NCBI GenBank assembly: GCA_017450705.1
Contig: JAFSTC010000112.1
Span: 1 to 64,000 of the forward strand
Length of the DNA: 64,000 nucleotides
Source: Lentisphaeria bacterium
GTDB lineage: Bacteria; Verrucomicrobiota; Lentisphaeria; Victivallales; Victivallaceae
Direction: 5' to 3'
Positions 1 to 64,000 of the stretch are shown piece by piece. Numbering within the stretch: the first letter of the stretch is position 1; every line of letters begins with the position of its first letter. The translations under genes and the position numbers were made by a program. The notes under the pieces were generated by a model. The model worked only from the letters and a program-made list of their open reading frames with translations. It did no database searches and was not told where the DNA came from.

Positions 1-1
1 C

Positions 2-907
2 GGCTCCAATCTGTGCGAAGCCCTCCTCGACATGGGGTATCCCGTCCGCTGTCTGGACGATCTCTCCACGGGGAAACAAGCTCACGTCGACATGTTTTCC
101 GACCGGCCGGGATACGAATTCCGAAAGGGCGACATCAAGGATCTTGCGACTTGCGTCGCGGCCTGTTCCGGGATCGATTACGTGCTCCATCAGGCCGCCT
201 GGGGCAGCGTTCCCCGCTCCATCGAAATGCCGCTCTTTTACTGCGCCAACAATATTTCCGGCCACCTGAACATGCTGGAGGCCGCCCGGCGGTGCCGCGT
301 GAAAAAATTCGTCTACGCCTCCAGTTCCTCCGTGTACGGCGATGAGCCGCATCTGCCGAAAACCGAGGGAAGGGAAGGGAGGCTTCTCTCGCCCTACGCC
401 CTGACCAAGCGCTGCGGCGAGGAGTGGGCGAAACAGTACACCCGTCACTACGGACTTCCCACCGTGGGACTGCGTTATTTCAACGTCTTCGGCCGGCGTC
501 AGGATCCGGAGGGTGCCTACGCGGCGGTGATCCCCCGGTTCATCCGCCAGCTCCTTGCCGGAGAACGTCCCACCATCAACGGCGACGGCCGTCAGAGCCG
601 GGACTTCACCTACGTCGAAAACGTCATCGAAGCCAATCTGAAGGCCTGTCTGGCCCCGGAGGCCGCCGACGGCGAGGTCTTCAACATCGCCTGCGGCAGC
701 AGGGAGTATCTCGCGGACGTTTACCGCAAACTGGCCTCGGCGCTGAACGTCGATCTGGACCCCGTGTTCGGTCCCCCGCGTCCGGGCGACATCATGCACT
801 CCAACGCCGACATTTCCAGGGCCCGGCAGCTCCTCGGTTACGATCCGCAGTACGATTTCGAACGGGGCATCCGCGAGGCCGTGGGCTGGTACAGGGAAAA
901 TCTTTGA
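2..907 (+). CDS. UDP-sugar 4-epimerase (SDR family), 5' end outside the window
   Basis: Extended short-chain dehydrogenase that likely interconverts UDP-GlcNAc and UDP-GalNAc (or the uronic forms) for surface polysaccharide synthesis. The reading frame is open to the left edge and the codons before the first visible ATG (32) encode GSNLCEALLD, the end of a Rossmann GxxGxxG motif, so the gene starts outside the window. Counting from that ATG, SSSSVYG lies at residues 97-103 and the catalytic YxxxK is Y122/K126. LRYFNVFGRRQDP, GAYAAVIP and SRDFTYVENV closely resemble WbpP-type UDP-GlcNAc 4-epimerases. Exact substrate is inferred. The stop is followed by a GC-rich hairpin (911-930) without a U-tract, and the next gene is convergent. 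Confidence 0.88.
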   Translation, partial: GSNLCEALLDMGYPVRCLDDLSTGKQAHVDMFSDRPGYEFRKGDIKDLATCVAACSGIDYVLHQAAWGSVPRSIEMPLFYCANNISGHLNMLEAARRCRVKKFVYASSSSVYGDEPHLPKTEGREGRLLSPYALTKRCGEEWAKQYTRHYGLPTVGLRYFNVFGRRQDPEGAYAAVIPRFIRQLLAGERPTINGDGRQSRDFTYVENVIEANLKACLAPEAADGEVFNIACGSREYLADVYRKLASALNVDLDPVFGPPRPGDIMHSNADISRARQLLGYDPQYDFERGIREAVGWYRENL

Positions 908-934
908 AATCCTCCCGTCCCGGGGGGAGGGCGC

Positions 935-1693
935 TTATTCCCCGTAAGCGGGATCGTAGGCGCGGTCGTCGCGTGAAAGGTAGCCGAGACGCTCCCGGCA
1001 GCCGTTGTCGTCAGACGGCCGCGCGGTGATGTTCCCTTGCGGCGCGGCGTGGCCGTCGGCAAAGCCGGCGTTGCAGTATCCGCCGTGGCGGAAATCCGCG
1101 TAACCGCCTTTCCCCGATGCAGTGTTGTAAAGAAAGGCCGTCGGCGCGGGGCGGTTGTCGCTGCCGCCGGAGAAACATGCCGCATCTGCGACGACGCTCA
1201 GCTGCGTCGGACGGCGGACCGTTCCGACTTTCACCGGGCGGTAGCGTGGCGGGGAATCGTCGACGCTGCGGAACGACAGCAGGTAATTGTAGCCGAATCC
1301 GGCGAACTGTGCCGTCCAGCTGCGGTTGACGAGAAGAGCGGAATCGGCTTCCGGACAGTTGAAGACCCGTTCCGAAGTCGCCGATGCTCCGGGAACCCCC
1401 CGGGCGAGGATGCCGGGACCTTTGTACAGATACCCCGTATCCCACTGGTTCAGTTTGCGGTCCCAGGCGATGCAGAACACGCCGTCGCAGTTGTCGGCGT
1501 ACTGCAGGTGCATGGTCAGCACCTGCCGCAGATCCGAGAGGCAGTCGGTGCGGCGCGCGCTTCCGCGCGCCGCGCCCAGCGCCGGCATCAGCATGGCGGC
1601 GAGAACGGCGATGATGGCGATGACGACCAGCAGCTCCACCAGCGTGAAGCGTCTCTCATCCCGCGTCGGACGGATCTGCCGTTTTTTTTTCAT
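935..1693 (-). CDS. Prepilin-type N-terminal cleavage/methylation protein (pseudopilin-like)
   Basis: 252-aa protein with a type IV prepilin/type II secretion pseudopilin N-terminus: a basic leader ending in RRFTLVELL, then a hydrophobic helix ([17 protein letters not shown]). Prepilin peptidase would cut before the F and methylate it. The C-terminal part contains FADGHAA, the 'DGH' signature of the DUF1559-like proteins that are very numerous in Lentisphaerae and Planctomycetes. I chose the ATG at 1693 because GGAG lies 7 bases upstream; the longer reading frame would overlap the preceding gene. It begins 37 bases after the stop of the Pmp-like gene and probably shares its transcript. The start region carries nine consecutive A's, a possible slippage site. 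Function in surface display or secretion is inferred. Confidence 0.85.
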
Positions 1694-1730
1694 TGCCGTC
1701 TCCGTTTTCGCGTTTCTTCGGCCGCCTGTG

Positions 1731-4700
1731 TCATATCGCGGCAAGACTTGTGCTCCATTCGGCTCCGACCGAACCGTAATATTTCCATTCGAGGTCGTCT
1801 TCGCCGCGCACCAGCAGTGCGCCGAGATCGCCCGCGGCCGTGCGGATGCGCAGATCGTCCCTGCCGTCCCCGTCGAAGTCGGAGATCTGTTCGACGGAGA
1901 CGCTCCCCAGGTCGCCGATGCCGAACCAGGCCTGCGCGCTGCCGTCCTGGACGAGCCACGCGCCGAAGTAGGTGCCTTTCCGGAGAAGTACGTCGTCGAT
2001 GCCGTCGCCGTTGAAATCGCCGGTCCCCGCGACGGAGATGCCGTCGGTCATGGTGTCGAGGTTGGCCCAGAGAACGGTCCCGTCGGACTGGGTGAGCCAG
2101 GTGCCGGCGAATCCGGCGTCATGGACCAGAACGGTGTCGCTCCTGCCGTCGCCGTTGAGATCGCCGGTCGCGGCGATGTGCCATTCGTCTCCGAGGCTCT
2201 GGAAATAATTCCACCCCTGCTTTTCGCCGGCGGTGAGATAACAGCCGACCGCGCCGTTTTCGTTGCGGAGCAGAAGGTCGCTCTGATCGTCACCGTCGAA
2301 ATCGCCGATACCGAGGACTTGCGTGGCGGAATCGAAGGATTCCACGGTTTCCCAGCCCGTGACCTTGCCGGAATCGTCGGTGACCCAGGCGCCGACGATG
2401 TTGCCGGTGCTCTTCAGGTAAATGTCGTCGGATGTCTTTCCGGAAGAGGTGACGCCCGTTCCGAAGATCTCCCAGCCGGGATTGCACGTGCTCAGATCGC
2501 CCCAGACGGCGGTCTGATCGGACTGGATGAGCCAGGCGCCGGTGGAACCGTATCCGGGCGAAGCCGTATCCGTGATGGTCATGATGACGTCGGCTCTGCC
2601 GTCGCCGTTGAGATCGTTCCCGACGGATCCCGGTTCAGCTTCGGAGATCGTCAGCGTGAGCAGGTTTTCCGCTGCGGCCAGATCGTAGACGCGGTTCCCG
2701 AAGCGGATGTGATCGGTCGTCACGGCTCCGTCGACGACCGTGAACGCCGAGCCGGCCGACGTCCCATTGACGGTCAGCACGATGTCGCCGCTCCAGGAAT
2801 CGACACCGGAAGCCACTTTGTAGATGCCCGTCTCCATGGCGGCGGCGACGGCGATCCCGGTGATCCCTCCGGAGAGACGGGCCCAGCCGTTGACCGCGGC
2901 GGGCGAATCGTGCGTCAGGCTGGTCAGCGAGACCGTGAAGACGCCGTCGGAGTTGTTCGTCACGGCGGCGCCGAAGGTCGTTTCCCCCGTTACGGTGATG
3001 GTCCCGGTATTCCAGATGGTGTCGCTTGCCGTTGCGAATGTGCATCCGTCCATCGTCAGCGCTCCGTCGTTCCAGATCGCGCCGCCCTCGTCGGCGGTGT
3101 TGCCCGAGAACGTGCAGTCCGACAGGGCCGCCGCGCCGCCGTTCACCTGGATGAACGCGCCGCCCTGGGTCGCCGTGTTCTCCTGGAACGTACAGCCGGA
3201 GATCGTGATCGACTCCGCGTAGCTGTTGGAGATGGCGCCTCCCTGCGCCGCGGTATTTTGGGAGAACACGGCGTTTTCGACGGAGCCGACGCTCCAGTTG
3301 GCGATGGCGCCGCCGTCGTTCGAACCTGCGGTGTTGCCGGAGAAAGTCCCGCCGGAGACGGCGAGCGTTCCCCAGCAGTTGCAGATCGCCCCGCCGCCGT
3401 AGGTCGCGGAGTTGCCGGTAAAGTCGGTGTCTGTGACCGACATCGGACTTACGGTGCCCGCCTGATTGTAAAGTCCTGCGCCGTAGTGGGCGCTGTTGGC
3501 CGAAAATCCGCCGCCGGAGATGTTCAGGCTGCCGTAGTTGATGACCGCGCCGCCGCAGCCGCCGTTCCATGGGTTGGAGGGATCGACTTCGGCAAGGTTG
3601 TTTTCAAAGACGGCATCCGTGATCGTGACCTCGGCCGCCCCGGTGACGTAGACCGCACCGCCCATGCCGCCGAGTTTTTTGTCGGCGTCGAAATACGCGC
3701 TGTTGGCGGTAAAGGTGCCGCCGGAGACGACCGTCGCACCGGAACCGTCGGCGTAGACCGCGCCGCCGGAGAGCGCGGAGTTGTCCACGAAAGCGCCGCT
3801 CGAGACGAGCAGAGCGCCATCGTTCCAGACCGCGCCGCCCGACTCGGCGGCGTTGCCCGAGAACGCGCAGCTCGTCAGCTCCGCCGTGCCGCCGTTCACC
3901 TGGATGAATGCGCCGCCTTGGGTCGCCGTATTGGCCTGGAACGAACAGCCGAAGATCGTGATCGACTGCGCGTAGCTGTCGGATATGGCGCCTCCCTGCG
4001 CCGCTGTGTTGCCGGAGAACACGGCGTTTTCGACGGAGGCGACGCTCCAGTTGGCGATGGCGCCGCCGTCGCTCAGAGTTGCGGTGTTGCCTGTAAAAGT
4101 CCCGCCGGAGACGGCGAGCGTTCCCCAGCAGTTGCAGATCGCACCGCCGCCGTAGGCCGCCGAGTTGCCGGCAAAGTCGGTTTCGAAGACCGACATCGGA
4201 CTTACGGTGCCCGCCTGATTGTAGAGTCCGGCGCCGTAGTAGGCGCTGTTGGCCGAGATCTCGCCGCCTGAGACGGTCAATGCGCCGTAGTTGATGACCG
4301 CGCCGCCGCAACCGCCGTTCCATTCGCTGTCGGGATCGACTTGGGCGAAATTCTCGCCGAAAAGCGCGTCCTTGATCGTGACCTCGGCTGCTCCCGTGAC
4401 GTAGAGCGCACCGCCCATGCCGCCGAGTTTTCTGGCGGTGTCGAAATACGCGCTGTTGGCGGTGAAGGATCCGCCGGAAATGACCGTCCCGCCGGAACCG
4501 TCGGCGAAGATCGCGCCGCCGGAGAGCGCGGAGTTGCCCGCGAAAGCGCCGCTCGAGACGAGCATAACGCCGTCGTTTCGAATCGCGCCGCCCTCATCGG
4601 CGGCATTCCCTGAGAAGACAGCCCCCGAGATGGTAAGGAAGGATTTCTGCTGTGAGTAAGTATCGACCATCACTGCGCCGCCGGAACCGGCGGTGTTTCC

Positions 4701-5357
4701 CGAGAACACGGCGCTTTCGATCAGAGCCGAAGCGCCTTGATGCACTTCGACGGCGCCGCCGAATCCCGCGCTGTTGGCGGTGAAGGATCCGCCGGAGACG
4801 ACAGCCGTGCCGCCGTCCAGGGACACCTCGAATGCGCCGCCGTAGGTCGCGGAGTTGCCGGAGAACGAGGCTCCCGATATCTCCGTCGTGCCGCCGATGG
4901 CGAGGATCGCGCCTCCTCCTCCGGTCGCCGTATTGGATGTGAAGATGCCGCCGGAGATGCTGATGGTACCGCAGTAACCCTCTATTGCGCCGCCCTGTCC
5001 GAGATAGGTGCCGGAGGTCGTCGCCCGGTTCGCGGTGAACGTGCCGCCCGAAAGAACGATGCCGCCGAAGGTCGCGCAGATCGCGGGACCGTACCACTTT
5101 TCGGCGCCGGAGCAGACGATGTCCGTTCCGGAAAAGACCGCGCCTTCGTCGTTGACATTGATGCCGCTCGCCACCGCACCGGATCCGGCGCTGACGACCG
5201 TGCCCGCCCCCATGGAGGTTTCGGCGACGGTTCCGCCGGACGTGACGACGATCCTGTCATTTCCGCCCGCTTCGAGAACGGCCGCATACGAGGAGCTGCC
5301 TTCAAAAGTTACCGCGCCGGAGGAGTAGACCGTTACCGGATATTGCACACTGGCCAT
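1731..5357 (-). CDS. Giant surface protein: Pmp-like beta-helix repeats plus FG-GAP-like repeats
   Basis: 1208-aa repetitive protein. Residues about 95-790 are dense in GGAI/GGAV and FxxN motifs (for example [12 protein letters not shown]), the hallmark of chlamydial polymorphic outer-membrane protein repeats that fold as a right-handed beta-helix. The last ~280 residues carry FG-GAP/VCBS-like units with [17 protein letters not shown] and [10 protein letters not shown] calcium-binding loops. I see neither an N-terminal signal peptide nor a C-terminal autotransporter barrel, so the export route is unclear. An internal 753-bp tandem duplication accounts for two nearly identical 251-aa blocks. 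AAAGGA precedes the ATG at 5357 by about 9 bases. The gene has its own promoter and a leader of about 320 nt. Adhesin or glycan-binding role is inferred. Confidence 0.8.
3068..4573 (-). repeat. 753-bp tandem duplication inside the Pmp-like gene
   Basis: Two adjacent blocks, 3068-3820 and 3821-4573, match at an exact offset of 753 bases (251 codons). I checked the offset at several anchors: the CGTTCCAGA/CGTTTCGAA motif at 3068, 3821 and 4574; GCGTTTTCGACGGAG at 3271 and 4024; and AAAGCGCCGCTCGAGACGAG at 3790 and 4543. The blocks differ at scattered positions but keep the frame, so this is an in-frame repeat-unit expansion that has started to diverge. Confidence 0.9.
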
Positions 5358-5681
5358 GTTGAAGATCCTTTCTTTTTGCCGCGACGGCAGTGCCGTCTGA
5401 TGTTTTCGATCCGGCGTCCGAAAACGGGCAGAAAAGGAGGACCTGCCGGACTTGCCCGGCGGGCCTGATGCCGGAGAGAGCTCCGGAAAACGGACATAAT
5501 CGTCCCTGTCATCTTTACCTTTCTTGCGTTACGGGCGCAATCCCGGAGCCGTCAGACTCCGGAGCAGATAAATTCAGACCCCCGCGGGACCCGGCTTGCC
5601 GTTTTTCCGGCTCACGGTTGCTCGACAGTTCGTGACTTTCACACGATTCACCGCGCAGGATCCACCGTCAAAAATGACGTT
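5358..5681 (-). promoter_or_regulatory. Long structured 5' leader of the Pmp-like gene
   Basis: Between the predicted promoter (5688-5716) and the start codon lie about 320 non-coding bases rich in inverted repeats. These include GACGGCA-G-TGCCGTC (5383-5397), GCCC-GGC-GGGC (5454-5464), CCGGAG-AGAG-CTCCGG (5471-5486), a second CCGGAG...CTCCGG pair around 5544-5563, and CGTCA-AAAA-TGACG (5666-5679). No reading frame is convincing here. A riboswitch, attenuator or stability element is possible; I could not match it to a known class. Confidence 0.5.
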
Positions 5682-5687
5682 TCCTCT

Positions 5688-5716
5688 AATATAACACATC
5701 CGCAAAACTTTGCAAA
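5688..5716 (-). promoter_or_regulatory. Promoter of the Pmp-like gene
   Basis: On the minus strand TTTGCA (5716-5711) and TATATT (5693-5688) are separated by 17 bases, matching the promoter pattern seen throughout the window. Confidence 0.55.
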
Positions 5717-5768
5717 CGGGATCCGGTGCCCGCCGCTGGAAATCTGCGCCGAAAAGTCGTTCCTGACC

Positions 5769-5797
5769 TTGAAAAAAACGCCTTGGAATGGCATATT
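5769..5797 (+). promoter_or_regulatory. Promoter of the citrate synthase operon
   Basis: TTGAAA (5769-5774), 17-base spacer, CATATT (5792-5797), followed by a leader of about 60 bases ending in a strong AAAGGAGG ribosome site. Confidence 0.6.
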
Positions 5798-5863
5798 ATA
5801 CGGATGTCTTCCCGGATAAAGATTTCATCAACGCAGTAAGGACGCGGGAAAGGAGGGGCCATC

Positions 5864-7159
5864 ATGAGTGCGGAACCAAGTGAATTTGCGACATTGAAGT
5901 TCAGGGACAAGGAAGTCGTTCTGCCGGTCGTCACCGGGACCGAGGGCGAAAAAGGACTGGATATCACCGGTCTGCGAAAGTCCACGGGACTGGTCGCGCT
6001 GGACCCCGGATTCGTGAACACGGCCTCCTGTTACAGCCAGATCACCTACATCGACGGGGAGAAGGGCATCCTGCGCTACCGGGGGATCCCCATCGAGGAA
6101 CTGGTGCAGAAAGTCATGTTCGTCGACGTGGCCTATCTGCTGGTCCACGGCGAACTTCCCGACGAGGAGACCCGCCGGGAGTTCTCCAGTCAGCTCAACA
6201 CCAACTCCCTGATCCACGAGGATATGCGCCACTTCTTCGACCATTTTCCCAAAGGGTCCCACCCGATGCATATCCTCTCCACCATGATCAACGCCATGGC
6301 GGCCTTTTATCCCAACGTGGACATCAAATCCATGGCGGACAACATCGACCAGTCCTGCGCCCGGGTGATCTCCATCGTCCGCACCATGGCGGCTTTCGCC
6401 TACAAGAAATCCATCGGGGAACCCGTGGTCTACCCCCGTTACGATCTCTCCTACTGCGCGAATTTCCTCAACATGATGTTCGATTCTCCGGTCAAGCCCT
6501 ATCAGATCCGGCCGGAGATCGTGCGGCTGCTCAATATTCTCTTCATCATCCACGCCGACCATGAACAGAACTGCTCCACGTCGGCCGTGCGGGTCATCGG
6601 CAGCGCCCAGGTCAACCTCTACGCGACGATCTCCGCGGGCATCTCCGCGCTTTCCGGACCGCTTCACGGCGGCGCCAATCAGGCTGTCATCGAGATGCTG
6701 CGCACCATCCAGGAGGACGGCGACATCAACAAGTTCATCCGCATGGCCAAGGATAAGAACAATCCTTTCCGGCTCATGGGGTTCGGACACCGCGTCTACA
6801 AGACCTACGATCCCCGCGCGGCCATCGTCCGCGGCGAATGCGAGAAGTTTTTCCATCAGTACAAGTATTCCGACCCGCTGCTGGACGTCGCCCGCAAGGT
6901 CGAGGAGATCGCTCTGACCGATCCCTACTTCATCGAACGTCATCTCTACCCCAATGTGGACTTTTACACAGGCATCCTCTACCGGGCCATCGGCATCCCC
7001 GAAAACATGTTCACCGTGATGTTCGCTCTGGCGCGTTTGCCCGGATGGGTGGCGCACTGGCGGGAAATGATCGGCGACTCCACCAAACTGGTGCGTCCCC
7101 GTCAGATCTACAGCGGCCGCGGACTGCGCCATATTTCCCCTCCGGACGCGGGCGACTGA
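5864..7159 (+). CDS. gltA: Citrate synthase, type II
   Basis: 431-aa enzyme condensing acetyl-CoA with oxaloacetate to citrate at the entry of the TCA cycle, in the cytoplasm. The catalytic triad is visible: His in FIIHADHEQNCSTS (about residue 230), His in GFGHRVYKTYDPRA (about 308) and Asp in NVDFYTGILYRAIG (about 365). Length and the N-terminal domain fit the hexameric gram-negative type. AAAGGAGG precedes the ATG by about 8 bases. It heads an apparent operon with the phosphoribosyltransferase (40-base gap) and a membrane protein (13-base gap), an unusual grouping. Confidence 0.96.
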   Translation: MSAEPSEFATLKFRDKEVVLPVVTGTEGEKGLDITGLRKSTGLVALDPGFVNTASCYSQITYIDGEKGILRYRGIPIEELVQKVMFVDVAYLLVHGELPDEETRREFSSQLNTNSLIHEDMRHFFDHFPKGSHPMHILSTMINAMAAFYPNVDIKSMADNIDQSCARVISIVRTMAAFAYKKSIGEPVVYPRYDLSYCANFLNMMFDSPVKPYQIRPEIVRLLNILFIIHADHEQNCSTSAVRVIGSAQVNLYATISAGISALSGPLHGGANQAVIEMLRTIQEDGDINKFIRMAKDKNNPFRLMGFGHRVYKTYDPRAAIVRGECEKFFHQYKYSDPLLDVARKVEEIALTDPYFIERHLYPNVDFYTGILYRAIGIPENMFTVMFALARLPGWVAHWREMIGDSTKLVRPRQIYSGRGLRHISPPDAGD

Positions 7160-7199
7160 CATCGGCCGCCGGTCCGGGAAAAACAAGGAGGAGCCCGTT

Positions 7200-7706
7200 A
7201 TGAAAATTCTGTATTCGCAGGAAAAGATCGCGGCCCGCGTCCGGGAGATCGCGGCGGAGGTCACGCGTTTCTACGAGGGCAAACCGCTCACCGTCATCAT
7301 CATCGCCTCGGGCGGCGTTTTCTTCGGCGCCGATCTCATCCGCGAGATCAAACTGCCGCTGTGGGTGGACTCCATCGGCGCGGCAAGCTACATCGACGAC
7401 CGGAGCTGCGGACGGGTATCCGTCCGTTCCAAGCTCAAGTTGAGCTGTGCCGGGCGGCACATCCTGCTGGTGGACGAGATCCTCGACACGGGGTTGACGC
7501 TGGCGGAGCTCCGGCATTACGTCCTCGGGCAGGGGGCCTTGAGCGTGCGGAGCGCGGTCATCGTCGCCAAGGATATCGCCCGCTCCCAGGCCAACGGGCT
7601 GGCCGACTGGACCGGTTTCGTCGCGCCCAACCGTTTCCTCGTCGGCTACGGATTGGACTTCAGGGAAGAATACCGCAATCTGCCGTATATCGCCATTCTG
7701 GACTGA
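7200..7706 (+). CDS. hpt: Hypoxanthine phosphoribosyltransferase
   Basis: 168-aa type I phosphoribosyltransferase of purine salvage, converting hypoxanthine or guanine plus PRPP to the nucleotide. The PRPP-binding motif is ILLVDEILDTGLTL (residues about 87-100), and the C-terminal FLVGYGLDFREEYRNLPYI is typical of Hpt (FVVGYGLDY...YRNLPYIG). The acidic dyad normally written DD is DE here, which other members tolerate. Ribosome site AAGGAGG. It lies between gltA and a membrane protein on the same strand. Confidence 0.92.
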   Translation: MKILYSQEKIAARVREIAAEVTRFYEGKPLTVIIIASGGVFFGADLIREIKLPLWVDSIGAASYIDDRSCGRVSVRSKLKLSCAGRHILLVDEILDTGLTLAELRHYVLGQGALSVRSAVIVAKDIARSQANGLADWTGFVAPNRFLVGYGLDFREEYRNLPYIAILD

Positions 7707-7719
7707 TCCCGGAGGGACG

Positions 7720-9561
7720 ATGAAAAAAGCGGGTGTGCTTCTGGCCGTTCTGGCGCTCCTGCCGCTCGCGGGGAGTCCCGCGGCTCTCTTCGAAAAACCG
7801 GAACCCGGGGCGCGCCGCATGGTCGTTGACTCCGCGCTGCTGGTCCCGTCCGGAAAAACCGTCCGCAAGTTCGTCCCGTTCCATCCTCTTGCCCGCATGT
7901 ATACCTTTGCGGAGGCGAAGTTCGGTCCCGTGACGGGATATCTCCGCGAGGGGGTTCATGTCAAGAGCGACGGGCGCGGTCTCAGATACGATCCGCCCTT
8001 TCCCGCGAAACACGCCGCTCTCGCCGTTGTGGCCTCGGGGGCCCTTCTTTTTCTGCTGTACCGCGGGCGGAAAAAAGGATTTTCCGACTCCGCTGCGCTG
8101 CTGATCCCCGTCGTGGTGCGCCAGATATTGGTCCTGAGCGTCACGGGACGCTGGCCGGAGATCGTCACGGCCGCAGCGGACGAGCCGGGATATTTTGCCG
8201 TGATCCGGAACATGCTCGACGGCGTCTGGTGTTCCCCCTGGAGTTTCACCGTCGGTCTGGGATTCCTCTATCTGCCCTTCGTCCTGCTCACCGGCGCGGG
8301 GGAGTTTTATGACATCGTTCCGGCTTTCAACTATTTTTCCGCGCTGGTTTTCGGTCCCGGTATCCTGCTCCTTTTCGGTCTTGTTCTGCGCCGTCTGGGG
8401 GTCTCCGGCAGGAAGACGTGCATCGCCATGCTGTGTTACGCCGTCTGGCCCGCCGTCGCCTTCCACTTCGAGGATTGGACGAACGGATATATCCAGTCTT
8501 TCTTTCAACTGCCCTTGTGGAGCGGTCATTTCAACGGCTGGTTTTTTTATGCGTTCTGCATCAATTCGGGGTTCAACGCCATGAGCGACACGCCCTGTCT
8601 TCTGGTCGCCGCGGCATGTTTGTACTTCGCCCTTGCCATGCCTCCGCGGACGGGGTATGCCGCTCTTTTCGGCGCCCTGTACGGTTTTGCCTGTCTTTTG
8701 CGGATCAACAGCATTCTGCTTGCACCGCTTTTCGCCTTTCTCCTCTTCTGCAAATTCCGGGAAAGCCGGCGGCTTCTGGCCGCCGCGGCTCTCGGGAGCA
8801 CGGGGACGTTTCTCGCCGTTTTCGCCGTCCAGTTCGTCTGCAACACCCTGCAGTTCGGTTCGCCGCTGACCTTCGGATACGTCCTGCATTACGCCTCCAA
8901 TGCGCCCGCGGACCGGCCTGCGGCGGGATTTACCTGGCATACCTTTTCGCAGCTTGCCGCCCTCCGCGGTCTCATGCGGGGCAATCTGCCCGTTTTTGCC
9001 GTCGGAACGGCGGCGCTGTGGGTGATGCGCGACCGTTTCCGTCAGGCTGTCCTCGTTCTGCTGAGCGTTCCCGTCGTCCTGTTCTTCTGCGGCTACAGCC
9101 ACACGTACTGCGATCTCAGGCGGTTCGTCTTTCCCGCCTTCGCGGGATTTCTCATGGCGGTCGCGGCTGTGGAGATATGGGACTCTTTGAAAAAACGGGA
9201 GAAGGTGATCACGTTTTTGCTTCTCGCGGGCATGGTCGTGCTGACTTTGCCTTACCGCGCCCACTGGCGGGGCGTGCCGCTGGCGTTGGGTGACGGCCTG
9301 TTTCTGCGGCTGGTCTGCGTCGTTATCCCCGTTGCGCTCGCCTTTGCGGTCTTCCGGCTGATCCGCCGGAAAAATTATGCCGCATCAGGATTCGTTTTTC
9401 TCGCGGCGTGTTTTTATTATTCACCGCCTGAAGTTCTGGCGGCGGGGATGTTTCTGCTCCTGCTGTGGATCGCGGTGCGGCCTTTTTTACCGCAGATCGA
9501 GCGCATGCTCGAGTTTTCCCCGGGCGGAAAGGATCTCTCCTGCGAGGAAAAGGGAGCCTGA
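7720..9561 (+). CDS. Polytopic membrane protein, possible GT-C-type glycosyltransferase
   Basis: 613-aa protein with a signal-like N-terminus, a soluble loop (about residues 25-105), then about a dozen hydrophobic segments and short charged loops (RGRKKG, RRK). The arrangement resembles GT-C glycosyltransferases (ArnT/mannosyltransferase-like), but I cannot point to a diagnostic DD/DE motif, so the function is open. GGAGG lies 8 bases before the ATG. The last 25 codons overlap the 3' end of the convergent folC gene by 75 bases. Residues DFRYD-like are absent; a related note is HTYCDLRRFVFPAF near residue 465. Confidence 0.6.
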   Translation: MKKAGVLLAVLALLPLAGSPAALFEKPEPGARRMVVDSALLVPSGKTVRKFVPFHPLARMYTFAEAKFGPVTGYLREGVHVKSDGRGLRYDPPFPAKHAALAVVASGALLFLLYRGRKKGFSDSAALLIPVVVRQILVLSVTGRWPEIVTAAADEPGYFAVIRNMLDGVWCSPWSFTVGLGFLYLPFVLLTGAGEFYDIVPAFNYFSALVFGPGILLLFGLVLRRLGVSGRKTCIAMLCYAVWPAVAFHFEDWTNGYIQSFFQLPLWSGHFNGWFFYAFCINSGFNAMSDTPCLLVAAACLYFALAMPPRTGYAALFGALYGFACLLRINSILLAPLFAFLLFCKFRESRRLLAAAALGSTGTFLAVFAVQFVCNTLQFGSPLTFGYVLHYASNAPADRPAAGFTWHTFSQLAALRGLMRGNLPVFAVGTAALWVMRDRFRQAVLVLLSVPVVLFFCGYSHTYCDLRRFVFPAFAGFLMAVAAVEIWDSLKKREKVITFLLLAGMVVLTLPYRAHWRGVPLALGDGLFLRLVCVVIPVALAFAVFRLIRRKNYAASGFVFLAACFYYSPPEVLAAGMFLLLLWIAVRPFLPQIERMLEFSPGGKDLSCEEKGA

Positions 9562-10782
9562 GACCAGCACGCGCCGGGGACTGATCGCCAGAGCAAGTTC
9601 CACGGCCTCCTTTCCCGAAGAGGCCGTCCGGGCTGTGAACCCGAGGTCCCGCGCCATGGCGGCGAGTTCCTCCGGCGTATGGCAGGCCCGTCCCGCTTCC
9701 GCATTGGGGACCATGATGAATCCCTCCGCGATGTCCCGGTAGAGGGGAAGACACCGGGAGGCGTCCTTGTCCTTGAACGCGCCGTAAACGACGGTGAATC
9801 TCTCTTCCGGCAGCAGTTCCCTGACGGACTCCGTCAGCGCCCTGACGCCGTCGGGATTGTGCCCTCCGTCGACGAAAAGACGTTCCTCGATCTTGTCCAG
9901 CCGCGCCGGCCAGCGGACCTCGGCCAGTCCGGCCAGGGCGGCGTCGAAATCAAAGCGGAGTCTGCCCGCGAGATACGTCAGCGTGCTGAAGACGATGCGG
10001 AAATTTTCCCTCTGCATGCGCCCCGGAAGGCTCAGCGTGATGGTCCTGCCGCGCCATGAAAATTTCTGGATGAAGCCGGTTGAATGTTCCGCAACTTCGA
10101 GACAGGGGGGGACCTCTTCGCCCGGCCCCGTCGCGGGGATGCCAAGCTCCGCGGCTCTCCCGAGAATGACTTGTTTTGCTTCCGGGCCCAGTTCTCCGTA
10201 AAACAGCGGGACGTCCGGCTTCAGGATCCCCGCCTTTTCTCCCGCGATCTCCGCGAGGGTGTTTCCCAGGTGGTTCTGATGGTCCAGCGCGATATTGGTG
10301 ATGACCGAAACTTCCGGCGTCACGGCGTTGGTGGCGTCCAGCCGGCCGCCCATGCCCGTCTCCCAGACGACGATATCGCAGTGCGCCTGTTCGAAGATCA
10401 TGGCGGCCAGGACCGTGGCGAACTCGAAATAAGTCGCATCGACATCCCGGTTCAGCGCCGCAAGTTTCTCGGCTGCGGCGTCGAAGGTTTCACGGTCAAC
10501 GGCCCGGCCGTCGATGCGGAACCGCTCCCTGACGTCGATCAGGTGAGGAGATGAATAGAAGCCCGTTTTCAGCCCCGCCTTGCGCAGAGCGCACTCCAGC
10601 ATGGCTCCCGTGGAGCCTTTTCCGTTGGTCCCGGCGATGTGGATAAACTTCAGCCTTTTCTGCGGATCGCCGGCGGCGGAGAAAAGCTTTTTAACGTTGT
10701 CCAGCCCGAGACGGATGCCGAACATGTTGAGACGCGCCATGCAGGCGTCGCCGTCGAAGCGGCGGGGGAGCGGCGTTTTCAT
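9487..10782 (-). CDS. folC: Dihydrofolate synthase / folylpolyglutamate synthase
   Basis: 431-aa Mur-ligase-like ATP-dependent enzyme that adds glutamate to dihydropteroate or tetrahydrofolate. The ATP loop GTNGKGS is at residues 51-57, followed by TGFYSSPHL and ERFRIDG. WETGMGGRLDATN and ALDHQNHLG are characteristic of FolC, as is the C-terminal DGGHNPDGVRALT segment. It starts 4 bases after the stop of the TolB-like gene. Its 3' end overlaps the convergent membrane-protein gene by 75 bases. Confidence 0.95.
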   Translation of the reverse strand: MKTPLPRRFDGDACMARLNMFGIRLGLDNVKKLFSAAGDPQKRLKFIHIAGTNGKGSTGAMLECALRKAGLKTGFYSSPHLIDVRERFRIDGRAVDRETFDAAAEKLAALNRDVDATYFEFATVLAAMIFEQAHCDIVVWETGMGGRLDATNAVTPEVSVITNIALDHQNHLGNTLAEIAGEKAGILKPDVPLFYGELGPEAKQVILGRAAELGIPATGPGEEVPPCLEVAEHSTGFIQKFSWRGRTITLSLPGRMQRENFRIVFSTLTYLAGRLRFDFDAALAGLAEVRWPARLDKIEERLFVDGGHNPDGVRALTESVRELLPEERFTVVYGAFKDKDASRCLPLYRDIAEGFIMVPNAEAGRACHTPEELAAMARDLGFTARTASSGKEAVELALAISPRRVLVSGSLFLAGEILSARGKLEHALDLR

Positions 10783-10786
10783 TTCG

Positions 10787-11989
10787 TCACTGTCTGACAG
10801 GGCACGGCGACCAGACCGGCATGGAAAGCGGGTAGCTGGTGGAGAGGAGCCGCCGGACTTTTCCGGTCCACGTGTCGATCACGCACAGCTCAGACTGCCG
10901 TCCGCTGCTGCGTTTGCAGACGATCTGGCGGTTGTCCGCGGCCCAGGTCGGAGACTCGTAGTTGCCGGGGACCTCCGTGGCCCGGGTGTTTTTGCCAGTC
11001 TTGAGGTCGAGAACGGCGATGGTGTAGCTGCCGTTGATCCGTGTCGCGTAGACGATCTTGTCGTCGGCGGACCAGTCGGGCGTGACGGCGTCCGTCCCGA
11101 GGGCGGGCAGACGCTGCCGGCCCGTGCCGTCGCCGTTGATGATGTAGAGCAGCGGGCGTCCGGATTCGTCACTCACGTAAACGATGCGGCTGCCGTCGGG
11201 ACTCCACGCGGGCGATGCTTCGACCGCGATGCCGCGGGTCAGGCGCCTGGGAATGCGGTTGCCGAAGGTGATGACGTAGAGATCGACCTTGTGATCGGGA
11301 CTGAGGATCACGGCGAGTTTTTTTCCGTCGGGGGAGGGGGCGGCTCCCGTGTTGATGCCCCTGAATCCGCACAGGATCCGGCTCCGGCGGGGCTTGGCGA
11401 TAGTCGTTTCCACCACGTCGATCCCGGCCTTGTTGTATTTCGAGAAGATCACGGAACGGCCCGTTGACGACCAGGCCGGCTCGACGCAGAAGGTGTTGTA
11501 GTTGGTCAGCTGCTCCACGTTCCCGCCGTCGATATCGCAGGCGTACAGATTGCGCACTCCCGGTGCGGTGGCGGCACAGAAAACGATCCTCGAACGGCAG
11601 AACCCTCTGACTTTCAGCGCCTTGAAGCATTTTTCGATGATCGCGTCGGCCGTCTTGGCCGCCAGCACACGGGGAGGCTCCCTGTCGAAGGCGATGTTCC
11701 ACGTTCCCGTCGGGACTCCGCCCAGTTCGATGGTGAGGGTCATCCGGCTCCCGGAGGTGCTTCCTTTGAGGACATAGTCCGCGCGCGGCGTTCCGGTCAG
11801 GTCGAACCAGCCGCAGGCGCCCAAATAGGATCTCAGGGCGTTGACGAATGCGGGAGGTCCGCTGATCTCCCCCGCGTAGAGGGTCGGGTTGTCGCGGACG
11901 GTTTTTATCACCTGCACCGGGGCTCCGGAAAGCGGTGAAACGGAACAAAAGGCAAGGGCCAGCAAGAGGATCGGTAAGAAACGTCGCAT
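10787..11989 (-). CDS. TolB-like periplasmic beta-propeller protein
   Basis: 400-aa protein with a signal peptide (MRRFLPILLLALAFCS, cleavage near SPLSGA), an N-terminal alpha/beta domain, and a C-terminal propeller of PD40/WD40-like blades (SPDGKKLAVIL, AWSPDGSRIVYVSDES, DWSADDKIVYAT, TWAADNRQIVCK). This domain order matches TolB of the Tol-Pal envelope system. No tolA, tolQ, tolR or pal gene is adjacent, so I leave the symbol empty. The ATG at 11989 was chosen because GGAG lies 11 bases upstream and it begins directly with the signal peptide; an upstream ATG at 12046 would add 19 unrelated residues. It lies between the cysteine desulfurase and folC, probably one operon. Confidence 0.82.
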   Translation of the reverse strand: MRRFLPILLLALAFCSVSPLSGAPVQVIKTVRDNPTLYAGEISGPPAFVNALRSYLGACGWFDLTGTPRADYVLKGSTSGSRMTLTIELGGVPTGTWNIAFDREPPRVLAAKTADAIIEKCFKALKVRGFCRSRIVFCAATAPGVRNLYACDIDGGNVEQLTNYNTFCVEPAWSSTGRSVIFSKYNKAGIDVVETTIAKPRRSRILCGFRGINTGAAPSPDGKKLAVILSPDHKVDLYVITFGNRIPRRLTRGIAVEASPAWSPDGSRIVYVSDESGRPLLYIINGDGTGRQRLPALGTDAVTPDWSADDKIVYATRINGSYTIAVLDLKTGKNTRATEVPGNYESPTWAADNRQIVCKRSSGRQSELCVIDTWTGKVRRLLSTSYPLSMPVWSPCPVRQ

Positions 11990-12049
11990 CTGCTCAAATT
12001 CTCCGTACTGTTTTTTTGTGAAAGACTCCGGTATAGAATGTATCATGCC

Positions 12050-13129
12050 TCAGTATTTTTTCAATACCTTTTCCAGAGAAGAAAGAAGATTTTTCACATC
12101 TTCCGTGCTTGTGTCGAACCCGAAGGAGATCCTCAGTCCGGAGAAGGCGTCCCGCGGGCCGTATCCCAGGGCCGTGAGGGCGGGGGAGGGGGTCCTTGTT
12201 TCGGAGGCGCATGCGCTGCCGCTGGCGATGACGACTCCCTCTTCCGACAGCATCCGGACGAGGACCGCGCCCTGATATCCGGGCGCGAGCAAGTGGAGGA
12301 TGAAGGGGGAAGCGTTCTCCCCGGGGATCGTCGGACGCAGACCCAGCACAAGGCATTTTTCGCGCAATTCCCGGTTGAGTTCCGTCGTCCGCCGCAGGCA
12401 GGCGTCCCGGTCGGCCCGCCGTTTTTCCGCCGCCGCCGCGCAGGTGAGGATCGCTGCCGGGATCATCCGGCCCGCGAGATACTGTTCCTTCCGCATCTTT
12501 TCTGCGCGTTCGCAGAACGCCTCGGCGCCTTTCCATCGGGGATCGACCAGCAGGGCTCCGCAGCCGGGGGAACCGAACTTGTTGCCCGAGACGGCGATGA
12601 TGTCCGCGCAGCCGGGCAGGGGCATCTTGCCAGCGGCCTGAACGGCGTCGAGAAACCGCACCGCGCCGGGGACTGCCGGGAAAAGGTCCGCCGGATCCTG
12701 AATGATCCCCGTTTCGCTCTGCACCAGATGAAATGCCGCGATGTCCCAGTTGCCCTCTTCGGGAATGAGCCGCCCGCTTCGTCTGTCGCAGCCGAGGGTG
12801 TGGAAAGCCGGATCCAGCCGCTTCAGCGCGGCTGTGAGCGCCGGATGCTCGAGGCGGCTCGAAACGATTCTGCCGCGGCCGATGCACGTACTGAAAATGT
12901 GAAAGGCTTCCGTCCCGCTGCCGCACCACAGAACGCGATAGTCCGGCGAGTCCGTGAGCGCACGGGAGAGACGGATCTCCGCATCGGCGATCAGCCGCCG
13001 GAGCCGGCGGCCTTCCTTGTGGCCGGCTTCCTGATTGGCGCCGCATTCGACCAGCATGCGGGCAAAGTATTCCGCCGTTTCCCTGTCGGTTTCGGCCGCG
13101 GCGGCATTGTCCAGATAGATCATTTTCAA
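12050..13129 (-). CDS. Atypical cysteine desulfurase-family (class V aminotransferase) protein
   Basis: 359-aa PLP enzyme with the NifS fold: YLDNAAAAE at the N-terminus, GSGTEAFH, LDAVQAAGK, and a C-terminal ASGSACASET segment that keeps the catalytic Cys. The usual PLP-lysine motif SGHK is SGNK here (residues 181-184, K184), followed by FGSPGCGAL rather than LxxPKGxGAL. It may therefore be a specialised desulfurase or a relative acting on another substrate. It has its own promoter and is divergent from the canonical desulfurase at 13307. The TolB-like gene and folC follow. AGGAG lies upstream of the ATG. Confidence 0.8.
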   Translation of the reverse strand: MKMIYLDNAAAAETDRETAEYFARMLVECGANQEAGHKEGRRLRRLIADAEIRLSRALTDSPDYRVLWCGSGTEAFHIFSTCIGRGRIVSSRLEHPALTAALKRLDPAFHTLGCDRRSGRLIPEEGNWDIAAFHLVQSETGIIQDPADLFPAVPGAVRFLDAVQAAGKMPLPGCADIIAVSGNKFGSPGCGALLVDPRWKGAEAFCERAEKMRKEQYLAGRMIPAAILTCAAAAEKRRADRDACLRRTTELNRELREKCLVLGLRPTIPGENASPFILHLLAPGYQGAVLVRMLSEEGVVIASGSACASETRTPSPALTALGYGPRDAFSGLRISFGFDTSTEDVKNLLSSLEKVLKKY

Positions 13130-13153
13130 GGGGCTCCTCGTGTTCTGTGATAA

Positions 13154-13182
13154 AAGATAGCAGTTCCCGGCCGGATAATCAA
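13154..13182 (-). promoter_or_regulatory. Promoter of the atypical desulfurase-tolB-like-folC operon
   Basis: Minus strand TTGATT (13182-13177), 17-base spacer, TATCTT (13159-13154), about 25 bases before the start codon. Confidence 0.55.
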
Positions 13183-13192
13183 CCTCCGCCGT

Positions 13193-13221
13193 TTGACTTT
13201 TTTGTGAAAAGATGGTTTATT
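13193..13221 (+). promoter_or_regulatory. Promoter of the canonical cysteine desulfurase
   Basis: TTGACT (13193-13198), 17-base spacer, TTTATT (13216-13221). It is back-to-back with the minus-strand promoter, only 10 bases between the two -35 boxes. Confidence 0.55.
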
Positions 13222-13306
13222 AATAGAAGAGAGGACCCTGCGGACGCGTCCGGTTCCGGGCGCGCGGGGGCCCGGATTTTTGCTGAGGAGTCTTCAAAAC
13301 AAGAAT

Positions 13307-14497
13307 ATGGATCAGGCTGTCATCTACTTCGACAACAACGCCACGACCAGGGTCGCCCCGGAAGTGCTTGAGGCGATGCTTCCCTTTTTCTGCGACCGCT
13401 ACGGCAACCCCTCCAGTATCCACACCTTCGGCGGCAGCGTCGCCGACGACATCGAAAAGGCCCGGTGCCGCGTCGCCGATCTTTTCGGCGCTTCCTTCCG
13501 CGACAGGGAGGGAACTGCCGCGGAGATCATCTTCACGAGTTGCGGGACCGAAGGGGACAACGCCGCGCTCAACGCCGCTTTCGCCGCGCGTCCCGGACGG
13601 AACAAACTTGTTACCACCGCGGTGGAACACCCCGCGGTCCTCTCCTGCGCCCGGGAGCTGGAGAGGCGCGGACGTGAAGTCGTCATCATCCCCGTCGACG
13701 GACGCGGGAGACTGGACATGGCGGCCCTGAAGGCGGCCGTGGATGAAAATACGGCGATCGTTTCCGTCATGTGGGCCAACAATGAGACGGGGACCATCTT
13801 CCCCGTGAAGGAGGCCGCTGAAATCGCCCACGCCTCCGGGGCGCTCTTTCACACCGATGCCGTTCAGGCGGCGGGAAAGGTCCCGCTGGAGGTCGACGAC
13901 TCCTGTATCGATTTCCTGAGCATCTCAGGGCACAAACTGCATGCGCCCAAGGGGGTCGGGGCTCTCTATGTCAGGCGCGGCGTCCGGTTTTCGCCGTTTC
14001 TTTTCGGCGGACACCAGGAACGCGGCCGCCGGGGCGGGACGGAGAACGTCACCTCCGTCATCGGTCTGGGCAAGGCCTGCGAAATGGCCCTTGCCGGGCT
14101 GGACAGGGAAGCTGCGCGTCTGGCGGCTCTGCGGGACAGTCTCGAGCAAAAGATCCTTGCCTCGATCCCCGGCGTCCATGTGAACGGAGACCTCGACAGC
14201 CGGCTGCCCAATACCAGTTCCGTGAGTTTCGACGGGATCGAGGGCGAGTCCATTCTCATGATGCTCAATATGTACAACATCTGCGCCTCCAGCGGTTCCG
14301 CGTGCACTACGGGCAGTCTCGAACCGTCCCACGTGATGCGGGCCATGGGGATCCCCTACACCTCTGCCCACGGAACGGTGCGCTTCAGCCTCTCGGGATA
14401 CAACACGCAGGAAGAGGTCGACAAAGTCGCCGAGGTCCTGCCGCCGATCATCGCCCGGCTCCGCGAGATCTCCCCCTACTGGAAGGACGGCAAATGA
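13307..14497 (+). CDS. Cysteine desulfurase, NifS/IscS family
   Basis: 396-aa PLP enzyme that takes sulfur from cysteine for Fe-S clusters and tRNA thiolation. YFDNNATTRVAPEV begins the fold; ISGHKLHAPKGVGAL holds the PLP lysine (K210); SSGSACTTGSLEPSHVMRA holds the persulfide Cys (about 334). The short active-site loop places it in group I (NifS/IscS). I chose the ATG at 13307, which begins directly with the conserved fold; GAGGAG lies a rather long 16 bases upstream, and a TTG at 13280 would add nine residues. It overlaps the DUF493 gene by ATGA. No iscU is adjacent; the sulfur acceptor could be MnmA, encoded at 27959. Confidence 0.93.
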   Translation: MDQAVIYFDNNATTRVAPEVLEAMLPFFCDRYGNPSSIHTFGGSVADDIEKARCRVADLFGASFRDREGTAAEIIFTSCGTEGDNAALNAAFAARPGRNKLVTTAVEHPAVLSCARELERRGREVVIIPVDGRGRLDMAALKAAVDENTAIVSVMWANNETGTIFPVKEAAEIAHASGALFHTDAVQAAGKVPLEVDDSCIDFLSISGHKLHAPKGVGALYVRRGVRFSPFLFGGHQERGRRGGTENVTSVIGLGKACEMALAGLDREAARLAALRDSLEQKILASIPGVHVNGDLDSRLPNTSSVSFDGIEGESILMMLNMYNICASSGSACTTGSLEPSHVMRAMGIPYTSAHGTVRFSLSGYNTQEEVDKVAEVLPPIIARLREISPYWKDGK

Positions 14498-14763
14498 CTG
14501 CTCCCGAAAAAGGACGCATCGAATTTCCCTGCCCCTGGGAGATGCGGATCATCGCCTCCGGCGACAGGGCTTCTTTCGTGCGGCGGGACCTGGCCGCGCT
14601 TCTCGAAGAGGACGGGCAGGCGCCCTGGGTCGCCGACGGAGCCGCCTCCGCGGGCGGAAAGTACGTCGCCTTCCGGCTCACGTTCACGGCCCGCGACAGG
14701 GCCCATCTCGAGCGTCTCGGCCGCGCCGTCGCCTCCATTCCCGGGGTAAAGATGCTGATTTAG
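14494..14763 (+). CDS. DUF493 (YbeD-like) small protein
   Basis: 89-aa protein with the DUF493 pattern: an N-terminal IEFPCPWEMRII strand, a helix, then GKYVAFRLTFTARDR and a C-terminal SIPGVKMLI strand, as in E. coli YbeD (ferredoxin-like fold, function unsettled). It starts at 14494 in an ATGA overlap with the cysteine desulfurase stop, so the two are translationally coupled. A weak AT-rich hairpin (about 14766-14793) with a following T-run may end the transcript. Confidence 0.75.
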   Translation: MTAPEKGRIEFPCPWEMRIIASGDRASFVRRDLAALLEEDGQAPWVADGAASAGGKYVAFRLTFTARDRAHLERLGRAVASIPGVKMLI

Positions 14764-14815
14764 CCGAAAAATGCGGAATTTTCGATGTTTTTTCAAAAAA
14801 ATAAGGCATATGGAT

Positions 14816-14844
14816 TTGAAAAAAAGCGCATCGCATGCTATAAT
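14816..14844 (+). promoter_or_regulatory. Strong promoter of the envelope micro-operon
   Basis: TTGAAA (14816-14821), 17-base spacer, perfect TATAAT (14839-14844). It is preceded by A/T-rich tracts that could act as an UP element. Confidence 0.75.
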
Positions 14845-14897
14845 TTACCTGTAAACTTTTGTATACGGGGTGAAAAAATATTTTTCCGGAGTTGACG

Positions 14898-16103
14898 ATG
14901 AAAATAGCGAATATCGTTCTGAGTGTTCTGATCCTTTTGCTTGCGGCTGCCTGTGCCGTGTTTTCCTATTTCCTCTTCGAGAAGCGGAGTCAGTTCGTTT
15001 CCGGCTGGGCCAAGATGGCTCAGGCCATCAATGCCAGCGCCGTCGAACTCGACAAGGACAGCGGCCTCAAGCCGCTGGCCGAGGAGCTTTCCGTTTCGGC
15101 CCTGTCTCACGAAGCCTATTCCTCTCTTGATCAGAAGCTGCCGAAGCTGGCCGAGCGCAGCAAGCAGATCGTCAACGTCCGCAACGACTTGGCCGATGCC
15201 CTGCGGCGTGTCGGTTCGGCCGTCAGCATGAAGGGACTTGCCGACGAGAAATCGATGCGCGGCATCGATACCCATGAGAGCGGGCAGAATGCCGTGGTGA
15301 ACGCCGTGCGGGATACGGTCGCCAAGCGCGACCGCATGTACGGTTACGTTGCCGCTCTTGCCCGCAGCCAGTTCCGTCAGAACATCTCCATCGAAAAGAT
15401 GAAAAATGCCGACCGGAGTGCGCTCAAGCCCTTCGAGGACGGTCTCGTTGCCGTCAACCGCCGCAAAGGTGTTTATGAGAATACCCTCCGGACGATCGGC
15501 AGGACGGTCGGTGTCTCCGGTTTTGACGTTTCCGACAGCGGGTACGGCAAGTCGTCCGAGAAGGTCGCAGCCGGTGTCCGCGATCTTCAGAACCGCATCC
15601 GCCGCACCCAGTCCGAACTGGATCAGGCGAAGCGCACGATCAAGAGTCATGAGCAGACCATCTCCCGCCGTGTCAAGGAGATCGCCATGCAGAAGAATGT
15701 GATCGAAGAGAAAAACCGCCAGATCAGCAGTTACAAGCGTGCGCTGGGCCGTCCCGCCGACGACTCCGGCATCGTCCCCTGGCAGGACGGTTCCAATGAA
15801 GCCCGCAGCCGGCTTGTCGGCAAGGTCATTGAGGTGCACGACAAGTACGGTTACATCGCTATCGATATCGGCAAGGGGTCCACTGTCGTTCAGGAGATCG
15901 GCAACCGCAAACTGGAAGTCAACGCCGGTGTCCGGAAAGGCCAGGATTTCATCGTTGCCCGCGGAGAGCTTGCCGGCAAGTCCGATTTCGTTGCGCGGGT
16001 GGTCATTGACGAGGTCGGCGATTTCTGCTCGACCGCCAACGTCGCCGCCGGATCCCAGCCGATTCAGGTCGGCGATATCGTCTACTGGACTCCCGGGAAA
16101 TAG
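14898..16103 (+). CDS. Membrane-anchored coiled-coil protein with C-terminal beta domain
   Basis: 401-aa protein I do not recognise by name. Residues 5-27 are a transmembrane segment. The middle is helical, with a clear coiled coil around 225-290 (QNRIRRTQSELDQAKR and following). The last ~90 residues look like a small beta-rich domain: VGKVIEVHDKYGYIAIDIG, KGQDFIVARG, IQVGDIVYW, a pattern seen in MreC/FlgT-like C-terminal domains. CCGGAG precedes the ATG at 14898; a TTG six bases upstream is also possible. It is driven by a near-perfect promoter and followed by two tiny envelope genes, then a terminator. A structural or scaffolding role outside the inner membrane is inferred. Confidence 0.7.
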   Translation: MKIANIVLSVLILLLAAACAVFSYFLFEKRSQFVSGWAKMAQAINASAVELDKDSGLKPLAEELSVSALSHEAYSSLDQKLPKLAERSKQIVNVRNDLADALRRVGSAVSMKGLADEKSMRGIDTHESGQNAVVNAVRDTVAKRDRMYGYVAALARSQFRQNISIEKMKNADRSALKPFEDGLVAVNRRKGVYENTLRTIGRTVGVSGFDVSDSGYGKSSEKVAAGVRDLQNRIRRTQSELDQAKRTIKSHEQTISRRVKEIAMQKNVIEEKNRQISSYKRALGRPADDSGIVPWQDGSNEARSRLVGKVIEVHDKYGYIAIDIGKGSTVVQEIGNRKLEVNAGVRKGQDFIVARGELAGKSDFVARVVIDEVGDFCSTANVAAGSQPIQVGDIVYWTPGK

Positions 16104-16121
16104 GTTTTCAGAGGGCGGGTC

Positions 16122-16262
16122 ATGTTCAACTCCAAGTTCTTCACGGTCATAATCGTCGTCACGTTTCTCGCACTGGGGGCCGCCGTGGCTTTCCAGGCGC
16201 TTGAGATGCAGGAGTACAACCTTTGGAACTCGCTTCAGGCGCGTTTCTTCCCGTCCAAATGA
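16122..16262 (+). CDS. 46-aa single-pass membrane peptide
   Basis: Short gene [10 protein letters not shown]... with one hydrophobic helix at about residues 7-26 and a polar tail ending in RFFPSK. The ATG at 16122 has GAGGGCGGG a few bases upstream, and the stop overlaps the next start (ATGA at 16259). Same strand, tight spacing (18 bases after the coiled-coil gene) and overlap with a lipoprotein gene all argue that it is translated. Function unknown; a small partner of the upstream coiled-coil protein is possible. Confidence 0.6.
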
Positions 16263-16411
16263 AGCGGGCGCTTCTGCTGTTCCTTGCGGCGTTTGCCGCG
16301 GGCGTCGCCCTGTGCGGGTGCACCGAACGGGAGCGTGCGGGCTACAGCGCGATACCGCAGAATTCCCCCGGCGCGTGGGAGATGCAGCCCTTCGGCGAGC
16401 TGCGAAATTGA
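16259..16411 (+). CDS. 50-aa putative lipoprotein
   Basis: Short protein with a lysine/arginine start ([15 protein letters not shown]) and a lipobox-like LCGC, so Cys21 would be the lipidated residue (Cys at -2 is atypical). The 29-residue mature part, [16 protein letters not shown]..., ends in [11 protein letters not shown]. It starts in an ATGA overlap with the 46-aa peptide and is followed directly by a strong terminator. The mature part is rich in Pro, Gly and Trp and looks like a peptidoglycan- or partner-binding tail, but this is inference. Confidence 0.6.
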
Positions 16412-16416
16412 ACTTT

Positions 16417-16452
16417 GTCCGCGGGCACATGATGTGAACGCGGACTTTTTTT
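16417..16452 (+). terminator. Intrinsic terminator of the envelope micro-operon
   Basis: GTCCGCG (16417-16423) pairs with CGCGGAC (16439-16445), followed by seven T's (16446-16452). Confidence 0.8.
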
Positions 16453-16508
16453 GAGGATGATCCGCGGAACGGCGTTTCTTTTTTTCTGTTTTTCCCGTTG
16501 AGGTTCCC

Positions 16509-19352
16509 ATGTTAGAAAATATCGTCATCAGGGGCGCGTCCCAGCACAATCTCAAAAATCTGGATGTGACGATCCCGCGCAACAAGCTTGTCGTCATCAC
16601 GGGGCTTTCCGGTTCCGGCAAGAGCTCACTGGCCTTCGATACGCTTTATGCCGAGGGGCAGCGGCGTTACGTGGAGAGTCTGTCCTCCTACGCCCGTCAG
16701 TTTCTCGACCGGCTCCAGAAACCCCGGGTCGAGCACATAGAGGGCCTTTCGCCCGCCATCGCCATCGAACAGCGCAGTGCGGGGGGAACGCCCCGATCGA
16801 CGGTCGCCACAGTGACGGAGATCTATGATTATCTGCGGCTTCTTTACGCCCATGTCGGACTGCCCCACTGTCCGCACTGCGGCAAGACGCTGGTATCCCA
16901 GTCGGCTGAGTCCGTCGTCCATCGTCTGGAGGCCTTGCCGGCGGGGCGGAAACTGACGATCCTCGCGCCTGTCGTTTCCGGCCGCAAGGGCGAGCACCGG
17001 GAGATTTTCGAGGACTTGAAAAACGACGGTTTCATCCGGGTCAGGATCGACGGCAAGATCGTCATGCTGGAGGACGATTTCCCTCTGCCTGACAAGAAGC
17101 TGCGGCACACCATCGAAGCGGTCATAGACCGTCTTGTCACAGGAAAGACCGATCGGACGCGGCTGACCGACTCCGTGGAGACGGCTTTGCGCAAAGGCGA
17201 CGGTGTCCTGACCGCGCTCATCGAGTCGGACGGCGAAGTGCGGGAAGAGAAGTTCTGCGAGCATCTGGCCTGTCTGGACTGCGGCGTGTCGTTCGGCAAA
17301 CTCCAGCCGCGGAATTTTTCGTTCAACTCCCCCTACGGGGCCTGTCCTGTCTGCAACGGACTGGGGATCCAGCAGTACATGGATCCCGACAAAGTCGTCC
17401 CCGACCGGTCCAAATCCATCCGGAACGGGGCGATCCCGAACTGGCGCCGGGGGCCCCGGCACCTCATCATCTACTACAATCTGCTTCTGCGGAAACTCGC
17501 GGAGCATCTGAAAGAGCCGGACATGCTCACGACGCCTTTCGGAAAGCTCTCCGCCGAAACGCAGAGGATCATCCTTGAAGGGACCGGAGACGAACCCGTG
17601 GAGTTCGATTACTACATGCACGGGCGCAAATACCATTGGTGCAAACCCTTCGAGGGCGTTCTGGAGAATCTGCGCCGCCGGGTCGCCGAAACGGAATCCG
17701 ATTCGGTCCGGGAGCGGCTGAGCAGTTGTCTGAGCCCCCGGGAGTGTCCCGCCTGTCACGGTGCGCGGCTCAATCCCGTGAGTCTTGCCGTGACCGTCGG
17801 CGGACTGGGGATCGCTCAGTTCAACGAACTCTCTGTGGAGAAGGCGCTTGAGTTCATCTCGCAGGTCGAGCTCGACGATGAACAGCGGGCCATCGCCTCG
17901 GAGATCGTGAAGGAGGTCTCCAACCGGCTGCGCTTTCTGTGCGACGTGGGACTGCATTATCTGACCTTGAACCGTGTCAGCTCGACGCTCTCCGGCGGCG
18001 AGGCGCAGCGCATCCGGCTGGCCACGCAGCTGGGCTGCGGTCTCGTGGGTGTGCTTTACATCCTCGACGAACCCTCCATCGGACTTCATCAGCGGGACAA
18101 CGACAAACTTCTGGATGCGTTGGAAAAGCTCCGGGACGTTGGCAATACCGTGCTGGTGGTCGAACACGATCTGGATACGATCCGCCGGGCGGATCACGTG
18201 CTGGATATAGGTCCTCTTGCCGGCCGGCACGGCGGAGAACTGGTGGCCGCCGGCCGCCCGGAGGAGCTGCCCTCCTTCCCCCGTTCGCTCACCGGCGATT
18301 TTCTGGCCGGCCGCCGCAAAATCGAATTGCCCGCAAAGCGCTTTCCCGGCAATGGCAAATTCATCCGCATCCGGGGCGCCCGGCTCAACAATCTCAAAAA
18401 ACTCACCGTGGATATCCCTCTGGGGACCTTCTGCTGCGTCACCGGCGTCTCCGGCTCCGGGAAAAGCTCCCTCATCAACGGCACGCTGGTCCGGGCGCTC
18501 AACCGGGAGTGCAACAAGATCGACGACCTGCCGCCCGGCCCCTGCGACGGGATCGACGGCCTGGAATATGTGGACAAGGCCATCGTCATCGACCAGAGTC
18601 CCATCGGACGGACTCCCCGGTCGAATCCCGCCACCTACACGGAGGCTTTCGGCGCCGTGCGCAAACTTTTTTCCGAACTGCCGGAGTCCAAAGTGCGCGG
18701 TTACGGTCCGGGGCGGTTCAGCTTCAACGTCAAGGGCGGGCGCTGCGAGGAATGCAAAGGCGACGGCATCAAGAAGATCGAGATGCAGTTCCTCTCCGAC
18801 GTCTACGTCGTCTGCTCCGCCTGCGGAGGAAAGCGGTTCAACTCCGAGACGCTGACGGTCCGCTACAAGAAACACAGCATCTCCGATGTGCTGGATATGA
18901 CCGTGGATCAGGCGGTGGAGCTTTTTTCCCCCATGACCGGACTGGCCCGTAAATTCCGCACGCTTCAGGAGGTGGGACTGGGATACATCACGCTGGGCCA
19001 GCCGGCCACGACGCTCTCCGGCGGCGAGGCGCAGCGGGTGAAACTGGCCGCGGAACTGGCCCGCGTGCCCCGGGGCCACACCGTGTACATCCTCGACGAA
19101 CCCACAACGGGACTGCATCTTGCCGATATCGAGCAGCTCCTCAAAGTGCTCTTCAAACTGCGCGACATGGGCAACACCGTCATCGTCATCGAACACAATC
19201 TGGACGTGATCAAGATGGCCGACCACGTCATCGACCTCGGTCCTGACGGCGGTGACGGCGGCGGGAAACTGATCGCCGCCGGGACGCCGGAAGAGATCTG
19301 CCGCGTCAGGAGATCCGTGACGGGAAAATATCTCAAACCCTATCTGCAATGA
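16509..19352 (+). CDS. uvrA: Excinuclease ABC subunit A
   Basis: 947-aa ABC-type ATPase that scans DNA for damage and loads UvrB in nucleotide excision repair. The Walker A motif [12 protein letters not shown] is at residues 32-43 and the second in [30 protein letters not shown] and [15 protein letters not shown] are the two ABC signatures. Zinc-binding Cys pairs are in [28 protein letters not shown] and [16 protein letters not shown]. Length is normal. The stop overlaps the priA start by ATGA. I see no clear promoter in the short gap after the upstream terminator. Confidence 0.97.
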
Positions 19353-21586
19353 TCGCCAAGGTCGTCACAGACGTCTCCCTCGACCGGGAGTTCGATTACC
19401 TGGTCCCTGCCGAACTCGAGTCGGCGGTGCGGGTCGGCATGTCCGTGGATCTTCGCTTCGGCCGGTCGAAACGCACGGGGTATGTTCTCGCCCTTGCCGA
19501 GCAAAGCTCCTATCCCGCCGAAAAGCTCAGACCTCTGGACGGCATCTCGACCGAAAGGGCCCACATCCCCGAGAACCTGATTTCCCTCGGCCGCTGGATG
19601 GCCGAGTACTACTGCTGCAGTCAGGAACAGGCCATCCGGACGCTGCTTCCCTCAGCGGTGCGCAGCGGGAAGGTCCGGGCCAAAAGCCGCCGGATCTATT
19701 ACATCTGCGACAGGGAGGGGGCGGAGAAGTTTCTCGCGGAAAATGCCGATGCCGCGTCCGCCGCGCAGCGCTGTGCCGTCCTGCGGGCTCTGCTGCCGGG
19801 CGGACTGGCTCTCGAGCAATTGCGGCTCGTTCCCGATTTCAGCCGTTCCAGTCTTTCGACCCTGATGAACAAAGCTCTCGTCGCCGTCAAGGAGGAACTG
19901 GTGCGCCGCGAACCCTGGAGCGAGGGCGAGGTTTTGCCGGATGCCCCTTTGGAGCTCAATGAAGATCAGAAAAAAGCGCTGGCCCGTGTGGATGAGATCA
20001 TCCGTCCTGACGCGGAAAAACGCGTGATCCTGCTTCACGGCGTCACCAACAGCGGCAAGACGGAGGTCTATCTGCAGGCCATCGCCAAGGTGATCGGACA
20101 GGGCCGGACGGCCATCGTGCTCGTGCCCGAGATCTCGCTGACGCCTCAGACGGTGCGGCGTTTCCGCGCGCGTTTCGGCGACCGGCTCAGTGTTCTGCAC
20201 AGCCGTCTTTCCGACGGCGAGCGGTTCGACGAGTGGAACCGGATCAATGCGGGAGAGGTCAGGATCGTCGTGGGCGCCCGTTCCGCGCTGTTTGCCCCCG
20301 TGAAGAACCTCGGGCTGGTCATCGTCGACGAGGAACATGAATCGACCTACAAACAGAGCGAAGCGCCCCGTTACATGGCCCGCGACGTGGCCGTCATGCG
20401 GGGGCAGATGGAGAAGGCGGGGGTCATCCTCGGCAGCGCCACGCCCTCGGCGGAATCCATGTACAATGCCGCCTGCGGCAAATTCATCCTCTGCCGCATG
20501 CCACGGCAGGTGGCCGGACGTCCCGCGCCGCTGATGCACGTCGTGGATATGCGCCTGCAGCCGGCTCCAGAACCGGGGAAGAGCGCCGTATTTTCCGCCG
20601 AGCTTCTGGACGCCGTGCGTCAGCGGGTGGAGCAAGGGGAACAGTGCATCCTTTTTCTCAACCGCCGCGGTTACGCCCGGGTCATGCACTGCGAGCAGTG
20701 CGGTTTCGACGCCTGCTGTCCGGAGTGTTCCCGGTCCAACCACCCCGTGAACTACGTCTACAGCCGAAGCCGCGCCACGCTCAGCTGTCATCTCTGCGGT
20801 TCGGTCGTGAGCGCCTATGAAAAGTGCCCCGAATGCGGTTCGCCGGATATCCGCTATTCGGGGACGGGGACGGAAAAGCTCGAAGCCATGGCCCGGGGCG
20901 CCTTCTCCTTCGCCCGCATCGCCCGGATGGATTCCGACGCCATGAAATCCAACGAGGACTATGAAGAGGTGCTGGAGCGCTTCCGGCGCGGCGATGTGGA
21001 TATCCTCATCGGGACCCAGATGATCGCCAAGGGACTGCATTTTCCCAACGTGACCCTCGTCGGGATCATCAACGCCGATCAGGGTCTTTCCATGCCCGAC
21101 TTCCGCGCGCCGGAACGGACTTTCCAGCTGATAACCCAGGTCGCCGGACGCGCCGGTCGGGGAAACTCCCCCGGCGAAGTCATCGTGCAGACCCGCCAGC
21201 CGGACAACGACGCCATCGCCTGTGCCGTCAACTTCGATTTCGACGGTTTCAGCGAGTACGACCTCGAGTTCCGCAAAATGCTGGATTTCCCTCCGTTCAC
21301 CCGCCTGATCGCGGTCCATTTCCGCGGCGAAGACGAGGAGGCGGTAAGGTCCTACGGTGAAGAGATCGTGAAAGCTCTTTCACCCTACGTCCTCGAAGGG
21401 ACTTCCATCTCGGCACCGCTCCCGGCGCCGATCGAGCGCATCAAGGGAAAGTTCCGCTACGTCGTCACCATCAAGGGGCGGAAGCTCAAGGTCCTGCGTC
21501 AGGCGCTGCGCATCCTCGCCCTGCACCGTGTGCCTCCCAAAGGGGTCGAGATGTACGTGGACGTGGACGCCCAGAGCATCATGTGA
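19349..21586 (+). CDS. priA: Primosomal replication restart helicase
   Basis: 745-aa 3'-to-5' helicase that reloads the replisome at stalled forks. The Walker A is GVTNSGKTEVYL, the DEAH-type box is VDEEHESTYKQ, and GSATPSAES is helicase motif III. Eight zinc-binding cysteines lie in CEQCGFDACCPEC and CHLCGSVVSAYEKCPECG. GTQMIAKGLHFPNVTLVG and VAGRAGRGNSPG complete the C-terminal lobe. Its ATG overlaps the uvrA stop, so repair and restart functions are coupled. The following gene is convergent. Confidence 0.96.
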   Translation: MIAKVVTDVSLDREFDYLVPAELESAVRVGMSVDLRFGRSKRTGYVLALAEQSSYPAEKLRPLDGISTERAHIPENLISLGRWMAEYYCCSQEQAIRTLLPSAVRSGKVRAKSRRIYYICDREGAEKFLAENADAASAAQRCAVLRALLPGGLALEQLRLVPDFSRSSLSTLMNKALVAVKEELVRREPWSEGEVLPDAPLELNEDQKKALARVDEIIRPDAEKRVILLHGVTNSGKTEVYLQAIAKVIGQGRTAIVLVPEISLTPQTVRRFRARFGDRLSVLHSRLSDGERFDEWNRINAGEVRIVVGARSALFAPVKNLGLVIVDEEHESTYKQSEAPRYMARDVAVMRGQMEKAGVILGSATPSAESMYNAACGKFILCRMPRQVAGRPAPLMHVVDMRLQPAPEPGKSAVFSAELLDAVRQRVEQGEQCILFLNRRGYARVMHCEQCGFDACCPECSRSNHPVNYVYSRSRATLSCHLCGSVVSAYEKCPECGSPDIRYSGTGTEKLEAMARGAFSFARIARMDSDAMKSNEDYEEVLERFRRGDVDILIGTQMIAKGLHFPNVTLVGIINADQGLSMPDFRAPERTFQLITQVAGRAGRGNSPGEVIVQTRQPDNDAIACAVNFDFDGFSEYDLEFRKMLDFPPFTRLIAVHFRGEDEEAVRSYGEEIVKALSPYVLEGTSISAPLPAPIERIKGKFRYVVTIKGRKLKVLRQALRILALHRVPPKGVEMYVDVDAQSIM

Positions 21587-21606
21587 CCGGGGGAGGGGGG
21601 CTCCCG

Positions 21607-22710
21607 TCAGTCGGGCCGGATGTCCGCGACCATGAGCCGGGATGTACCGTGTTTGTAAAACAGGGCCGCGTCGGAGACGACAGCGTGATTGTCCGACACC
21701 TGCGTGACGTGGAAATTCCCGTAGAGGGCTTCTTCGTCTTCGATCTGCTGACGGGGGAAAACGATGATTTCCGTTTCCTTTTTGATGATTCCCTTTTCCG
21801 GATCCGTTTCCGCGGCGAAAAGCGGCGCGCGGAAGCGCATGAGGTGTCCGTTGTCCTCCGCGCGGCGGGTGTAGGCGAGGCAGATCTTTTTCCCGAGTCT
21901 CAGCCAGTGCTGCTGGGTGCTGGACATTTCGGGGCAAGTCCCGTCCTCCCAGTGCCAGGCGACGGGGGCGGACCAGTGGAGCCCGTCCCGGGAGACGGCG
22001 CAGTAGCCGTGACCGTCTTCCGCCCGGAGCGTGAGGTGGAACATGCCGTCGTTCCCAGCGATGACCGAGGGTTCCGCGAAGCCGCGGCCCGCTTCGATCT
22101 CCAGGTCGTTGCCTTTGGCGACGAAGACCAGCTTTTCCCCGTCGAAACGGTATTTCGCCGTAATCACATAGAAGTGCGGCGACACTTCGCCCGCGAACAT
22201 GCACGTGCCTTTGTTCCCGTAGAAGGGAATGATCCATTCATTGTTCCCGCAGGGGCAGATCTGGGTGCAGGCCGTTCTGAGCCAGTCGGTCTCCCCCGCT
22301 ATGTCGAGGACGTACATGGGGCTCCAGACGCCGTTAGGGAACAGGAAGGTGCAGACGGCCTTGCCGGGAGGGCGGACGCCGAGGGGGACCGTCTGACCGT
22401 CCTTCGTCCGCACGCCCGCACAGCCGAAGGCCGCGGCGACACCGTGCCCGAGGTCGAAGATGCGGACGTCGAAGACGCGCCGCAGCAGACCGTCGGGAGT
22501 CTCGCAGACGGCGAAGGAGGGAATGGGCGCGGGAACGGAAAAACGCCCGTCCGTCAAACTGCCCGTTGCGTACAGCGGAGCTCCGTAGAGATCCGACCCG
22601 AGATATCTCTGACCGGCGAAAAGAAGCTCGTTTTTCCCGTGGGGGCAAAACGACGGATGGAACCAGAAATTTTCTCCCGAAAACCGGATCTCCCGCGACG
22701 TGACCTTCAT
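21607..22710 (-). CDS. Sialidase-fold beta-propeller protein, putative glycoside hydrolase
   Basis: 367-aa protein without a signal peptide. AVSRDGLHWSAP is a typical Asp-box-like strand of six-bladed sialidase or GH43/GH33-like propellers, and repeated 'EDG..YCAVS', 'PLFAAETD' and 'FAEPSVIAGNDG' segments fit that fold. I do not see the arginine triad needed to call a true sialidase. Its ATG overlaps the stop of the upstream methyltransferase gene (ATGA), with GGAG 9 bases before. It is the last gene of the rpiB-glyA/serS transcription unit, an odd place for a glycan enzyme. Substrate unknown. Confidence 0.55.
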   Translation of the reverse strand: MKVTSREIRFSGENFWFHPSFCPHGKNELLFAGQRYLGSDLYGAPLYATGSLTDGRFSVPAPIPSFAVCETPDGLLRRVFDVRIFDLGHGVAAAFGCAGVRTKDGQTVPLGVRPPGKAVCTFLFPNGVWSPMYVLDIAGETDWLRTACTQICPCGNNEWIIPFYGNKGTCMFAGEVSPHFYVITAKYRFDGEKLVFVAKGNDLEIEAGRGFAEPSVIAGNDGMFHLTLRAEDGHGYCAVSRDGLHWSAPVAWHWEDGTCPEMSSTQQHWLRLGKKICLAYTRRAEDNGHLMRFRAPLFAAETDPEKGIIKKETEIIVFPRQQIEDEEALYGNFHVTQVSDNHAVVSDAALFYKHGTSRLMVADIRPD

Positions 22711-23921
22711 GTTTCATCTCCTTGTGTGATCTGTTTTTTCCCGATGACGGCAAGAAGCTCCAGGCTCATTGTTCCCGGGAAGAAATCGAAAGGCAGAAGC
22801 TTCTCCACTCTGCAGCCGTTGGCCGTGTAAACGCGCAGCGCCGGGACGATCTCGTCCGCGCCGCAGAACATGTGCAAAATCTTTTTCGGGCGGCGGGAGA
22901 TCAGCGTTTCCGGCACGCCGGGTGCGCATCCCTTGCGGGGCGGGTCCAGCAGAACGATCTCCTTTCGTCCGCCGGCGGGCGGCAGTTTTTCCTTGAGGGC
23001 CTCCGCCGTGATGGAGAGTGCTTCATAGCGGAAGTCCCGGTCCTTGAAATGGAACGCCGCATTGCTCCGCGCCGCTTTGACCGCCTCGGGTGAGAGCTCC
23101 GCGCCCCAGACATGCCCGAGATCGTCCCCCAGGGCCAGGGACCACAGTCCGTAGCCGCAGTAAAGATCCAGCAGGGCGCTCTCCGGCCCCGCGGGGGCAA
23201 GATGCTTTTTCAGCGTTTCCAGAAAGACGGGCAGAATGGATTCGTTGCTCTGGGAAAAGACCGTGGCCGGGTAGAGCAGTTTTCTTCCGGGCAGCCGCAT
23301 GGCGAGAAACTCGGGACCGAACAGTTTTTTGAACGCCACCTTTCCCCGCTCCGGCCGCTCCGCCTCCAGATAATAGTCGGAACTGCTTTCATCCACGTAA
23401 ATGAAGGCGCTCCTGAGCGCGGGAAGAGCGGCGGCGACCGTTTCCGCCGCGGTCCGGAGACTGCGGACGATCCCGCCGTCCAGACGCCGGACGTTGAAAA
23501 TCAGCGCGTATTCCGCGTAATTTCCCCGCAGGATGCAGTAGTTGAGCGCGGCGGCCGCGGCTCTGTTCCGGGGCAGGGCGAACTGGCGGTGGAGGGCCGC
23601 GTAGATCTCCTGATGTCCGGGGGCTTCGAGGCGCGAGGCCGCGACCGGTTCTTTCCCGTGGGTCCGGCCCATATGGAAAAAGATCTTTCCGCCGGAACAG
23701 GTGACCCGCCGCTTGCCCGTCGTACGGCAGCTGCGGGGTTTCGGCGAGGGGACGACCGGCGCCGGAGCCGCCGCGATGCCGCCGTCGGCGAGCAGACGCC
23801 TCAAAGCCCTGTTCTTGAGCTCAAGCTCGAGGTCATAGGATACGCCGGCCAGGGCTTCGGGCGAGAAGCGGTCGATCTCCGCCCCTCCCGCCGAGGCGGG
23901 AAACAACTCCGCGAAAACCAT
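22707..23921 (-). CDS. TrmA/RlmD-family RNA (uracil-5-)-methyltransferase-like protein
   Basis: 404-aa SAM-dependent methyltransferase. LLDLYCGYGLWSLAL is SAM motif I, WGAELSPEAVKAAR the acidic loop, and LLDPPRKGC the family's catalytic-domain motif. FSQSNESIL matches the QxN segment. The catalytic Cys is in HMFCGADEIVPAL, not the usual SCNPxTxxRD. The C-terminal FFPGTMSLELLAVI keeps the general-base Glu but lacks the usual His. No N-terminal TRAM domain or Fe-S cysteines are obvious. Target (tRNA U54 or 23S rRNA) cannot be decided. It follows serS by 42 bases. Confidence 0.78.
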   Translation of the reverse strand: MVFAELFPASAGGAEIDRFSPEALAGVSYDLELELKNRALRRLLADGGIAAAPAPVVPSPKPRSCRTTGKRRVTCSGGKIFFHMGRTHGKEPVAASRLEAPGHQEIYAALHRQFALPRNRAAAAALNYCILRGNYAEYALIFNVRRLDGGIVRSLRTAAETVAAALPALRSAFIYVDESSSDYYLEAERPERGKVAFKKLFGPEFLAMRLPGRKLLYPATVFSQSNESILPVFLETLKKHLAPAGPESALLDLYCGYGLWSLALGDDLGHVWGAELSPEAVKAARSNAAFHFKDRDFRYEALSITAEALKEKLPPAGGRKEIVLLDPPRKGCAPGVPETLISRRPKKILHMFCGADEIVPALRVYTANGCRVEKLLPFDFFPGTMSLELLAVIGKKQITQGDET

Positions 23922-23963
23922 GACGACCGATCCTTTTCTTTCAAAGAGACGGCGGAGAAACGA

Positions 23964-25211
23964 TCACTTCTTGACGGGAGAAATGATGTCGAAACCGCAC
24001 AGATCGCGCAGCGCTTCGGGGATCACGATGGAGCCGTCGGGCTGCTGATAGTTCTCCATGATGGCGATAAGCAGCCGGTCGGTGGCCGCCGTCGCGCTGA
24101 TGGTGTGGACGAACTTGCGCTCGTTGCCGTCCTTGAAGCGGATGTTGAGCCTGCGGGACTGGAACTCCGTCAGGTTGGTGTTGCTGGTCACTTCGCGGTA
24201 GACGCCGAAAGCCGGGAACCAGGCTTCGATATCGTATTTCTTGTATCCCGGCGCGCCGAGGTCGCCGACGCAGACATTGACCACATGGTAGGGGATGTTG
24301 AGTTTCTGAAGGATCAGTTCCTCGTTTTCCAGACAGAACTCGTGCCATTTGACCGATTCCTCGGGACGGCAGAAGACGATCTGCTCGACCTTGTGGAACT
24401 GGTGGACGCGGAAGATCCCCCGGGAGGCCCGGCCGTAGCTGCCGGCTTCCGTGCGGAAACAGGGGGTGAACGCCGTATATTTGAGCGGCAGTTCATCCGC
24501 TTCGAGGACGTCATCGGCGTGATAACCGACGAGGGTCTGTTCGCTGGTCCCGATGAGGGCGAGATCCTCGCCCGTGATGTTGTAGGTCTGGTCGGCGAAG
24601 AAGGGCAGATATCCCGTTCCGAAAAGGGTCCGTTCCTTGGCCAGACAGGGAGTCATGAACATGGTGAAACCCCGGTCGATCAGCAGACGCTGGACCCAGA
24701 AATACAGCGACTGGGCCAGAATGGCGCCTTTGCCTTTCCAGTAGTAGAACCCGGCTTGGGCGACCTTGGCGCCGCGGGCGATGTCGAGGATGTCCAGTCT
24801 TTCGCCGAGATCCTGATGATCGCGGATGGGGAAGTCGAATTTGCGGATGTTTCCGACTTTGCGGATCTCCAGGTTGGCTGTGTCGTCCAGGCCGTCGGGC
24901 ACGTCCGGCGCCAGCAGATTCGGCAGGCGGATCATGGTTTTGTTGATCTTTTCGGAGAGGGCGTTGAGGGCGTTCTCCTTTTTGCCCAGGTCGACTTTGA
25001 GCACCTTGACCCGCTCTCTGGCAGAGGGATCGGCGGCGCAGAGTTTGCTCAGCCTGTTGCGTTCGGCGCGGAGTTCTTCGATCTCCTGCGTGAGCTGGCG
25101 GGCCTCGGTATCCAGTTTGAGAAGACCTGCGATGTCCACGGGATAGCCCCGGCGGGTGCAGTTTTTCTGAACGAGATCGCTGTGTTCGCGAATAAGTTTG
25201 ATATCGATCAT
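23964..25211 (-). CDS. serS: Seryl-tRNA synthetase
   Basis: 415-aa class II aminoacyl-tRNA synthetase charging tRNA-Ser. An N-terminal helical tRNA-binding arm (residues about 30-100) is followed by the catalytic domain. The TxE motif is TSEQTL; motif 2 is FRTEAGSYGRASRGIFRVHQ. Motif 3, usually NGSGLAVGR, is SATAATDR here, closer to the NATxxATxR of eukaryotic-type enzymes, with the essential Arg kept. AGGAGAAAA precedes the ATG. It begins 18 bases after the rpiB-glyA fusion gene. Confidence 0.95.
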   Translation of the reverse strand: MIDIKLIREHSDLVQKNCTRRGYPVDIAGLLKLDTEARQLTQEIEELRAERNRLSKLCAADPSARERVKVLKVDLGKKENALNALSEKINKTMIRLPNLLAPDVPDGLDDTANLEIRKVGNIRKFDFPIRDHQDLGERLDILDIARGAKVAQAGFYYWKGKGAILAQSLYFWVQRLLIDRGFTMFMTPCLAKERTLFGTGYLPFFADQTYNITGEDLALIGTSEQTLVGYHADDVLEADELPLKYTAFTPCFRTEAGSYGRASRGIFRVHQFHKVEQIVFCRPEESVKWHEFCLENEELILQKLNIPYHVVNVCVGDLGAPGYKKYDIEAWFPAFGVYREVTSNTNLTEFQSRRLNIRFKDGNERKFVHTISATAATDRLLIAIMENYQQPDGSIVIPEALRDLCGFDIISPVKK

Positions 25212-25229
25212 TTTTGCCTTTTCTCCTGC

Positions 25230-26948
25230 TTAGAATTGGGGCATGGGGAAATCCGCCATGAAAGCCGTGACCTCTTCACCCAGAGCCTTGAGGGCGGCCT
25301 CGTCCTCGCGCAGGGCGACGCCGCGTTCGATGAAGTCGGCGATTTTGACCATCTCCGCCTCCTTGAGACCGCGGGTCGTGACCGCGGGGGTCCCGATGCG
25401 GATGCCGCTGGTGACGAAGGGTTTCTCGGGATCGAAGGGGATCATGTTCTTGTTGACAGTGATCCGGGCGACGTCCAGCGCGTTGGCTACGGCTTTACCC
25501 GTGGCCCCCTTGGGACGCAGGTCGATGAGCATCAAGTGGTTGTCCGTTCCGCCGGAAACGATGCGGAATCCGCGGGCGGCCAGTTCGGAGGCCAGCTTCG
25601 CCGCGTTGAGACGCACCTGATGCTGATAGGCTTTGAATTCATCCGAGAGCGCTTCCTTGAAGCAGACGGCCTTGGCGGCGATGACGTGTTCCAGCGGTCC
25701 GCCCTGAAGTCCGGGGAAGACGGCGGAGTTGATCGCCTTGATGTACTCTTCGCGGCAGAGGATCAGACCGCCCCGGGGGCCGCGCAGGGTTTTGTGGGTG
25801 GTCGTGGTGACCACGTCGCAGTAGGGTACGGGATTGGGATGTTCACCCGCCGCCACGAGACCCGCGATGTGCGCCATGTCGACGAAAAGTTTCGCTCCCA
25901 CCTTGTCGGCGATCTCGCGGAGCCGGGGGAAGTCGATGATGCGCGGATAGGCGCTGGCTCCGGCGAGGATCATCTGCGGTTTGTGCTCGACGGCCAGTTT
26001 TTCGATCTCGTCGTAGTCGATGCGCTCGGTCTCGCGGCTGACGCCGTAGGGGATCATGTTGTAGAGTTTGCCGGAGAAGTTCAGCGGATGACCGTGGGTC
26101 AGGTGACCGCCGTGGTCGAGACTCATGGCAAGGACCGTGTCTCCCGGCTTGCAGAGAGCCGTGTAGACGGCCTGATTCGCGCCGCTGCCGGAGTGCGGCT
26201 GCACGTTGGCGGCTTCCGCGCCGAAGAGCTTCTTTACCCGCTCGATGGCGATGGACTCCACCTCGTCGATGTGGGCGCAGCCGTTGTAGTAACGTTTGCC
26301 GGGATAGCCCTCGGCGTATTTGTTGGTCAGCACAGAGCCTTGGGCCGCGCGTACGGCGCAGCTGGCGAAGTTCTCGCTGGCGATGAGTTCGATGCCCTCG
26401 TTCTGGCGTTTCGCTTCGCGGTCGATGCATCCGGCGATCTCGGGATCGGCGGCGCGCAGCGCGGCGATGTCGTCATAGGTCAGCGTCTCCACCTTTTTGA
26501 GGCGGCGGATGTGGCGTTCGGCCTTGGAGAAGGGGATCCCGAGCCAGATATCCAGCAGGGAGATTACCTGCTCGTAGGTGAGCAGATTCCCGGGGAAGAT
26601 CAGCATGTTGGAAGCATTGTGCTCGCGGCTGGAGCGAACGCGCACTTCCACATCGGCCATGACGGCGCGGACGCCGTGGAAACGGTTGGCGACGATCCCC
26701 ATGCCCACGCCGGAGGTGCAGATGACGATGCCGATATCGGCTTCACCCGTGCTGACCATTCTGGCCGCCGCGGCGCCGAAATCGGGATAGTCGTCTTCGG
26801 GATCGGGGGTGTGCGCTCCGCAGTCCGCGACCTTGAGTCCCTTGGCGGCCAAATAGGCGGCCACTTTGTTTTTCAGCTCGAAACCGCCATGGTCCGTGGC
26901 GATCGAGACAGTGAGCGGTTTGCCGTAAAAATCAATGATTTCCTGCAT
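25230..26948 (-). CDS. RpiB-GlyA fusion: ribose-5-phosphate isomerase B plus serine hydroxymethyltransferase
   Basis: 572-aa single reading frame with two complete enzymes. Residues 1-150 are Rpi[11 protein letters not shown] (D19, H20), [19 protein letters not shown] with the catalytic Cys77, and [12 protein letters not shown] (H110). Residues about 155-572 are Gly[28 protein letters not shown], and [14 protein letters not shown] with the PLP lysine near residue 386. The join falls at [17 protein letters not shown]. RpiB interconverts ribose-5-P and ribulose-5-P; GlyA makes glycine and methylene-THF from serine. It heads an operon with serS. No internal start with a strong ribosome site is evident at the join. 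Confidence 0.92.
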
Positions 26949-27001
26949 GATGAACCTCTTTTATTCCAAGTGAATCACGACTTGTCTCATTCCTTTTTTG
27001 T

Positions 27002-27030
27002 AATATACACCGGCTTTCCGCTTTTTTAAA
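27002..27030 (-). promoter_or_regulatory. Promoter of the rpiB-glyA/serS operon
   Basis: Minus strand TTTAAA (27030-27025), 17-base spacer, TATATT (27007-27002), about 55 bases before the start codon. Confidence 0.55.
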
Positions 27031-27192
27031 GCAGTATTGCAAATAAAGTTCGGCAATCGTGGCGCAAAGGAGCCGTGCACATCGAAAATCGGGAAGGGCG
27101 CGTCTTCACAAGCAGGGCCGGATGCGATCCGGGCGGGGGAACAAGGGAAACAGATCATCCGCCGTTTCGACGCACATCCGTTCGGGAAAGAC

Positions 27193-27269
27193 TGGTGGGC
27201 GCTACGGGACTTGAACCCATGACCTCTGCCGTGTGAAAGCAGCGCTCTAACCAACTGAGCTAAGCGCCC
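27193..27269 (-). tRNA. tRNA-Val (anticodon CAC)
   Basis: 77-base cloverleaf with CCA encoded. The acceptor stem is GGGCGCT/AGCGCCC, the D-loop AGTTGGTTA, the anticodon loop TTCACAC (anticodon CAC reading GUG) between CTGCT and GGCAG, and the T-arm ends in GGGTTCAAGTCCC. It lies 6 bases downstream of tRNA-Glu on the same strand. The ~160 bases between it and the rpiB-glyA promoter hold nothing I can support. Confidence 0.93.
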
Positions 27270-27275
27270 TTTAAA

Positions 27276-27351
27276 TGGCATCTTCAACGGGATTCGAACC
27301 CGTGTTGCCGGGATGAAAACCCGGTGTCCTAGGCCTCTAGACGATGAAGAC
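27276..27351 (-). tRNA. tRNA-Glu (anticodon TTC)
   Basis: 76-base cloverleaf with encoded CCA. The acceptor stem GTCTTCA pairs with TGAAGAT (one G-U), discriminator G, anticodon loop TTTTCAT (anticodon TTC) closed by CCGGG/CCCGG, and T-arm GGGTTCGAATCCC. It is cotranscribed with the following tRNA-Val. Confidence 0.93.
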
Positions 27352-27372
27352 ACGTTTATCGGACAGTTTCTT

Positions 27373-27401
27373 AAAATAGTCCCTCTTCGGCAATTTTTCA
27401 A
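27373..27401 (-). promoter_or_regulatory. Promoter of the tRNA-Glu/tRNA-Val unit
   Basis: Minus strand TTGAAA (27401-27396), 17-base spacer, TATTTT (27378-27373), about 20 bases before the tRNA-Glu 5' end. Confidence 0.6.
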
Positions 27402-27494
27402 ACCGTTATGCGAAAAAAATACGCAAGAAACCAAAGAAACCCCTTTTTTTTATCCCGCTGCGCCCGCTTTCGGGGCCGGGATCCCTCCGGGGGA

Positions 27495-27968
27495 TCACCT
27501 TCTTTTTTCCCTCGGCGGTTTCTGGGACTCCGACAGATGATGGTAGCTCCCCCCGTGAGCCAGATTGTAGACGCGGTAAAGCTGTTCGCAGAGCAGCAGA
27601 CGCGCCACTTCGTGGGGGAAGGTCATCTTCGACAGGGACCAGATCCAGGCGCTTTCACGCTTGATCTCCTCGGCGACGCCGTAGGGGCCGCCGACGATGA
27701 AGACCAGTTTCCGGTCGACGGCCGGCAGTTTTTTCGCAAGTTCGGCGGTGGTGTATTCCTGCCCCTCTTCGCCCAGCACGACGATCTCCGCGCCCCGTTC
27801 GCGCTCGAGTTCCCGCCGGATGAGCTTTGCTTCCGATCCCGGATCGGAATCGGGCAGGATCACGGACTCGACTTTTCCGTAGGCCCGCAGACGGCGCAGA
27901 TACTCCTGACAGCGCTCTTCCAGCGTTTTGTCCTTGAGCCGGCCGATCAGGATGAGCTTTATAAGCAT
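27495..27968 (-). CDS. rlmH: 23S rRNA (pseudouridine1915-N3)-methyltransferase
   Basis: 157-aa SPOUT-family methyltransferase that modifies pseudouridine 1915 of 23S rRNA. VVLGEEGQEYTTAELAKKL, FIVGGPYGV and SLSKMTFPHEVARLLLCEQLYR are the diagnostic segments, and GGSYHH matches the C-terminal PYH of the family. It overlaps the end of mnmA by about 10 bases. A hairpin (GATCCC-CCGGA-GGGATC) lies in the ~90 bases downstream, without a U-tract. Confidence 0.93.
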   Translation of the reverse strand: MLIKLILIGRLKDKTLEERCQEYLRRLRAYGKVESVILPDSDPGSEAKLIRRELERERGAEIVVLGEEGQEYTTAELAKKLPAVDRKLVFIVGGPYGVAEEIKRESAWIWSLSKMTFPHEVARLLLCEQLYRVYNLAHGGSYHHLSESQKPPREKRR

Positions 27969-28987
27969 ATAACGCCGCCCCCCGCCACCCGATCATGACA
28001 GTAGATCACGCCCGCCTGGCCCGGCGTCACGGCGTACTGCGGGACTTCGGTCTCCACGCGCCACGTCCCGTCGGGAAGTGCCTCGACATGGCAGGAAACC
28101 GGACGGCTGCGGTAGCGGATCTGGATGGAGAGTCCCTCCCGGGGCAGGGCGTCCGACAGCAGATTCGTCCGTTCGAGCCGGAAAACCGAACAGGCCAGTT
28201 TTTCCCGGTCCGTGACAAGTTCGATGTCGCCGCTTGCAGCGTCGATCCGGGCGATGTAGGCGGGACGTCCCAGCGCGACGCCGTAGCCGTTCCTCTGACC
28301 GACGGTGAAGCGGTGGACCCCCGTGTGGTGCCCCACCGTTTCCCCCTCGAAAAGGAACCGGCCCGGGCGTTCCGGGAGTCCTGCCGCCCTGCGGAGCGTT
28401 TCCCCGCAGCACATGTCCGGTTCGGCAAAACAGATGTCCTGACTGTCGGGACATCCGGAGAAGGCAAATCCCCGGGAAGCGGCGAAGGCGCGCACCTCCG
28501 CCTTGGTGAATTTTCCAAGAGGAAAGCGGATCGTCCGCAGCATTTCCGGTGTCAGACGGTAGAGGAAATAACTCTGATCCTTTGCGGAGTCCGCACCGCG
28601 TCTGAGGACGGGATTGTCCGGTCGAGGATCAATGACGGCGTAGTGCCCGGTCCACAGTTCATCCGCCTCCATGTCATGCGCGAAGGCGAGCAGTTCGGCA
28701 AACTTGAAGCTGCGGTTGCATTCGCAGCAGGGATTCGGAGTCCTGCCGCAGGCGTATTCCCGGGCGGCGGGGAGAAGAACACGTTCCTTGAACTCTTTTT
28801 CCCTGTCAAGCACGTGCAGCGGGATCCCCAGCTTCGAGACGACCTCGTCGAGGACCTGTTCCGCTCCGGGAGACGGTTCCCGCATCCTGAGGGTGACGCC
28901 GATGGTCTCGTACCCCGCTTCCTTCGCCATGACGGCGGCCGTGGCGGAATCGACGCCGCCCGACATTGCTATGACTGCCCGCTTCAT
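27959..28987 (-). CDS. mnmA: tRNA 2-thiouridylase
   Basis: 342-aa enzyme installing s2U34 on Lys, Glu and Gln tRNAs. The PP-loop SGGVDS is at residues 9-14. The two catalytic Cys are in TPNPCCECN (about 91) and DSQDICF (about 185). FTVGQRNGYGVALG marks the central beta domain. Sulfur may come from the cysteine desulfurase at 13307. The predicted -10 box lies only about 7 bases before the ATG and no Shine-Dalgarno is visible, so the mRNA may be leaderless. Confidence 0.94.
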   Translation of the reverse strand: MKRAVIAMSGGVDSATAAVMAKEAGYETIGVTLRMREPSPGAEQVLDEVVSKLGIPLHVLDREKEFKERVLLPAAREYACGRTPNPCCECNRSFKFAELLAFAHDMEADELWTGHYAVIDPRPDNPVLRRGADSAKDQSYFLYRLTPEMLRTIRFPLGKFTKAEVRAFAASRGFAFSGCPDSQDICFAEPDMCCGETLRRAAGLPERPGRFLFEGETVGHHTGVHRFTVGQRNGYGVALGRPAYIARIDAASGDIELVTDREKLACSVFRLERTNLLSDALPREGLSIQIRYRSRPVSCHVEALPDGTWRVETEVPQYAVTPGQAGVIYCHDRVAGGGVICL

Positions 28988-28994
28988 GGTTTAT

Positions 28995-29023
28995 AATATT
29001 GCCTTAATGTGCGATGTTTTCAA
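28995..29023 (-). promoter_or_regulatory. Promoter of mnmA-rlmH
   Basis: Minus strand TTGAAA (29023-29018), 17-base spacer, AATATT (29000-28995). The transcript would begin at or one base before the start codon at 28987. Confidence 0.5.
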
Positions 29024-29033
29024 GTGCCGCGGG

Positions 29034-29062
29034 TGGAAAAATGCGCGGCGGCATGCTATATT
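29034..29062 (+). promoter_or_regulatory. Promoter of the aspS operon
   Basis: TGGAAA (29034-29039), 17-base spacer, TATATT (29057-29062). The ~87-base leader contains a CCGGC...GCCGG hairpin and an AAGGAAG ribosome site. Confidence 0.6.
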
Positions 29063-29155
29063 GAAACACCGAATTGTGTATTGCATGCTTTTTCCGGCTG
29101 AAAAATGCCGGAGAAAGACACGGATGTCGACAAAAATTGAAGGAAGAGCAAAAAA

Positions 29156-30949
29156 ATGTACAGGTCTCATAATTGCGGGGAATTGCGCAAATGTGACGTC
29201 GGCAAAACGGTCCGGCTCGCCGGATGGATCCACAGCGTCCGCGACCACGGCGGCGTGATCTTCATCGATCTGCGCGATCACTACGGTCTGACCCAGGTGG
29301 TCATCGACCCGGAAAAGAGTTTTTACCAGGCGCTTGACCGCTGGCGTGTCGAGAGCGTCGTCCGTTTCGACGGCGAGGTCGTCGCCCGCAGCGCCGAGAC
29401 GGTCAATCCGAAACTGGCCACGGGCGAGATCGAGATCCGCGCCACGGACATGGAGATGCTGGGCGAGGCCGAGGTCCTGCCCTTCCAGGTCGCGAAGGAC
29501 GACTGCGCGCCCGAGGCCATGCGTCTCAAATACCGCTTCCTCGATCTGCGCAAGGACAAACTGCACAACAACATCATTCTGCGCAGCAAGGTGATCTCGG
29601 AGATCCGCCGGTACATGACCGACCTCGGATTCAACGAATTCCAGACCCCGATCCTGACGGCGAGCAGTCCCGAGGGTGCCCGCGACTATCTGGTGCCCTC
29701 CCGGCTCCATCCCGGCAAGTTCTATGCGCTGCCGCAGGCTCCGCAGCAGTTCAAACAGCTGCTCATGGTCTCCGGTTTTGACCGCTATTTCCAGATCGCG
29801 CCCTGTTTCCGTGACGAGGATGCCCGGGCCGACCGCAGCCCCGGCGAGTTCTACCAGCTCGATGTGGAAATGAGCTTCGTCGAACAGGATGACATTTTCA
29901 AGGTCATCGAGGGGCTGATCGCCGATGTTTTCACCAAGTTCGGCAAAAAGAAGTTCGCGCCTCCGCCGTTCCCGCGGATCCCCTACCGGGAGTCCATGCG
30001 CCGCTTCGGCTCGGACAAGCCCGATCTCCGCAATCCGCTGGAGATGATCGACGTGTCGGAACTTTTCCGCGGATGCGACTTCAAGGCCTTTGCCTCCACG
30101 GTGGAGTCCGGCGGCGTCGTCCGCGCCATCCGCGCGCCCCAGGTGGCGGGCAAGCCCCGCAAGTTCTTCGACGACATGATCAAGTTCGCCCAGGAGAACG
30201 GCGCCAAAGGCATGGCCTACATCATCTGGACGGGGGAGGGCGAAAAGAGCCCCATCGTCAAGTTCCTCACCCGTGAGATCATCGACGGTCTGAAGCAGAC
30301 CGGCGGCGTTCAGGAGGGCGACGCGCTCTTCTTCCTCGCCGATCAGGAGAAACTCGTCCAGAAGATCGGCGGCGCCGTCATTCCCGAACTGGGCCGCCAG
30401 CTCGGTCTCATCGATCAGGATGAATTCAAATTCTGCTGGATCGTCGATTTCCCGATGTTCGAGCGCGATGAGGAGACCGGAGAGATCATCTTCTCGCACA
30501 ACCCCTTCTCCATGCCCCAGGGCGGGCTCGAGGCCCTCAACACGAAGGAGCCCCTCGATATCCTCGCCTGGCAGTATGATATCGTCTGCAACGGCATCGA
30601 GCTGTCGTCCGGCGCCATCCGCAATCATATCCCGGAACTCATGTACCGCGCCTTCGAGATCGCGGGGTACGACCGCAGCGTCGTCGACCGCAAGTTCGGC
30701 GGCATGATCAGCGCCTTCAAGCTGGGTGCGCCTCCCCACGGCGGCATCGCTCCCGGCGTGGACCGCATGGTGATGCTGCTGGCCGACGAACCGAATATCC
30801 GCGAAGTCATCGCCTTCCCCTTCAACCAGCAGGCCGAGGATCTGATGATGAATGCCCCCAGCGAGGTCACGCTCAAACAGCTGCGTGAATTGCATATCGA
30901 AGTCAAACTGCCGAAAAAAGCGGAAGCTCCGGCGGCTTCCAGGGAGTGA
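29156..30949 (+). CDS. aspS: Aspartyl-tRNA synthetase
   Basis: 597-aa bacterial-type class II synthetase. An N-terminal OB-fold ([19 protein letters not shown]) binds the anticodon. The catalytic core carries [39 protein letters not shown] (motif 2) and [18 protein letters not shown] (motif 3), and the bacterial GAD insertion lies between motifs 2 and 3. Length is typical. Whether it is discriminating or also charges tRNA-Asn cannot be told here; no gatCAB or asnS is in the window. Its stop lies 2 bases before the next ATG. Confidence 0.96.
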
Positions 30950-30951
30950 AC

Positions 30952-32016
30952 ATGAAAAGGTTTGTTTTTGCCGTGGCGCTCTTCGCAGCGCTTGTCGTGT
31001 CCGCAGTCGATCTGCCGCTGCTCCGGTATGCGCCCGATGCGACCGTCTGCGTCGTCCAGGTGGATGTGACCCGGATGCTGAAACATCCGGATGTCGTCAA
31101 GACGCTGAACGAGCCCGAAAACCTCAAGACCCGGCTCGAGTTCGAAAAAATGACCGGCGTCCGGGTGGAGGATTTCAAAAAAGTTGTCCTGTTCATCAAG
31201 TCTTCCGGCGAGGCGCTGGTCCTGGTCAATGTCGATGACAAATTCAACATCGAGCAGGTCTTCGCCAAAAACAAGGTCGCGTTCAGCAAGATCGACACGA
31301 AAGGCGGTTCCGTTCTTCGGCTGGCGGAAGCCGGGCGTCGTGGCAAAAAGGTCGAGATCTTCTCCGCCGCTCCCGGGGTCATCCTCTGCGGCGAGGAGGG
31401 GGACATGGTCTCGTATCTGGGACAGCCCCGCGGCAAGGCCGAGGCCGTGGCCGCCGTCGTCGGGCAGATCCCCGAAGATCCCCCTGTGTGGCTGGCCTTC
31501 GCCAATCTATTCAAGAATCCCCAGGGAAAGATCGACGATCCCCGGCAGCTGTATCTGACGTTCCGGTTTTCCGGGCCGAAGAAAAACGATCTCGATTTCA
31601 AGATCAAGCTCTTCTGCGGCGACGCCGAGGGAGCGCAGCTTCTCTCCGGGACCATTCCCATGTACCTGAACATGGGGATCGCTCTGGCCGTCAACGATCC
31701 GGCGCTGGGCAAGGAGATCGTTTCCTGCGTCAAGATCAAGGTTGTCGAGAAGGATGTTCTCATCGACGTGTACATCCCCGAAGCGCTTTCCGTAAAGATG
31801 GCGGACTATTTCAAGAACAACGCCGACCGGCTTTTCAAGCAGGGAACGGATCAGCCCGGCGAGGATGCCGCCGCGAAACCGGGGACGGCGCCTGCCGCGA
31901 AACAGGCTGCGCCCGCTGCGAAACAGGCTGCGCCTGCTGCGAAACAGGCTGCGCCCGCTGCGAAACAGGCTGCGCCCGCTGCCGGAAAACCCGCGGCTGA
32001 AGGTCAAGCCAAGTAG
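30952..32016 (+). CDS. Secreted protein of unknown function with PAAKQAA repeat tail
   Basis: 354-aa protein with a signal peptide (MKRFVFAVALFAALVVSA, cleavage near AVD). The body (about 20-305) alternates strands and helices (ATVCVVQVDVTRML, AVAAVVGQIPEDPPVWLAF) and resembles the periplasmic 'DUF3352-like' proteins, but I cannot name it. The tail from about residue 305 is a low-complexity Ala/Lys/Pro/Gln stretch built from 21-bp repeats. GGGAG precedes the ATG at 30952, two bases after the aspS stop, so translation is coupled. The first gene of an envelope group (lytic transglycosylase, DUF3047, tatAC) follows. Confidence 0.75.
   Translation: MKRFVFAVALFAALVVSAVDLPLLRYAPDATVCVVQVDVTRMLKHPDVVKTLNEPENLKTRLEFEKMTGVRVEDFKKVVLFIKSSGEALVLVNVDDKFNIEQVFAKNKVAFSKIDTKGGSVLRLAEAGRRGKKVEIFSAAPGVILCGEEGDMVSYLGQPRGKAEAVAAVVGQIPEDPPVWLAFANLFKNPQGKIDDPRQLYLTFRFSGPKKNDLDFKIKLFCGDAEGAQLLSGTIPMYLNMGIALAVNDPALGKEIVSCVKIKVVEKDVLIDVYIPEALSVKMADYFKNNADRLFKQGTDQPGEDAAAKPGTAPAAKQAAPAAKQAAPAAKQAAPAAKQAAPAAGKPAAEGQAK
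31891..31974 (+). repeat. Four 21-bp tandem repeats encoding PAAKQAA
   Basis: Units start at 31891, 31912, 31933 and 31954 and read CCYGCYGCGAAACAGGCTGCG with only third-position changes. A degenerate fifth unit follows. They encode a flexible Ala/Lys-rich tail and are a likely site of length variation between strains. Confidence 0.92.
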
Positions 32017-32019
32017 GGC

Positions 32020-32610
32020 GTGTCGCCGTTGACCCGAAGGAGCGGACATTTTTCCTTTCGGAAAGCGGTCCTGGCGGCGGCATGCACCGCCGTGCCGCTT
32101 TGCCTTGTCATTCTCGCTGCGGAGCTTCAGCGTCGGGGATTCTGGGTCGACGACACGAGATTCGCCGACGAGATCCGGGAGGCCGCATCGCGGCACGGGG
32201 TCGATCCCCAGCTGGTGCGGGCGGTGATTTTTGAGGAGAGCCGGTTCCGTCCGGATGCCATCGGGTCCAAGGGAGAGGTCGGTCTGATGCAGATCATGCC
32301 CTCCGGGGCAGTGGCCGAGTGGTCGCGCCGGAACGGGAGGAAGATGCCGACCCATTCGGCGCTGATGCGCGTGGATCTCAATCTGGAGATCGGCGTGTGG
32401 TATCTGGCTCGGGCGCTGGAACGCTGGTCGGCCTACCGGGAGTGCATCCCTCTGGCGCTGGTCCAGTACAATGCCGGACAGACCCGGGCGGAACGCTGGA
32501 AGCCGGAACGGCTTGACGGCGAGGTCGTTCCCCGCATCAGGATCGCCTCGACGAAAACGTATGTCGAAAAGATAATGGTTCGGTATCACAGGTACATCGG
32601 GAAAAAATGA
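32020..32610 (+). CDS. Membrane-anchored lytic transglycosylase (SLT family)
   Basis: 196-aa protein with an N-terminal signal-anchor (about residues 14-34) and an SLT domain. AVIFEESRFRPDAIGSKGE contains the catalytic Glu, followed by GLMQIMPSGA and ALVQYNAGQTR, the classical goose-lysozyme-like motifs. It would cleave peptidoglycan glycan strands with formation of anhydro-MurNAc. The start is uncertain: no ATG precedes the domain, so GTG at 32020 or TTG at 32029 is used, with only a weak AGGG upstream. The stop overlaps the next start (ATGA). Confidence 0.85.
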   Translation: MSPLTRRSGHFSFRKAVLAAACTAVPLCLVILAAELQRRGFWVDDTRFADEIREAASRHGVDPQLVRAVIFEESRFRPDAIGSKGEVGLMQIMPSGAVAEWSRRNGRKMPTHSALMRVDLNLEIGVWYLARALERWSAYRECIPLALVQYNAGQTRAERWKPERLDGEVVPRIRIASTKTYVEKIMVRYHRYIGKK

Positions 32611-33287
32611 AACGCCTGGCAGTCCTCATTGCGGTGTTGACCGTGATTTCTCCGGTTCGGGCCACGGATCGGAAGGCGGCGCTGCGTTATGATTTTTCGG
32701 ATCCCGCTTCCATCCGGAAGGCCTGGGAGTTCCACGGCGGGCTTCTCATGACGCCGCGGACGGTCTTCAAGGTGGAGGATGTCCCCGGGACCTCCAACGG
32801 CAAAGCGCTCGTTGTCGAGGCCGATTCCGCTTCGGGGGTGCTCATGACGGATCCCCGGGTCGATCTGAGGAAAAATCCTGTCATGCGCTGGCGCTGGCGG
32901 GTCGTGCGGCCCATCCGCGTCAAGCCCGGCTGCCCCGAGCCGGACGATCAGGCTATCGTGATCTACCTGGGCGACGGGACGATGATCCGGCAGAAGTGCG
33001 TAGGCTACCGCTGGGAGAACGGCACCGCCATCGGCAGGCGCCGGCAGCTCGACTACGTCGGCGGCTTAATGCAAGTCCACGCCGAGTGCATCCGCAACCG
33101 GAACGACCGCATCGGCGAGTGGATCGTCGAAGAGCGGGATGTCCTGGCCGACTTCACCCGTGCCTACAAGCGTCTGCCCGGAGAATACTTCATCCTCGGC
33201 GTCGGGGCCAACAGTCAGTATTCCCGCTCGAATACCCGGGTGGAGATCGATTACATAGAGTTTTTACCGCGCAAAAAAGCGCAGTGA
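32607..33287 (+). CDS. DUF3047 family secreted protein
   Basis: 226-aa protein with a signal peptide (MKRLAVLIAVLTVISPVRA). The jelly-roll-like domain shows the DUF3047 features: MRWRWRVVRPI, DDQAIVIYLGDG and an ending of SRSNTRVEIDYIEF. Function of the family is unknown. It starts in an ATGA overlap with the transglycosylase, which suggests a periplasmic or cell-wall-related role. Confidence 0.75.
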   Translation: MKRLAVLIAVLTVISPVRATDRKAALRYDFSDPASIRKAWEFHGGLLMTPRTVFKVEDVPGTSNGKALVVEADSASGVLMTDPRVDLRKNPVMRWRWRVVRPIRVKPGCPEPDDQAIVIYLGDGTMIRQKCVGYRWENGTAIGRRRQLDYVGGLMQVHAECIRNRNDRIGEWIVEERDVLADFTRAYKRLPGEYFILGVGANSQYSRSNTRVEIDYIEFLPRKKAQ

Positions 33288-33314
33288 GCCGAAAACAAAG
33301 GGAGGACTTTTTTC

Positions 33315-33542
33315 ATGGGCAGCATCGGCGTTTCCGAATTACTGGTATTGTTTTTCATCGTTCTTTTGTTCTTCGGCGCGAAGCGCATCCCCGAGGTGGC
33401 CAAAGCCCTCGGCAAGGCCTCCCGGGAATTCAAGAAGGCCCGCGACGGCGTCATGGACGAATTCGAGCGCGAAGAGGAGCCGCCGAAAAAGGAGTCCGGG
33501 ACCGAGCCTCAGGCGGGATCTCAAGAGAATGAGAAAAAATAA
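33315..33542 (+). CDS. tatA: Sec-independent translocase subunit
   Basis: 75-aa TatA/E-type protein. One N-terminal transmembrane helix (SELLVLFFIVLLFFGAKRIPE) with the conserved FG hinge is followed by an amphipathic helix (ALGKASREFKKARDG) and an acidic tail. It assembles the twin-arginine translocation pore for folded proteins. GGGAGGA upstream of the ATG. It overlaps tatC by 14 bases, and no tatB is present. Confidence 0.95.
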   Translation: MGSIGVSELLVLFFIVLLFFGAKRIPEVAKALGKASREFKKARDGVMDEFEREEEPPKKESGTEPQAGSQENEKK

Positions 33543-34401
33543 CCCCGGCGAGGGGACGCTCCTTGAACACCTCGAAGCGCTGCGGATGACCGTTTGGCGC
33601 TGCGTTGCCGCCGTGGTCGTTTTCCTGATCCCGGCGCTGTTTTTTTCGGCGGAGATCCTGCGCTGGATCACCCGCGTCGCCTGTCCGCCCGAACTCAAGC
33701 TCCATTATTTTTCCCCTTTCGAACCGCTGTTCGTTCAGCTGAATCTCTCTCTGGTCGCCGCCGTGATCGCGGCGGGCCCCTTCATTTTGTGGCAGCTGGC
33801 CGCATTCATCTCTCCCGGGTTATACGCTCATGAAAAGAAAATGCTGGCCTCTTTCTGCGGTTTTGCGCTGCTCCTTTCGCTGTGCGGCGCGGCGCTGGGG
33901 TTCTTTTTCGTCATTCCCCAGGTGATGGTGTTTTCCCTCTCCTTTGCGACGGCTGAACTGCAGCCGATGATCGGGCTGAGCAGTTTCCTCAAGATGGTCG
34001 TTTGGATGATCCTGGGCTTTGCCCTCGTGTTCGAGCTGCCGGTGGCTCTGCTCATTCCCGTCCGGGCGGGCCTTCTCCGGGCGGAATCGCTGAAAAAGTT
34101 CCGGTATCTTTTCGTTTTCGGCATCTTCGTTCTCGCGGCGCTTCTGACGCCGCCGGATGTCGTAAGTCAGCTGGCCCTCGGCATTCCCGGCTGGCTTCTT
34201 TTTGAAACGACCGTCTTTTTCGCGGGGAAAATGCAGAGGCGCGCCGAGGAAAATTGGAACGAGCCCGATGATGCGGGGGAGGGGGCTGCGGCTTCCGGCG
34301 GCGGACCGGACGGGGCTCCCGAGGCGCCTCCCCGGTCCGCTTCCCGCGGAAGCGAGCGGAGCCGTCTGGCGTCGGTCTCCCGGAGGATCCGGAAATTGTA
34401 G
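33529..34401 (+). CDS. tatC: Sec-independent protein translocase TatC
   Basis: 290-aa six-helix membrane protein that recognises twin-arginine signal peptides. LLEHLEALRMTVWR at the N-terminus, YFSPFEPLFVQL and FALVFELPVALLIP are the conserved TatC segments. After the last helix (about residue 237) there is a charged, Gly/Pro/Arg-rich tail of some 50 residues that is longer than usual. The start lies inside the end of tatA, so the two are coupled. No terminator is obvious before the next promoter. Confidence 0.94.
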   Translation: MRKNNPGEGTLLEHLEALRMTVWRCVAAVVVFLIPALFFSAEILRWITRVACPPELKLHYFSPFEPLFVQLNLSLVAAVIAAGPFILWQLAAFISPGLYAHEKKMLASFCGFALLLSLCGAALGFFFVIPQVMVFSLSFATAELQPMIGLSSFLKMVVWMILGFALVFELPVALLIPVRAGLLRAESLKKFRYLFVFGIFVLAALLTPPDVVSQLALGIPGWLLFETTVFFAGKMQRRAEENWNEPDDAGEGAAASGGGPDGAPEAPPRSASRGSERSRLASVSRRIRKL

Positions 34402-34422
34402 GCAGTCCGGGCTTTCCCCGAC

Positions 34423-34451
34423 TTGAAAAAGGGAGGCGGGACTTTTATATT
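34423..34451 (+). promoter_or_regulatory. Promoter of the thioredoxin-like gene
   Basis: TTGAAA (34423-34428), 17-base spacer, TATATT (34446-34451), starting about 20 bases after the tatC stop. Confidence 0.7.
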
Positions 34452-34485
34452 GAAACAGGCCGTTGTTACGGAAAGGAGGAACGAA

Positions 34486-34965
34486 ATGAGGAGTCGTTTT
34501 ATGAAGAGAGTGTTGTTTGCGGGAGCGATCGCGATGGCGGCGTTCTGCGAGGGCGGGACCGCCCAGGTGAAGGAGCAGGCGCTCTGGAGCGAGAATTTTA
34601 CCCAGGCCAAAGCCGAGGCCGCTGCGAAGAAGGTCCCTGTGCTCATCCTGTTTTCGGGGTCCGACTGGTGTCCGCCCTGTCAGATGCTCGACCAGTCGGT
34701 TTTCAGGAAGAAGGAATTTGCCGATTTCGCATCTTCCGGAAAGGTCGTCCTGTTCCACGCCGATTTTCCCCGGAACAAGGTGCAGACGGATGAATTGAAA
34801 AAGCAGAACCGTCAGCTGATGCAGACGTACAACATCGACGGCGTGCCGACGGTGGTCCTCACCGACGCCGCGGGCAAGGAGTTCGCCCGCACGGGATACC
34901 GTCCCGGCGGCGCGGCGAAGTACGTTGCTCACCTCGAGGAACTTCTCAAAAAAGCGCCGAAATAA
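34486..34965 (+). CDS. Periplasmic thioredoxin-like protein
   Basis: 159-aa protein with a signal peptide (MRSRFMKRVLFAGAIAMAAFC, cleavage near GGTAQ) and a thioredoxin fold. The active site is SDWCPPCQML (CPPC), and YNIDGVPTVVLTDAAGKE contains the cis-proline. It belongs to the secreted thioredoxin_7/DsbD-gamma-like group that reduces periplasmic disulfides. The ATG at 34486 has AAAGGAGG seven bases upstream and lies downstream of the predicted transcription start; the longer frame from 34423 runs through the promoter and is not used. Confidence 0.85.
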   Translation: MRSRFMKRVLFAGAIAMAAFCEGGTAQVKEQALWSENFTQAKAEAAAKKVPVLILFSGSDWCPPCQMLDQSVFRKKEFADFASSGKVVLFHADFPRNKVQTDELKKQNRQLMQTYNIDGVPTVVLTDAAGKEFARTGYRPGGAAKYVAHLEELLKKAPK

Positions 34966-34991
34966 TTTCCGGACATTTGAAATCGGCCCGG

Positions 34992-35020
34992 TTGAAAGCC
35001 GGGGCGCGTGTCGGTATATT
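34992..35020 (+). promoter_or_regulatory. Promoter upstream of the SLOG-domain gene
   Basis: TTGAAA (34992-34997), 17-base spacer, TATATT (35015-35020). About 240 bases separate the -10 box from the likely start codon; that stretch contains short hairpins (GGGTGC/GCGCCC near 35172-35203) and no supported gene. Confidence 0.65.
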
Positions 35021-35265
35021 ATGGACGAAGGAACCGGACAGAACAGTTTCGTGCAGGAGAAAAGAAAAACGGCATAGATCTGCAGCAAAATAATTCGATC
35101 GGTCAATAGAAGACTTTTCAACGTACTTCACCGAAAAACCACCAGATTTTCATCCAGAAGGTATGTTGAAAGGGTGCGCTGTCATGTATGGTGCTGGCGC
35201 CCCTTTTGCATTCTGGATGGGGCTGTGGTGGTTCCCTCGGTGATGTAACTGGGGTGCCTCTTTTT

Positions 35266-35706
35266 ATGAAACTCGGTGTTACCGGCAGTCGGACGATTGC
35301 GGATTTTGATTTTGTTCCCTACTTCACGATGCGGGACGGGGCGTTCCGGGCGTTTTGCCGGGTGCACGGCCTGGGGCGGCGCAAGGTCACGGCCGTCGTG
35401 AGCGGCGGCGCCCGGGGCGTCGATGCGCAGGCGTACCGCATGGCCGAGGCGCTGGGGATCCGGAATATCCAGTTCCTCCCGGACCGGAAACGATTTCCCG
35501 GCAGACTGATTTCAAAAGCGTTTTACGAACGCAATCGGCGGATCGCGGCGTACTGCGACGTGCTTCTTGCCGTGTGGGACGGCAAGTCCCGCGGAACGAA
35601 AAACACGCTTGTCTGCGCCCGAAAAATCAATAAACCGGCTTTCGTGATCGTCGCCCCTCCTGCCGCGCCGCGCATCTTGCCGGATTGCCCGAAAGCGCCG
35701 AAGTGA
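35266..35706 (+). CDS. SLOG-domain (DUF2493/YspA-like) nucleotide-binding protein
   Basis: 146-aa Rossmann-like protein beginning MKLGVTGSRTIADFD. The SLOG superfamily features are GVTGSR, VVSGGARGVDAQAYRMA, RNRRIAAYCDVLLAVWDG and SRGTKNTLVCA. Relatives (YspA, DprA-like, LOG-like) bind nucleotides or nucleotide-derived signals. The start is uncertain: the ATG at 35266 begins the domain but has no good ribosome site, and an in-frame ATG at 35188 would add 26 unconserved residues. It stands alone between its promoter and a convergent operon. Confidence 0.75.
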   Translation: MKLGVTGSRTIADFDFVPYFTMRDGAFRAFCRVHGLGRRKVTAVVSGGARGVDAQAYRMAEALGIRNIQFLPDRKRFPGRLISKAFYERNRRIAAYCDVLLAVWDGKSRGTKNTLVCARKINKPAFVIVAPPAAPRILPDCPKAPK

Positions 35707-35718
35707 CGCGGCCGTTTC

Positions 35719-35748
35719 AAAAAAAATGCCCGGTTTTGAGAACCGGGC
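35719..35748 (-). terminator. Intrinsic terminator of the pseudopilin/lyase operon
   Basis: On the minus strand GCCCGGTT and AACCGGGC form a perfect 8-bp stem with a 5-base loop, followed by an A and eight T's (35726-35719). Confidence 0.85.
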
Positions 35749-35773
35749 AGGGGCTGCGATTGGATGTCGATAC

Positions 35774-38692
35774 TCAGTCGGCTCTTTCCAGCCAGATGTA
35801 GTTGAGGTTGACGGAGTCGCCCTTGTCGCTGCGCAGGGTGATCTCCGCAGGTTTTTCCCCCAGCTCGAGTTCGACGTTTTTCCCGTCGGCGCTCTTGATG
35901 AAGAGGGTCCGCCAGTCCCGGTTTTCATGGCCGAGGCCGCCCGTGGCGGGACAGGTGAAGGTCGCGACGGGCTTGCCGTCGACGATGAGTTCACGGGAGC
36001 CGTCCCCGGCACAGCAGTAGGCAAGACCTATCCTGTAGCGGCCCGGCCGGGGCGGCGTGAAGCGCCAGACAAGTTCGTGCCCGGCCTTGTTCCAGTGGGA
36101 AATGCACGTTCCCATGAGCGGCGATCTGTCCTCATGCACGACGATCTCGCCGCCGGTCTCCCGGATCTTATCCGTCGCGAGAAGGATGACGGCGTTTTTG
36201 TTCCTGACCGGGTTATACCGGGTGTCGACGTACTTTTTCTTGGGGGGAAGGGTTTTGACGCCCATGCCCTCCAGCAGACAGAGCACGTGGGGCAAGAGGC
36301 GTGTTTCCATGGCGAAAGATTTGCCCGAGACGCCGGGCCGCAGGGGCGTCAGAACTTCCGGCAGCCACGTGACGACGAATTTCACGAAGCGGGGATCGCC
36401 CGAAAGTTTTCCGGCATAGGTGATGCCCTCCAGCGTGATGGTCCAGAAGACGATGCCGCCGGGCAGTTTCGGACACCCGGTCCGGTAGCGGAACTTGCCG
36501 ACCTTCTCGTCGAAGGCCTTGTCGATCAGCCAGGAGGCTCCCCGGATGACCGCGGTCTTCGCCCGTTCATCGCCGGTGATCTCATAATAGAACCGCAGGC
36601 CGTGGAGCAGGATCCCCATGGCGAAGGCCTTGCCGCCGCGATGGTTTTTCCCGTCGGGGCACTTGCAGAAGCGGAATCCCAGATGCCCCTCGGTGGTCTG
36701 AATTTTGATGACCTCGTTAAAGAGCAGTTTCGCCGCGTTGAGGAAGACCGGATCCTCCGTGAAGTTGTAGGCGTTGGTCACGTTGACCAGATTCCAGCCC
36801 ACGGTGCGCTCGATGCCGATGTGCACCGTGGCGCTCATGTAGCGGGCCTGTTGGACGCAGGCGCGGAAGGCGGCGTCGAACATCCGCTTGTCGCCCGTCA
36901 GACAGGCGGCGTAGAAACTGCCGGTCATGGTGTCGTGGCCGCCGTGGCCGTCGAACCGCCGCGAGAAGAACCATTTCTGCTGCCCCTTGCCCTTGGGGAT
37001 GATGGGATCGTCGGGACGGAGACCTTCACCCACGTGGCCCACGATGTGCAGATGGGCCAGTTCCCGCTTGTAGCCGGGGTCTCTGGTATGGAACAGATCG
37101 ACCGTCGTGAAGTGGCGCGCCATCTGGCGGGAGCGCTCCAGATAGTCGGGATTGCCCGTGCGGGCGAACTGCATCGCGGTCGTGTAGGCCACGTCGTATT
37201 CGTTGTTGCCCCAGTTGAAAACCCGTTCGCCGAACCAGTCGCCGAAACTCATCCAGCCGTATTCGGCGGTCTTCTCCCGCGTCGCCAGATGGCTTGCGAA
37301 ACTTTTTGCAAAGAATTCGTCGGCTTCGGGGAAACGGTCCGGAGCGGCGGGCAGAACGAGCCCGAAAGCGCCGGTGCCGCAGTAGTATTCGGGGGAGGCG
37401 GCGGCGAAAAGCGGTTTCTTCAACTTTTCCTCAAGTCCGGGGGAGGGCTTGCCCTGAATGACGGTAAATTCCCCCGCGATCTGCATGTGGCCGGGGAAGG
37501 TGTAATTGCCGTCGCGGTACCAGAAGTAGCGGCAGAAGAGCTGCCCCGTGGTGAGTTTTTTGGGCAGATAGCCCTCTTTGGGCAACTCCGGGAGCACCTC
37601 GAAAACGAGATCGCCGCCCTTTGCAACGAGGCCCTTGGGGTACTGCTGCCAGAAGTCGCGGCTGTAAAAGGTGAAATCCCCGTCACAGGCGAAACCGTCG
37701 ATGCGGGGGGGCTCGGCGTACAGCTGGCGTTTGACGAAGTCTTTGCCCGCGAAGCGGGGGAATCCCTTCCACTCCATTTTGCGGATGACGGAGGTCTGCT
37801 CCGCGTCGATGGCGGTGACGGTCCAGTCGAAATCGGTCCGTCCGTCGGCGAGGACCCACAGCTGGACGCCGAGGAAAAACTCGGGGTGTCCCGAAAAAGC
37901 GCCTTCGTGTATCCTTTCCTCCCCGCCGGGCAGGGGACGGCGGGAGAGTTCCTTCAAGCCGCCAATCTTCGCCTGAGCCGTCGAACCGTCGGCAAAAGTG
38001 ATCTCGCAGGTGAGGGCTTGGGCCGTTTCGAGCTGTGTTTCGAAAGTCGGATTTTTCGCTTTCTCCACCGGATTTCCCGTCGCGGGAACGAGGAAATACC
38101 GGGCCTCCTTGCCGGGGACCGTGTCGGCGTTGAAGGCGACCGAAAGCCATTTGACCGAATAATCCGGCCAGCGGGAGAAGACTTCGAACGCGGCGTCGAT
38201 ACGCTTGCCGGAGTCATCCGTCAGCATCAGCTGCTCAGGATTGCCGAACTGCCCGGGGGCAAAGGGAACGCCCGAAATGATCGGCCAGTTCCTGCGCGGC
38301 GCCAGAGGATCCCGGACGGTCAGTTCGACGCGAAGACTGCTCTGGACCGGGACAACTTCCGGACGCTTGAGCGTGACGGGCGGACACAGGGGTTTGTCTT
38401 TCTTGTTCCTGTACATGACGGTGACTTGGGCCCCGTCCGCGATGGAAGCGGGAATCACCGCCTCGTGAACGCGGACGCAGTTGGCTCTTTTTTCCCGTTC
38501 CCGGATGACCGTTTTTTTGCCGTCCGCGCCCGTGACGGCGATCTGCATCAGCGGTCCCCGCTTCTCCGTGGTCCACGAGAAGACCGCGCTGCCGTCGTCC
38601 CGGAAGCGCCATGCACAGTTTTGGGCGGCGCTCTCCGCGGCCTGGAGGGAAAGCAGAAAAACACAGAAAAACGCAGACAGAAAGTGTTTCAT
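35774..38692 (-). CDS. Secreted PcRGLX/YetA-like protein, putative exo-rhamnogalacturonan lyase
   Basis: 972-aa protein with a signal peptide (MKHFLSAFFCVFLLSLQAAES). Residues about 120-350 look like the N-terminal RIFT-barrel and sandwich of PcRGLX-like proteins: NWPIISGVPFAPGQF followed by SRWPDYSVKWLSVAF. The region 480-800 is an alpha/alpha toroid with WFGERVFNWGNNEYDVAY, HTMTGSFYAACL-like and TVGWNLVNVTNAYN segments. A C-terminal beta-sandwich (about 870-972) ending NLNYIWLERAD resembles a carbohydrate-binding module. Family assignment (PL26-like) is from pattern memory; catalytic residues were not identified. It follows a pseudopilin gene by 55 bases and ends at a strong terminator. Confidence 0.6.
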   Translation of the reverse strand: MKHFLSAFFCVFLLSLQAAESAAQNCAWRFRDDGSAVFSWTTEKRGPLMQIAVTGADGKKTVIREREKRANCVRVHEAVIPASIADGAQVTVMYRNKKDKPLCPPVTLKRPEVVPVQSSLRVELTVRDPLAPRRNWPIISGVPFAPGQFGNPEQLMLTDDSGKRIDAAFEVFSRWPDYSVKWLSVAFNADTVPGKEARYFLVPATGNPVEKAKNPTFETQLETAQALTCEITFADGSTAQAKIGGLKELSRRPLPGGEERIHEGAFSGHPEFFLGVQLWVLADGRTDFDWTVTAIDAEQTSVIRKMEWKGFPRFAGKDFVKRQLYAEPPRIDGFACDGDFTFYSRDFWQQYPKGLVAKGGDLVFEVLPELPKEGYLPKKLTTGQLFCRYFWYRDGNYTFPGHMQIAGEFTVIQGKPSPGLEEKLKKPLFAAASPEYYCGTGAFGLVLPAAPDRFPEADEFFAKSFASHLATREKTAEYGWMSFGDWFGERVFNWGNNEYDVAYTTAMQFARTGNPDYLERSRQMARHFTTVDLFHTRDPGYKRELAHLHIVGHVGEGLRPDDPIIPKGKGQQKWFFSRRFDGHGGHDTMTGSFYAACLTGDKRMFDAAFRACVQQARYMSATVHIGIERTVGWNLVNVTNAYNFTEDPVFLNAAKLLFNEVIKIQTTEGHLGFRFCKCPDGKNHRGGKAFAMGILLHGLRFYYEITGDERAKTAVIRGASWLIDKAFDEKVGKFRYRTGCPKLPGGIVFWTITLEGITYAGKLSGDPRFVKFVVTWLPEVLTPLRPGVSGKSFAMETRLLPHVLCLLEGMGVKTLPPKKKYVDTRYNPVRNKNAVILLATDKIRETGGEIVVHEDRSPLMGTCISHWNKAGHELVWRFTPPRPGRYRIGLAYCCAGDGSRELIVDGKPVATFTCPATGGLGHENRDWRTLFIKSADGKNVELELGEKPAEITLRSDKGDSVNLNYIWLERAD

Positions 38693-38747
38693 AACGATCG
38701 GATCCTTAAGTTGATCGGACGGCCCGGCGTCTCCGGGACCGCTCCGC

Positions 38748-39521
38748 TTATTGATATTCCTTGACGGGGTTCGTCGAATCCAGCGGGTAGACCCGCCAGT
38801 AGATCGGGTTGACCGCGCTGGAGGTGGACGTGAACTCGGGCTGGAACGCGAGAGAACTCACATGGCCGTCGATGAAGCAGATGTTCATCGTGTTGTTGTG
38901 GCGGAACGCGAGCAGATCGTGACCTGTCGAGGCTTTGGTATTGTCGAAGGAACCGTTGTTGATGTTGTACCAATCGGAATCCACGAAAGCAAAATACTGC
39001 CCCGGCGCCTTGTAGCGGGCGAGGCGGCGGCAGCGGTATCTTTTGTCGGTGGGCTGGGTGAAGGTTCCGAGCCCCGTGGTGTTCTGGGCATAGCTCAGGG
39101 CCCGCCGCGTCACTTTGTTGAGGCCGCTGGGAAGCGAACCGGTGTAGGCGTCGGGCGTTCTTGCGGGGCAGCCGTTGAACGTCAGACCGTCGTTCCATGC
39201 CTTGTCGGAGCATCGGCCCATGTTCTCATGGAGCCACTGCCCGGCCAGACAGAAAGCCCCCTTCGAGCCGGAGGAGTTCGCCGTCGTTTGGGAGAGGCAC
39301 CAGCCGTCCTGGGAGTCCGCGTAAAGGAACAGCGCCGTCCCGTAGGTTTTGAGATTGTTTTGACAGCTGGCCGTCTTTGCCCGCTCCCGCGCCTGCTGCA
39401 GCGCGGGCATGAGCATCGCGGCCAATATGGCGATGATGGCGATCACGACGAGAAGCTCGATCAGCGTGAAATTCGGGCGCGCGGCACCCGGACGGCGGGA
39501 TCCGAACCGTTTTCCTGTCAT
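38748..39521 (-). CDS. Prepilin-type N-terminal cleavage/methylation protein (pseudopilin-like)
   Basis: 257-aa protein with a 16-residue basic leader, then [20 protein letters not shown] and [11 protein letters not shown], the prepilin cleavage site and membrane helix. The rest contains [10 protein letters not shown]-like segments and [12 protein letters not shown] near the C-terminus, the DUF1559-type DGH signature. I chose the ATG at 39521 because AGAGGAGA lies 9 bases upstream; the longer frame reads through the promoter. It is the first gene of an operon with the PcRGLX-like protein. Confidence 0.87.
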
Positions 39522-39603
39522 TCCGCAATCTCCTCTTGGTGGAGTGTTTTTTCCCGGGGGACGTTTTCGGCGGCAGAGCCCGGAATACCGTGATTCCGGG
39601 GGT

Positions 39604-39632
39604 AATATAGCACGCCTTTTTTGTTTTTGCAA
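39604..39632 (-). promoter_or_regulatory. Promoter of the pseudopilin/lyase operon
   Basis: Minus strand TTGCAA (39632-39627), 17-base spacer, TATATT (39609-39604). It starts within 5 bases of the end of the upstream amidotransferase gene. Confidence 0.65.
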
Positions 39633-39636
39633 AAAG

Positions 39637-40353
39637 CTATTTCCGGGTGCGGAAAGCGGCCGCGGCGGCGGTGAGACTGCCGAAAAACAGCGGGGCCAGA
39701 TCGTCCATGCGCTCGGGGTGGAACTGGACGCCGAGGACCATGCGCTCCCCGGCAAGCTCGATGCCCTCCACGCTGCCGTCGAAGGCCCGGGCCGTTATCC
39801 GCATGTTGCGTCCGGGGTTGTCCGGATCGACGGCCTGATGATGAAAACTGTTGACCGTCAGTTCTTCTCCCGGTTCTTTGCCGCAGGCCCGGGCAAAGAC
39901 TCCCTCGGCGGTCACCCGTGCGCGGTGGGTCGCTCCCCCCGTGTGCTTTTCGGCATCGGGCAGATGCTGGATGAGCTTGCCGCCCGTGATAATGGCCAGC
40001 AGCTGGCATCCGCCGCAGATGCCGAGAACGGGCATGGCGCGGCGCAGAACCGCTTCGCCGAATGCGATGTCGAAATGAGGACGTTTCCGCGTCATCACCG
40101 TTTCGGGAAGAGGCTTTTCCCCGTAACTGCGCGGATCGTAGTCCTTGCCGCCGATGAGCAGGACACCGTCGGCCAGGTCCAGCAGCGTTTCGATGTTTTC
40201 ACGTTTTTCGATGGAGGGGATGAGCATCGGGACCGCTCCCGAGTCGCTGATCCGCTGCGCGTACCGGCTGATGAGGACTTCGCACTCCCGGCCGTTGATC
40301 GTGTCGACGGCCATGTTGAGCAGAATGACGGGAGGCGTGTTTTTATTTGCCAT
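39637..40353 (-). CDS. Class I glutamine amidotransferase-like hydrolase (PuuD/peptidase C26 family)
   Basis: 238-aa enzyme with the triad Cys113 in GICGGCQLL and His/Glu in [16 protein letters not shown] is typical of gamma-glutamyl-GABA hydrolases (PuuD). Such enzymes cleave gamma-glutamyl amides, for example in putrescine breakdown, but no other put gene is nearby, so the substrate is unknown. AGGAG precedes the ATG by 9 bases. It has its own promoter, divergent from that of the esterase gene. Confidence 0.87.
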
Positions 40354-40434
40354 GGACCCACTCCTGTATCATTGACGAAGTTTTCCGTGTGCGGCGAAAT
40401 CCCGCTTCCGGCAGAAAACGCCGGAGTGATCGGT

Positions 40435-40463
40435 AATATACTTGTTCCCCGACGAAATATCAA
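40435..40463 (-). promoter_or_regulatory. Promoter of the glutamine amidotransferase gene
   Basis: Minus strand TTGATA (40463-40458), 17-base spacer, TATATT (40440-40435). Confidence 0.7.
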
Positions 40464-40497
40464 ACGGGGAAATCGGGTTTCTTTTTGCGGCGGAAGT

Positions 40498-40526
40498 TTG
40501 ACATTTCAGGAGGAGAAGGATATATT
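40498..40526 (+). promoter_or_regulatory. Promoter of the esterase gene
   Basis: Consensus TTGACA (40498-40503), 17-base spacer, TATATT (40521-40526). The leader is very short (about 20 bases). Confidence 0.75.
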
Positions 40527-40552
40527 TAACCCGGGAAAAAGGGGGGAATGCC

Positions 40553-42025
40553 ATGCTGAAACGTCTTTTCGCCGCGCTGTTCTGTGCGGCGGCGCTCGCT
40601 GCGGCCGCCGCGGAGAAAAATCCGTCTCTTCCGGGAGAACTCTCGCGGGAGGTTTCGTATACCAGCAGCAGGTATCAGCGGGGAATGCTGTGGCGTTACC
40701 GGGTCTGGCTGCCGCAGACTTTGAAGACGGCCAAATCCAAACCGGCCCTCTACATGATCCTCGAGCTGCGTCCCGAGTTGATGGGGAACGTGTTCCACGC
40801 CATGATGGAGGAGGGGGTCATCCCTCCCGGCGTCGTCATCTTCCTGCGCTCCGGCGTTCTTCCCCCCACGCGCCGCGGCGGGGCGTACCGGGCCATGAGA
40901 GCGGAGTACATCGATCAGGTCGGTCGGGATTTTCCCGATCTGCTGGTCGAAGAACTGATCCCCGAAGCGCTCAAACGGGCCGGCGCCGAGATCGACCCGT
41001 CTCCTGACATGCATTTCATCACGGGCTGGTCCTCCGGCGGCGCGGCCGCGTGGAACGCCGCCTGGTTCCGGAACGATTATTTCAGGAGGGTCTATCTTGC
41101 CAGCCCGACCTTTTCCGCGATGCGGGGGGCGGAGGAGGTCCCTTTCCTGATCCGCAAGTGCGAGCCCCGGCCCATCCGGGTCTATATGACCTCCGGGACG
41201 CGGGAGCCCGATTACTATTTCGGCAGTTCCCTCTACGCGGCCCTGAACGCCGCCAGCGGGCTCGAATTCGCGGGATACGATTTCCGCTACGAGCAGTTTA
41301 AGCACGAGGGCCACGGTCCCCGGCTCGGCGATCCCTGGGTCTGGCGCAGGGCCATGGGGTTCCTCTGGGCCAACTGGCCGGATCCCGTGAAAGCGCTGGG
41401 TCCCCAGATCCGCATCCGGAAACTGGTGGAGGACCGCTCCCCGTGGGAAGAAGTCAAGACGGTTTTCCCTGAAAAAAAGCCGCTGACGACATCCTTCGGC
41501 ACCTACACTTTCTCCGGCGGAAAGATCTTTCTGGAACGTGACGGCGGAAAAACCGAGGTCGCTTCGGGCTTCGGGCACATTGCGGCCATCGGCATATCCT
41601 CCGATCTGTGGCGGCTTTATATTGCCGACAGCGCACGGAGATTCATTTTCGCCATGTCCATCATGCCGGATGGGAAACTTGACCAGCTTTACCGCCATGC
41701 ACCGCTCCACTTGGCCCACGACTGCCGAGTCATAGGCGCGACGGATCTGGATGTTCTGGCCGACGACCGCGTTCTGGCCGCTACGGAACTGGGCGTGCAG
41801 GGGATCGTCTCCTACGGATTGACCGATCTGATCCTGCCCCTGCCGGGCGATCTGCCTGCGGAGCGGCTGACGGTCAAGGACAAATGGCTCTACGTCTCTT
41901 CCGGAAGCAGGGTCTTCCGCAGGAAACTCAAGGTTGCCGCCGGTGATCCCTCCAGGATGGCCGCCCCGTCGACGCCGGGATACAGCGACGGTTTTGTCTA
42001 CGAGCGTTCTCATTTGATCCCGTAA
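40553..42025 (+). CDS. Secreted esterase-like alpha/beta hydrolase with C-terminal propeller-like domain
   Basis: 490-aa protein with a signal peptide (MLKRLFAALFCAAALAAAAA). Residues about 35-290 are an esterase D/feruloyl-esterase-like hydrolase: GWSSGG holds the nucleophile Ser160 and FKHEGHGPR the His (about 250). Residues about 300-490 look like an SMP-30/gluconolactonase-type propeller half (ISSDLWRLYIADSARR, LDVLADDRVLAATELG, DKWLYVSSGSRVFR). Substrate is likely an acylated or feruloylated glycan, but this is inference. The Gfo/Idh/MocA gene follows by 33 bases and is probably cotranscribed. Confidence 0.78.
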   Translation: MLKRLFAALFCAAALAAAAAEKNPSLPGELSREVSYTSSRYQRGMLWRYRVWLPQTLKTAKSKPALYMILELRPELMGNVFHAMMEEGVIPPGVVIFLRSGVLPPTRRGGAYRAMRAEYIDQVGRDFPDLLVEELIPEALKRAGAEIDPSPDMHFITGWSSGGAAAWNAAWFRNDYFRRVYLASPTFSAMRGAEEVPFLIRKCEPRPIRVYMTSGTREPDYYFGSSLYAALNAASGLEFAGYDFRYEQFKHEGHGPRLGDPWVWRRAMGFLWANWPDPVKALGPQIRIRKLVEDRSPWEEVKTVFPEKKPLTTSFGTYTFSGGKIFLERDGGKTEVASGFGHIAAIGISSDLWRLYIADSARRFIFAMSIMPDGKLDQLYRHAPLHLAHDCRVIGATDLDVLADDRVLAATELGVQGIVSYGLTDLILPLPGDLPAERLTVKDKWLYVSSGSRVFRRKLKVAAGDPSRMAAPSTPGYSDGFVYERSHLIP

Positions 42026-42058
42026 AAAGGAAAATATAAATACAGGGTGAAGAAAAAT

Positions 42059-43321
42059 ATGTCGAAAGTTGTCAAACTTGCCGTTATCGGCGCGGGGGCC
42101 CGGGGCAGGGGATACGCCTCGTTCGCCAAAGCATATCCCGAAAGACTCGAGATCTTCGCCGTGGCGGAACCGCGGGACGACATCCGCCGGAGTTTTGCGG
42201 AAAAGTACGATATTCCCGAAGAGCGGTGCTTCAAAAGCTGGGAAGAATTCTGTTCACATCCCAAAATGTGTGACGGCGTCATCATCAGCACTCAGGACAA
42301 TCTCCACGAGGCTTCCGCCGTGGCCTGCGCGGCGTGCAAGTACGATATCCTTCTCGAAAAGCCCATGGCGCCCACGGCGGAGTCCTGCCGCCGCATCGTC
42401 GAGGCGGTCAAGAGCAACGGCGTCATGTTCGCCGTCTGTCACGTCCTGCGCTATACGAAATACACGGCGGCGCTGCAGAAGATCATTGCTTCGGGGGAGA
42501 TCGGCGAGATCGTGAGCATCCAGCATCTGGAGCCCGTCGGGTACTGGCATCAGGCCCACTCCTTCGTCCGCGGCAACTGGCGCAACGAGGCGGAGTCCAG
42601 CTTCATGCTGCTGGCAAAATCCTGTCACGACGTCGACTGGATCCATGCGGTCATGGGCAAAAAGTGCACGCAGATCCAGTCTTTCGGCACACTGAAGCAT
42701 TTCAAAAAATCGGAACAGCCCGCCGGAGGTGCGGACCGCTGCATTGACTGTCCCCGGGAGATCGAATCGAACTGCCCGTACTCGGCATACAAGATCTATT
42801 TCCGGGACCGTTTCTGCAAGGGCAATGCGGGCTGGCCCACGGACGTGCTCACCCAGGCCGCCGTCACCAATGAAAATCTGGCAAGGGCGATCGCCGAAGG
42901 CCCCTACGGCCGCTGCGTCTACGCCTGCGACAACGACGTTGTGGACAATCAGGTGGTCAACATGCTCTTCGAGAACGGCGCCACCGCGTCCATGACCATG
43001 ACCGCGTTCAACGCCCACGGCGGGCGCAAGACGCGCATTTTCGGCACGCGGGGCGAGATCGACACCGACAGCCGGATCATCCGGATCCACCGGTTCCTCG
43101 ACGACTCCAACCGGGTCGTGGACACCGAGATCGCCAACGACGGCGGGATCCTCTCCGGTCACGGCGGCGGCGATTTCGGCCTGATGAACGCCTTCGTCGA
43201 CGCTCTTTCCACGGGAGATCAGAGCAAAATTTCCAGCGGCATCGACGAGACGCTGGCCAGTCACCTCATGGTCTTCGCCGCCGAGGAATCCCGCCGCACC
43301 GGCCGGGTCGTCTCCCTGTGA
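42059..43321 (+). CDS. Gfo/Idh/MocA family oxidoreductase
   Basis: 420-aa NAD(P)-dependent sugar or inositol dehydrogenase. VKLAVIGAGARGRGYASF is the Rossmann glycine motif, and LLEKPMAPTAESCRRIVEA contains the conserved EKP catalytic lysine. A cysteine cluster (CIDCPREIESNCPYSAYK) is typical of one large subfamily. The ATG at 42059 was chosen over a GTG 12 bases upstream. A strong terminator follows. Substrate unknown. Confidence 0.9.
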   Translation: MSKVVKLAVIGAGARGRGYASFAKAYPERLEIFAVAEPRDDIRRSFAEKYDIPEERCFKSWEEFCSHPKMCDGVIISTQDNLHEASAVACAACKYDILLEKPMAPTAESCRRIVEAVKSNGVMFAVCHVLRYTKYTAALQKIIASGEIGEIVSIQHLEPVGYWHQAHSFVRGNWRNEAESSFMLLAKSCHDVDWIHAVMGKKCTQIQSFGTLKHFKKSEQPAGGADRCIDCPREIESNCPYSAYKIYFRDRFCKGNAGWPTDVLTQAAVTNENLARAIAEGPYGRCVYACDNDVVDNQVVNMLFENGATASMTMTAFNAHGGRKTRIFGTRGEIDTDSRIIRIHRFLDDSNRVVDTEIANDGGILSGHGGGDFGLMNAFVDALSTGDQSKISSGIDETLASHLMVFAAEESRRTGRVVSL

Positions 43322-43376
43322 CGGCCCGTCGTCTTTCGGTTCTTTCCGGTGTACGGGCATTGTGATTTGCCTTCGA

Positions 43377-43408
43377 CGGTCCCGTTTCTTCACGGGACCG
43401 TTTTTTTT
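43377..43408 (+). terminator. Intrinsic terminator after the Gfo/Idh/MocA gene
   Basis: CGGTCCCGT (43377-43385) and ACGGGACCG (43392-43400) form a perfect 9-bp stem with a 6-base loop, followed by eight T's. Confidence 0.92.
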
Positions 43409-43430
43409 CTTCCGCGGCGTGAAAAATCAT

Positions 43431-43458
43431 TTGACTTTTTCTTTTGCCGTGCTACTTT
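43431..43458 (+). promoter_or_regulatory. Promoter of the gntR operon
   Basis: TTGACT (43431-43436), 16-base spacer, TACTTT (43453-43458). Confidence 0.65.
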
Positions 43459-43469
43459 ATTAGAAGTGG

Positions 43470-43491
43470 TGTATACAGAAAACAGTATACA
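43470..43491 (+). promoter_or_regulatory. Operator of the GntR regulator
   Basis: Perfect inverted repeat TGTATAC-AGAAAACA-GTATACA placed just after the predicted transcription start and 8 bases before the gntR start codon. This is the position expected for autorepression. I did not find the same sequence upstream of other genes in the window. Confidence 0.7.
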
Positions 43492-43499
43492 AGCAAAGA

Positions 43500-44540
43500 A
43501 TGACCTCTTTTCACAAAGCATTGCCGCGAAAGGTCGAGTTCGCACGGGACGCGCTGGTGACGCTGATCCATGACCGGAAGATGAGTTCCGGGGATCGGCT
43601 CCCGGCCTATTCGGTCCTGCGGGAACACCTGGGGCTGGGCAGTCAGACCATCGCCGGAGCGGTCAATCTCCTCTCCGACGCAGGCGTCCTTGAGGTGCGC
43701 GACAAAGTCGGGATCTTCGTCAAGGATCCCGACGGCGGTCTCCTGACCGGGCGGACCATCGCCGTCGCCGTGCGTCCCATCGAGGGCAGCGCCTACGGCG
43801 CCACGCTCTGCGCGTTCATCCAGAAGATCCTTTCGGAACGCAACTGCCGCTGTCTCACCTTTTTCCGCCGGTCCCAGGCGTCGGGCGGGGCCGAACTTAC
43901 CGAGTTCCCCGGTCTGGAGCAGGCCGTGCTGGAACACCGCTGCGACGGCGTCATCACGTTGTGTCCCTTCTCTCCCGCCGCCGTCGAAACGATGAAAAAA
44001 CAGGGCATCCGCTGCTGTTTCGTCGGGGACGATGATCTGGACGTCATGGATTTCGGCGTCGTCATTGAGGTCGGCCGTTTCATCGAGGACGCCGTCCGCG
44101 AACTCCGGAAAGCCGGGTGCCGCAGGATCATCCAGCTGGCCGTTTCCGAAGCCCAGCTGCGTTCCCGCTCCGGGGCCAATGTTCCCGGCATGATCGGCGT
44201 CTCCTACGAGGGCGGCGCGGCCATCGCCTCGAAACTGCTCGCCCTCGCGCCGGAAGAACGGCCGGACGGCATCATCAGCGACGACGATATCGTCGTCAGC
44301 GGGTTCCTCTCGGAACTCTTTGCCTCCCAGCTGCCCGACATCGGCTATCTGCCCGTGATCGCCACCATCGTCCACAGGGAGCTGGGCGAGCGCTACCCCT
44401 CCGGCAAAATGCTGTTGTACGAGCAGAGCATCGAGGAGTACGCAGGTTTGGCCGTCGATCAGCTGCTGGCCGTCCTCCGGGGCAGGGAGGTCTCAAATCC
44501 CCGTATCGTTTACCGGTTCAAACCGGTAATGAAGGCATAA
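43500..44540 (+). CDS. GntR-family transcriptional regulator with periplasmic-binding-like effector domain
   Basis: 346-aa regulator. Residues about 12-75 are a GntR winged helix (SSGDRLPAYSVLREHLGLGSQTIAGAVNLLS, wing DKVGIFV). Residues about 85-340 are a LacI/periplasmic-binding-protein-type effector domain with ISDDDIVVSGFL. It lies behind a promoter and an inverted-repeat operator and has no good Shine-Dalgarno; the ATG is preceded by AAGCAAAG. The downstream DegT aminotransferase and oxidoreductase are likely its regulon; the effector may be a sugar. Confidence 0.88.
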   Translation: MTSFHKALPRKVEFARDALVTLIHDRKMSSGDRLPAYSVLREHLGLGSQTIAGAVNLLSDAGVLEVRDKVGIFVKDPDGGLLTGRTIAVAVRPIEGSAYGATLCAFIQKILSERNCRCLTFFRRSQASGGAELTEFPGLEQAVLEHRCDGVITLCPFSPAAVETMKKQGIRCCFVGDDDLDVMDFGVVIEVGRFIEDAVRELRKAGCRRIIQLAVSEAQLRSRSGANVPGMIGVSYEGGAAIASKLLALAPEERPDGIISDDDIVVSGFLSELFASQLPDIGYLPVIATIVHRELGERYPSGKMLLYEQSIEEYAGLAVDQLLAVLRGREVSNPRIVYRFKPVMKA

Positions 44541-44584
44541 AAAACAAAAGTTCACTCCAACCCCCAACACAAGGAGAAGAAAAA

Positions 44585-45856
44585 ATGAGTGACAAGATCA
44601 AGGCGTTGGCCATCAACGGCGGAGCGAAAGTCTACGACAAGCCGTTCCCCCCGTGGCCGCAGTTCAACCCCTCCACCGCGCAGAAGGTCGTTGACATCCT
44701 CAACTCCGGCAAAGTCAACTACTGGACCGGCAAGATCGGTCAGAAGTTCGAGGCCGAGTGGAGCAAATGGCTGGGCGTCAAGCACTCCATCAGCGTCGCC
44801 AACGGCACTTGCGCTCTGCACACCGCGCTGTCCTCCCTGGGCGTCGGCCCCGGTGACGAGGTCATCTGCACCTCTTACAGCTTCATCGCTTCCAGCTTCT
44901 GCGCCCTGCAGGCCGGAGCTATGCCCGTCTTCGTCGACGTGGGCACCGATCACCTGCTCAATCCCGCGCTGATCGAGGATGCGATCACCGAGCGCACCAA
45001 GGCCATCGTCGTGGTCCACCTCTACGGCGGCGTCGCCGACATGGATCCCATCATGGAGATCGCCAACAAGCACGGTCTCTACGTCATCGAAGACTGCGCG
45101 CAGTGCTTCGGCGGCATCTACAAGGGCCGCAAAGCCGGTACCATCGGTCACGTCGGCTGCTTCAGCTTCTGCCAGAGCAAGCACTTCACCACCGGCGGCG
45201 AAGGCGGCATGGTCTGCACCAATGACGAGGATCTCGCCTGGGAGTGCCGCTCCTTCCGCGATCACGGCTACGATGTCAAGGCCAAGCTCAATCTGCTGGA
45301 GATGGAAGGCAAACAGCTCTACATCCACCGCCGCGTGGGCTTCAACTTCCGCATGACCGAGATCCAGAGCCAGATCGGTCTGGGCGAACTGGAGCGTTTC
45401 GACTCCTGGAACATGCCCGCCCGCAAGCGCAGCGGCGAGATGCTGCTCAAGGCCTTCAAGGATCACCCGCTGATCAAATATCATCCGATCCACACCCCCG
45501 AACGGCAGAATGCCTTCTGGCTGATCCCGTTCGTGCTGGACACCGACAAACTCACCTGCACCGCCAAGGAATTCATCGCCGCGGTCCAGGCCGAGGGCGC
45601 CATGGCGTACAGTGTTCTGTGGCCTGAGATGTACAAGGAAGAGGCTTTCACCGGCCGCAAGGGCTTCGGTCTGGCCAGCTATCCCTTCAACGATCCCCGC
45701 AGCCGCAACATCGACTACACCAAGTTCAACTGCAAGATGGCGCACTGGCTCACCGACCGCACCATCAGCTTCTGGGCGCATCCGACCTACGGTCCGGAAC
45801 ACATCCAGGCCGACATCGATGCCTTCAACAAGGTTGCCGACGCTTACATGAAGTAA
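44585..45856 (+). CDS. DegT/DnrJ/EryC1/StrS family aminotransferase
   Basis: 423-aa PLP aminotransferase acting on keto-sugars or keto-inositols. VNYWTG..KFEAEW and SVANGTCALHTALSSLG start the fold, and IEDCAQCFGG and SFCQSKHFTTGGEGG follow, the last with the PLP lysine. The ATG at 44585 has AAGGAGA 6 bases upstream; the longer frame reads through the end of gntR. Codon use (CGC, AAG, GGC, CTG) is more biased than in neighbours, suggesting high expression. It is paired with a Gfo/Idh/MocA enzyme 16 bases downstream, a combination typical of amino-sugar or amino-inositol chemistry. Confidence 0.92.
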   Translation: MSDKIKALAINGGAKVYDKPFPPWPQFNPSTAQKVVDILNSGKVNYWTGKIGQKFEAEWSKWLGVKHSISVANGTCALHTALSSLGVGPGDEVICTSYSFIASSFCALQAGAMPVFVDVGTDHLLNPALIEDAITERTKAIVVVHLYGGVADMDPIMEIANKHGLYVIEDCAQCFGGIYKGRKAGTIGHVGCFSFCQSKHFTTGGEGGMVCTNDEDLAWECRSFRDHGYDVKAKLNLLEMEGKQLYIHRRVGFNFRMTEIQSQIGLGELERFDSWNMPARKRSGEMLLKAFKDHPLIKYHPIHTPERQNAFWLIPFVLDTDKLTCTAKEFIAAVQAEGAMAYSVLWPEMYKEEAFTGRKGFGLASYPFNDPRSRNIDYTKFNCKMAHWLTDRTISFWAHPTYGPEHIQADIDAFNKVADAYMK

Positions 45857-45872
45857 GGAAAAGAGGGTTGTC

Positions 45873-46940
45873 ATGGCTAAAGTCAGATATGCGGTCATCG
45901 GTTTCGGCGGCATCGCCGAGAACCGTGTCGCAAAAGAGGGATTTGCTTGTGACAAGACCCGGTTTGCTCCGCTGCAATATGCGGAGCTGATCGGAGCGTT
46001 CGACCTCAATCCGGCCCGTAAGGCCGCGGCCGCCGCGCTGGGACTCAAATGGTACAAATCCGTCGACGATCTGCTCGCCGACAAAAAGATCGATGCCGTT
46101 TACGTCGCCACCAACAACGCCACCCATGCGCCGATGACGATCAAGGCCCTCGAGGCCGGCAAGCACGTCATCGTCGAAAAACCGATCGCGACGTCCATCA
46201 CCGATGCGAAAAAAATGATCGCGACGGCGAAGAGGAAGAAGCTCTCCCTCTCCGTCGATCACATGATGGTCAACAACGCGTTCAACCGGATGGCGAAGAA
46301 GGGCATCGCCGCGGGCAAGCTCGGAACAGTCAACGACTGCTGTTTCCACATGGAGTTCGCCTACGGTTACGATCCGGCCGAAGCCGCCACCTGGCGCTGC
46401 AGCAAGGTGGAGGAAATGGGCGGCCCCATCGGCGATGTGGCGTCCCACTGCTTCTACGTCGCGGAATACGTCTTCGGATCTCCCATCGTCGAGGTCGCGG
46501 CGGTCTATCTGCCCAAGCTCATGGAGATCAAGGCCGAAGACGGCGCCTACATCAAGTTCACCATGGCCAACGGGCTCAAGGGGTCCGTCAAAGTCGCGTT
46601 CAGCGAACTTCGCGGCGGGCTCATCGGGACGCTCTCGAATCTCGGATTCGAGATCTACGGCTCCGAAGGCGTCCTGCGCAGCTTCGGTTCTATGTTCCAG
46701 CTCTCCGGCCACGGCGACGAGCCTTACAAGATGCGGCTCGAACTTGAGACGGCCTCCGGCGTCAAGAATCTCCGGCCGCGGATCTTCCCGAACATCTATC
46801 AGACGCTCATCGAAGATCATGCGAAGTCCGTGCTTTCCGGCCGCCGTCTGACCGGCGAGAACGGTCTGCACAACCTGGAGCTCTGCGCCGCCAGTCACAA
46901 GTCCGCCAAGAGCGGCGGAAAGGCGATCCGGCTGAAGTAA
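45873..46940 (+). CDS. Gfo/Idh/MocA family oxidoreductase
   Basis: 355-aa NAD(P)-dependent dehydrogenase. RYAVIGFGGIAENRVA is the Rossmann motif, ATNNATHAPMTIKALEAGKH is conserved, and VEKPIATSITDAKKM carries the EKP lysine. VDHMMVNNAFNRMA and GGPIGDVASHCFYVAEYVFG align with the catalytic His region. It probably acts in series with the DegT aminotransferase: oxidation to a ketone, then amination, or the reverse. GAGGG precedes the ATG. The operon ends at a hairpin (46960-46992). Confidence 0.92.
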   Translation: MAKVRYAVIGFGGIAENRVAKEGFACDKTRFAPLQYAELIGAFDLNPARKAAAAALGLKWYKSVDDLLADKKIDAVYVATNNATHAPMTIKALEAGKHVIVEKPIATSITDAKKMIATAKRKKLSLSVDHMMVNNAFNRMAKKGIAAGKLGTVNDCCFHMEFAYGYDPAEAATWRCSKVEEMGGPIGDVASHCFYVAEYVFGSPIVEVAAVYLPKLMEIKAEDGAYIKFTMANGLKGSVKVAFSELRGGLIGTLSNLGFEIYGSEGVLRSFGSMFQLSGHGDEPYKMRLELETASGVKNLRPRIFPNIYQTLIEDHAKSVLSGRRLTGENGLHNLELCAASHKSAKSGGKAIRLK

Positions 46941-46957
46941 AGACCGGTCATCGCAAA

Positions 46958-46994
46958 AGAGGGGCTGCCGCGGAACTTCCGCGACAGCCCCTTT
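46958..46994. terminator. Bidirectional terminator between convergent operons
   Basis: GGGGCTG (46961-46967) pairs with CAGCCCC (46985-46991) with an inner CGCGG/CCGCG stem. The T-runs on each side are short (TTT on the plus strand, TCTTTT on the minus strand). Confidence 0.65.
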
Positions 46995-47014
46995 CTCGTA
47001 GTCCCCGACGGGAA

Positions 47015-49432
47015 TTATTTTTTCGTCAGCACCAGCATGTCGATCCAGATGGCGTTTTCCTTTTTCGAGCCGGGCACGTAGGCGGGACCGGTGAATTTCG
47101 CGGACATCCACACCTCGTCCCACACGTTGTCGGCGGCAGTCCCGTCGGTAAGCGCGTAGAGGTGGTTGGTCTTGGCCTGGATGGCCCAGCCCTGGCCCCA
47201 GAAGCTGGAGCGGTGCTTGAGCTCGATCTTGCCCGGCAGGCGGAACCAGTGATATTTTTCGTCCTGCGGGACCTTCTTCAGCCGGAGCTGGACGGCCCCG
47301 CCCATGTTGTTGCCGTTGCGGAGCTGGAAGAAGGTGGTCCGGAATTTGTGCTTTCCCGGAATGATCTTGTCCACGCCGTGCCAATCGGGATCTTTGCCCG
47401 CGGACTTCAGCGCCTTGCCCTGGATCGAGTCGGGATCGGCGGTGACGGCCGAGCCCAGGTACTTGACGGGCGTGAAATGGGGAAAGGCGATCATCCGGAA
47501 CTTTTCGTCGGGCACGTCCTTGAATTTTTCCGGCCGCTTCAAGTTGCTGGCCACGGAGAGAAAGCGCTTTTCGAAGGCCTTGTCGAGGACTTCCGGTTTG
47601 GCGCAGGGATAGCGGCGGATGTATTTTTTGACGAGACTTCGGCACTCCGGCACCAGATCGTCCACGTCAAGACCGTTGGCCTTGAAGATCCTTTTGAACG
47701 AGGGCCGCAGGGCCAGGATCGACCAGACGACGGCGATGCGCTCGAACTCGACGCGCTTCCTGAAAACACTGTCCTCCGGCAGGGCTTCGGCCTCTTTTTT
47801 CAGCATGGTGTAGGCATTGAAGAGGAAGGGCACATCGGCATAACTCCAGTTGGCCGCGCCGTAGCTGGGCTGGCGGCCGGGGTGCTTTTTGATCCCGGCC
47901 CGGATCTCGTTGAACCACTTCTGCAGCGCCGGGCCCGCCGGACCGTAATAGTATTTGAAAAACACGTCGGCCAGTTTTTCGGGGTCGGCGTCGGGATCGG
48001 CCATCAGGTGATTGGCCGTGAAATACGCAAGATCGATGAAGTTTTGCGGCGCGGCGTAGTCGCGCCCGGCTTCGATGAAGAGCTCCGTCACGCCGACGGA
48101 ACGGAAAAACTTGAAGTCGCTCTGCAGGGCGTCGAAGACAGTCTCCACCCGGGGCGGCGTGAAATAGGTGTCGCCGCCTAAATTCCAGTAGTCCCAGACG
48201 GCCAGCCGCGAGGCCCGGGTCTGCCAGGCGCGGATGCGTTCCATGCTCTCCTTGTTGATGGGGTGGGTCAGCGGTACAAAAGGATCGCTCACCGTGAACC
48301 TGTCGCCGGTCTGGATCAGCACGTTTTTCTCGGGCAGCGTTTTGGTCGGCGGGGGATTGGTGGAGAGCGACCCGCTGGTGCGGATGACGATCTCGGGGTA
48401 CTCCTTGCGGATCTCCCGCGCGATAGTGTTGATGAAACGCATGAGCAGTCCCAGTTCCGTGCCTTCCTCTTTTATGATCGCCTTGCAGGCGGGGCATTTG
48501 CAGATGTAGGGCATTCTATCCAGTTTGCTGATGTCGTAGACGTAGCTCCACTCTTCGGCGGGGCGTGAAGCGTGGTCTTTTTTGATCATTTCCCGCAGGG
48601 AGTTCAGCGCCACCTGCGCGACTTCCGGATTGGACATGCACAGACTGCCGCCGACGTGGGGCCTCTCCGGCGGGAACCGTTTCCCTTTTTCGTTCATCGA
48701 GAAGTATTCCGGATGTGTTTTGAAATATTTTTCCGGAGGCACGAAAAGATCCAACGTGTGATAGGGGTAATCCTGGGCGAGGTTGTAACTGCCGTATTCG
48801 TAGAGGGCCCGCAGGCGTTTCTGGCTCTGGGAGCCGTTGATCCTGTTCCTCAGGACCCAGAGGAGATAGGCCTGTTTGACCTTTTCGTCGGCCCGGACTT
48901 TCTGGAGCATGTGGCCGTTGCCGTCATAGATCAGACGGCCGTCGAAGAGGGGCCTCTTCCGTTCGAAGGCGCCGCTGTAAACAAGATCGGTGCTTTGGGG
49001 CACGGCGTCCTGATCGAAGGTGAGGGCGTAACAGCCCAGCCTGTTCAGAAGCGCCCATGCCGCGTAAAAGCCTCCGATCAGTCTGCCGCCGGTCAGGATG
49101 AGACGCCGGCCGTCGGGGGAGGAGATGCACCACTCTTCGGCCTTGAATGCGGGGAAGGCCTTTTGGGCCGCCGCTTGGGTCGGCCCGACATAAACGGCAT
49201 TGCCCGTGACCTTGCTTTCGGGAACGACGGCAAATTCCGCTCCGGTCATCCGGCCCAGATAATTGCGAAGGTCCTCCGCCGCCATGCGGTCGAATTTGCC
49301 GGGGTTGTCGGGCAGGGCGATGACGCACGCCGCTTTGCCGCCACGGGCAAGTTCGAAGGGTTTTTCCGCCGCCTGAAGCCCCGTCAGGGCCGCGGCGAGA
49401 AGTGCGGTAAGAAAACAACTGAAGATCCTCAT
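47015..49432 (-). CDS. DUF4838 secreted protein, putative glycan-degrading enzyme
   Basis: 805-aa protein with a signal peptide (MRIFSCFLTALLAAALTGLQAA). An N-terminal GH67/GH84-like alpha/beta domain (residues about 25-160, VIALPDNPGKFDRMAAEDL and GGFYAAWALLNRLGC) precedes a TIM-barrel-like core. There ICKCPACKAIIKEEG, IVIRTSGSL and WDYWNLGGD are typical of the DUF4838 family. A C-terminal beta-sandwich follows. Some DUF4838 relatives sit with hexosaminidases; the activity here is unproved. It follows its paralog by 42 bases. Confidence 0.83.
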   Translation of the reverse strand: MRIFSCFLTALLAAALTGLQAAEKPFELARGGKAACVIALPDNPGKFDRMAAEDLRNYLGRMTGAEFAVVPESKVTGNAVYVGPTQAAAQKAFPAFKAEEWCISSPDGRRLILTGGRLIGGFYAAWALLNRLGCYALTFDQDAVPQSTDLVYSGAFERKRPLFDGRLIYDGNGHMLQKVRADEKVKQAYLLWVLRNRINGSQSQKRLRALYEYGSYNLAQDYPYHTLDLFVPPEKYFKTHPEYFSMNEKGKRFPPERPHVGGSLCMSNPEVAQVALNSLREMIKKDHASRPAEEWSYVYDISKLDRMPYICKCPACKAIIKEEGTELGLLMRFINTIAREIRKEYPEIVIRTSGSLSTNPPPTKTLPEKNVLIQTGDRFTVSDPFVPLTHPINKESMERIRAWQTRASRLAVWDYWNLGGDTYFTPPRVETVFDALQSDFKFFRSVGVTELFIEAGRDYAAPQNFIDLAYFTANHLMADPDADPEKLADVFFKYYYGPAGPALQKWFNEIRAGIKKHPGRQPSYGAANWSYADVPFLFNAYTMLKKEAEALPEDSVFRKRVEFERIAVVWSILALRPSFKRIFKANGLDVDDLVPECRSLVKKYIRRYPCAKPEVLDKAFEKRFLSVASNLKRPEKFKDVPDEKFRMIAFPHFTPVKYLGSAVTADPDSIQGKALKSAGKDPDWHGVDKIIPGKHKFRTTFFQLRNGNNMGGAVQLRLKKVPQDEKYHWFRLPGKIELKHRSSFWGQGWAIQAKTNHLYALTDGTAADNVWDEVWMSAKFTGPAYVPGSKKENAIWIDMLVLTKK

Positions 49433-49474
49433 GAAAAACCGTTCCTTTCGTGCCGGTCGTTTATCATCATCGAA

Positions 49475-51871
49475 CTATTTTTTCGGATGTCTGACGAGGA
49501 CGGCCATGTCCACCCAGATCGCGTTTTTCTTCGTCGAACCCTTGACGTAGGCGGGGCCGGTGAACTTTGCGGAGAACCAGACTTCGTCCCAGGTGTTGTC
49601 CCGGGGATCGCCGTCGGTCAGCTTGTAGAGGTGGCCGGACGCCGCCTGGATGGCCCAGCCGTGGCCCCAGAAATAGGAGGTCCCCTTGAGCTCGAGTTTG
49701 CCCGGCATCCTGTACCAGTGGTACTTTTCGTCCTGCGGCACCTCGCGGATGGTCAGCTGAACGGCGCCGGGCATCCGGTGGTTGCCCCAGCGGAAGAAGG
49801 TCGTGCGGAACTTGCCGGGAAGCATTTTTGCGACGCCGTGGCGCGACGGATCCGGATTGGCGGAACACAGCGCCTTGCCCTGAATGGAGTCGGGGTCGTC
49901 GACCACATAGGAATTGGATCTGATCTTTTTGGAAAAATGCGGGTAGGCGATCATGCGGAAGTGTTCATCGGGCACACCCTTGAATTTTTCCGGACGGCGC
50001 AGATTCATGTCGGCCATTTTGAAGGCTTCCTCGAAATCCTTCATGATCCGGGTCAGGTCGTTGGCCGTGAAGCGGGCAACGTGTCTTTTGACCAGCTCGC
50101 GGCACTCCTGCGGCAGGGATTTATCCAGATCGATGCCGTGGGCCTTGAAGACCGCGCGGTAGGAATCGCGCTTGGCGACGGCATACCAGACGAAGGAGAT
50201 CATTTCGTCCTCGACGCGCTGCTTCCAGGGCTGGTCGAGGGACGCGGCCAGTTTCTTCATCGCGGCATAGGATCCGTAGAGAAACTCCGGCGTCATGTAG
50301 TTCCATGCGCCGACGACGGCGCTGGTCTGGCGCTCCTCGTGTTTCATGGTTCCCGTGCGGATGACATCGAATATCTTGCGCATCTGCGGGGCCGCGGGGC
50401 CGTAATAATACTTGAAGTAGATGTCGATCAGCCGTTCCACGTCCTGATCGGGATCCATGAGCAGCATGCTGCCGAGGAAATAGGAGAGGTCGATGAAACT
50501 CTGGGAGGCGTACCAGCAGCGGCCGGCCTCGACGAAGACGTCCGTGACGTGCATGTCGCGGAAAAATTTGAAGTCCGGCGCAATGGCGTTGACCACCGTA
50601 CAGGGCTGGGGGGGCTTGAGGTAGCCGCCCAGATTCCAGTAGTCCCAGACCATAAGGCGCTTGGCGGCCTTTTGCCATTTTGAAAAGTAGTCCAGTCGGC
50701 CTGCGTTGATCGGGTGCGTCAGGGGACGGAAGGGGTCGCTTTCGGTGAATTTATCCGTGAGGAAGATCAGCACGTTGTCCACCGGCATGATCTTTTTGGG
50801 CGGCGTCACTGAGGGACCGTAGGCGAAGGTGCGGATGACGATCTCGGGATACTCTTTGCGGATCTCCGTTGCGACATGATTGATGTAATCCAGAAGCAGT
50901 CCCGTTTCGGAGCCCTCGTAGTCCGTGATCTTTTTGCATTCGGGGCACTGGCAGAGACGGGGGGAATTGTCCAGCGTGGAGATATCGTAGATGACCGGCC
51001 ATTTTTCCTTCGGAAGGGTTTTGCGGTCCTTTTCAATCATGGCCCGCAGGGATTTGAGGGTATGTTTCCTGACGGCCTGGCTGGACATGCACACGCAGCC
51101 GGAGTAGGCGAATTTCAGGGGTTTGTATCGCTTTCCGGCTTCGTTCATGGCGAAGTATTCCGGATGGGTGTCGAAGAGTTTGGGATCGACATACGCGCTC
51201 AGGGAGTGGGACGAGGGCCGGGTCGTCACATTGTGCCCGCCGTAAGACCACAGGGGCACGTCCCGCCCCTTGCCGCCGTTCTGGCCGCTCCGGAGCATCC
51301 AGAGGTGGTAGGCATCGACGGCCTTCTGATCCGCTTTGACGATAAAAAGCCAGCGGGTGACGCCCTCTCCGATGCGGCGGCCCTCGAAGGCCGGTTTCTT
51401 CCGGACCGGTTTCACATCGCAGGCCAGACGCGGGCGCTTTGGGATAGAGGTCGCCGCCATCGTCAGCGGGTAGCAGTCCAGTTGATTGAGAAGCTGCCAG
51501 ACGGCGTAGAACGCGCCGATGGGATACCCTCCCGAGAGGATCAGGTCATCTCCAGCGGGGCTGATCACCCAGGTCTCCGCGGAGAGTTTTTTGACATCGA
51601 TCCCGTTTTCCCGGGCCAGACGGGTGTTGCCGATGAAGATGCCTTTTTTCCCGGAGTACCGGGACTCGGGAACGATCTCGAGAGCCGCCCCCGACATGGC
51701 GGTGAAAAACGTCTGAAGATCTTCCGCCGCCTGTTTCTCGAAGCCGACGGGTTTGTCGGGCAGGACGATCCGGTAAAGGGCTTGTCCCCGATCGGCGAAG
51801 ACGAACTCGGCGGCGCACAGCGCCCAGCCGCACAGCAGTGAAAGGCAGACGGGAAAAAGCCTGTTCTTCAT
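49475..51871 (-). CDS. DUF4838 secreted protein, paralog of the next gene
   Basis: 798-aa protein with a signal peptide (MKNRLFPVCLSLLCGWALCAA) and the same domain order as the 47015 product, with which it shares YPEIVIRT, FIEAGRxYA/FVEAGRCWYA, VWDYWNLGG and a VPQDEKYHW...LPGKxELK segment. The two look like a tandem duplication that has diverged, perhaps for two related linkages. GAGGAG lies 8 bases before the ATG. It follows the pseudopilin gene by 15 bases. Confidence 0.83.
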   Translation of the reverse strand: MKNRLFPVCLSLLCGWALCAAEFVFADRGQALYRIVLPDKPVGFEKQAAEDLQTFFTAMSGAALEIVPESRYSGKKGIFIGNTRLARENGIDVKKLSAETWVISPAGDDLILSGGYPIGAFYAVWQLLNQLDCYPLTMAATSIPKRPRLACDVKPVRKKPAFEGRRIGEGVTRWLFIVKADQKAVDAYHLWMLRSGQNGGKGRDVPLWSYGGHNVTTRPSSHSLSAYVDPKLFDTHPEYFAMNEAGKRYKPLKFAYSGCVCMSSQAVRKHTLKSLRAMIEKDRKTLPKEKWPVIYDISTLDNSPRLCQCPECKKITDYEGSETGLLLDYINHVATEIRKEYPEIVIRTFAYGPSVTPPKKIMPVDNVLIFLTDKFTESDPFRPLTHPINAGRLDYFSKWQKAAKRLMVWDYWNLGGYLKPPQPCTVVNAIAPDFKFFRDMHVTDVFVEAGRCWYASQSFIDLSYFLGSMLLMDPDQDVERLIDIYFKYYYGPAAPQMRKIFDVIRTGTMKHEERQTSAVVGAWNYMTPEFLYGSYAAMKKLAASLDQPWKQRVEDEMISFVWYAVAKRDSYRAVFKAHGIDLDKSLPQECRELVKRHVARFTANDLTRIMKDFEEAFKMADMNLRRPEKFKGVPDEHFRMIAYPHFSKKIRSNSYVVDDPDSIQGKALCSANPDPSRHGVAKMLPGKFRTTFFRWGNHRMPGAVQLTIREVPQDEKYHWYRMPGKLELKGTSYFWGHGWAIQAASGHLYKLTDGDPRDNTWDEVWFSAKFTGPAYVKGSTKKNAIWVDMAVLVRHPKK

Positions 51872-51886
51872 TTTTTTCTCCTCAGA

Positions 51887-52588
51887 TCAGTAGAACCAGG
51901 GTTTCGTTTTTCTGGCGCGGTCCGTCCAGGCGCCCGGCATCAGCGAGAGCGGCATCGTTTCCGCGTGTCCGTCGGTGAAGACCATGTTGATGACGCCGCC
52001 GTGCCGAACGAAGTCGCTGCCCTCGGGGCCGGGGCCGTCGGTTTCCGCCTGGGAGGGGTCGATCTGGTATGCTCTGCAGTCTCCCGCGAGAGCGATCCGG
52101 GAGGGAGCCTTGACGGTCGTACTTTTGAAGAACGCCTGAGTCGGGTCCAGGCGCCAGCCCCCTTTCTGCAGGTAAGCGGTCGCTTTCCCCTGCAGATAGA
52201 GTCCTTTGTTGATGCCGAAATGGCTGTAGCCGCCGCCGCTTGGAACAGACGGGCAGCAGAGAACTCCGCCTTTGATCGCGTGCTGCTTCGGGATCAGTTT
52301 CGTTCCCATGAGCAGCGTGGCCCATGACCAGCCGAAATTGGTGTCCGCAGTGGGGAACAGCGGCGTCTGGTAGGCCGCATGCACCCAGTTGCAGGGGAAC
52401 ATCGCATCGTAATTGTCGGTATACTGCATGTACACGTTGCCAAGACCTTTGATGTTGTTCATGCACGACGCCTTCTTGCCGGCCATGCGGGCCTGCTGCA
52501 GCGCGGGCATGAGCATCGCCGCGAGGATCGCGATGATGGCGATCACGACCAGCAGCTCGATCAGGGTGAAAAGATGTTTCGCTTTCAT
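51887..52588 (-). CDS. Prepilin-type N-terminal cleavage/methylation protein (pseudopilin-like)
   Basis: 233-aa protein. [20 protein letters not shown] is the prepilin cleavage site and helix (cleavage before F7), with only a six-residue leader, [18 protein letters not shown] is the C-terminal DGH module. The ATG at 52588 overlaps the lacI stop (ATGA) and has GAGGAGAAG just upstream, so regulator and pseudopilin are translationally coupled. Its position before two DUF4838 genes suggests it serves their surface display or secretion, though this is unproven. Confidence 0.88.
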
Positions 52589-53661
52589 AACTTCTCCTCG
52601 TGTTGTGCGGCGACCTCTTGTCCGGCCGGGATGAACAGGGGCTTGAACACCACCGTGCGCGGCGTCGGATCGTCGATCAGGTTGAAAATTTGTTCGCAGA
52701 GTTTGTCGGACTCCGCATCGAGATCGTAGCAGATGTAGTTGACCCCGTCGTCGGGAAGCGGTCTCAACGGGCTTTTCCATTCATAGGTAATCATGTGAAA
52801 ATCTTTTCCCGGTTTTCTGCCGCGGGCAACCAGTTCGTCGTACAGGGCGTAAGCGCTTTGTCCGCTGCAGAAGAATGCGGAGAATCCGCTCAGCCTGTCG
52901 TAGTTTTCGATGACGATCCGGCGGGCGATCCGGTAATATCTGTCGTGCGGGATGTCGTCATTTCCGCCGAAGAGGATGGACGGCATTGCCGAAAAATCAC
53001 GGCCGAGGGCGGTTCCGCAGCTTCGGATGGTGGCGATCTTCGTCCGCGATGATAAATTGTCCCGTCCGAAGTAGACGAGCCCGGAGAGCATCGACTTGGG
53101 AATGGAGCGCAGCGCCTCCCGGATCGTCTCCCTGTCGTCGCGGATGAAGTACGAAAGCCAATGGAACTCCGGATACGGATTGCGGACGGACTGGGCGTTG
53201 AGCCTCAGGATCAGACGGGAACTGATCTTGTGCAGAAACTCGAGGGATTGCCCTTTGAGCAACCCGCCGCCTATCACATAAACGTCGGCCTCCTTCGATC
53301 TTAAGATATTTTTGACGCTCGAAACCAGCTTCTGCGGAGAAAAATCCACGCGGATCAGCTCGAGGATGTAGCCGCTGGCCTGCAGACGGTCGCAGAGATG
53401 GCGGATCGCAAGATTCTGTCCCTGACTCAGATCCCGCTCCATGCTGCCCAGCAGCAGGGCGATGCGGAAAGTCTTCAAAAACACTCCCGCCCTGCGGGCG
53501 CTGCGGGATCTCAGTCCGAATTGTCCCGAGAGCAGACGGATCTCCTCCCGCTTCGCGCGGCTGATCCGCCAGGCCTGATCGGGATTCAGTGCGCGGGAAA
53601 CCGTCGAAGGACTCACCTTCGCAAGTTTCGCGATCTGTTCACCTGTCACCCGCTGTTTCAT
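52585..53661 (-). CDS. LacI-family transcriptional regulator
   Basis: 358-aa regulator. The helix-turn-helix [20 protein letters not shown] is at residues 6-25, with the hinge about 45-60, then a periplasmic-binding-protein-like effector domain ([43 protein letters not shown]). It heads an operon with a pseudopilin and two DUF4838 genes. An inverted repeat (53710-53728) overlapping its -35 box is a plausible autoregulatory site. Confidence 0.92.
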
Positions 53662-53687
53662 GCCGATACTTTCCTCCCGCTCCGGAT

Positions 53688-53716
53688 AATATAGTCAAAG
53701 GGAGCGTGATTTGCAA
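53688..53716 (-). promoter_or_regulatory. Promoter of the lacI-pseudopilin-DUF4838 operon
   Basis: Minus strand TTGCAA (53716-53711), 17-base spacer, TATATT (53693-53688). Confidence 0.7.
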
Positions 53717-53728
53717 ATATATTGCACA
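53710..53728 (-). promoter_or_regulatory. Candidate LacI-family operator
   Basis: TTTGCAA-ATATA-TTGCACA, an inverted repeat with one mismatch per arm, covers the -35 box. A second looser TTGCAA...TGCAA pair lies at about 53771-53795. Binding here would block the operon's own promoter. Confidence 0.4.
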
Positions 53729-53818
53729 ATACGGAGCCTGAACAAACTTAATTATTTTGTTTCAAATCTGTTGCAATATTTTTCGCGTGTGCAATAAAAA
53801 TTTTTTGACAGATTTTTT

Positions 53819-54490
53819 TCAGAAGAGCTCCGGTTGTTTCGGGGGCGGGGCAAGAAGTTCCCGGACCGGGCGGAAACTTGTGCGGTGGATGGGGGAGGGG
53901 CCCAGACGCCGGAGCGCCTCGAGATGCTCCGCCGTTCCGTATCCCTTGTGCGCGGCGAACCCGTAGCCGGGATAAAGCGTGTCATAGCGCTCCATGAGTT
54001 CGTCCCGATGGACTTTTGCGAGGATGCTCGCCGCCGCGATGGCGGCGGAAAGGGCGTCGCCCTTGACCAGATTGCGGCAGGGCACGGGAAAACCCTTGAC
54101 CGGCAGACCGTCGACCAGGACGAAGTCCGCCGGGGGGTCCAAGGAAAGAACGGCCTGCCGCATGGCCCGGTGGGTGGCGTTGAGGATGTTGATGCCGTCG
54201 ATGACACCATTGTCCGACTCGGCGACGGCATAGACGATCCCGGGCAGGGCGAGCAATTCGTCGCGCAGCAGACGGCGCTCGGCGTCCGTAAGCTGCTTCG
54301 AATCGAAGACCCCCGGCAGTTCGGCGAGATCGGGCAGGATGACCGCTGCCGCGACGACAGGTCCCGCCAGCGGACCGCGTCCGGCCTCATCGACGCCCGC
54401 GATAAAATGAAAACCCTCCGCCCGGAGCTCGCGCTCCGTGCGGAGGAGTTCATCATCCTGTGTGATGTTTCTGCGGCGGCCGCGGCCCAT
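53819..54490 (-). CDS. rnhB: Ribonuclease HII
   Basis: 223-aa enzyme that removes ribonucleotides and RNA primers from DNA. FIAGVDEAGRGPLAGPVVAAAV carries the first two catalytic acids; SDNGVIDGINILNATHRAM, VDGLPVKG and KGDALSAAIAAASILAKVHRD carry the rest. It starts one base after the rplS stop, as the last gene of the rpsP operon. The AT-rich stretch after the stop has no clear hairpin. Confidence 0.95.
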   Translation of the reverse strand: MGRGRRRNITQDDELLRTERELRAEGFHFIAGVDEAGRGPLAGPVVAAAVILPDLAELPGVFDSKQLTDAERRLLRDELLALPGIVYAVAESDNGVIDGINILNATHRAMRQAVLSLDPPADFVLVDGLPVKGFPVPCRNLVKGDALSAAIAAASILAKVHRDELMERYDTLYPGYGFAAHKGYGTAEHLEALRRLGPSPIHRTSFRPVRELLAPPPKQPELF

Positions 54491-54491
54491 G

Positions 54492-54839
54492 TTACTTGGT
54501 CCGGAGCTCCTTGACGCGGGCATCGCGGCCCACTTTGTCGCGCAGGTAATACAGCTTGGAGCGGCGGACGGAACCGCGGCGGATGACTTCCACCTTCTCC
54601 AGACGGGGGCTGTTGACGGGGAAGACGCGCTCCACACCCTGACCGGCCTGGACCCGGCGGACGGTGAAGGTCTCCTCGATGCCGGAACCGCGCTTGGCGA
54701 TCACCACGCCCTGAAACTGCTGGATACGCTCATTGTCGCCCTCGACGATCTTCACCGAAATCTTGACGGTGTCGCCGACGTTGAACTCGTGACGGTTCTC
54801 GCGAACCTGCTCTTTACGGATCTTGTCCAATATCGTCAT
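54492..54839 (-). CDS. rplS: 50S ribosomal protein L19
   Basis: 115-aa ribosomal protein beginning MTILDKIRKEQVREN, with FNVGDTVKISVKIVEG and RIQQFQGVVIAKRG typical of L19 at the 30S/50S interface. The ATG at 54839 lies 2 bases after the trmD stop; the longer frame with 28 extra residues overlaps trmD and is not used. Confidence 0.97.
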   Translation of the reverse strand: MTILDKIRKEQVRENRHEFNVGDTVKISVKIVEGDNERIQQFQGVVIAKRGSGIEETFTVRRVQAGQGVERVFPVNSPRLEKVEVIRRGSVRRSKLYYLRDKVGRDARVKELRTK

Positions 54840-54841
54840 TT

Positions 54842-55540
54842 TCAAACCTCTTTTTCCGTTTGACTCATAAATTTTTCCCACATATCCGGTCTCCGTTCTC
54901 TTGTGAGCCGCTCCCTTTCGCACTGCCGGAACTCGGCAATGCGGCCGTGATCGCCGCTCAACAGGACCTCGGGGACCCGGATCCCTCTAAACTCAGTCGG
55001 CCGCGTGTACTGCGGATACTCCAGCAGGTTTCCGGAGTGAGACTCATCCACGCTGGACTCGTCATCCCCCAGCACGCCCGGCAGAAGCCGTATGACCGCA
55101 TCGGAGATCGCCATCGCGGCGAGGACTCCGCTCGACAGAACGAAATCGCCGAGCGATATCTCCATATCCACCGCGAGCCGTATCGCGCGCTCATCCACAC
55201 CTTCGTAGTGCCCGGTGACGATGATCAGATGTTCCCGCTTCGCGAGCTCTCCCGCCAGCGCCTGATCGAACACCCTGCCGCGGGGGGAGGTGAGGATCAC
55301 CAGACTTCCCGCCCGCTTCACCGATTCGATCGCGGCTACCACCGGCTCCGCCATCATCAGCATCCCCGGTCCGCCGCCGTAGGGCTTGTCATCCACGGTC
55401 CCCCGCGCGTCCTGCGCGAAGTCCCTGATGTTCGTCGCCGCGACTTCGGCGATTCCCCGCTCGGAAGCGCGTCCCACGACGCTCGTTCCCAGCGGTCCGG
55501 GAAACAACTCCGGAAACAACGTCAGCACATCGATACGCAC
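54842..55540 (-). CDS. trmD: tRNA (guanine37-N1)-methyltransferase
   Basis: 232-aa SPOUT methyltransferase. RIDVLTLFPELF starts the fold. DDKPYGGGPGMLM, TSPRGRVFDQALA and VTGHYEGVDERAI are hallmark segments, as is FVLSSGVLAAMAISDAV. It methylates G37 of tRNAs reading CNN codons and prevents frameshifting. The usual neighbour rimM is missing; khpA lies upstream instead. Confidence 0.97.
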   Translation of the reverse strand: MRIDVLTLFPELFPGPLGTSVVGRASERGIAEVAATNIRDFAQDARGTVDDKPYGGGPGMLMMAEPVVAAIESVKRAGSLVILTSPRGRVFDQALAGELAKREHLIIVTGHYEGVDERAIRLAVDMEISLGDFVLSSGVLAAMAISDAVIRLLPGVLGDDESSVDESHSGNLLEYPQYTRPTEFRGIRVPEVLLSGDHGRIAEFRQCERERLTRERRPDMWEKFMSQTEKEV

Positions 55541-55570
55541 CGCGCCGCCTCCAATTCAATCAGCCGGATA

Positions 55571-55888
55571 TCAGTCGAGCACGTCGACGGAGACACGCTT
55601 GTGCTGTCTGCCCGCGGCCCCGCTCACCAGAGAGCGGATGGACATGATGATCTTGCCGCGTTTGCCGACGATCTTGCCGATATCCTCCTTGCGGCACTTG
55701 ATCTTGATGGCCGCGCCTTCGCTCGTCTCGGTCATCTCGATGCTGACCTCATCGGGGTAGTCAACGAGAGCCTTGACGACGTATTCGACGAATCCCTCCA
55801 GTTCGTGCATCGAAGCGGACGCGCATCCGCACCCGCAGGAGCTTCCACCGGAGGATCCGAACAGAAAACCAAACAATTTTTTGAACAT
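55571..55888 (-). CDS. KhpA-like KH-domain RNA-binding protein with Cys-rich N-terminus
   Basis: 105-aa protein. The last ~77 residues are a YlqC/KhpA-type KH domain (VVKALVDYPDEVSIEM, KIKCRKEDIGKIVGKRGKI with the GxxG loop). Before it lies an unusual 26-residue extension, FKKLFGFLFGSSGGSSCGCG, with three cysteines in CGCGC. Relatives normally start at the equivalent of MHELEGFV. The ATG at 55888 has a weak site and MHELEGFV lacks one altogether, so the long form is preferred. It sits between rpsP and trmD, as in many bacteria. Confidence 0.8.
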   Translation of the reverse strand: MFKKLFGFLFGSSGGSSCGCGCASASMHELEGFVEYVVKALVDYPDEVSIEMTETSEGAAIKIKCRKEDIGKIVGKRGKIIMSIRSLVSGAAGRQHKRVSVDVLD

Positions 55889-55912
55889 GATCAAATCTCT
55901 TGAACTGGCGGA

Positions 55913-56344
55913 TTAAGCCTGCGCCTCGGTCTCCTTGGCGGCGTCTTTGGCTTCGGCAGCTTCAGCGGCGGCCTTCTCGGCAGCTTCCTTCTCGGCAGCG
56001 GCTTTGGCGGCGGCCTCTTCAGCGGCTTTGGCCTTGGCTTCCGCTTCGGCGGCGGCCTTGGCGGCAGCTTTCTTGGAGACATTGGGCTTGCGCACGCGGT
56101 CCTTCAGAACGATCCCGTTGCGTTTGCGGTCGATGATGTCCTGCACCGTCTCGGAAATGACGGCACCGACGCTCTTCCAGTAATCAGCGCGCTCGAGGTC
56201 GATCACCTCGATCTTTCTGCAGGGATCATAGTAACCCAGCTCTTCGATCGCTTTTCCGTCACGGCTGGAACGCTGATCCATCACCACCACCCGGAAACAG
56301 GCAAGATTGCGGGTGCCGGTACGCTTTAATCTGACTCTGACCAT
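55913..56344 (-). CDS. rpsP: 30S ribosomal protein S16 with Ala/Glu/Lys-rich extension
   Basis: 143-aa protein. Residues 1-85 are S16 (MVRVRLKRTGTRNLACFRVV, YYDPCRKIEVIDLERADYW). After KPNVSKKAAAKAAAEAEA the remaining ~50 residues are almost pure Ala, Glu and Lys, predicting a long charged helix. Most bacterial S16 proteins are 80-90 residues long. It is the first gene of the rpsP-khpA-trmD-rplS-rnhB operon behind a promoter and a 170-base leader. Confidence 0.94.
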   Translation of the reverse strand: MVRVRLKRTGTRNLACFRVVVMDQRSSRDGKAIEELGYYDPCRKIEVIDLERADYWKSVGAVISETVQDIIDRKRNGIVLKDRVRKPNVSKKAAAKAAAEAEAKAKAAEEAAAKAAAEKEAAEKAAAEAAEAKDAAKETEAQA

Positions 56345-56519
56345 AAACTGATTTTCACCTCTTTGTAATTTTTATCTCGCATCAGGCGCATTTCGGAAGC
56401 TCCGGCGTAACAGCCACGTTTTTTTTACCGCCGGTACGGCCGGCCGCGCACCCACAGGTCCAGAGGATTGACCATAGATCCGCCTGCCCGCCGCCTTCCT
56501 CATACGTGAGCAATTCCTT

Positions 56520-56548
56520 AATATACTGCCGTTTCCCTTCTCCGTCAA
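56520..56548 (-). promoter_or_regulatory. Promoter of the rpsP operon
   Basis: Minus strand TTGACG (56548-56543), 17-base spacer, TATATT (56525-56520). The leader to rpsP (56345-56513) is about 170 bases with a CCGGCCGTACCGG-like repeat and a run of eight A's, possibly an autogenous control site. Confidence 0.75.
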
Positions 56549-56578
56549 GCCGGAAACGCGTTCCGGAGGGCAAAAAGT

Positions 56579-59050
56579 TCACAGAAATTTGCCTGTCCGG
56601 CTCTCCGGGGCTTTTTTGATCTCCTCCGGCGTTCCCGCCGCGACGATGCGTCCGCCGGCATCTCCGCCGCCGGGCCCCATGTCGATCACATGATCCGCGC
56701 TGCGGATCACGTCGAGATCGTGTTCGATGACCACTACCGTCGCCCCGCGGTCGATTAGTTTCTGAAAGACATCCATCAGGGTCTGCACGTCCAGAGGATG
56801 AAGCCCGATGGTGGGCTCGTCGAAGACGAAGAGCGTGTCCGACTGGCTCCTTCCGATCTCCTCCGACAGCTTCAGCCGCTGGGCCTCGCCGCCGGAAAGA
56901 CGGGGCGTTTCCTCGCCCAGCGTGAGATATCCCAGCCCCAGATCCTTGAGCACCCGGAGCCGGTCGCGGACGACTTTCTTTTCGCTCCAGAACCGGAGCG
57001 CGGTGCAAATGTCCATCTCCATCGCACGGGGAAGGGAACAGGTTTCCCCCTCCCTGTTGGACCAGAGCAGCGTTTCGGCGGTCTTTCCGTAACGGGACCC
57101 CCGGCAGGAGGGGCAGGGAATGTCCACATCGGGAAGGAATTGCACGTCGAGACTGATCTCCCCCGTCCCGTCGCACACCGGACAGCGCAGACGCCCGGTG
57201 TTGTAACTGAAATCCCCCGCCTTGAAGCCCTGTTTCTTCGCCTCGGGCGTCCCGGCAAAGATCTTCCGCAGTTCATCGTGGACATCGGCGTAAGTCGCCA
57301 CCGTCGAGCGTACGTTGATGCCGATGGGGACGGCGTCGATCAGTTTCACCCGCATGATCCCTCCCGGATCGGCTGTCGTGACGTGCGCCGGCAGCCGGGT
57401 GCCGGCGATCGCCGCGAGGAGACCGGGAACGAGGCTTTCCAGCACGAGCGTCGTCTTGCCGGAACCGGAGACGCCGGTCACGACCGTCATCCGTCCCCTG
57501 GGGATCGCGACGGAAAGGGGCTTCACCGTGTGGATCGACGATGTTTCCAGTCGGATCGTCCCCTTCGAAAAAACATCTTCCGTACATCTCGGGCGGAGAA
57601 GTTTCTTTTCATCCGAAAGGAAGGGCGCGATCCGCGATGCCGGATTTTTTCGGATCTCGGGGGGCGTTCCCTCCGCGATCAGCAGGCCTCCGCCGGCTCC
57701 CGCTCCGGGACCCAGTTCGATCAGATGATCCGCAAAAGAGAGGACCTGTGTGTCATGATCGACGAGGATGACGGAGTTGCCGTCGGCGATCAGGTCGCGC
57801 ATCACCCCCTTCAGGCCCTCGATGTTGGCCGGGTGCAGACCGATGGAGGGTTCGTCCAGCACGTAGAGGACCCCCGTGGTGCGGTTGCGGACGGCGCGGG
57901 CCAGCTGCATCCGCTGGCGTTCCCCCGTGGAGAGCGTCGAGGCGGCGCGGTCCAGCGTCAGATAGTCCAGCCCCAGGTCCGAGAGACGGCGGGCGGCGGA
58001 AAAGAAGGCGTCGCAGATGCTCCCGGCCATGGGGCGCATCTCAGGGGGCAGGGAGTCCGGGACGGCTTCGACCCAGTTTTTGAGGTCGCCCAGCGTCATT
58101 TTGCACACGTCGGCAAGGGAGAGCCCCCGCAGACGGGGCGCCCGCGCCGCCTCGGAGAGACGGGAGCCTTCGCACGCGGGGCAGACGCTCTGGCGCAGAA
58201 ACTTCGCGACCCGTTTCATCCCGTTTTCGTCCTTGACTTTCGCCAGAGCGTTCTCGACGGTGTAAATGGCGTTGTAATAGGTGAAATCCAGTTCTCCCGC
58301 GGCGCCGTTGGTCCGGTTCTGGTAGATCATGTGGTGTTTGACCGGGGGGCCGCGGAAGACGATCTCCCGCTCTTTCTGCGAGAGCTCCCGGAAGGGCACG
58401 TTCGTCCGGACGCCCAGCTCCCGGGCGATGTCTTTCATGAGAGACCACATCAGAGTCTGCCACGGCAGGACGGCCCCCTGATCGATGGTGAGCGATTCGT
58501 CGGGCACGAGCGTCGTTTCGTCCACCACGTTGACGATGCCCGTTCCGTCGCAGCTGCGGCAGGCGCCCTGACTGTTGAAAGCCAGTTCCTCAGCTCCGGG
58601 GGCGAAGAAAGCTGCGCCGCACTCGGGGCAGACAAGTTCCTTTTCCGCGGCGACGGCCAGCGTCGGCGGATGGAGGTGTCCGTTGGGGCAGCGGTGGCAG
58701 GCCAGCCGGGAAAACATCAGCCGCAGGGAGTTGAGCAACTCCGTCCCCGTGCCGAAGGTGCTGCGGATCCCGGGAACGCCGGGACGCTGATGCAGCGCCA
58801 GCGCGGCGGGAACGTACAGAATTTCGTCCACCTGGGCCCTTGCGGCCTGGGTCATGCGCCGCCGGGTGTAGGTCGAGAGAGATTCCAGATAGCGCCGGGA
58901 ACCCTCGGCGTAAAGAACGCCCAACGCCAGAGAGGACTTGCCGGAACCGGAAACGCCGGCGATCCCGACGATCTTGTGGAGGGGAATGTCCACATCCAGA
59001 TTTTTGAGATTGTGGACGCGCGCCCCCCTGACGAGAATTTTATCCGGCAT
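56579..59050 (-). CDS. UvrA-like ABC ATPase (second UvrA)
   Basis: 823-aa homologue of UvrA, about 120 residues shorter than the 947-aa copy at 16509. [15 protein letters not shown] and GVSGSGKTTLVLESL are the Walker A motifs. Its N-half signature is LSTGERQRMQLARAV (Gly-Gly replaced by Thr-Gly); the C-half is [15 protein letters not shown]. Zinc cysteines are in CHRCPNGHLH, CPECGAAFF, CRSCDG, CPACEG, CPVCDG and CPSCRG. Shortened UvrA2/UvrA-like proteins are associated with drug or DNA-damage tolerance, not required for standard excision. AAGGGAAGGA precedes the ATG. Confidence 0.9.
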   Translation of the reverse strand: MPDKILVRGARVHNLKNLDVDIPLHKIVGIAGVSGSGKSSLALGVLYAEGSRRYLESLSTYTRRRMTQAARAQVDEILYVPAALALHQRPGVPGIRSTFGTGTELLNSLRLMFSRLACHRCPNGHLHPPTLAVAAEKELVCPECGAAFFAPGAEELAFNSQGACRSCDGTGIVNVVDETTLVPDESLTIDQGAVLPWQTLMWSLMKDIARELGVRTNVPFRELSQKEREIVFRGPPVKHHMIYQNRTNGAAGELDFTYYNAIYTVENALAKVKDENGMKRVAKFLRQSVCPACEGSRLSEAARAPRLRGLSLADVCKMTLGDLKNWVEAVPDSLPPEMRPMAGSICDAFFSAARRLSDLGLDYLTLDRAASTLSTGERQRMQLARAVRNRTTGVLYVLDEPSIGLHPANIEGLKGVMRDLIADGNSVILVDHDTQVLSFADHLIELGPGAGAGGGLLIAEGTPPEIRKNPASRIAPFLSDEKKLLRPRCTEDVFSKGTIRLETSSIHTVKPLSVAIPRGRMTVVTGVSGSGKTTLVLESLVPGLLAAIAGTRLPAHVTTADPGGIMRVKLIDAVPIGINVRSTVATYADVHDELRKIFAGTPEAKKQGFKAGDFSYNTGRLRCPVCDGTGEISLDVQFLPDVDIPCPSCRGSRYGKTAETLLWSNREGETCSLPRAMEMDICTALRFWSEKKVVRDRLRVLKDLGLGYLTLGEETPRLSGGEAQRLKLSEEIGRSQSDTLFVFDEPTIGLHPLDVQTLMDVFQKLIDRGATVVVIEHDLDVIRSADHVIDMGPGGGDAGGRIVAAGTPEEIKKAPESRTGKFL

Positions 59051-59078
59051 GATCCTTCCCTTTGTTCATTTGCCGCAT

Positions 59079-59107
59079 AATATATCCCGGGCAGGGGGGG
59101 AATGCAA
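59079..59107 (-). promoter_or_regulatory. Promoter of the second UvrA gene
   Basis: Minus strand TTGCAT (59107-59102), 17-base spacer, TATATT (59084-59079), 29 bases before the start codon and just after the end of the glycosidase gene. Confidence 0.65.
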
Positions 59108-59136
59108 ACGCGGACGGGGACAGGTCCTTCCCGAAA

Positions 59137-61521
59137 TCAGCCTTCGAAGGCGAGGTCGAAATGCAGGAGAGACCTGTCGTTTTCGAGGTCGTTCATGAAG
59201 GAAATCGTATACTCCGCTCCCCGTTCCGGGGCTCTCGAAACCTCGACTTCGATGAAGGAGTAGAACGGCGTGTTCACGTAAAACAGGTCTCCCCGGTGGA
59301 GACTGCGGATCGCCAGATGCCGGAGCCCCGATCCCGCGTGTTCCCGCAGGGGGATCCAGCAGGAACGCTCCCCCGCCATGAGGAACTCCTCCCGGGGCGT
59401 CTCCTCTTTCCTGAAACCGTTTTTCCCGAGGAAGCCGATCCGCCGGAGGGCGCCGTCTTCGACTTCGCAGAGTTCGAAGCGGTTGTCGTACAGATCGACC
59501 GTCATGGATTCCTCGTAGGGGACCGGCATATCGGCGATGGAGAGCCGGAGGAACCATTCGGGCGCGGCGCCAGTTCCGCACCGGAAACGGCGCTGCTCCT
59601 CTACGCAGGCGAGATATTCTCTCCCCTCGGGCGAGAGTTCGGGATACGCTTCCTCGTAGGCCGAAAAATCGGCTTCTCCGAAGACGACGGCGGCGATGCC
59701 CGAGGGGGCCAGCGTGAAGGCTTCTCCGTCGAAGGGAAGCGCCCTGCCGGGACTTTTGACATCCGGCAGGCAGAGGCGGCCCGGCCACGATTCCGGGATC
59801 CCGGCCGCCGCTTTGTCGACGGCGGGATCGACGGCAACGGCTCTTCCGCTCAGATTGGCGAAAATGCAGACCGCCCGATCGTCCGCGATCATCAGATAGC
59901 GGGAAACGTCGGGCGAACGGGGGAAGATGCCCGAAGAGTTATAGTCGCTGAAAACGCGGAGATCCTTTTTCCCCCGCAGGAGATGCCACAGTTTCCAAAG
60001 GGGGCGGAAATTCGCGTCGCAGGGGCCCGGAACGGGGGGATGGGCGAGGGAGGAACTGACAAACTGCACGCCCAGCGGCACGTGGGGACTTTGACCGGCG
60101 GACGCGAGAAACGGGATCATGGCGGGGGAACTGTATTCCGGAAACGCCGCCGTCCACATGGTCCCGGGGCAGACCGTCGCCATGGAGTAATAGGCGTGGT
60201 CCAGCCGACTGCGGATGAGAAGTCCCCGTTCCCCTTCGCCGGAGACATAGCCGTCGATCGTTCCCGCCGTCATGCCCAGCGCGCTGAACATGGGGCCGGT
60301 GTGGGAAAAGAACAGCCCCTCCGGACCGGCGATGCCGCGCAGTCTCCTGTTCGCCAGATAGTGTCTGCGGAAGTGGATGCGTCCGCCGTGAAACGATTCA
60401 TTGGGGGGCGTCTGACCGTGGAAGGGCCCGCCGTAGTCCATGTAAAGCCCGTCGCGGTCCCGTTCGAGGTACTTGTCGAACCAGTCGGCCTGCTCCTCGA
60501 CGACGGAGTCCTCGCTGCCGCGGATGTACACCATGACCCGGATGCCGTGCCGGTGGGCAAAGTCGATGACGTGCCGGAACTTTTCGGGATCGTAAGGCTG
60601 TCCGCCGTTCTGGACGTCGGTACGCCAGTTTTCGTGGAGGATGAGCACATCCGCCTTCGAGCGGGCGATCATCTCCAGCGTCTCGTCGTCCGGATACCGG
60701 CGGGTATTGTCGAAATAGTGGTACATGGCCAGCGGCGGGAAGTGCCGGGTCTGTGCCGCCGGAGCGACGACCCAGCCCCAGCGGTTGCGCCACTGCCACG
60801 GTCCGGACTTGGGCCGCACCGGGGATGTCTGGAAATTCCAGGTCAGAATGGGGTTCCCGTTTTTCCAGAGGACCGACGACCGGTTGCACGCGGGGTCTCC
60901 GGCGAGCACGTTGTCCCCCTCCATCACGAATTCCGCGTAGCAGGAGGGACCGGACTTCTGCCACAGATTGAATCCGGTCAGGGGCAGGATGCTGTGCTCC
61001 AGCACCCGGTCTTCACCGGGGGGCAGGGCGCGCTCCGGGGCGGATGTCTGGATCAGCGTCCCGTCGATTTTCTTCGGGCGGTAGGCGAGGGACCAGCGGA
61101 CCGTTTCGAAAGCGCCGAAAGAGAGCGGCAGCGACAGTTCGAAACCCGATATCTCCTCCGTGATCTGTTCGCCGAGAAAGAACGCGTCGCAGAAGGCCGT
61201 TCCGTCGTCGAAGAGCTCGTACCGGAGCGTCATGCGCAGTCCCGGCTGCGCCGCGCCGGTCCGGTCGGCAAAGGCAAGATCGGCATACTCCAGCAGGACC
61301 GCGCCGGTCCGGGCGGAAGTCCAGCGTTCGGGCTTTGTTTTTCCCGGAACGGTGAAAAGCTCCCGGCCTCCGGCCAAAGCGATTTTGAGGACCGACGGTG
61401 CGGCCAGCAGGTCGGCATTCCCCAGAGTCCCGGGCAGGGGGATCGAGCCCAGCATGCCGCCGGGGGTGAACGTGTACTCGAGCGGACCTGATTTCATGCG
61501 GATGTTTTCTTCAGAACTCAT
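59137..61521 (-). CDS. Putative glycoside hydrolase with central TIM barrel (unassigned family)
   Basis: 794-aa protein without a signal peptide. An N-terminal beta-sandwich (residues about 10-245, FDDGTAFCDAFFLGEQITEE) is followed by a barrel with ADVLILHENWRTDVQNGG, FAHRHGIRVMVYIRGSE, DGLYMDYGGPFHG and EGLFFSHTG strands. This resembles the clan D (GH27/31/36) arrangement, and the Asp of YMDYGG could be the nucleophile. C-terminal beta-domains (about 560-794) end the protein. I cannot assign a family. It follows a GH20 gene by 13 bases, so it probably acts on products of that enzyme in the cytoplasm. Confidence 0.62.
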   Translation of the reverse strand: MSSEENIRMKSGPLEYTFTPGGMLGSIPLPGTLGNADLLAAPSVLKIALAGGRELFTVPGKTKPERWTSARTGAVLLEYADLAFADRTGAAQPGLRMTLRYELFDDGTAFCDAFFLGEQITEEISGFELSLPLSFGAFETVRWSLAYRPKKIDGTLIQTSAPERALPPGEDRVLEHSILPLTGFNLWQKSGPSCYAEFVMEGDNVLAGDPACNRSSVLWKNGNPILTWNFQTSPVRPKSGPWQWRNRWGWVVAPAAQTRHFPPLAMYHYFDNTRRYPDDETLEMIARSKADVLILHENWRTDVQNGGQPYDPEKFRHVIDFAHRHGIRVMVYIRGSEDSVVEEQADWFDKYLERDRDGLYMDYGGPFHGQTPPNESFHGGRIHFRRHYLANRRLRGIAGPEGLFFSHTGPMFSALGMTAGTIDGYVSGEGERGLLIRSRLDHAYYSMATVCPGTMWTAAFPEYSSPAMIPFLASAGQSPHVPLGVQFVSSSLAHPPVPGPCDANFRPLWKLWHLLRGKKDLRVFSDYNSSGIFPRSPDVSRYLMIADDRAVCIFANLSGRAVAVDPAVDKAAAGIPESWPGRLCLPDVKSPGRALPFDGEAFTLAPSGIAAVVFGEADFSAYEEAYPELSPEGREYLACVEEQRRFRCGTGAAPEWFLRLSIADMPVPYEESMTVDLYDNRFELCEVEDGALRRIGFLGKNGFRKEETPREEFLMAGERSCWIPLREHAGSGLRHLAIRSLHRGDLFYVNTPFYSFIEVEVSRAPERGAEYTISFMNDLENDRSLLHFDLAFEG

Positions 61522-61534
61522 TTTTTACCTTCTT

Positions 61535-62872
61535 TCAGGGCAGCTCCAGCGGTTTGACCGTGTCCAGACGGCGGAACTGGGAGCCGATCTCGGCCAGAAA
61601 CTCCTCTTTGCCGACCAGCCCGTTGCGGTCGAACACCGCGCCCAGTTTCGGCAGCAGTTCTTTCACGTCACGGTGCAGTTTCCGGGGAGCCTCCACCAGA
61701 TCGCGGAGCATCGTTTCCCGGTCGATCCCGACGAAACGGCTGGAGGCAAGCTGGGCGTCGTGATCGGCCACGATCTCCAGCAGCCGGTTGGCAGCGATCT
61801 GGTACTCGACGCCGAGGGCGATGTATTCTCTGCTCTCTTCTTCGAGGCGGCACGACGCGGGCCACGCCCTGATCTTTGCGGGGACCTTGACCAGCTCGAA
61901 CTCCAGCGCCCGGCGCAGCAGACGCGACAATTCGCCGATCCTCTCCCGCCACGGATGACGTTCCCATTTCTCGGGATCCCCCGCCGCGGCGAAAAGGGGC
62001 AGGGACATGAGCCAGGGGGGATAGAACGCGTACTTGTTCCCGGACCGCCCCCAGGTCGTGTGGATGACCGTGCCGTCAAACTCGTTCCAGCCGAGGATGT
62101 TTTCCAGTCTGTCCTCATAAAAGGGCAGGATCTGCCGGAAGTGTTCGTACCAGGCGCACTGGAGTCCCGAGGCGCCCCAGACTTCGCGGCCGGAGTCCCG
62201 CAGTTTTCGGGTGCTGCCGAAGGGGCCTTTCCCCCAGTATTTCCAGTCGACGATGACCGTGCTTTCCGGCAGCGTCTTCGCCGCTTCCGCCGGATCCGGT
62301 TCGGCGAGGAGCATATCGCCCCAGACCAGCGGGCGGAAACCCGACTTCTCCGCTGCGGCGCAGAACTTTTTTACATGAGTTGAGTAGAGTTGAAACTTTG
62401 TTTCTCCCCGTTCGAGACGGGCGCGGCAGGCCGGACACAGACCGATGCGGGCGACCTCGTCCGCGCCCAGGTGGATGTACCGGGAACGTGGGAAGATCGT
62501 CCGCAGTTCGTCCATCCAGGCAAGGAGCTGTTTCTCCGAACCCGGCGCCGACGGGCAGAGCGTCAGCGTGCCGTTCTCCCGGAGCCCGGCGCAGGAATCG
62601 TCTCCCAGCGCCCACTCCAGGTGTCCCTGTATCTGCATGAGGGGGATCGTTTCGAAACCGAGACTCTCGGCCAGACGGACGATCCGCGCCGCCTCTTCGG
62701 GTGTGTAGACCGGCATGGCGGCACAGGGCCAGGAGCGCCACAGGACGCGGCAGTCGAACTCGAGAACGAGCCCCTCGAAACCGCATTGCCGGAAGTACCG
62801 CAGATACTCCTCCAGCCGGTCGAAACGGGGAACGATCCCCTTGAAATCCAAGTGCAGAAAACGTCTTTTCAT
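61535..62872 (-). CDS. GH20-like beta-N-acetylhexosaminidase
   Basis: 445-aa TIM-barrel enzyme. RYIHLGADEVARIG contains the GH20 Asp-Glu pair (D138/E139) used in substrate-assisted catalysis; FETIPLMQIQGHLEW and LVWGDMLL also fit. The usual N-terminal GH20b domain is missing, and there is no signal peptide, as in cytoplasmic exo-hexosaminidases. Two cysteines lie in GLCPACRAR. An 8-bp hairpin separates it from the upstream CBM-like gene. Likely removes terminal GlcNAc or GalNAc from imported glycans. Confidence 0.82.
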   Translation of the reverse strand: MKRRFLHLDFKGIVPRFDRLEEYLRYFRQCGFEGLVLEFDCRVLWRSWPCAAMPVYTPEEAARIVRLAESLGFETIPLMQIQGHLEWALGDDSCAGLRENGTLTLCPSAPGSEKQLLAWMDELRTIFPRSRYIHLGADEVARIGLCPACRARLERGETKFQLYSTHVKKFCAAAEKSGFRPLVWGDMLLAEPDPAEAAKTLPESTVIVDWKYWGKGPFGSTRKLRDSGREVWGASGLQCAWYEHFRQILPFYEDRLENILGWNEFDGTVIHTTWGRSGNKYAFYPPWLMSLPLFAAAGDPEKWERHPWRERIGELSRLLRRALEFELVKVPAKIRAWPASCRLEEESREYIALGVEYQIAANRLLEIVADHDAQLASSRFVGIDRETMLRDLVEAPRKLHRDVKELLPKLGAVFDRNGLVGKEEFLAEIGSQFRRLDTVKPLELP

Positions 62873-62886
62873 GTGCGCCGAAAACG

Positions 62887-62908
62887 GCGGTCCCGTTGCC
62901 GGGACCGC
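62887..62908 (-). terminator. Intercistronic hairpin between the CBM-like and GH20 genes
   Basis: GCGGTCCC and GGGACCGC form a perfect 8-bp stem around a 6-base loop. It is followed on the minus strand only by CGTTTTCGG, so it is more likely a partial terminator or mRNA stabiliser than a full stop. Confidence 0.4.
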
Positions 62909-62917
62909 GGGGGAAAG

Positions 62918-63433
62918 CTATTTTTTATCCTGAACGAGCGAGACCTTGTGGAACCAGATGTCCCCGCCGGGGGCGACGAAAAGACCGACTCTGACGAATG
63001 CCGGCTCCTTCGCGCCCGGCTGGGAGGGGATGACGAACTCCTTCGTGTACTTCACCATCTCTTCTGTGACAGGAAAATCGGCGGAACTCACGCTGCCCGC
63101 GTAACGGTTCTCCTTGTTGTAAAGCAGCAGTTCGAGCCGTCCCGTTCCCTTGCCTTTGGCCTGAACGGAGAGGGTGAATCGCTCCCCCGGGGCGGCGGGG
63201 ACGGGTTTGCCGTAGATCTGGCCGCCCTTGTCGCTGACCTCCTTGAGCTCCACGGCGATGCCGCCGTTGAACTGATGCCGGGTGACCTTCGCCTTCAGAA
63301 CGGAATTGGTGTACCAGGGAAAGCCCCGTCCGCCGAAGCCGCTGCCGGTGAAGTCCCCGCCGATATCCACCTCCGCCGCGGCGCAGGCGAAGACAGCAGT
63401 GACCGAGAAGAGCGTGAGAAGAGTTTTTTTCAT
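62918..63433 (-). CDS. Small secreted carbohydrate-binding-like protein
   Basis: 171-aa protein with a signal peptide (MKKTLLTLFSVTAVFACAAA) and a jelly-roll-like fold. GGDFTGSGFGGRGFPWY, GERFTLSVQAKGKGTGRLEL, and DIWFHKVSLVQ at the end are typical of CBM4/9-like modules. It likely binds glycans at the cell surface. The ATG at 63433 overlaps the stop of the LamG-like gene (ATGA), with AGAGAGG upstream. Confidence 0.7.
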   Translation of the reverse strand: MKKTLLTLFSVTAVFACAAAEVDIGGDFTGSGFGGRGFPWYTNSVLKAKVTRHQFNGGIAVELKEVSDKGGQIYGKPVPAAPGERFTLSVQAKGKGTGRLELLLYNKENRYAGSVSSADFPVTEEMVKYTKEFVIPSQPGAKEPAFVRVGLFVAPGGDIWFHKVSLVQDKK

Positions 63434-64000
63434 AATTTGACCTCTCTTATTTTCGGAGGATCCACTTTGGCGTTGTGCAGGATCCTCAGTTTGCGCAGAT
63501 GCCCCGTGAACGGTCCGGGCTTGGCGAATCCCGCGCCGGAGGCGGGGGTGAAGAAGTTGCCGAAGAGGGAGGGGGCGGTCCACGCCGGACGCAGCGTAAG
63601 CGGCATCGTCTGTCCTTTGCCGTCCACTTCGAAGCGGATGTGCTCCAGATCGTAGGCGACTTTGACGGTGTGCCAAACGCCGGGCGTCACGGCGATGTCC
63701 GTCGGCAGGGCGGTCAGCACATGGCCGAAGCCGGTGCTTCCGGAACCGTAGGAACCGTGGAGTTTGCCGTCGACGACGGCCAGTCCGACGGCGCCCTGCC
63801 TGTCCTGTCCGGTGAAGAAAAGATACTGGTTCGCGGAGGAATCGGTTTTGAGCTCCATCTCCAGCGTGAACGCGCCGTTGGGAACGGCCGCCGCGGGAAA
63901 GGAGAGATAGCTGCCGCCCGTGAACTTGAGAGAATACCCGTCAGCCGTTTTTTCCCAAATCGGGGCCATCTGCGGCAGATCGCGGGGGAGGGCGCCCCGG
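63430..64000 (-). CDS. LamG/concanavalin-like lectin domain protein, 5' part outside the window
   Basis: The frame is open to the right edge (codons for RGALPRDLPQ precede the first visible Met at 63969), so only the C-terminal 190 residues are here. SLKFTGGSYLSFPAAAVPNG, FTLEMELKTDSSANQYLFF, TPGVWHTVKVAYD, FEVDGKGQTMPL and GHLRKLRILHNAKVD are the strands of a LamG-like lectin/glucanase fold. It probably ends a larger secreted glycan-binding or glycoside hydrolase protein. Translation is coupled to the CBM-like gene by ATGA. Confidence 0.7.
   Translation of the reverse strand, partial: RGALPRDLPQMAPIWEKTADGYSLKFTGGSYLSFPAAAVPNGAFTLEMELKTDSSANQYLFFTGQDRQGAVGLAVVDGKLHGSYGSGSTGFGHVLTALPTDIAVTPGVWHTVKVAYDLEHIRFEVDGKGQTMPLTLRPAWTAPSLFGNFFTPASGAGFAKPGPFTGHLRKLRILHNAKVDPPKIREVKL

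Follow-up and report, generated by a model that had tools for sequence, protein, structure and literature searches.

The window analyzed here is a stretch of 64,000 nucleotides from a Lentisphaeria bacterium. An open reading frame on its reverse strand, at positions 1731 to 5357, encodes a leaderless, modular adhesin-like protein of 1,208 amino acids. An AGGA Shine-Dalgarno sequence (5366 to 5369, reverse strand) lies ahead of its ATG. This ATG is the only start in the 5' end region, and the open frame upstream of it contains no other ATG, GTG, or TTG. The first ~90 residues are an AIDA-like strand-loop-strand sequence (5088 to 5357, reverse strand; boundaries approximate). No signal peptide was found in this N-terminal part, where the maximum 11-residue hydropathy is 1.14, as judged by a hydropathy heuristic and the missing upstream starts. 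A sequence-only reading of this DNA had noted the lack of a visible export signal. This is borne out: the first residues do not form a signal peptide, and the longer gene model that could have supplied one does not exist.

Residues ~91 to 790 (2988 to 5087, reverse strand) consist of Pmp-type GGAI/FxxN repeats. The region matches the Pfam family Chlam_PMP (PF02415) with an E value of 9.3e-23, and TIGR01376 matches it as well. The protein contains 22 GGA[I/V/F/L/W] motifs, compared with a mean of 1.1 and a maximum of 6 in shuffled sequences, together with 23 FxxN motifs, which confirms the repeats seen earlier in its middle part. Going by the fold of the family, this region is predicted to be a beta-helix; a full-chain AlphaFold model built without an alignment was too poor to use (mean pLDDT of 41) and was set aside. 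Self-alignment revealed a 753-bp unit present in two adjoining copies on the reverse strand, the first covering residues 248 to 498 (3864 to 4616) and the second covering residues 499 to 749 (3111 to 3863), with similarity extending ~54 bp further, to 3057. When the gene is shifted against itself by exactly 753 bp, 807 nucleotides match in register with 86% identity, and the two 251-codon units are 79% identical in amino acids. The duplication scores 527, whereas codon-shuffled genes reach no more than 16.5, and this likewise upholds the tandem duplication first proposed from the sequence. Given a dN of 0.124 and a dS of 0.244 between the copies (NG86), the duplication is old, and it bears no sign of rapid change. 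The accompanying suggestion that the protein varies in phase or length is not supported, since the copies are 14% apart and no slippage tract is present. Elsewhere in the window, a 21-bp unit is repeated 4.5 times within an open reading frame (31888 to 31982; 94% matches).

The C-terminal 299 residues (1734 to 2630, reverse strand) form the module that the protein has in common with a genome-wide family, a predicted six-bladed FG-GAP beta-propeller that we propose to act in type I export and folding. Pfam detects FG-GAP repeats in the protein with an E value of 2e-12. An AlphaFold model of the tail, built on an alignment of 39 homologous tails (the A1 profile), has a mean pLDDT of 94.5, 23 strands, and no helices; we read this model as a propeller of six ~48-residue repeats and not as a membrane barrel. 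The FG-GAP-like loops recognized earlier at the C terminus thus belong to a predicted propeller, and the C-terminal beta-barrel that would have pointed back to an autotransporter is not what the model predicts. An acidic loop of the DxxxDxxxD type is kept in five of the six blades: DLNGDGRAD in blade 1 (2589 to 2615), DFDGDDQSD in blade 3 (2277 to 2303), DLNGDGRSD in blade 4 (2136 to 2162), DFNGDGIDD in blade 5 (1992 to 2018), and DFDGDGRDD in blade 6 (1854 to 1880), all on the reverse strand. The best solved matches to the tail in Foldseek include the Streptomyces UmbA4 propeller and GlcNAc-binding Psathyrella lectins, and sequence searches of solved structures gave short or weak matches only, mainly to integrin alpha-V. 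No full-length NCBIfam model exists for the tail, and Pfam finds no match to PF00353, the GGxGxDxxx nonapeptide family, in the protein. The conserved C terminus belongs to the propeller or closes it, and no free stretch that could be a dedicated C-terminal signal is seen.

These features bear on two explanations of how the protein might leave the cell. Like the chlamydial Pmp proteins (PF02415, TIGR01376), it carries GGAI/FxxN repeats, but it has neither their signal peptide nor their barrel. Its strong Pmp repeat scores would suit a Pmp-like autotransporter that has lost both ends through misannotation or gene decay. Yet there is no upstream start, the C terminus is a propeller, the same design recurs in at least 18 genes, and the autotransporter barrel PF03797 is absent from the entire genome; we therefore regard this explanation as barely credible. 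The earlier proposal that both autotransporter ends have been replaced and that export may take another route is supported, whereas the route that it mentioned as a possibility, involving the neighboring pseudopilin, is not supported. A prepilin-type gene does start ~38 bp downstream of the window gene on the same strand, its motif 86 bp away, as export through a type II or type IV pilus-like machinery might lead one to expect. Pseudopilin-type genes are common in this phylum, and type II substrates require a Sec or Tat leader. Such a leader is absent here, and none of the 19 other loci has a pseudopilin within 1.1 kb. The linkage was rejected because it is not conserved across the family loci, and export by this machinery is very improbable.

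When the 299 C-terminal residues were used as a query, the genome gave 22 places with 68 to 81% identity. Of these, 13 are full-length tails, and the other 9 are fragments cut off where contigs end, 4 of them start pieces and 5 end pieces; the number of genes is therefore at least 18. The nine broken copies lie at the ends of contigs C82, C1, C26, C37, C47, C66, C5, and C45 of this genome (G000); gene counts are lower bounds because the conserved tail fragments the assembly. Tails are 71 to 92% identical to each other inside the genome versus 40 to 60% against other genomes. The tail is terminal in all family members, its profile ending 0 to 5 residues ahead of the stop. In this genome it is joined to unrelated passengers. 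Among them are AIDA repeats, a class 3 lipase (contig C30), CARDB, and the Pmp-type region of the window protein, to which the closest sibling is only 26% identical; in relatives, C10 peptidases bear the tail. The examined members with a complete N terminus, including the lipase and the relatives' C10 peptidases, have no hydrophobic leader, and the 11-residue hydropathy near their starts peaks at no more than 1.8, compared with 2.2 to 3.4 in leader-bearing FG-GAP proteins elsewhere. For several siblings, no longer gene model is possible because an in-frame stop lies one codon before the ATG. Generic FG-GAP propellers elsewhere come after Sec signals, and one counterexample is known among distant relatives, L154 of G138, in which a clear signal peptide precedes a diverged tail. 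The window gene is one of about twenty leaderless surface or secreted proteins with a shared propeller end in this gut-type Lentisphaeria bacterium.

At an E value of 1e-40 or lower, members of the tail family are present in 9 of the 198 class genomes, which include metagenome-assembled genomes (MAGs) whose contigs break within the repeated tails. Strong expansions are found in G154 (26 places), G168 (11), G129 (7), and G138 (11). In a collection of named genomes, the full-length relatives come from Lentisphaeria MAGs or an uncultured-bacterium bin, and the remaining matches are generic FG-GAP sequences with 24 to 46% identity.

RTX repeats mark many type I substrates, and in relatives of this organism the FG-GAP tail changes places with an RTX tail on similar passengers. 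Namely, the passengers of L276 (G165, RTX tail) and L062 (G129, FG-GAP tail) are 46% identical over 311 residues, and L065 (G168, FG-GAP tail) shares 38% identity over 668 residues with L277 (G142, RTX tail) and 37.5% over 373 residues with L268, an RTX-tailed protein whose gene is part of the G051 type I operon. The RTX tails give no match to the FG-GAP profile. AIDA passengers sit on both kinds of tail within the genome studied here. This swap is the strongest argument for the propeller standing in for an RTX tail, and it indicates that the leaderless family is probably exported by the type I route. It also lends indirect support to a putative uncleaved C-terminal secretion signal. The N termini of L065, L260, L268, and L277 are leaderless and occur with both tail types; some have an HExxH-type zinc-protease-like motif, no Pfam peptidase matches them where scanned, and they are possibly an undescribed metzincin-like group.

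The tail could instead be a surface-retention or glycan-binding (lectin-like) module, with the export signal in the passenger or the N terminus, a version in which type I export might still operate. The nearest solved folds, the UmbA4 FG-GAP-type propellers and the GlcNAc-binding lectins, point in this direction, as does the resemblance among the N termini of many AIDA-type siblings. However, the same kinds of leaderless passenger carry either this tail or RTX, the tail is also found on enzymes that have no need for surface retention, and we consider this reading unlikely.

The genome encodes machinery suited to type I export. A single HlyB-type exporter combines ABC_membrane, ABC_tran, and C39-like domains; it scores 652 bits against TIGR01846, under that model's cutoff of 726, and directly after it comes a HlyD that lies above the TIGR01843 cutoff. 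Three proteins contain TolC-type OEP domains and are candidate partners of HlyB and HlyD. The genome also encodes an Aah/TibC-type O-heptosyltransferase (HEP; TIGR04414, 565 bits; PF21129) at positions 4312 to 5448 of contig C82. After it, in the same orientation, comes an AIDA open reading frame that contains 25 TIGR04415 stretches and is truncated where the contig ends. TIGR04415 target repeats are present in siblings of the window protein, which itself has no match to this model. HlyB and HlyD are not beside the window gene or the other examined FG-GAP genes in this genome. The HlyB homolog (L139; G000 contig C92, 1778 to 4495) has an N-terminal extension of ~170 residues ahead of its C39-like domain, and HlyB open frames of ~850 to 970 residues are usual among relatives in the class. 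The only open reading frame in this genome with RTX (PF00353) matches at an E value of 1e-6 or lower encodes a leaderless AIDA and RTX protein of 4,492 residues (L274, 2008 to 15483).

Gene order in relatives brings these components together in clusters whose genes share one strand: HlyB-HlyD-HEP, HEP-FG-GAP protein, FG-GAP protein-HlyB-HlyD, and HEP, an AIDA and RTX adhesin, HlyB, and HlyD. Most genomes of the class that carry HlyB and HlyD have the two side by side. In G150 and G181 the order is HlyB-HlyD-HEP, with overlapping or touching frames, and in G053 and G051 HEP is followed on one strand by a leaderless AIDA and RTX protein, HlyB, and HlyD. RTX-tailed proteins come directly after HEP in G152, G165, and G142. 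HEP adjoins FG-GAP-tailed proteins in G154, G187, and G143, and an FG-GAP-tailed protein precedes HlyB-HlyD in G135; the tails of G135, G187, and G143 are distant homologs of the A1 profile. Across the 198 genomes, 71 have both HEP and HlyB, 9 have HEP alone, 39 have HlyB alone, and 79 have neither, so that HlyB is found in 71 of 80 HEP genomes (Fisher's P = 1e-15, phylogeny ignored). For the FG-GAP family, the association with HlyB is not significant (7 of 9 genomes with the family versus 103 of 189 others; P = 0.30) because HlyB is widespread in the class. In G150 and G181, a second ABC-exporter-like open reading frame of ~560 residues (L254, 3476 to 5170; L255, 3547 to 5202) lies just upstream of HlyB-HlyD-HEP and matches HlyB with an E value of ~1e-37.

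We consider it probable that the window gene belongs to a lineage-expanded leaderless family exported in one step by a type I system, with a propeller in the place of the RTX tail. We take as established the lack of a leader and a barrel, the predicted propeller, the family structure, the tail swap, the linkage in relatives, and the presence of the machinery, and we infer export by a HlyB/HlyD/TolC-like system, calcium-driven folding, the position of the signal, and an adhesin function. The propeller would remain unfolded in the low-calcium cytoplasm, and its C-terminal part would engage the ABC transporter. The protein would then pass from the cytoplasm to the outside in a single step through HlyB, whose C39-like domain is of the inactive type, HlyD, and a TolC-like porin. 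Once outside, the acidic loops would bind calcium, the propeller would fold, and the folded propeller may assist in retaining the passenger, a long beta-helix, or in pulling on it. In the AIDA-type siblings, the passenger would probably be O-heptosylated first, in the cytoplasm, by the Aah/TibC-type enzyme; such modification is likely for these siblings, and the window protein has no recognized target repeat. As export is deduced, a cytoplasmic or lysis-released protein, or a different leaderless route, also has to be weighed. The beta-helical adhesin repeats, the lipase and peptidase siblings, the calcium-type loops, and the type I gene linkage in relatives all speak against it, and we find it improbable. 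Taken together, the type I evidence is best read as a protein that works like an RTX substrate yet lies outside the RTX family, having no nonapeptides, and that is not a Pmp autotransporter.

RTX proteins are a class exported by type I systems (reviewed in PMC3034196). The family of the window protein resembles them in being leaderless, in its long repeat passengers and repeated acidic C-terminal loops of the calcium type, in the linkage to HlyB and HlyD in relatives, and in the occurrence of the same passengers with RTX tails. It differs in its tail, which lacks PF00353, closes into a six-bladed FG-GAP propeller, and has no separate signal behind it. The propeller fold and its calcium-type loops are shared with other proteins, among them UmbA4 (9oee), the Psathyrella lectins (2bwm, 5mb4), integrin alpha, and PA5033, but the tail described here is six-bladed, always C-terminal, and conserved as a family tail. 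The AIDA-I and TibA autotransporters are modified by Aah/TibC heptosyltransferases (PMC4358343). Siblings of the window protein likewise carry AIDA (PF16168) and TIGR04415 repeats, and the genome encodes the TIGR04414 enzyme, whereas the proposed route here is not type V and the window protein itself lacks TIGR04415.

Somewhat more tentatively, though still on the favorable side, we propose a Lentisphaeria-specific branch of type I secretion that handles AIDA/Pmp adhesins and hydrolases, some of them heptosylated in the cytoplasm by TibC-type enzymes, and in which a calcium-loop propeller replaces RTX as the module for export and folding. By their gene order in relatives, TibC/Aah heptosyltransferases and AIDA repeats group with HlyB and HlyD and not with type V secretion, to which they are conventionally linked. 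Our search of the open-license literature found no report of a propeller in place of RTX or of a link between TibC/Aah and HlyB/HlyD. If this explanation is true, it would suggest that the tail of a type I substrate need only be terminal and folded by calcium, for which a closed propeller would suffice, and dozens of leaderless proteins of gut Lentisphaeria would become predictable as secreted.
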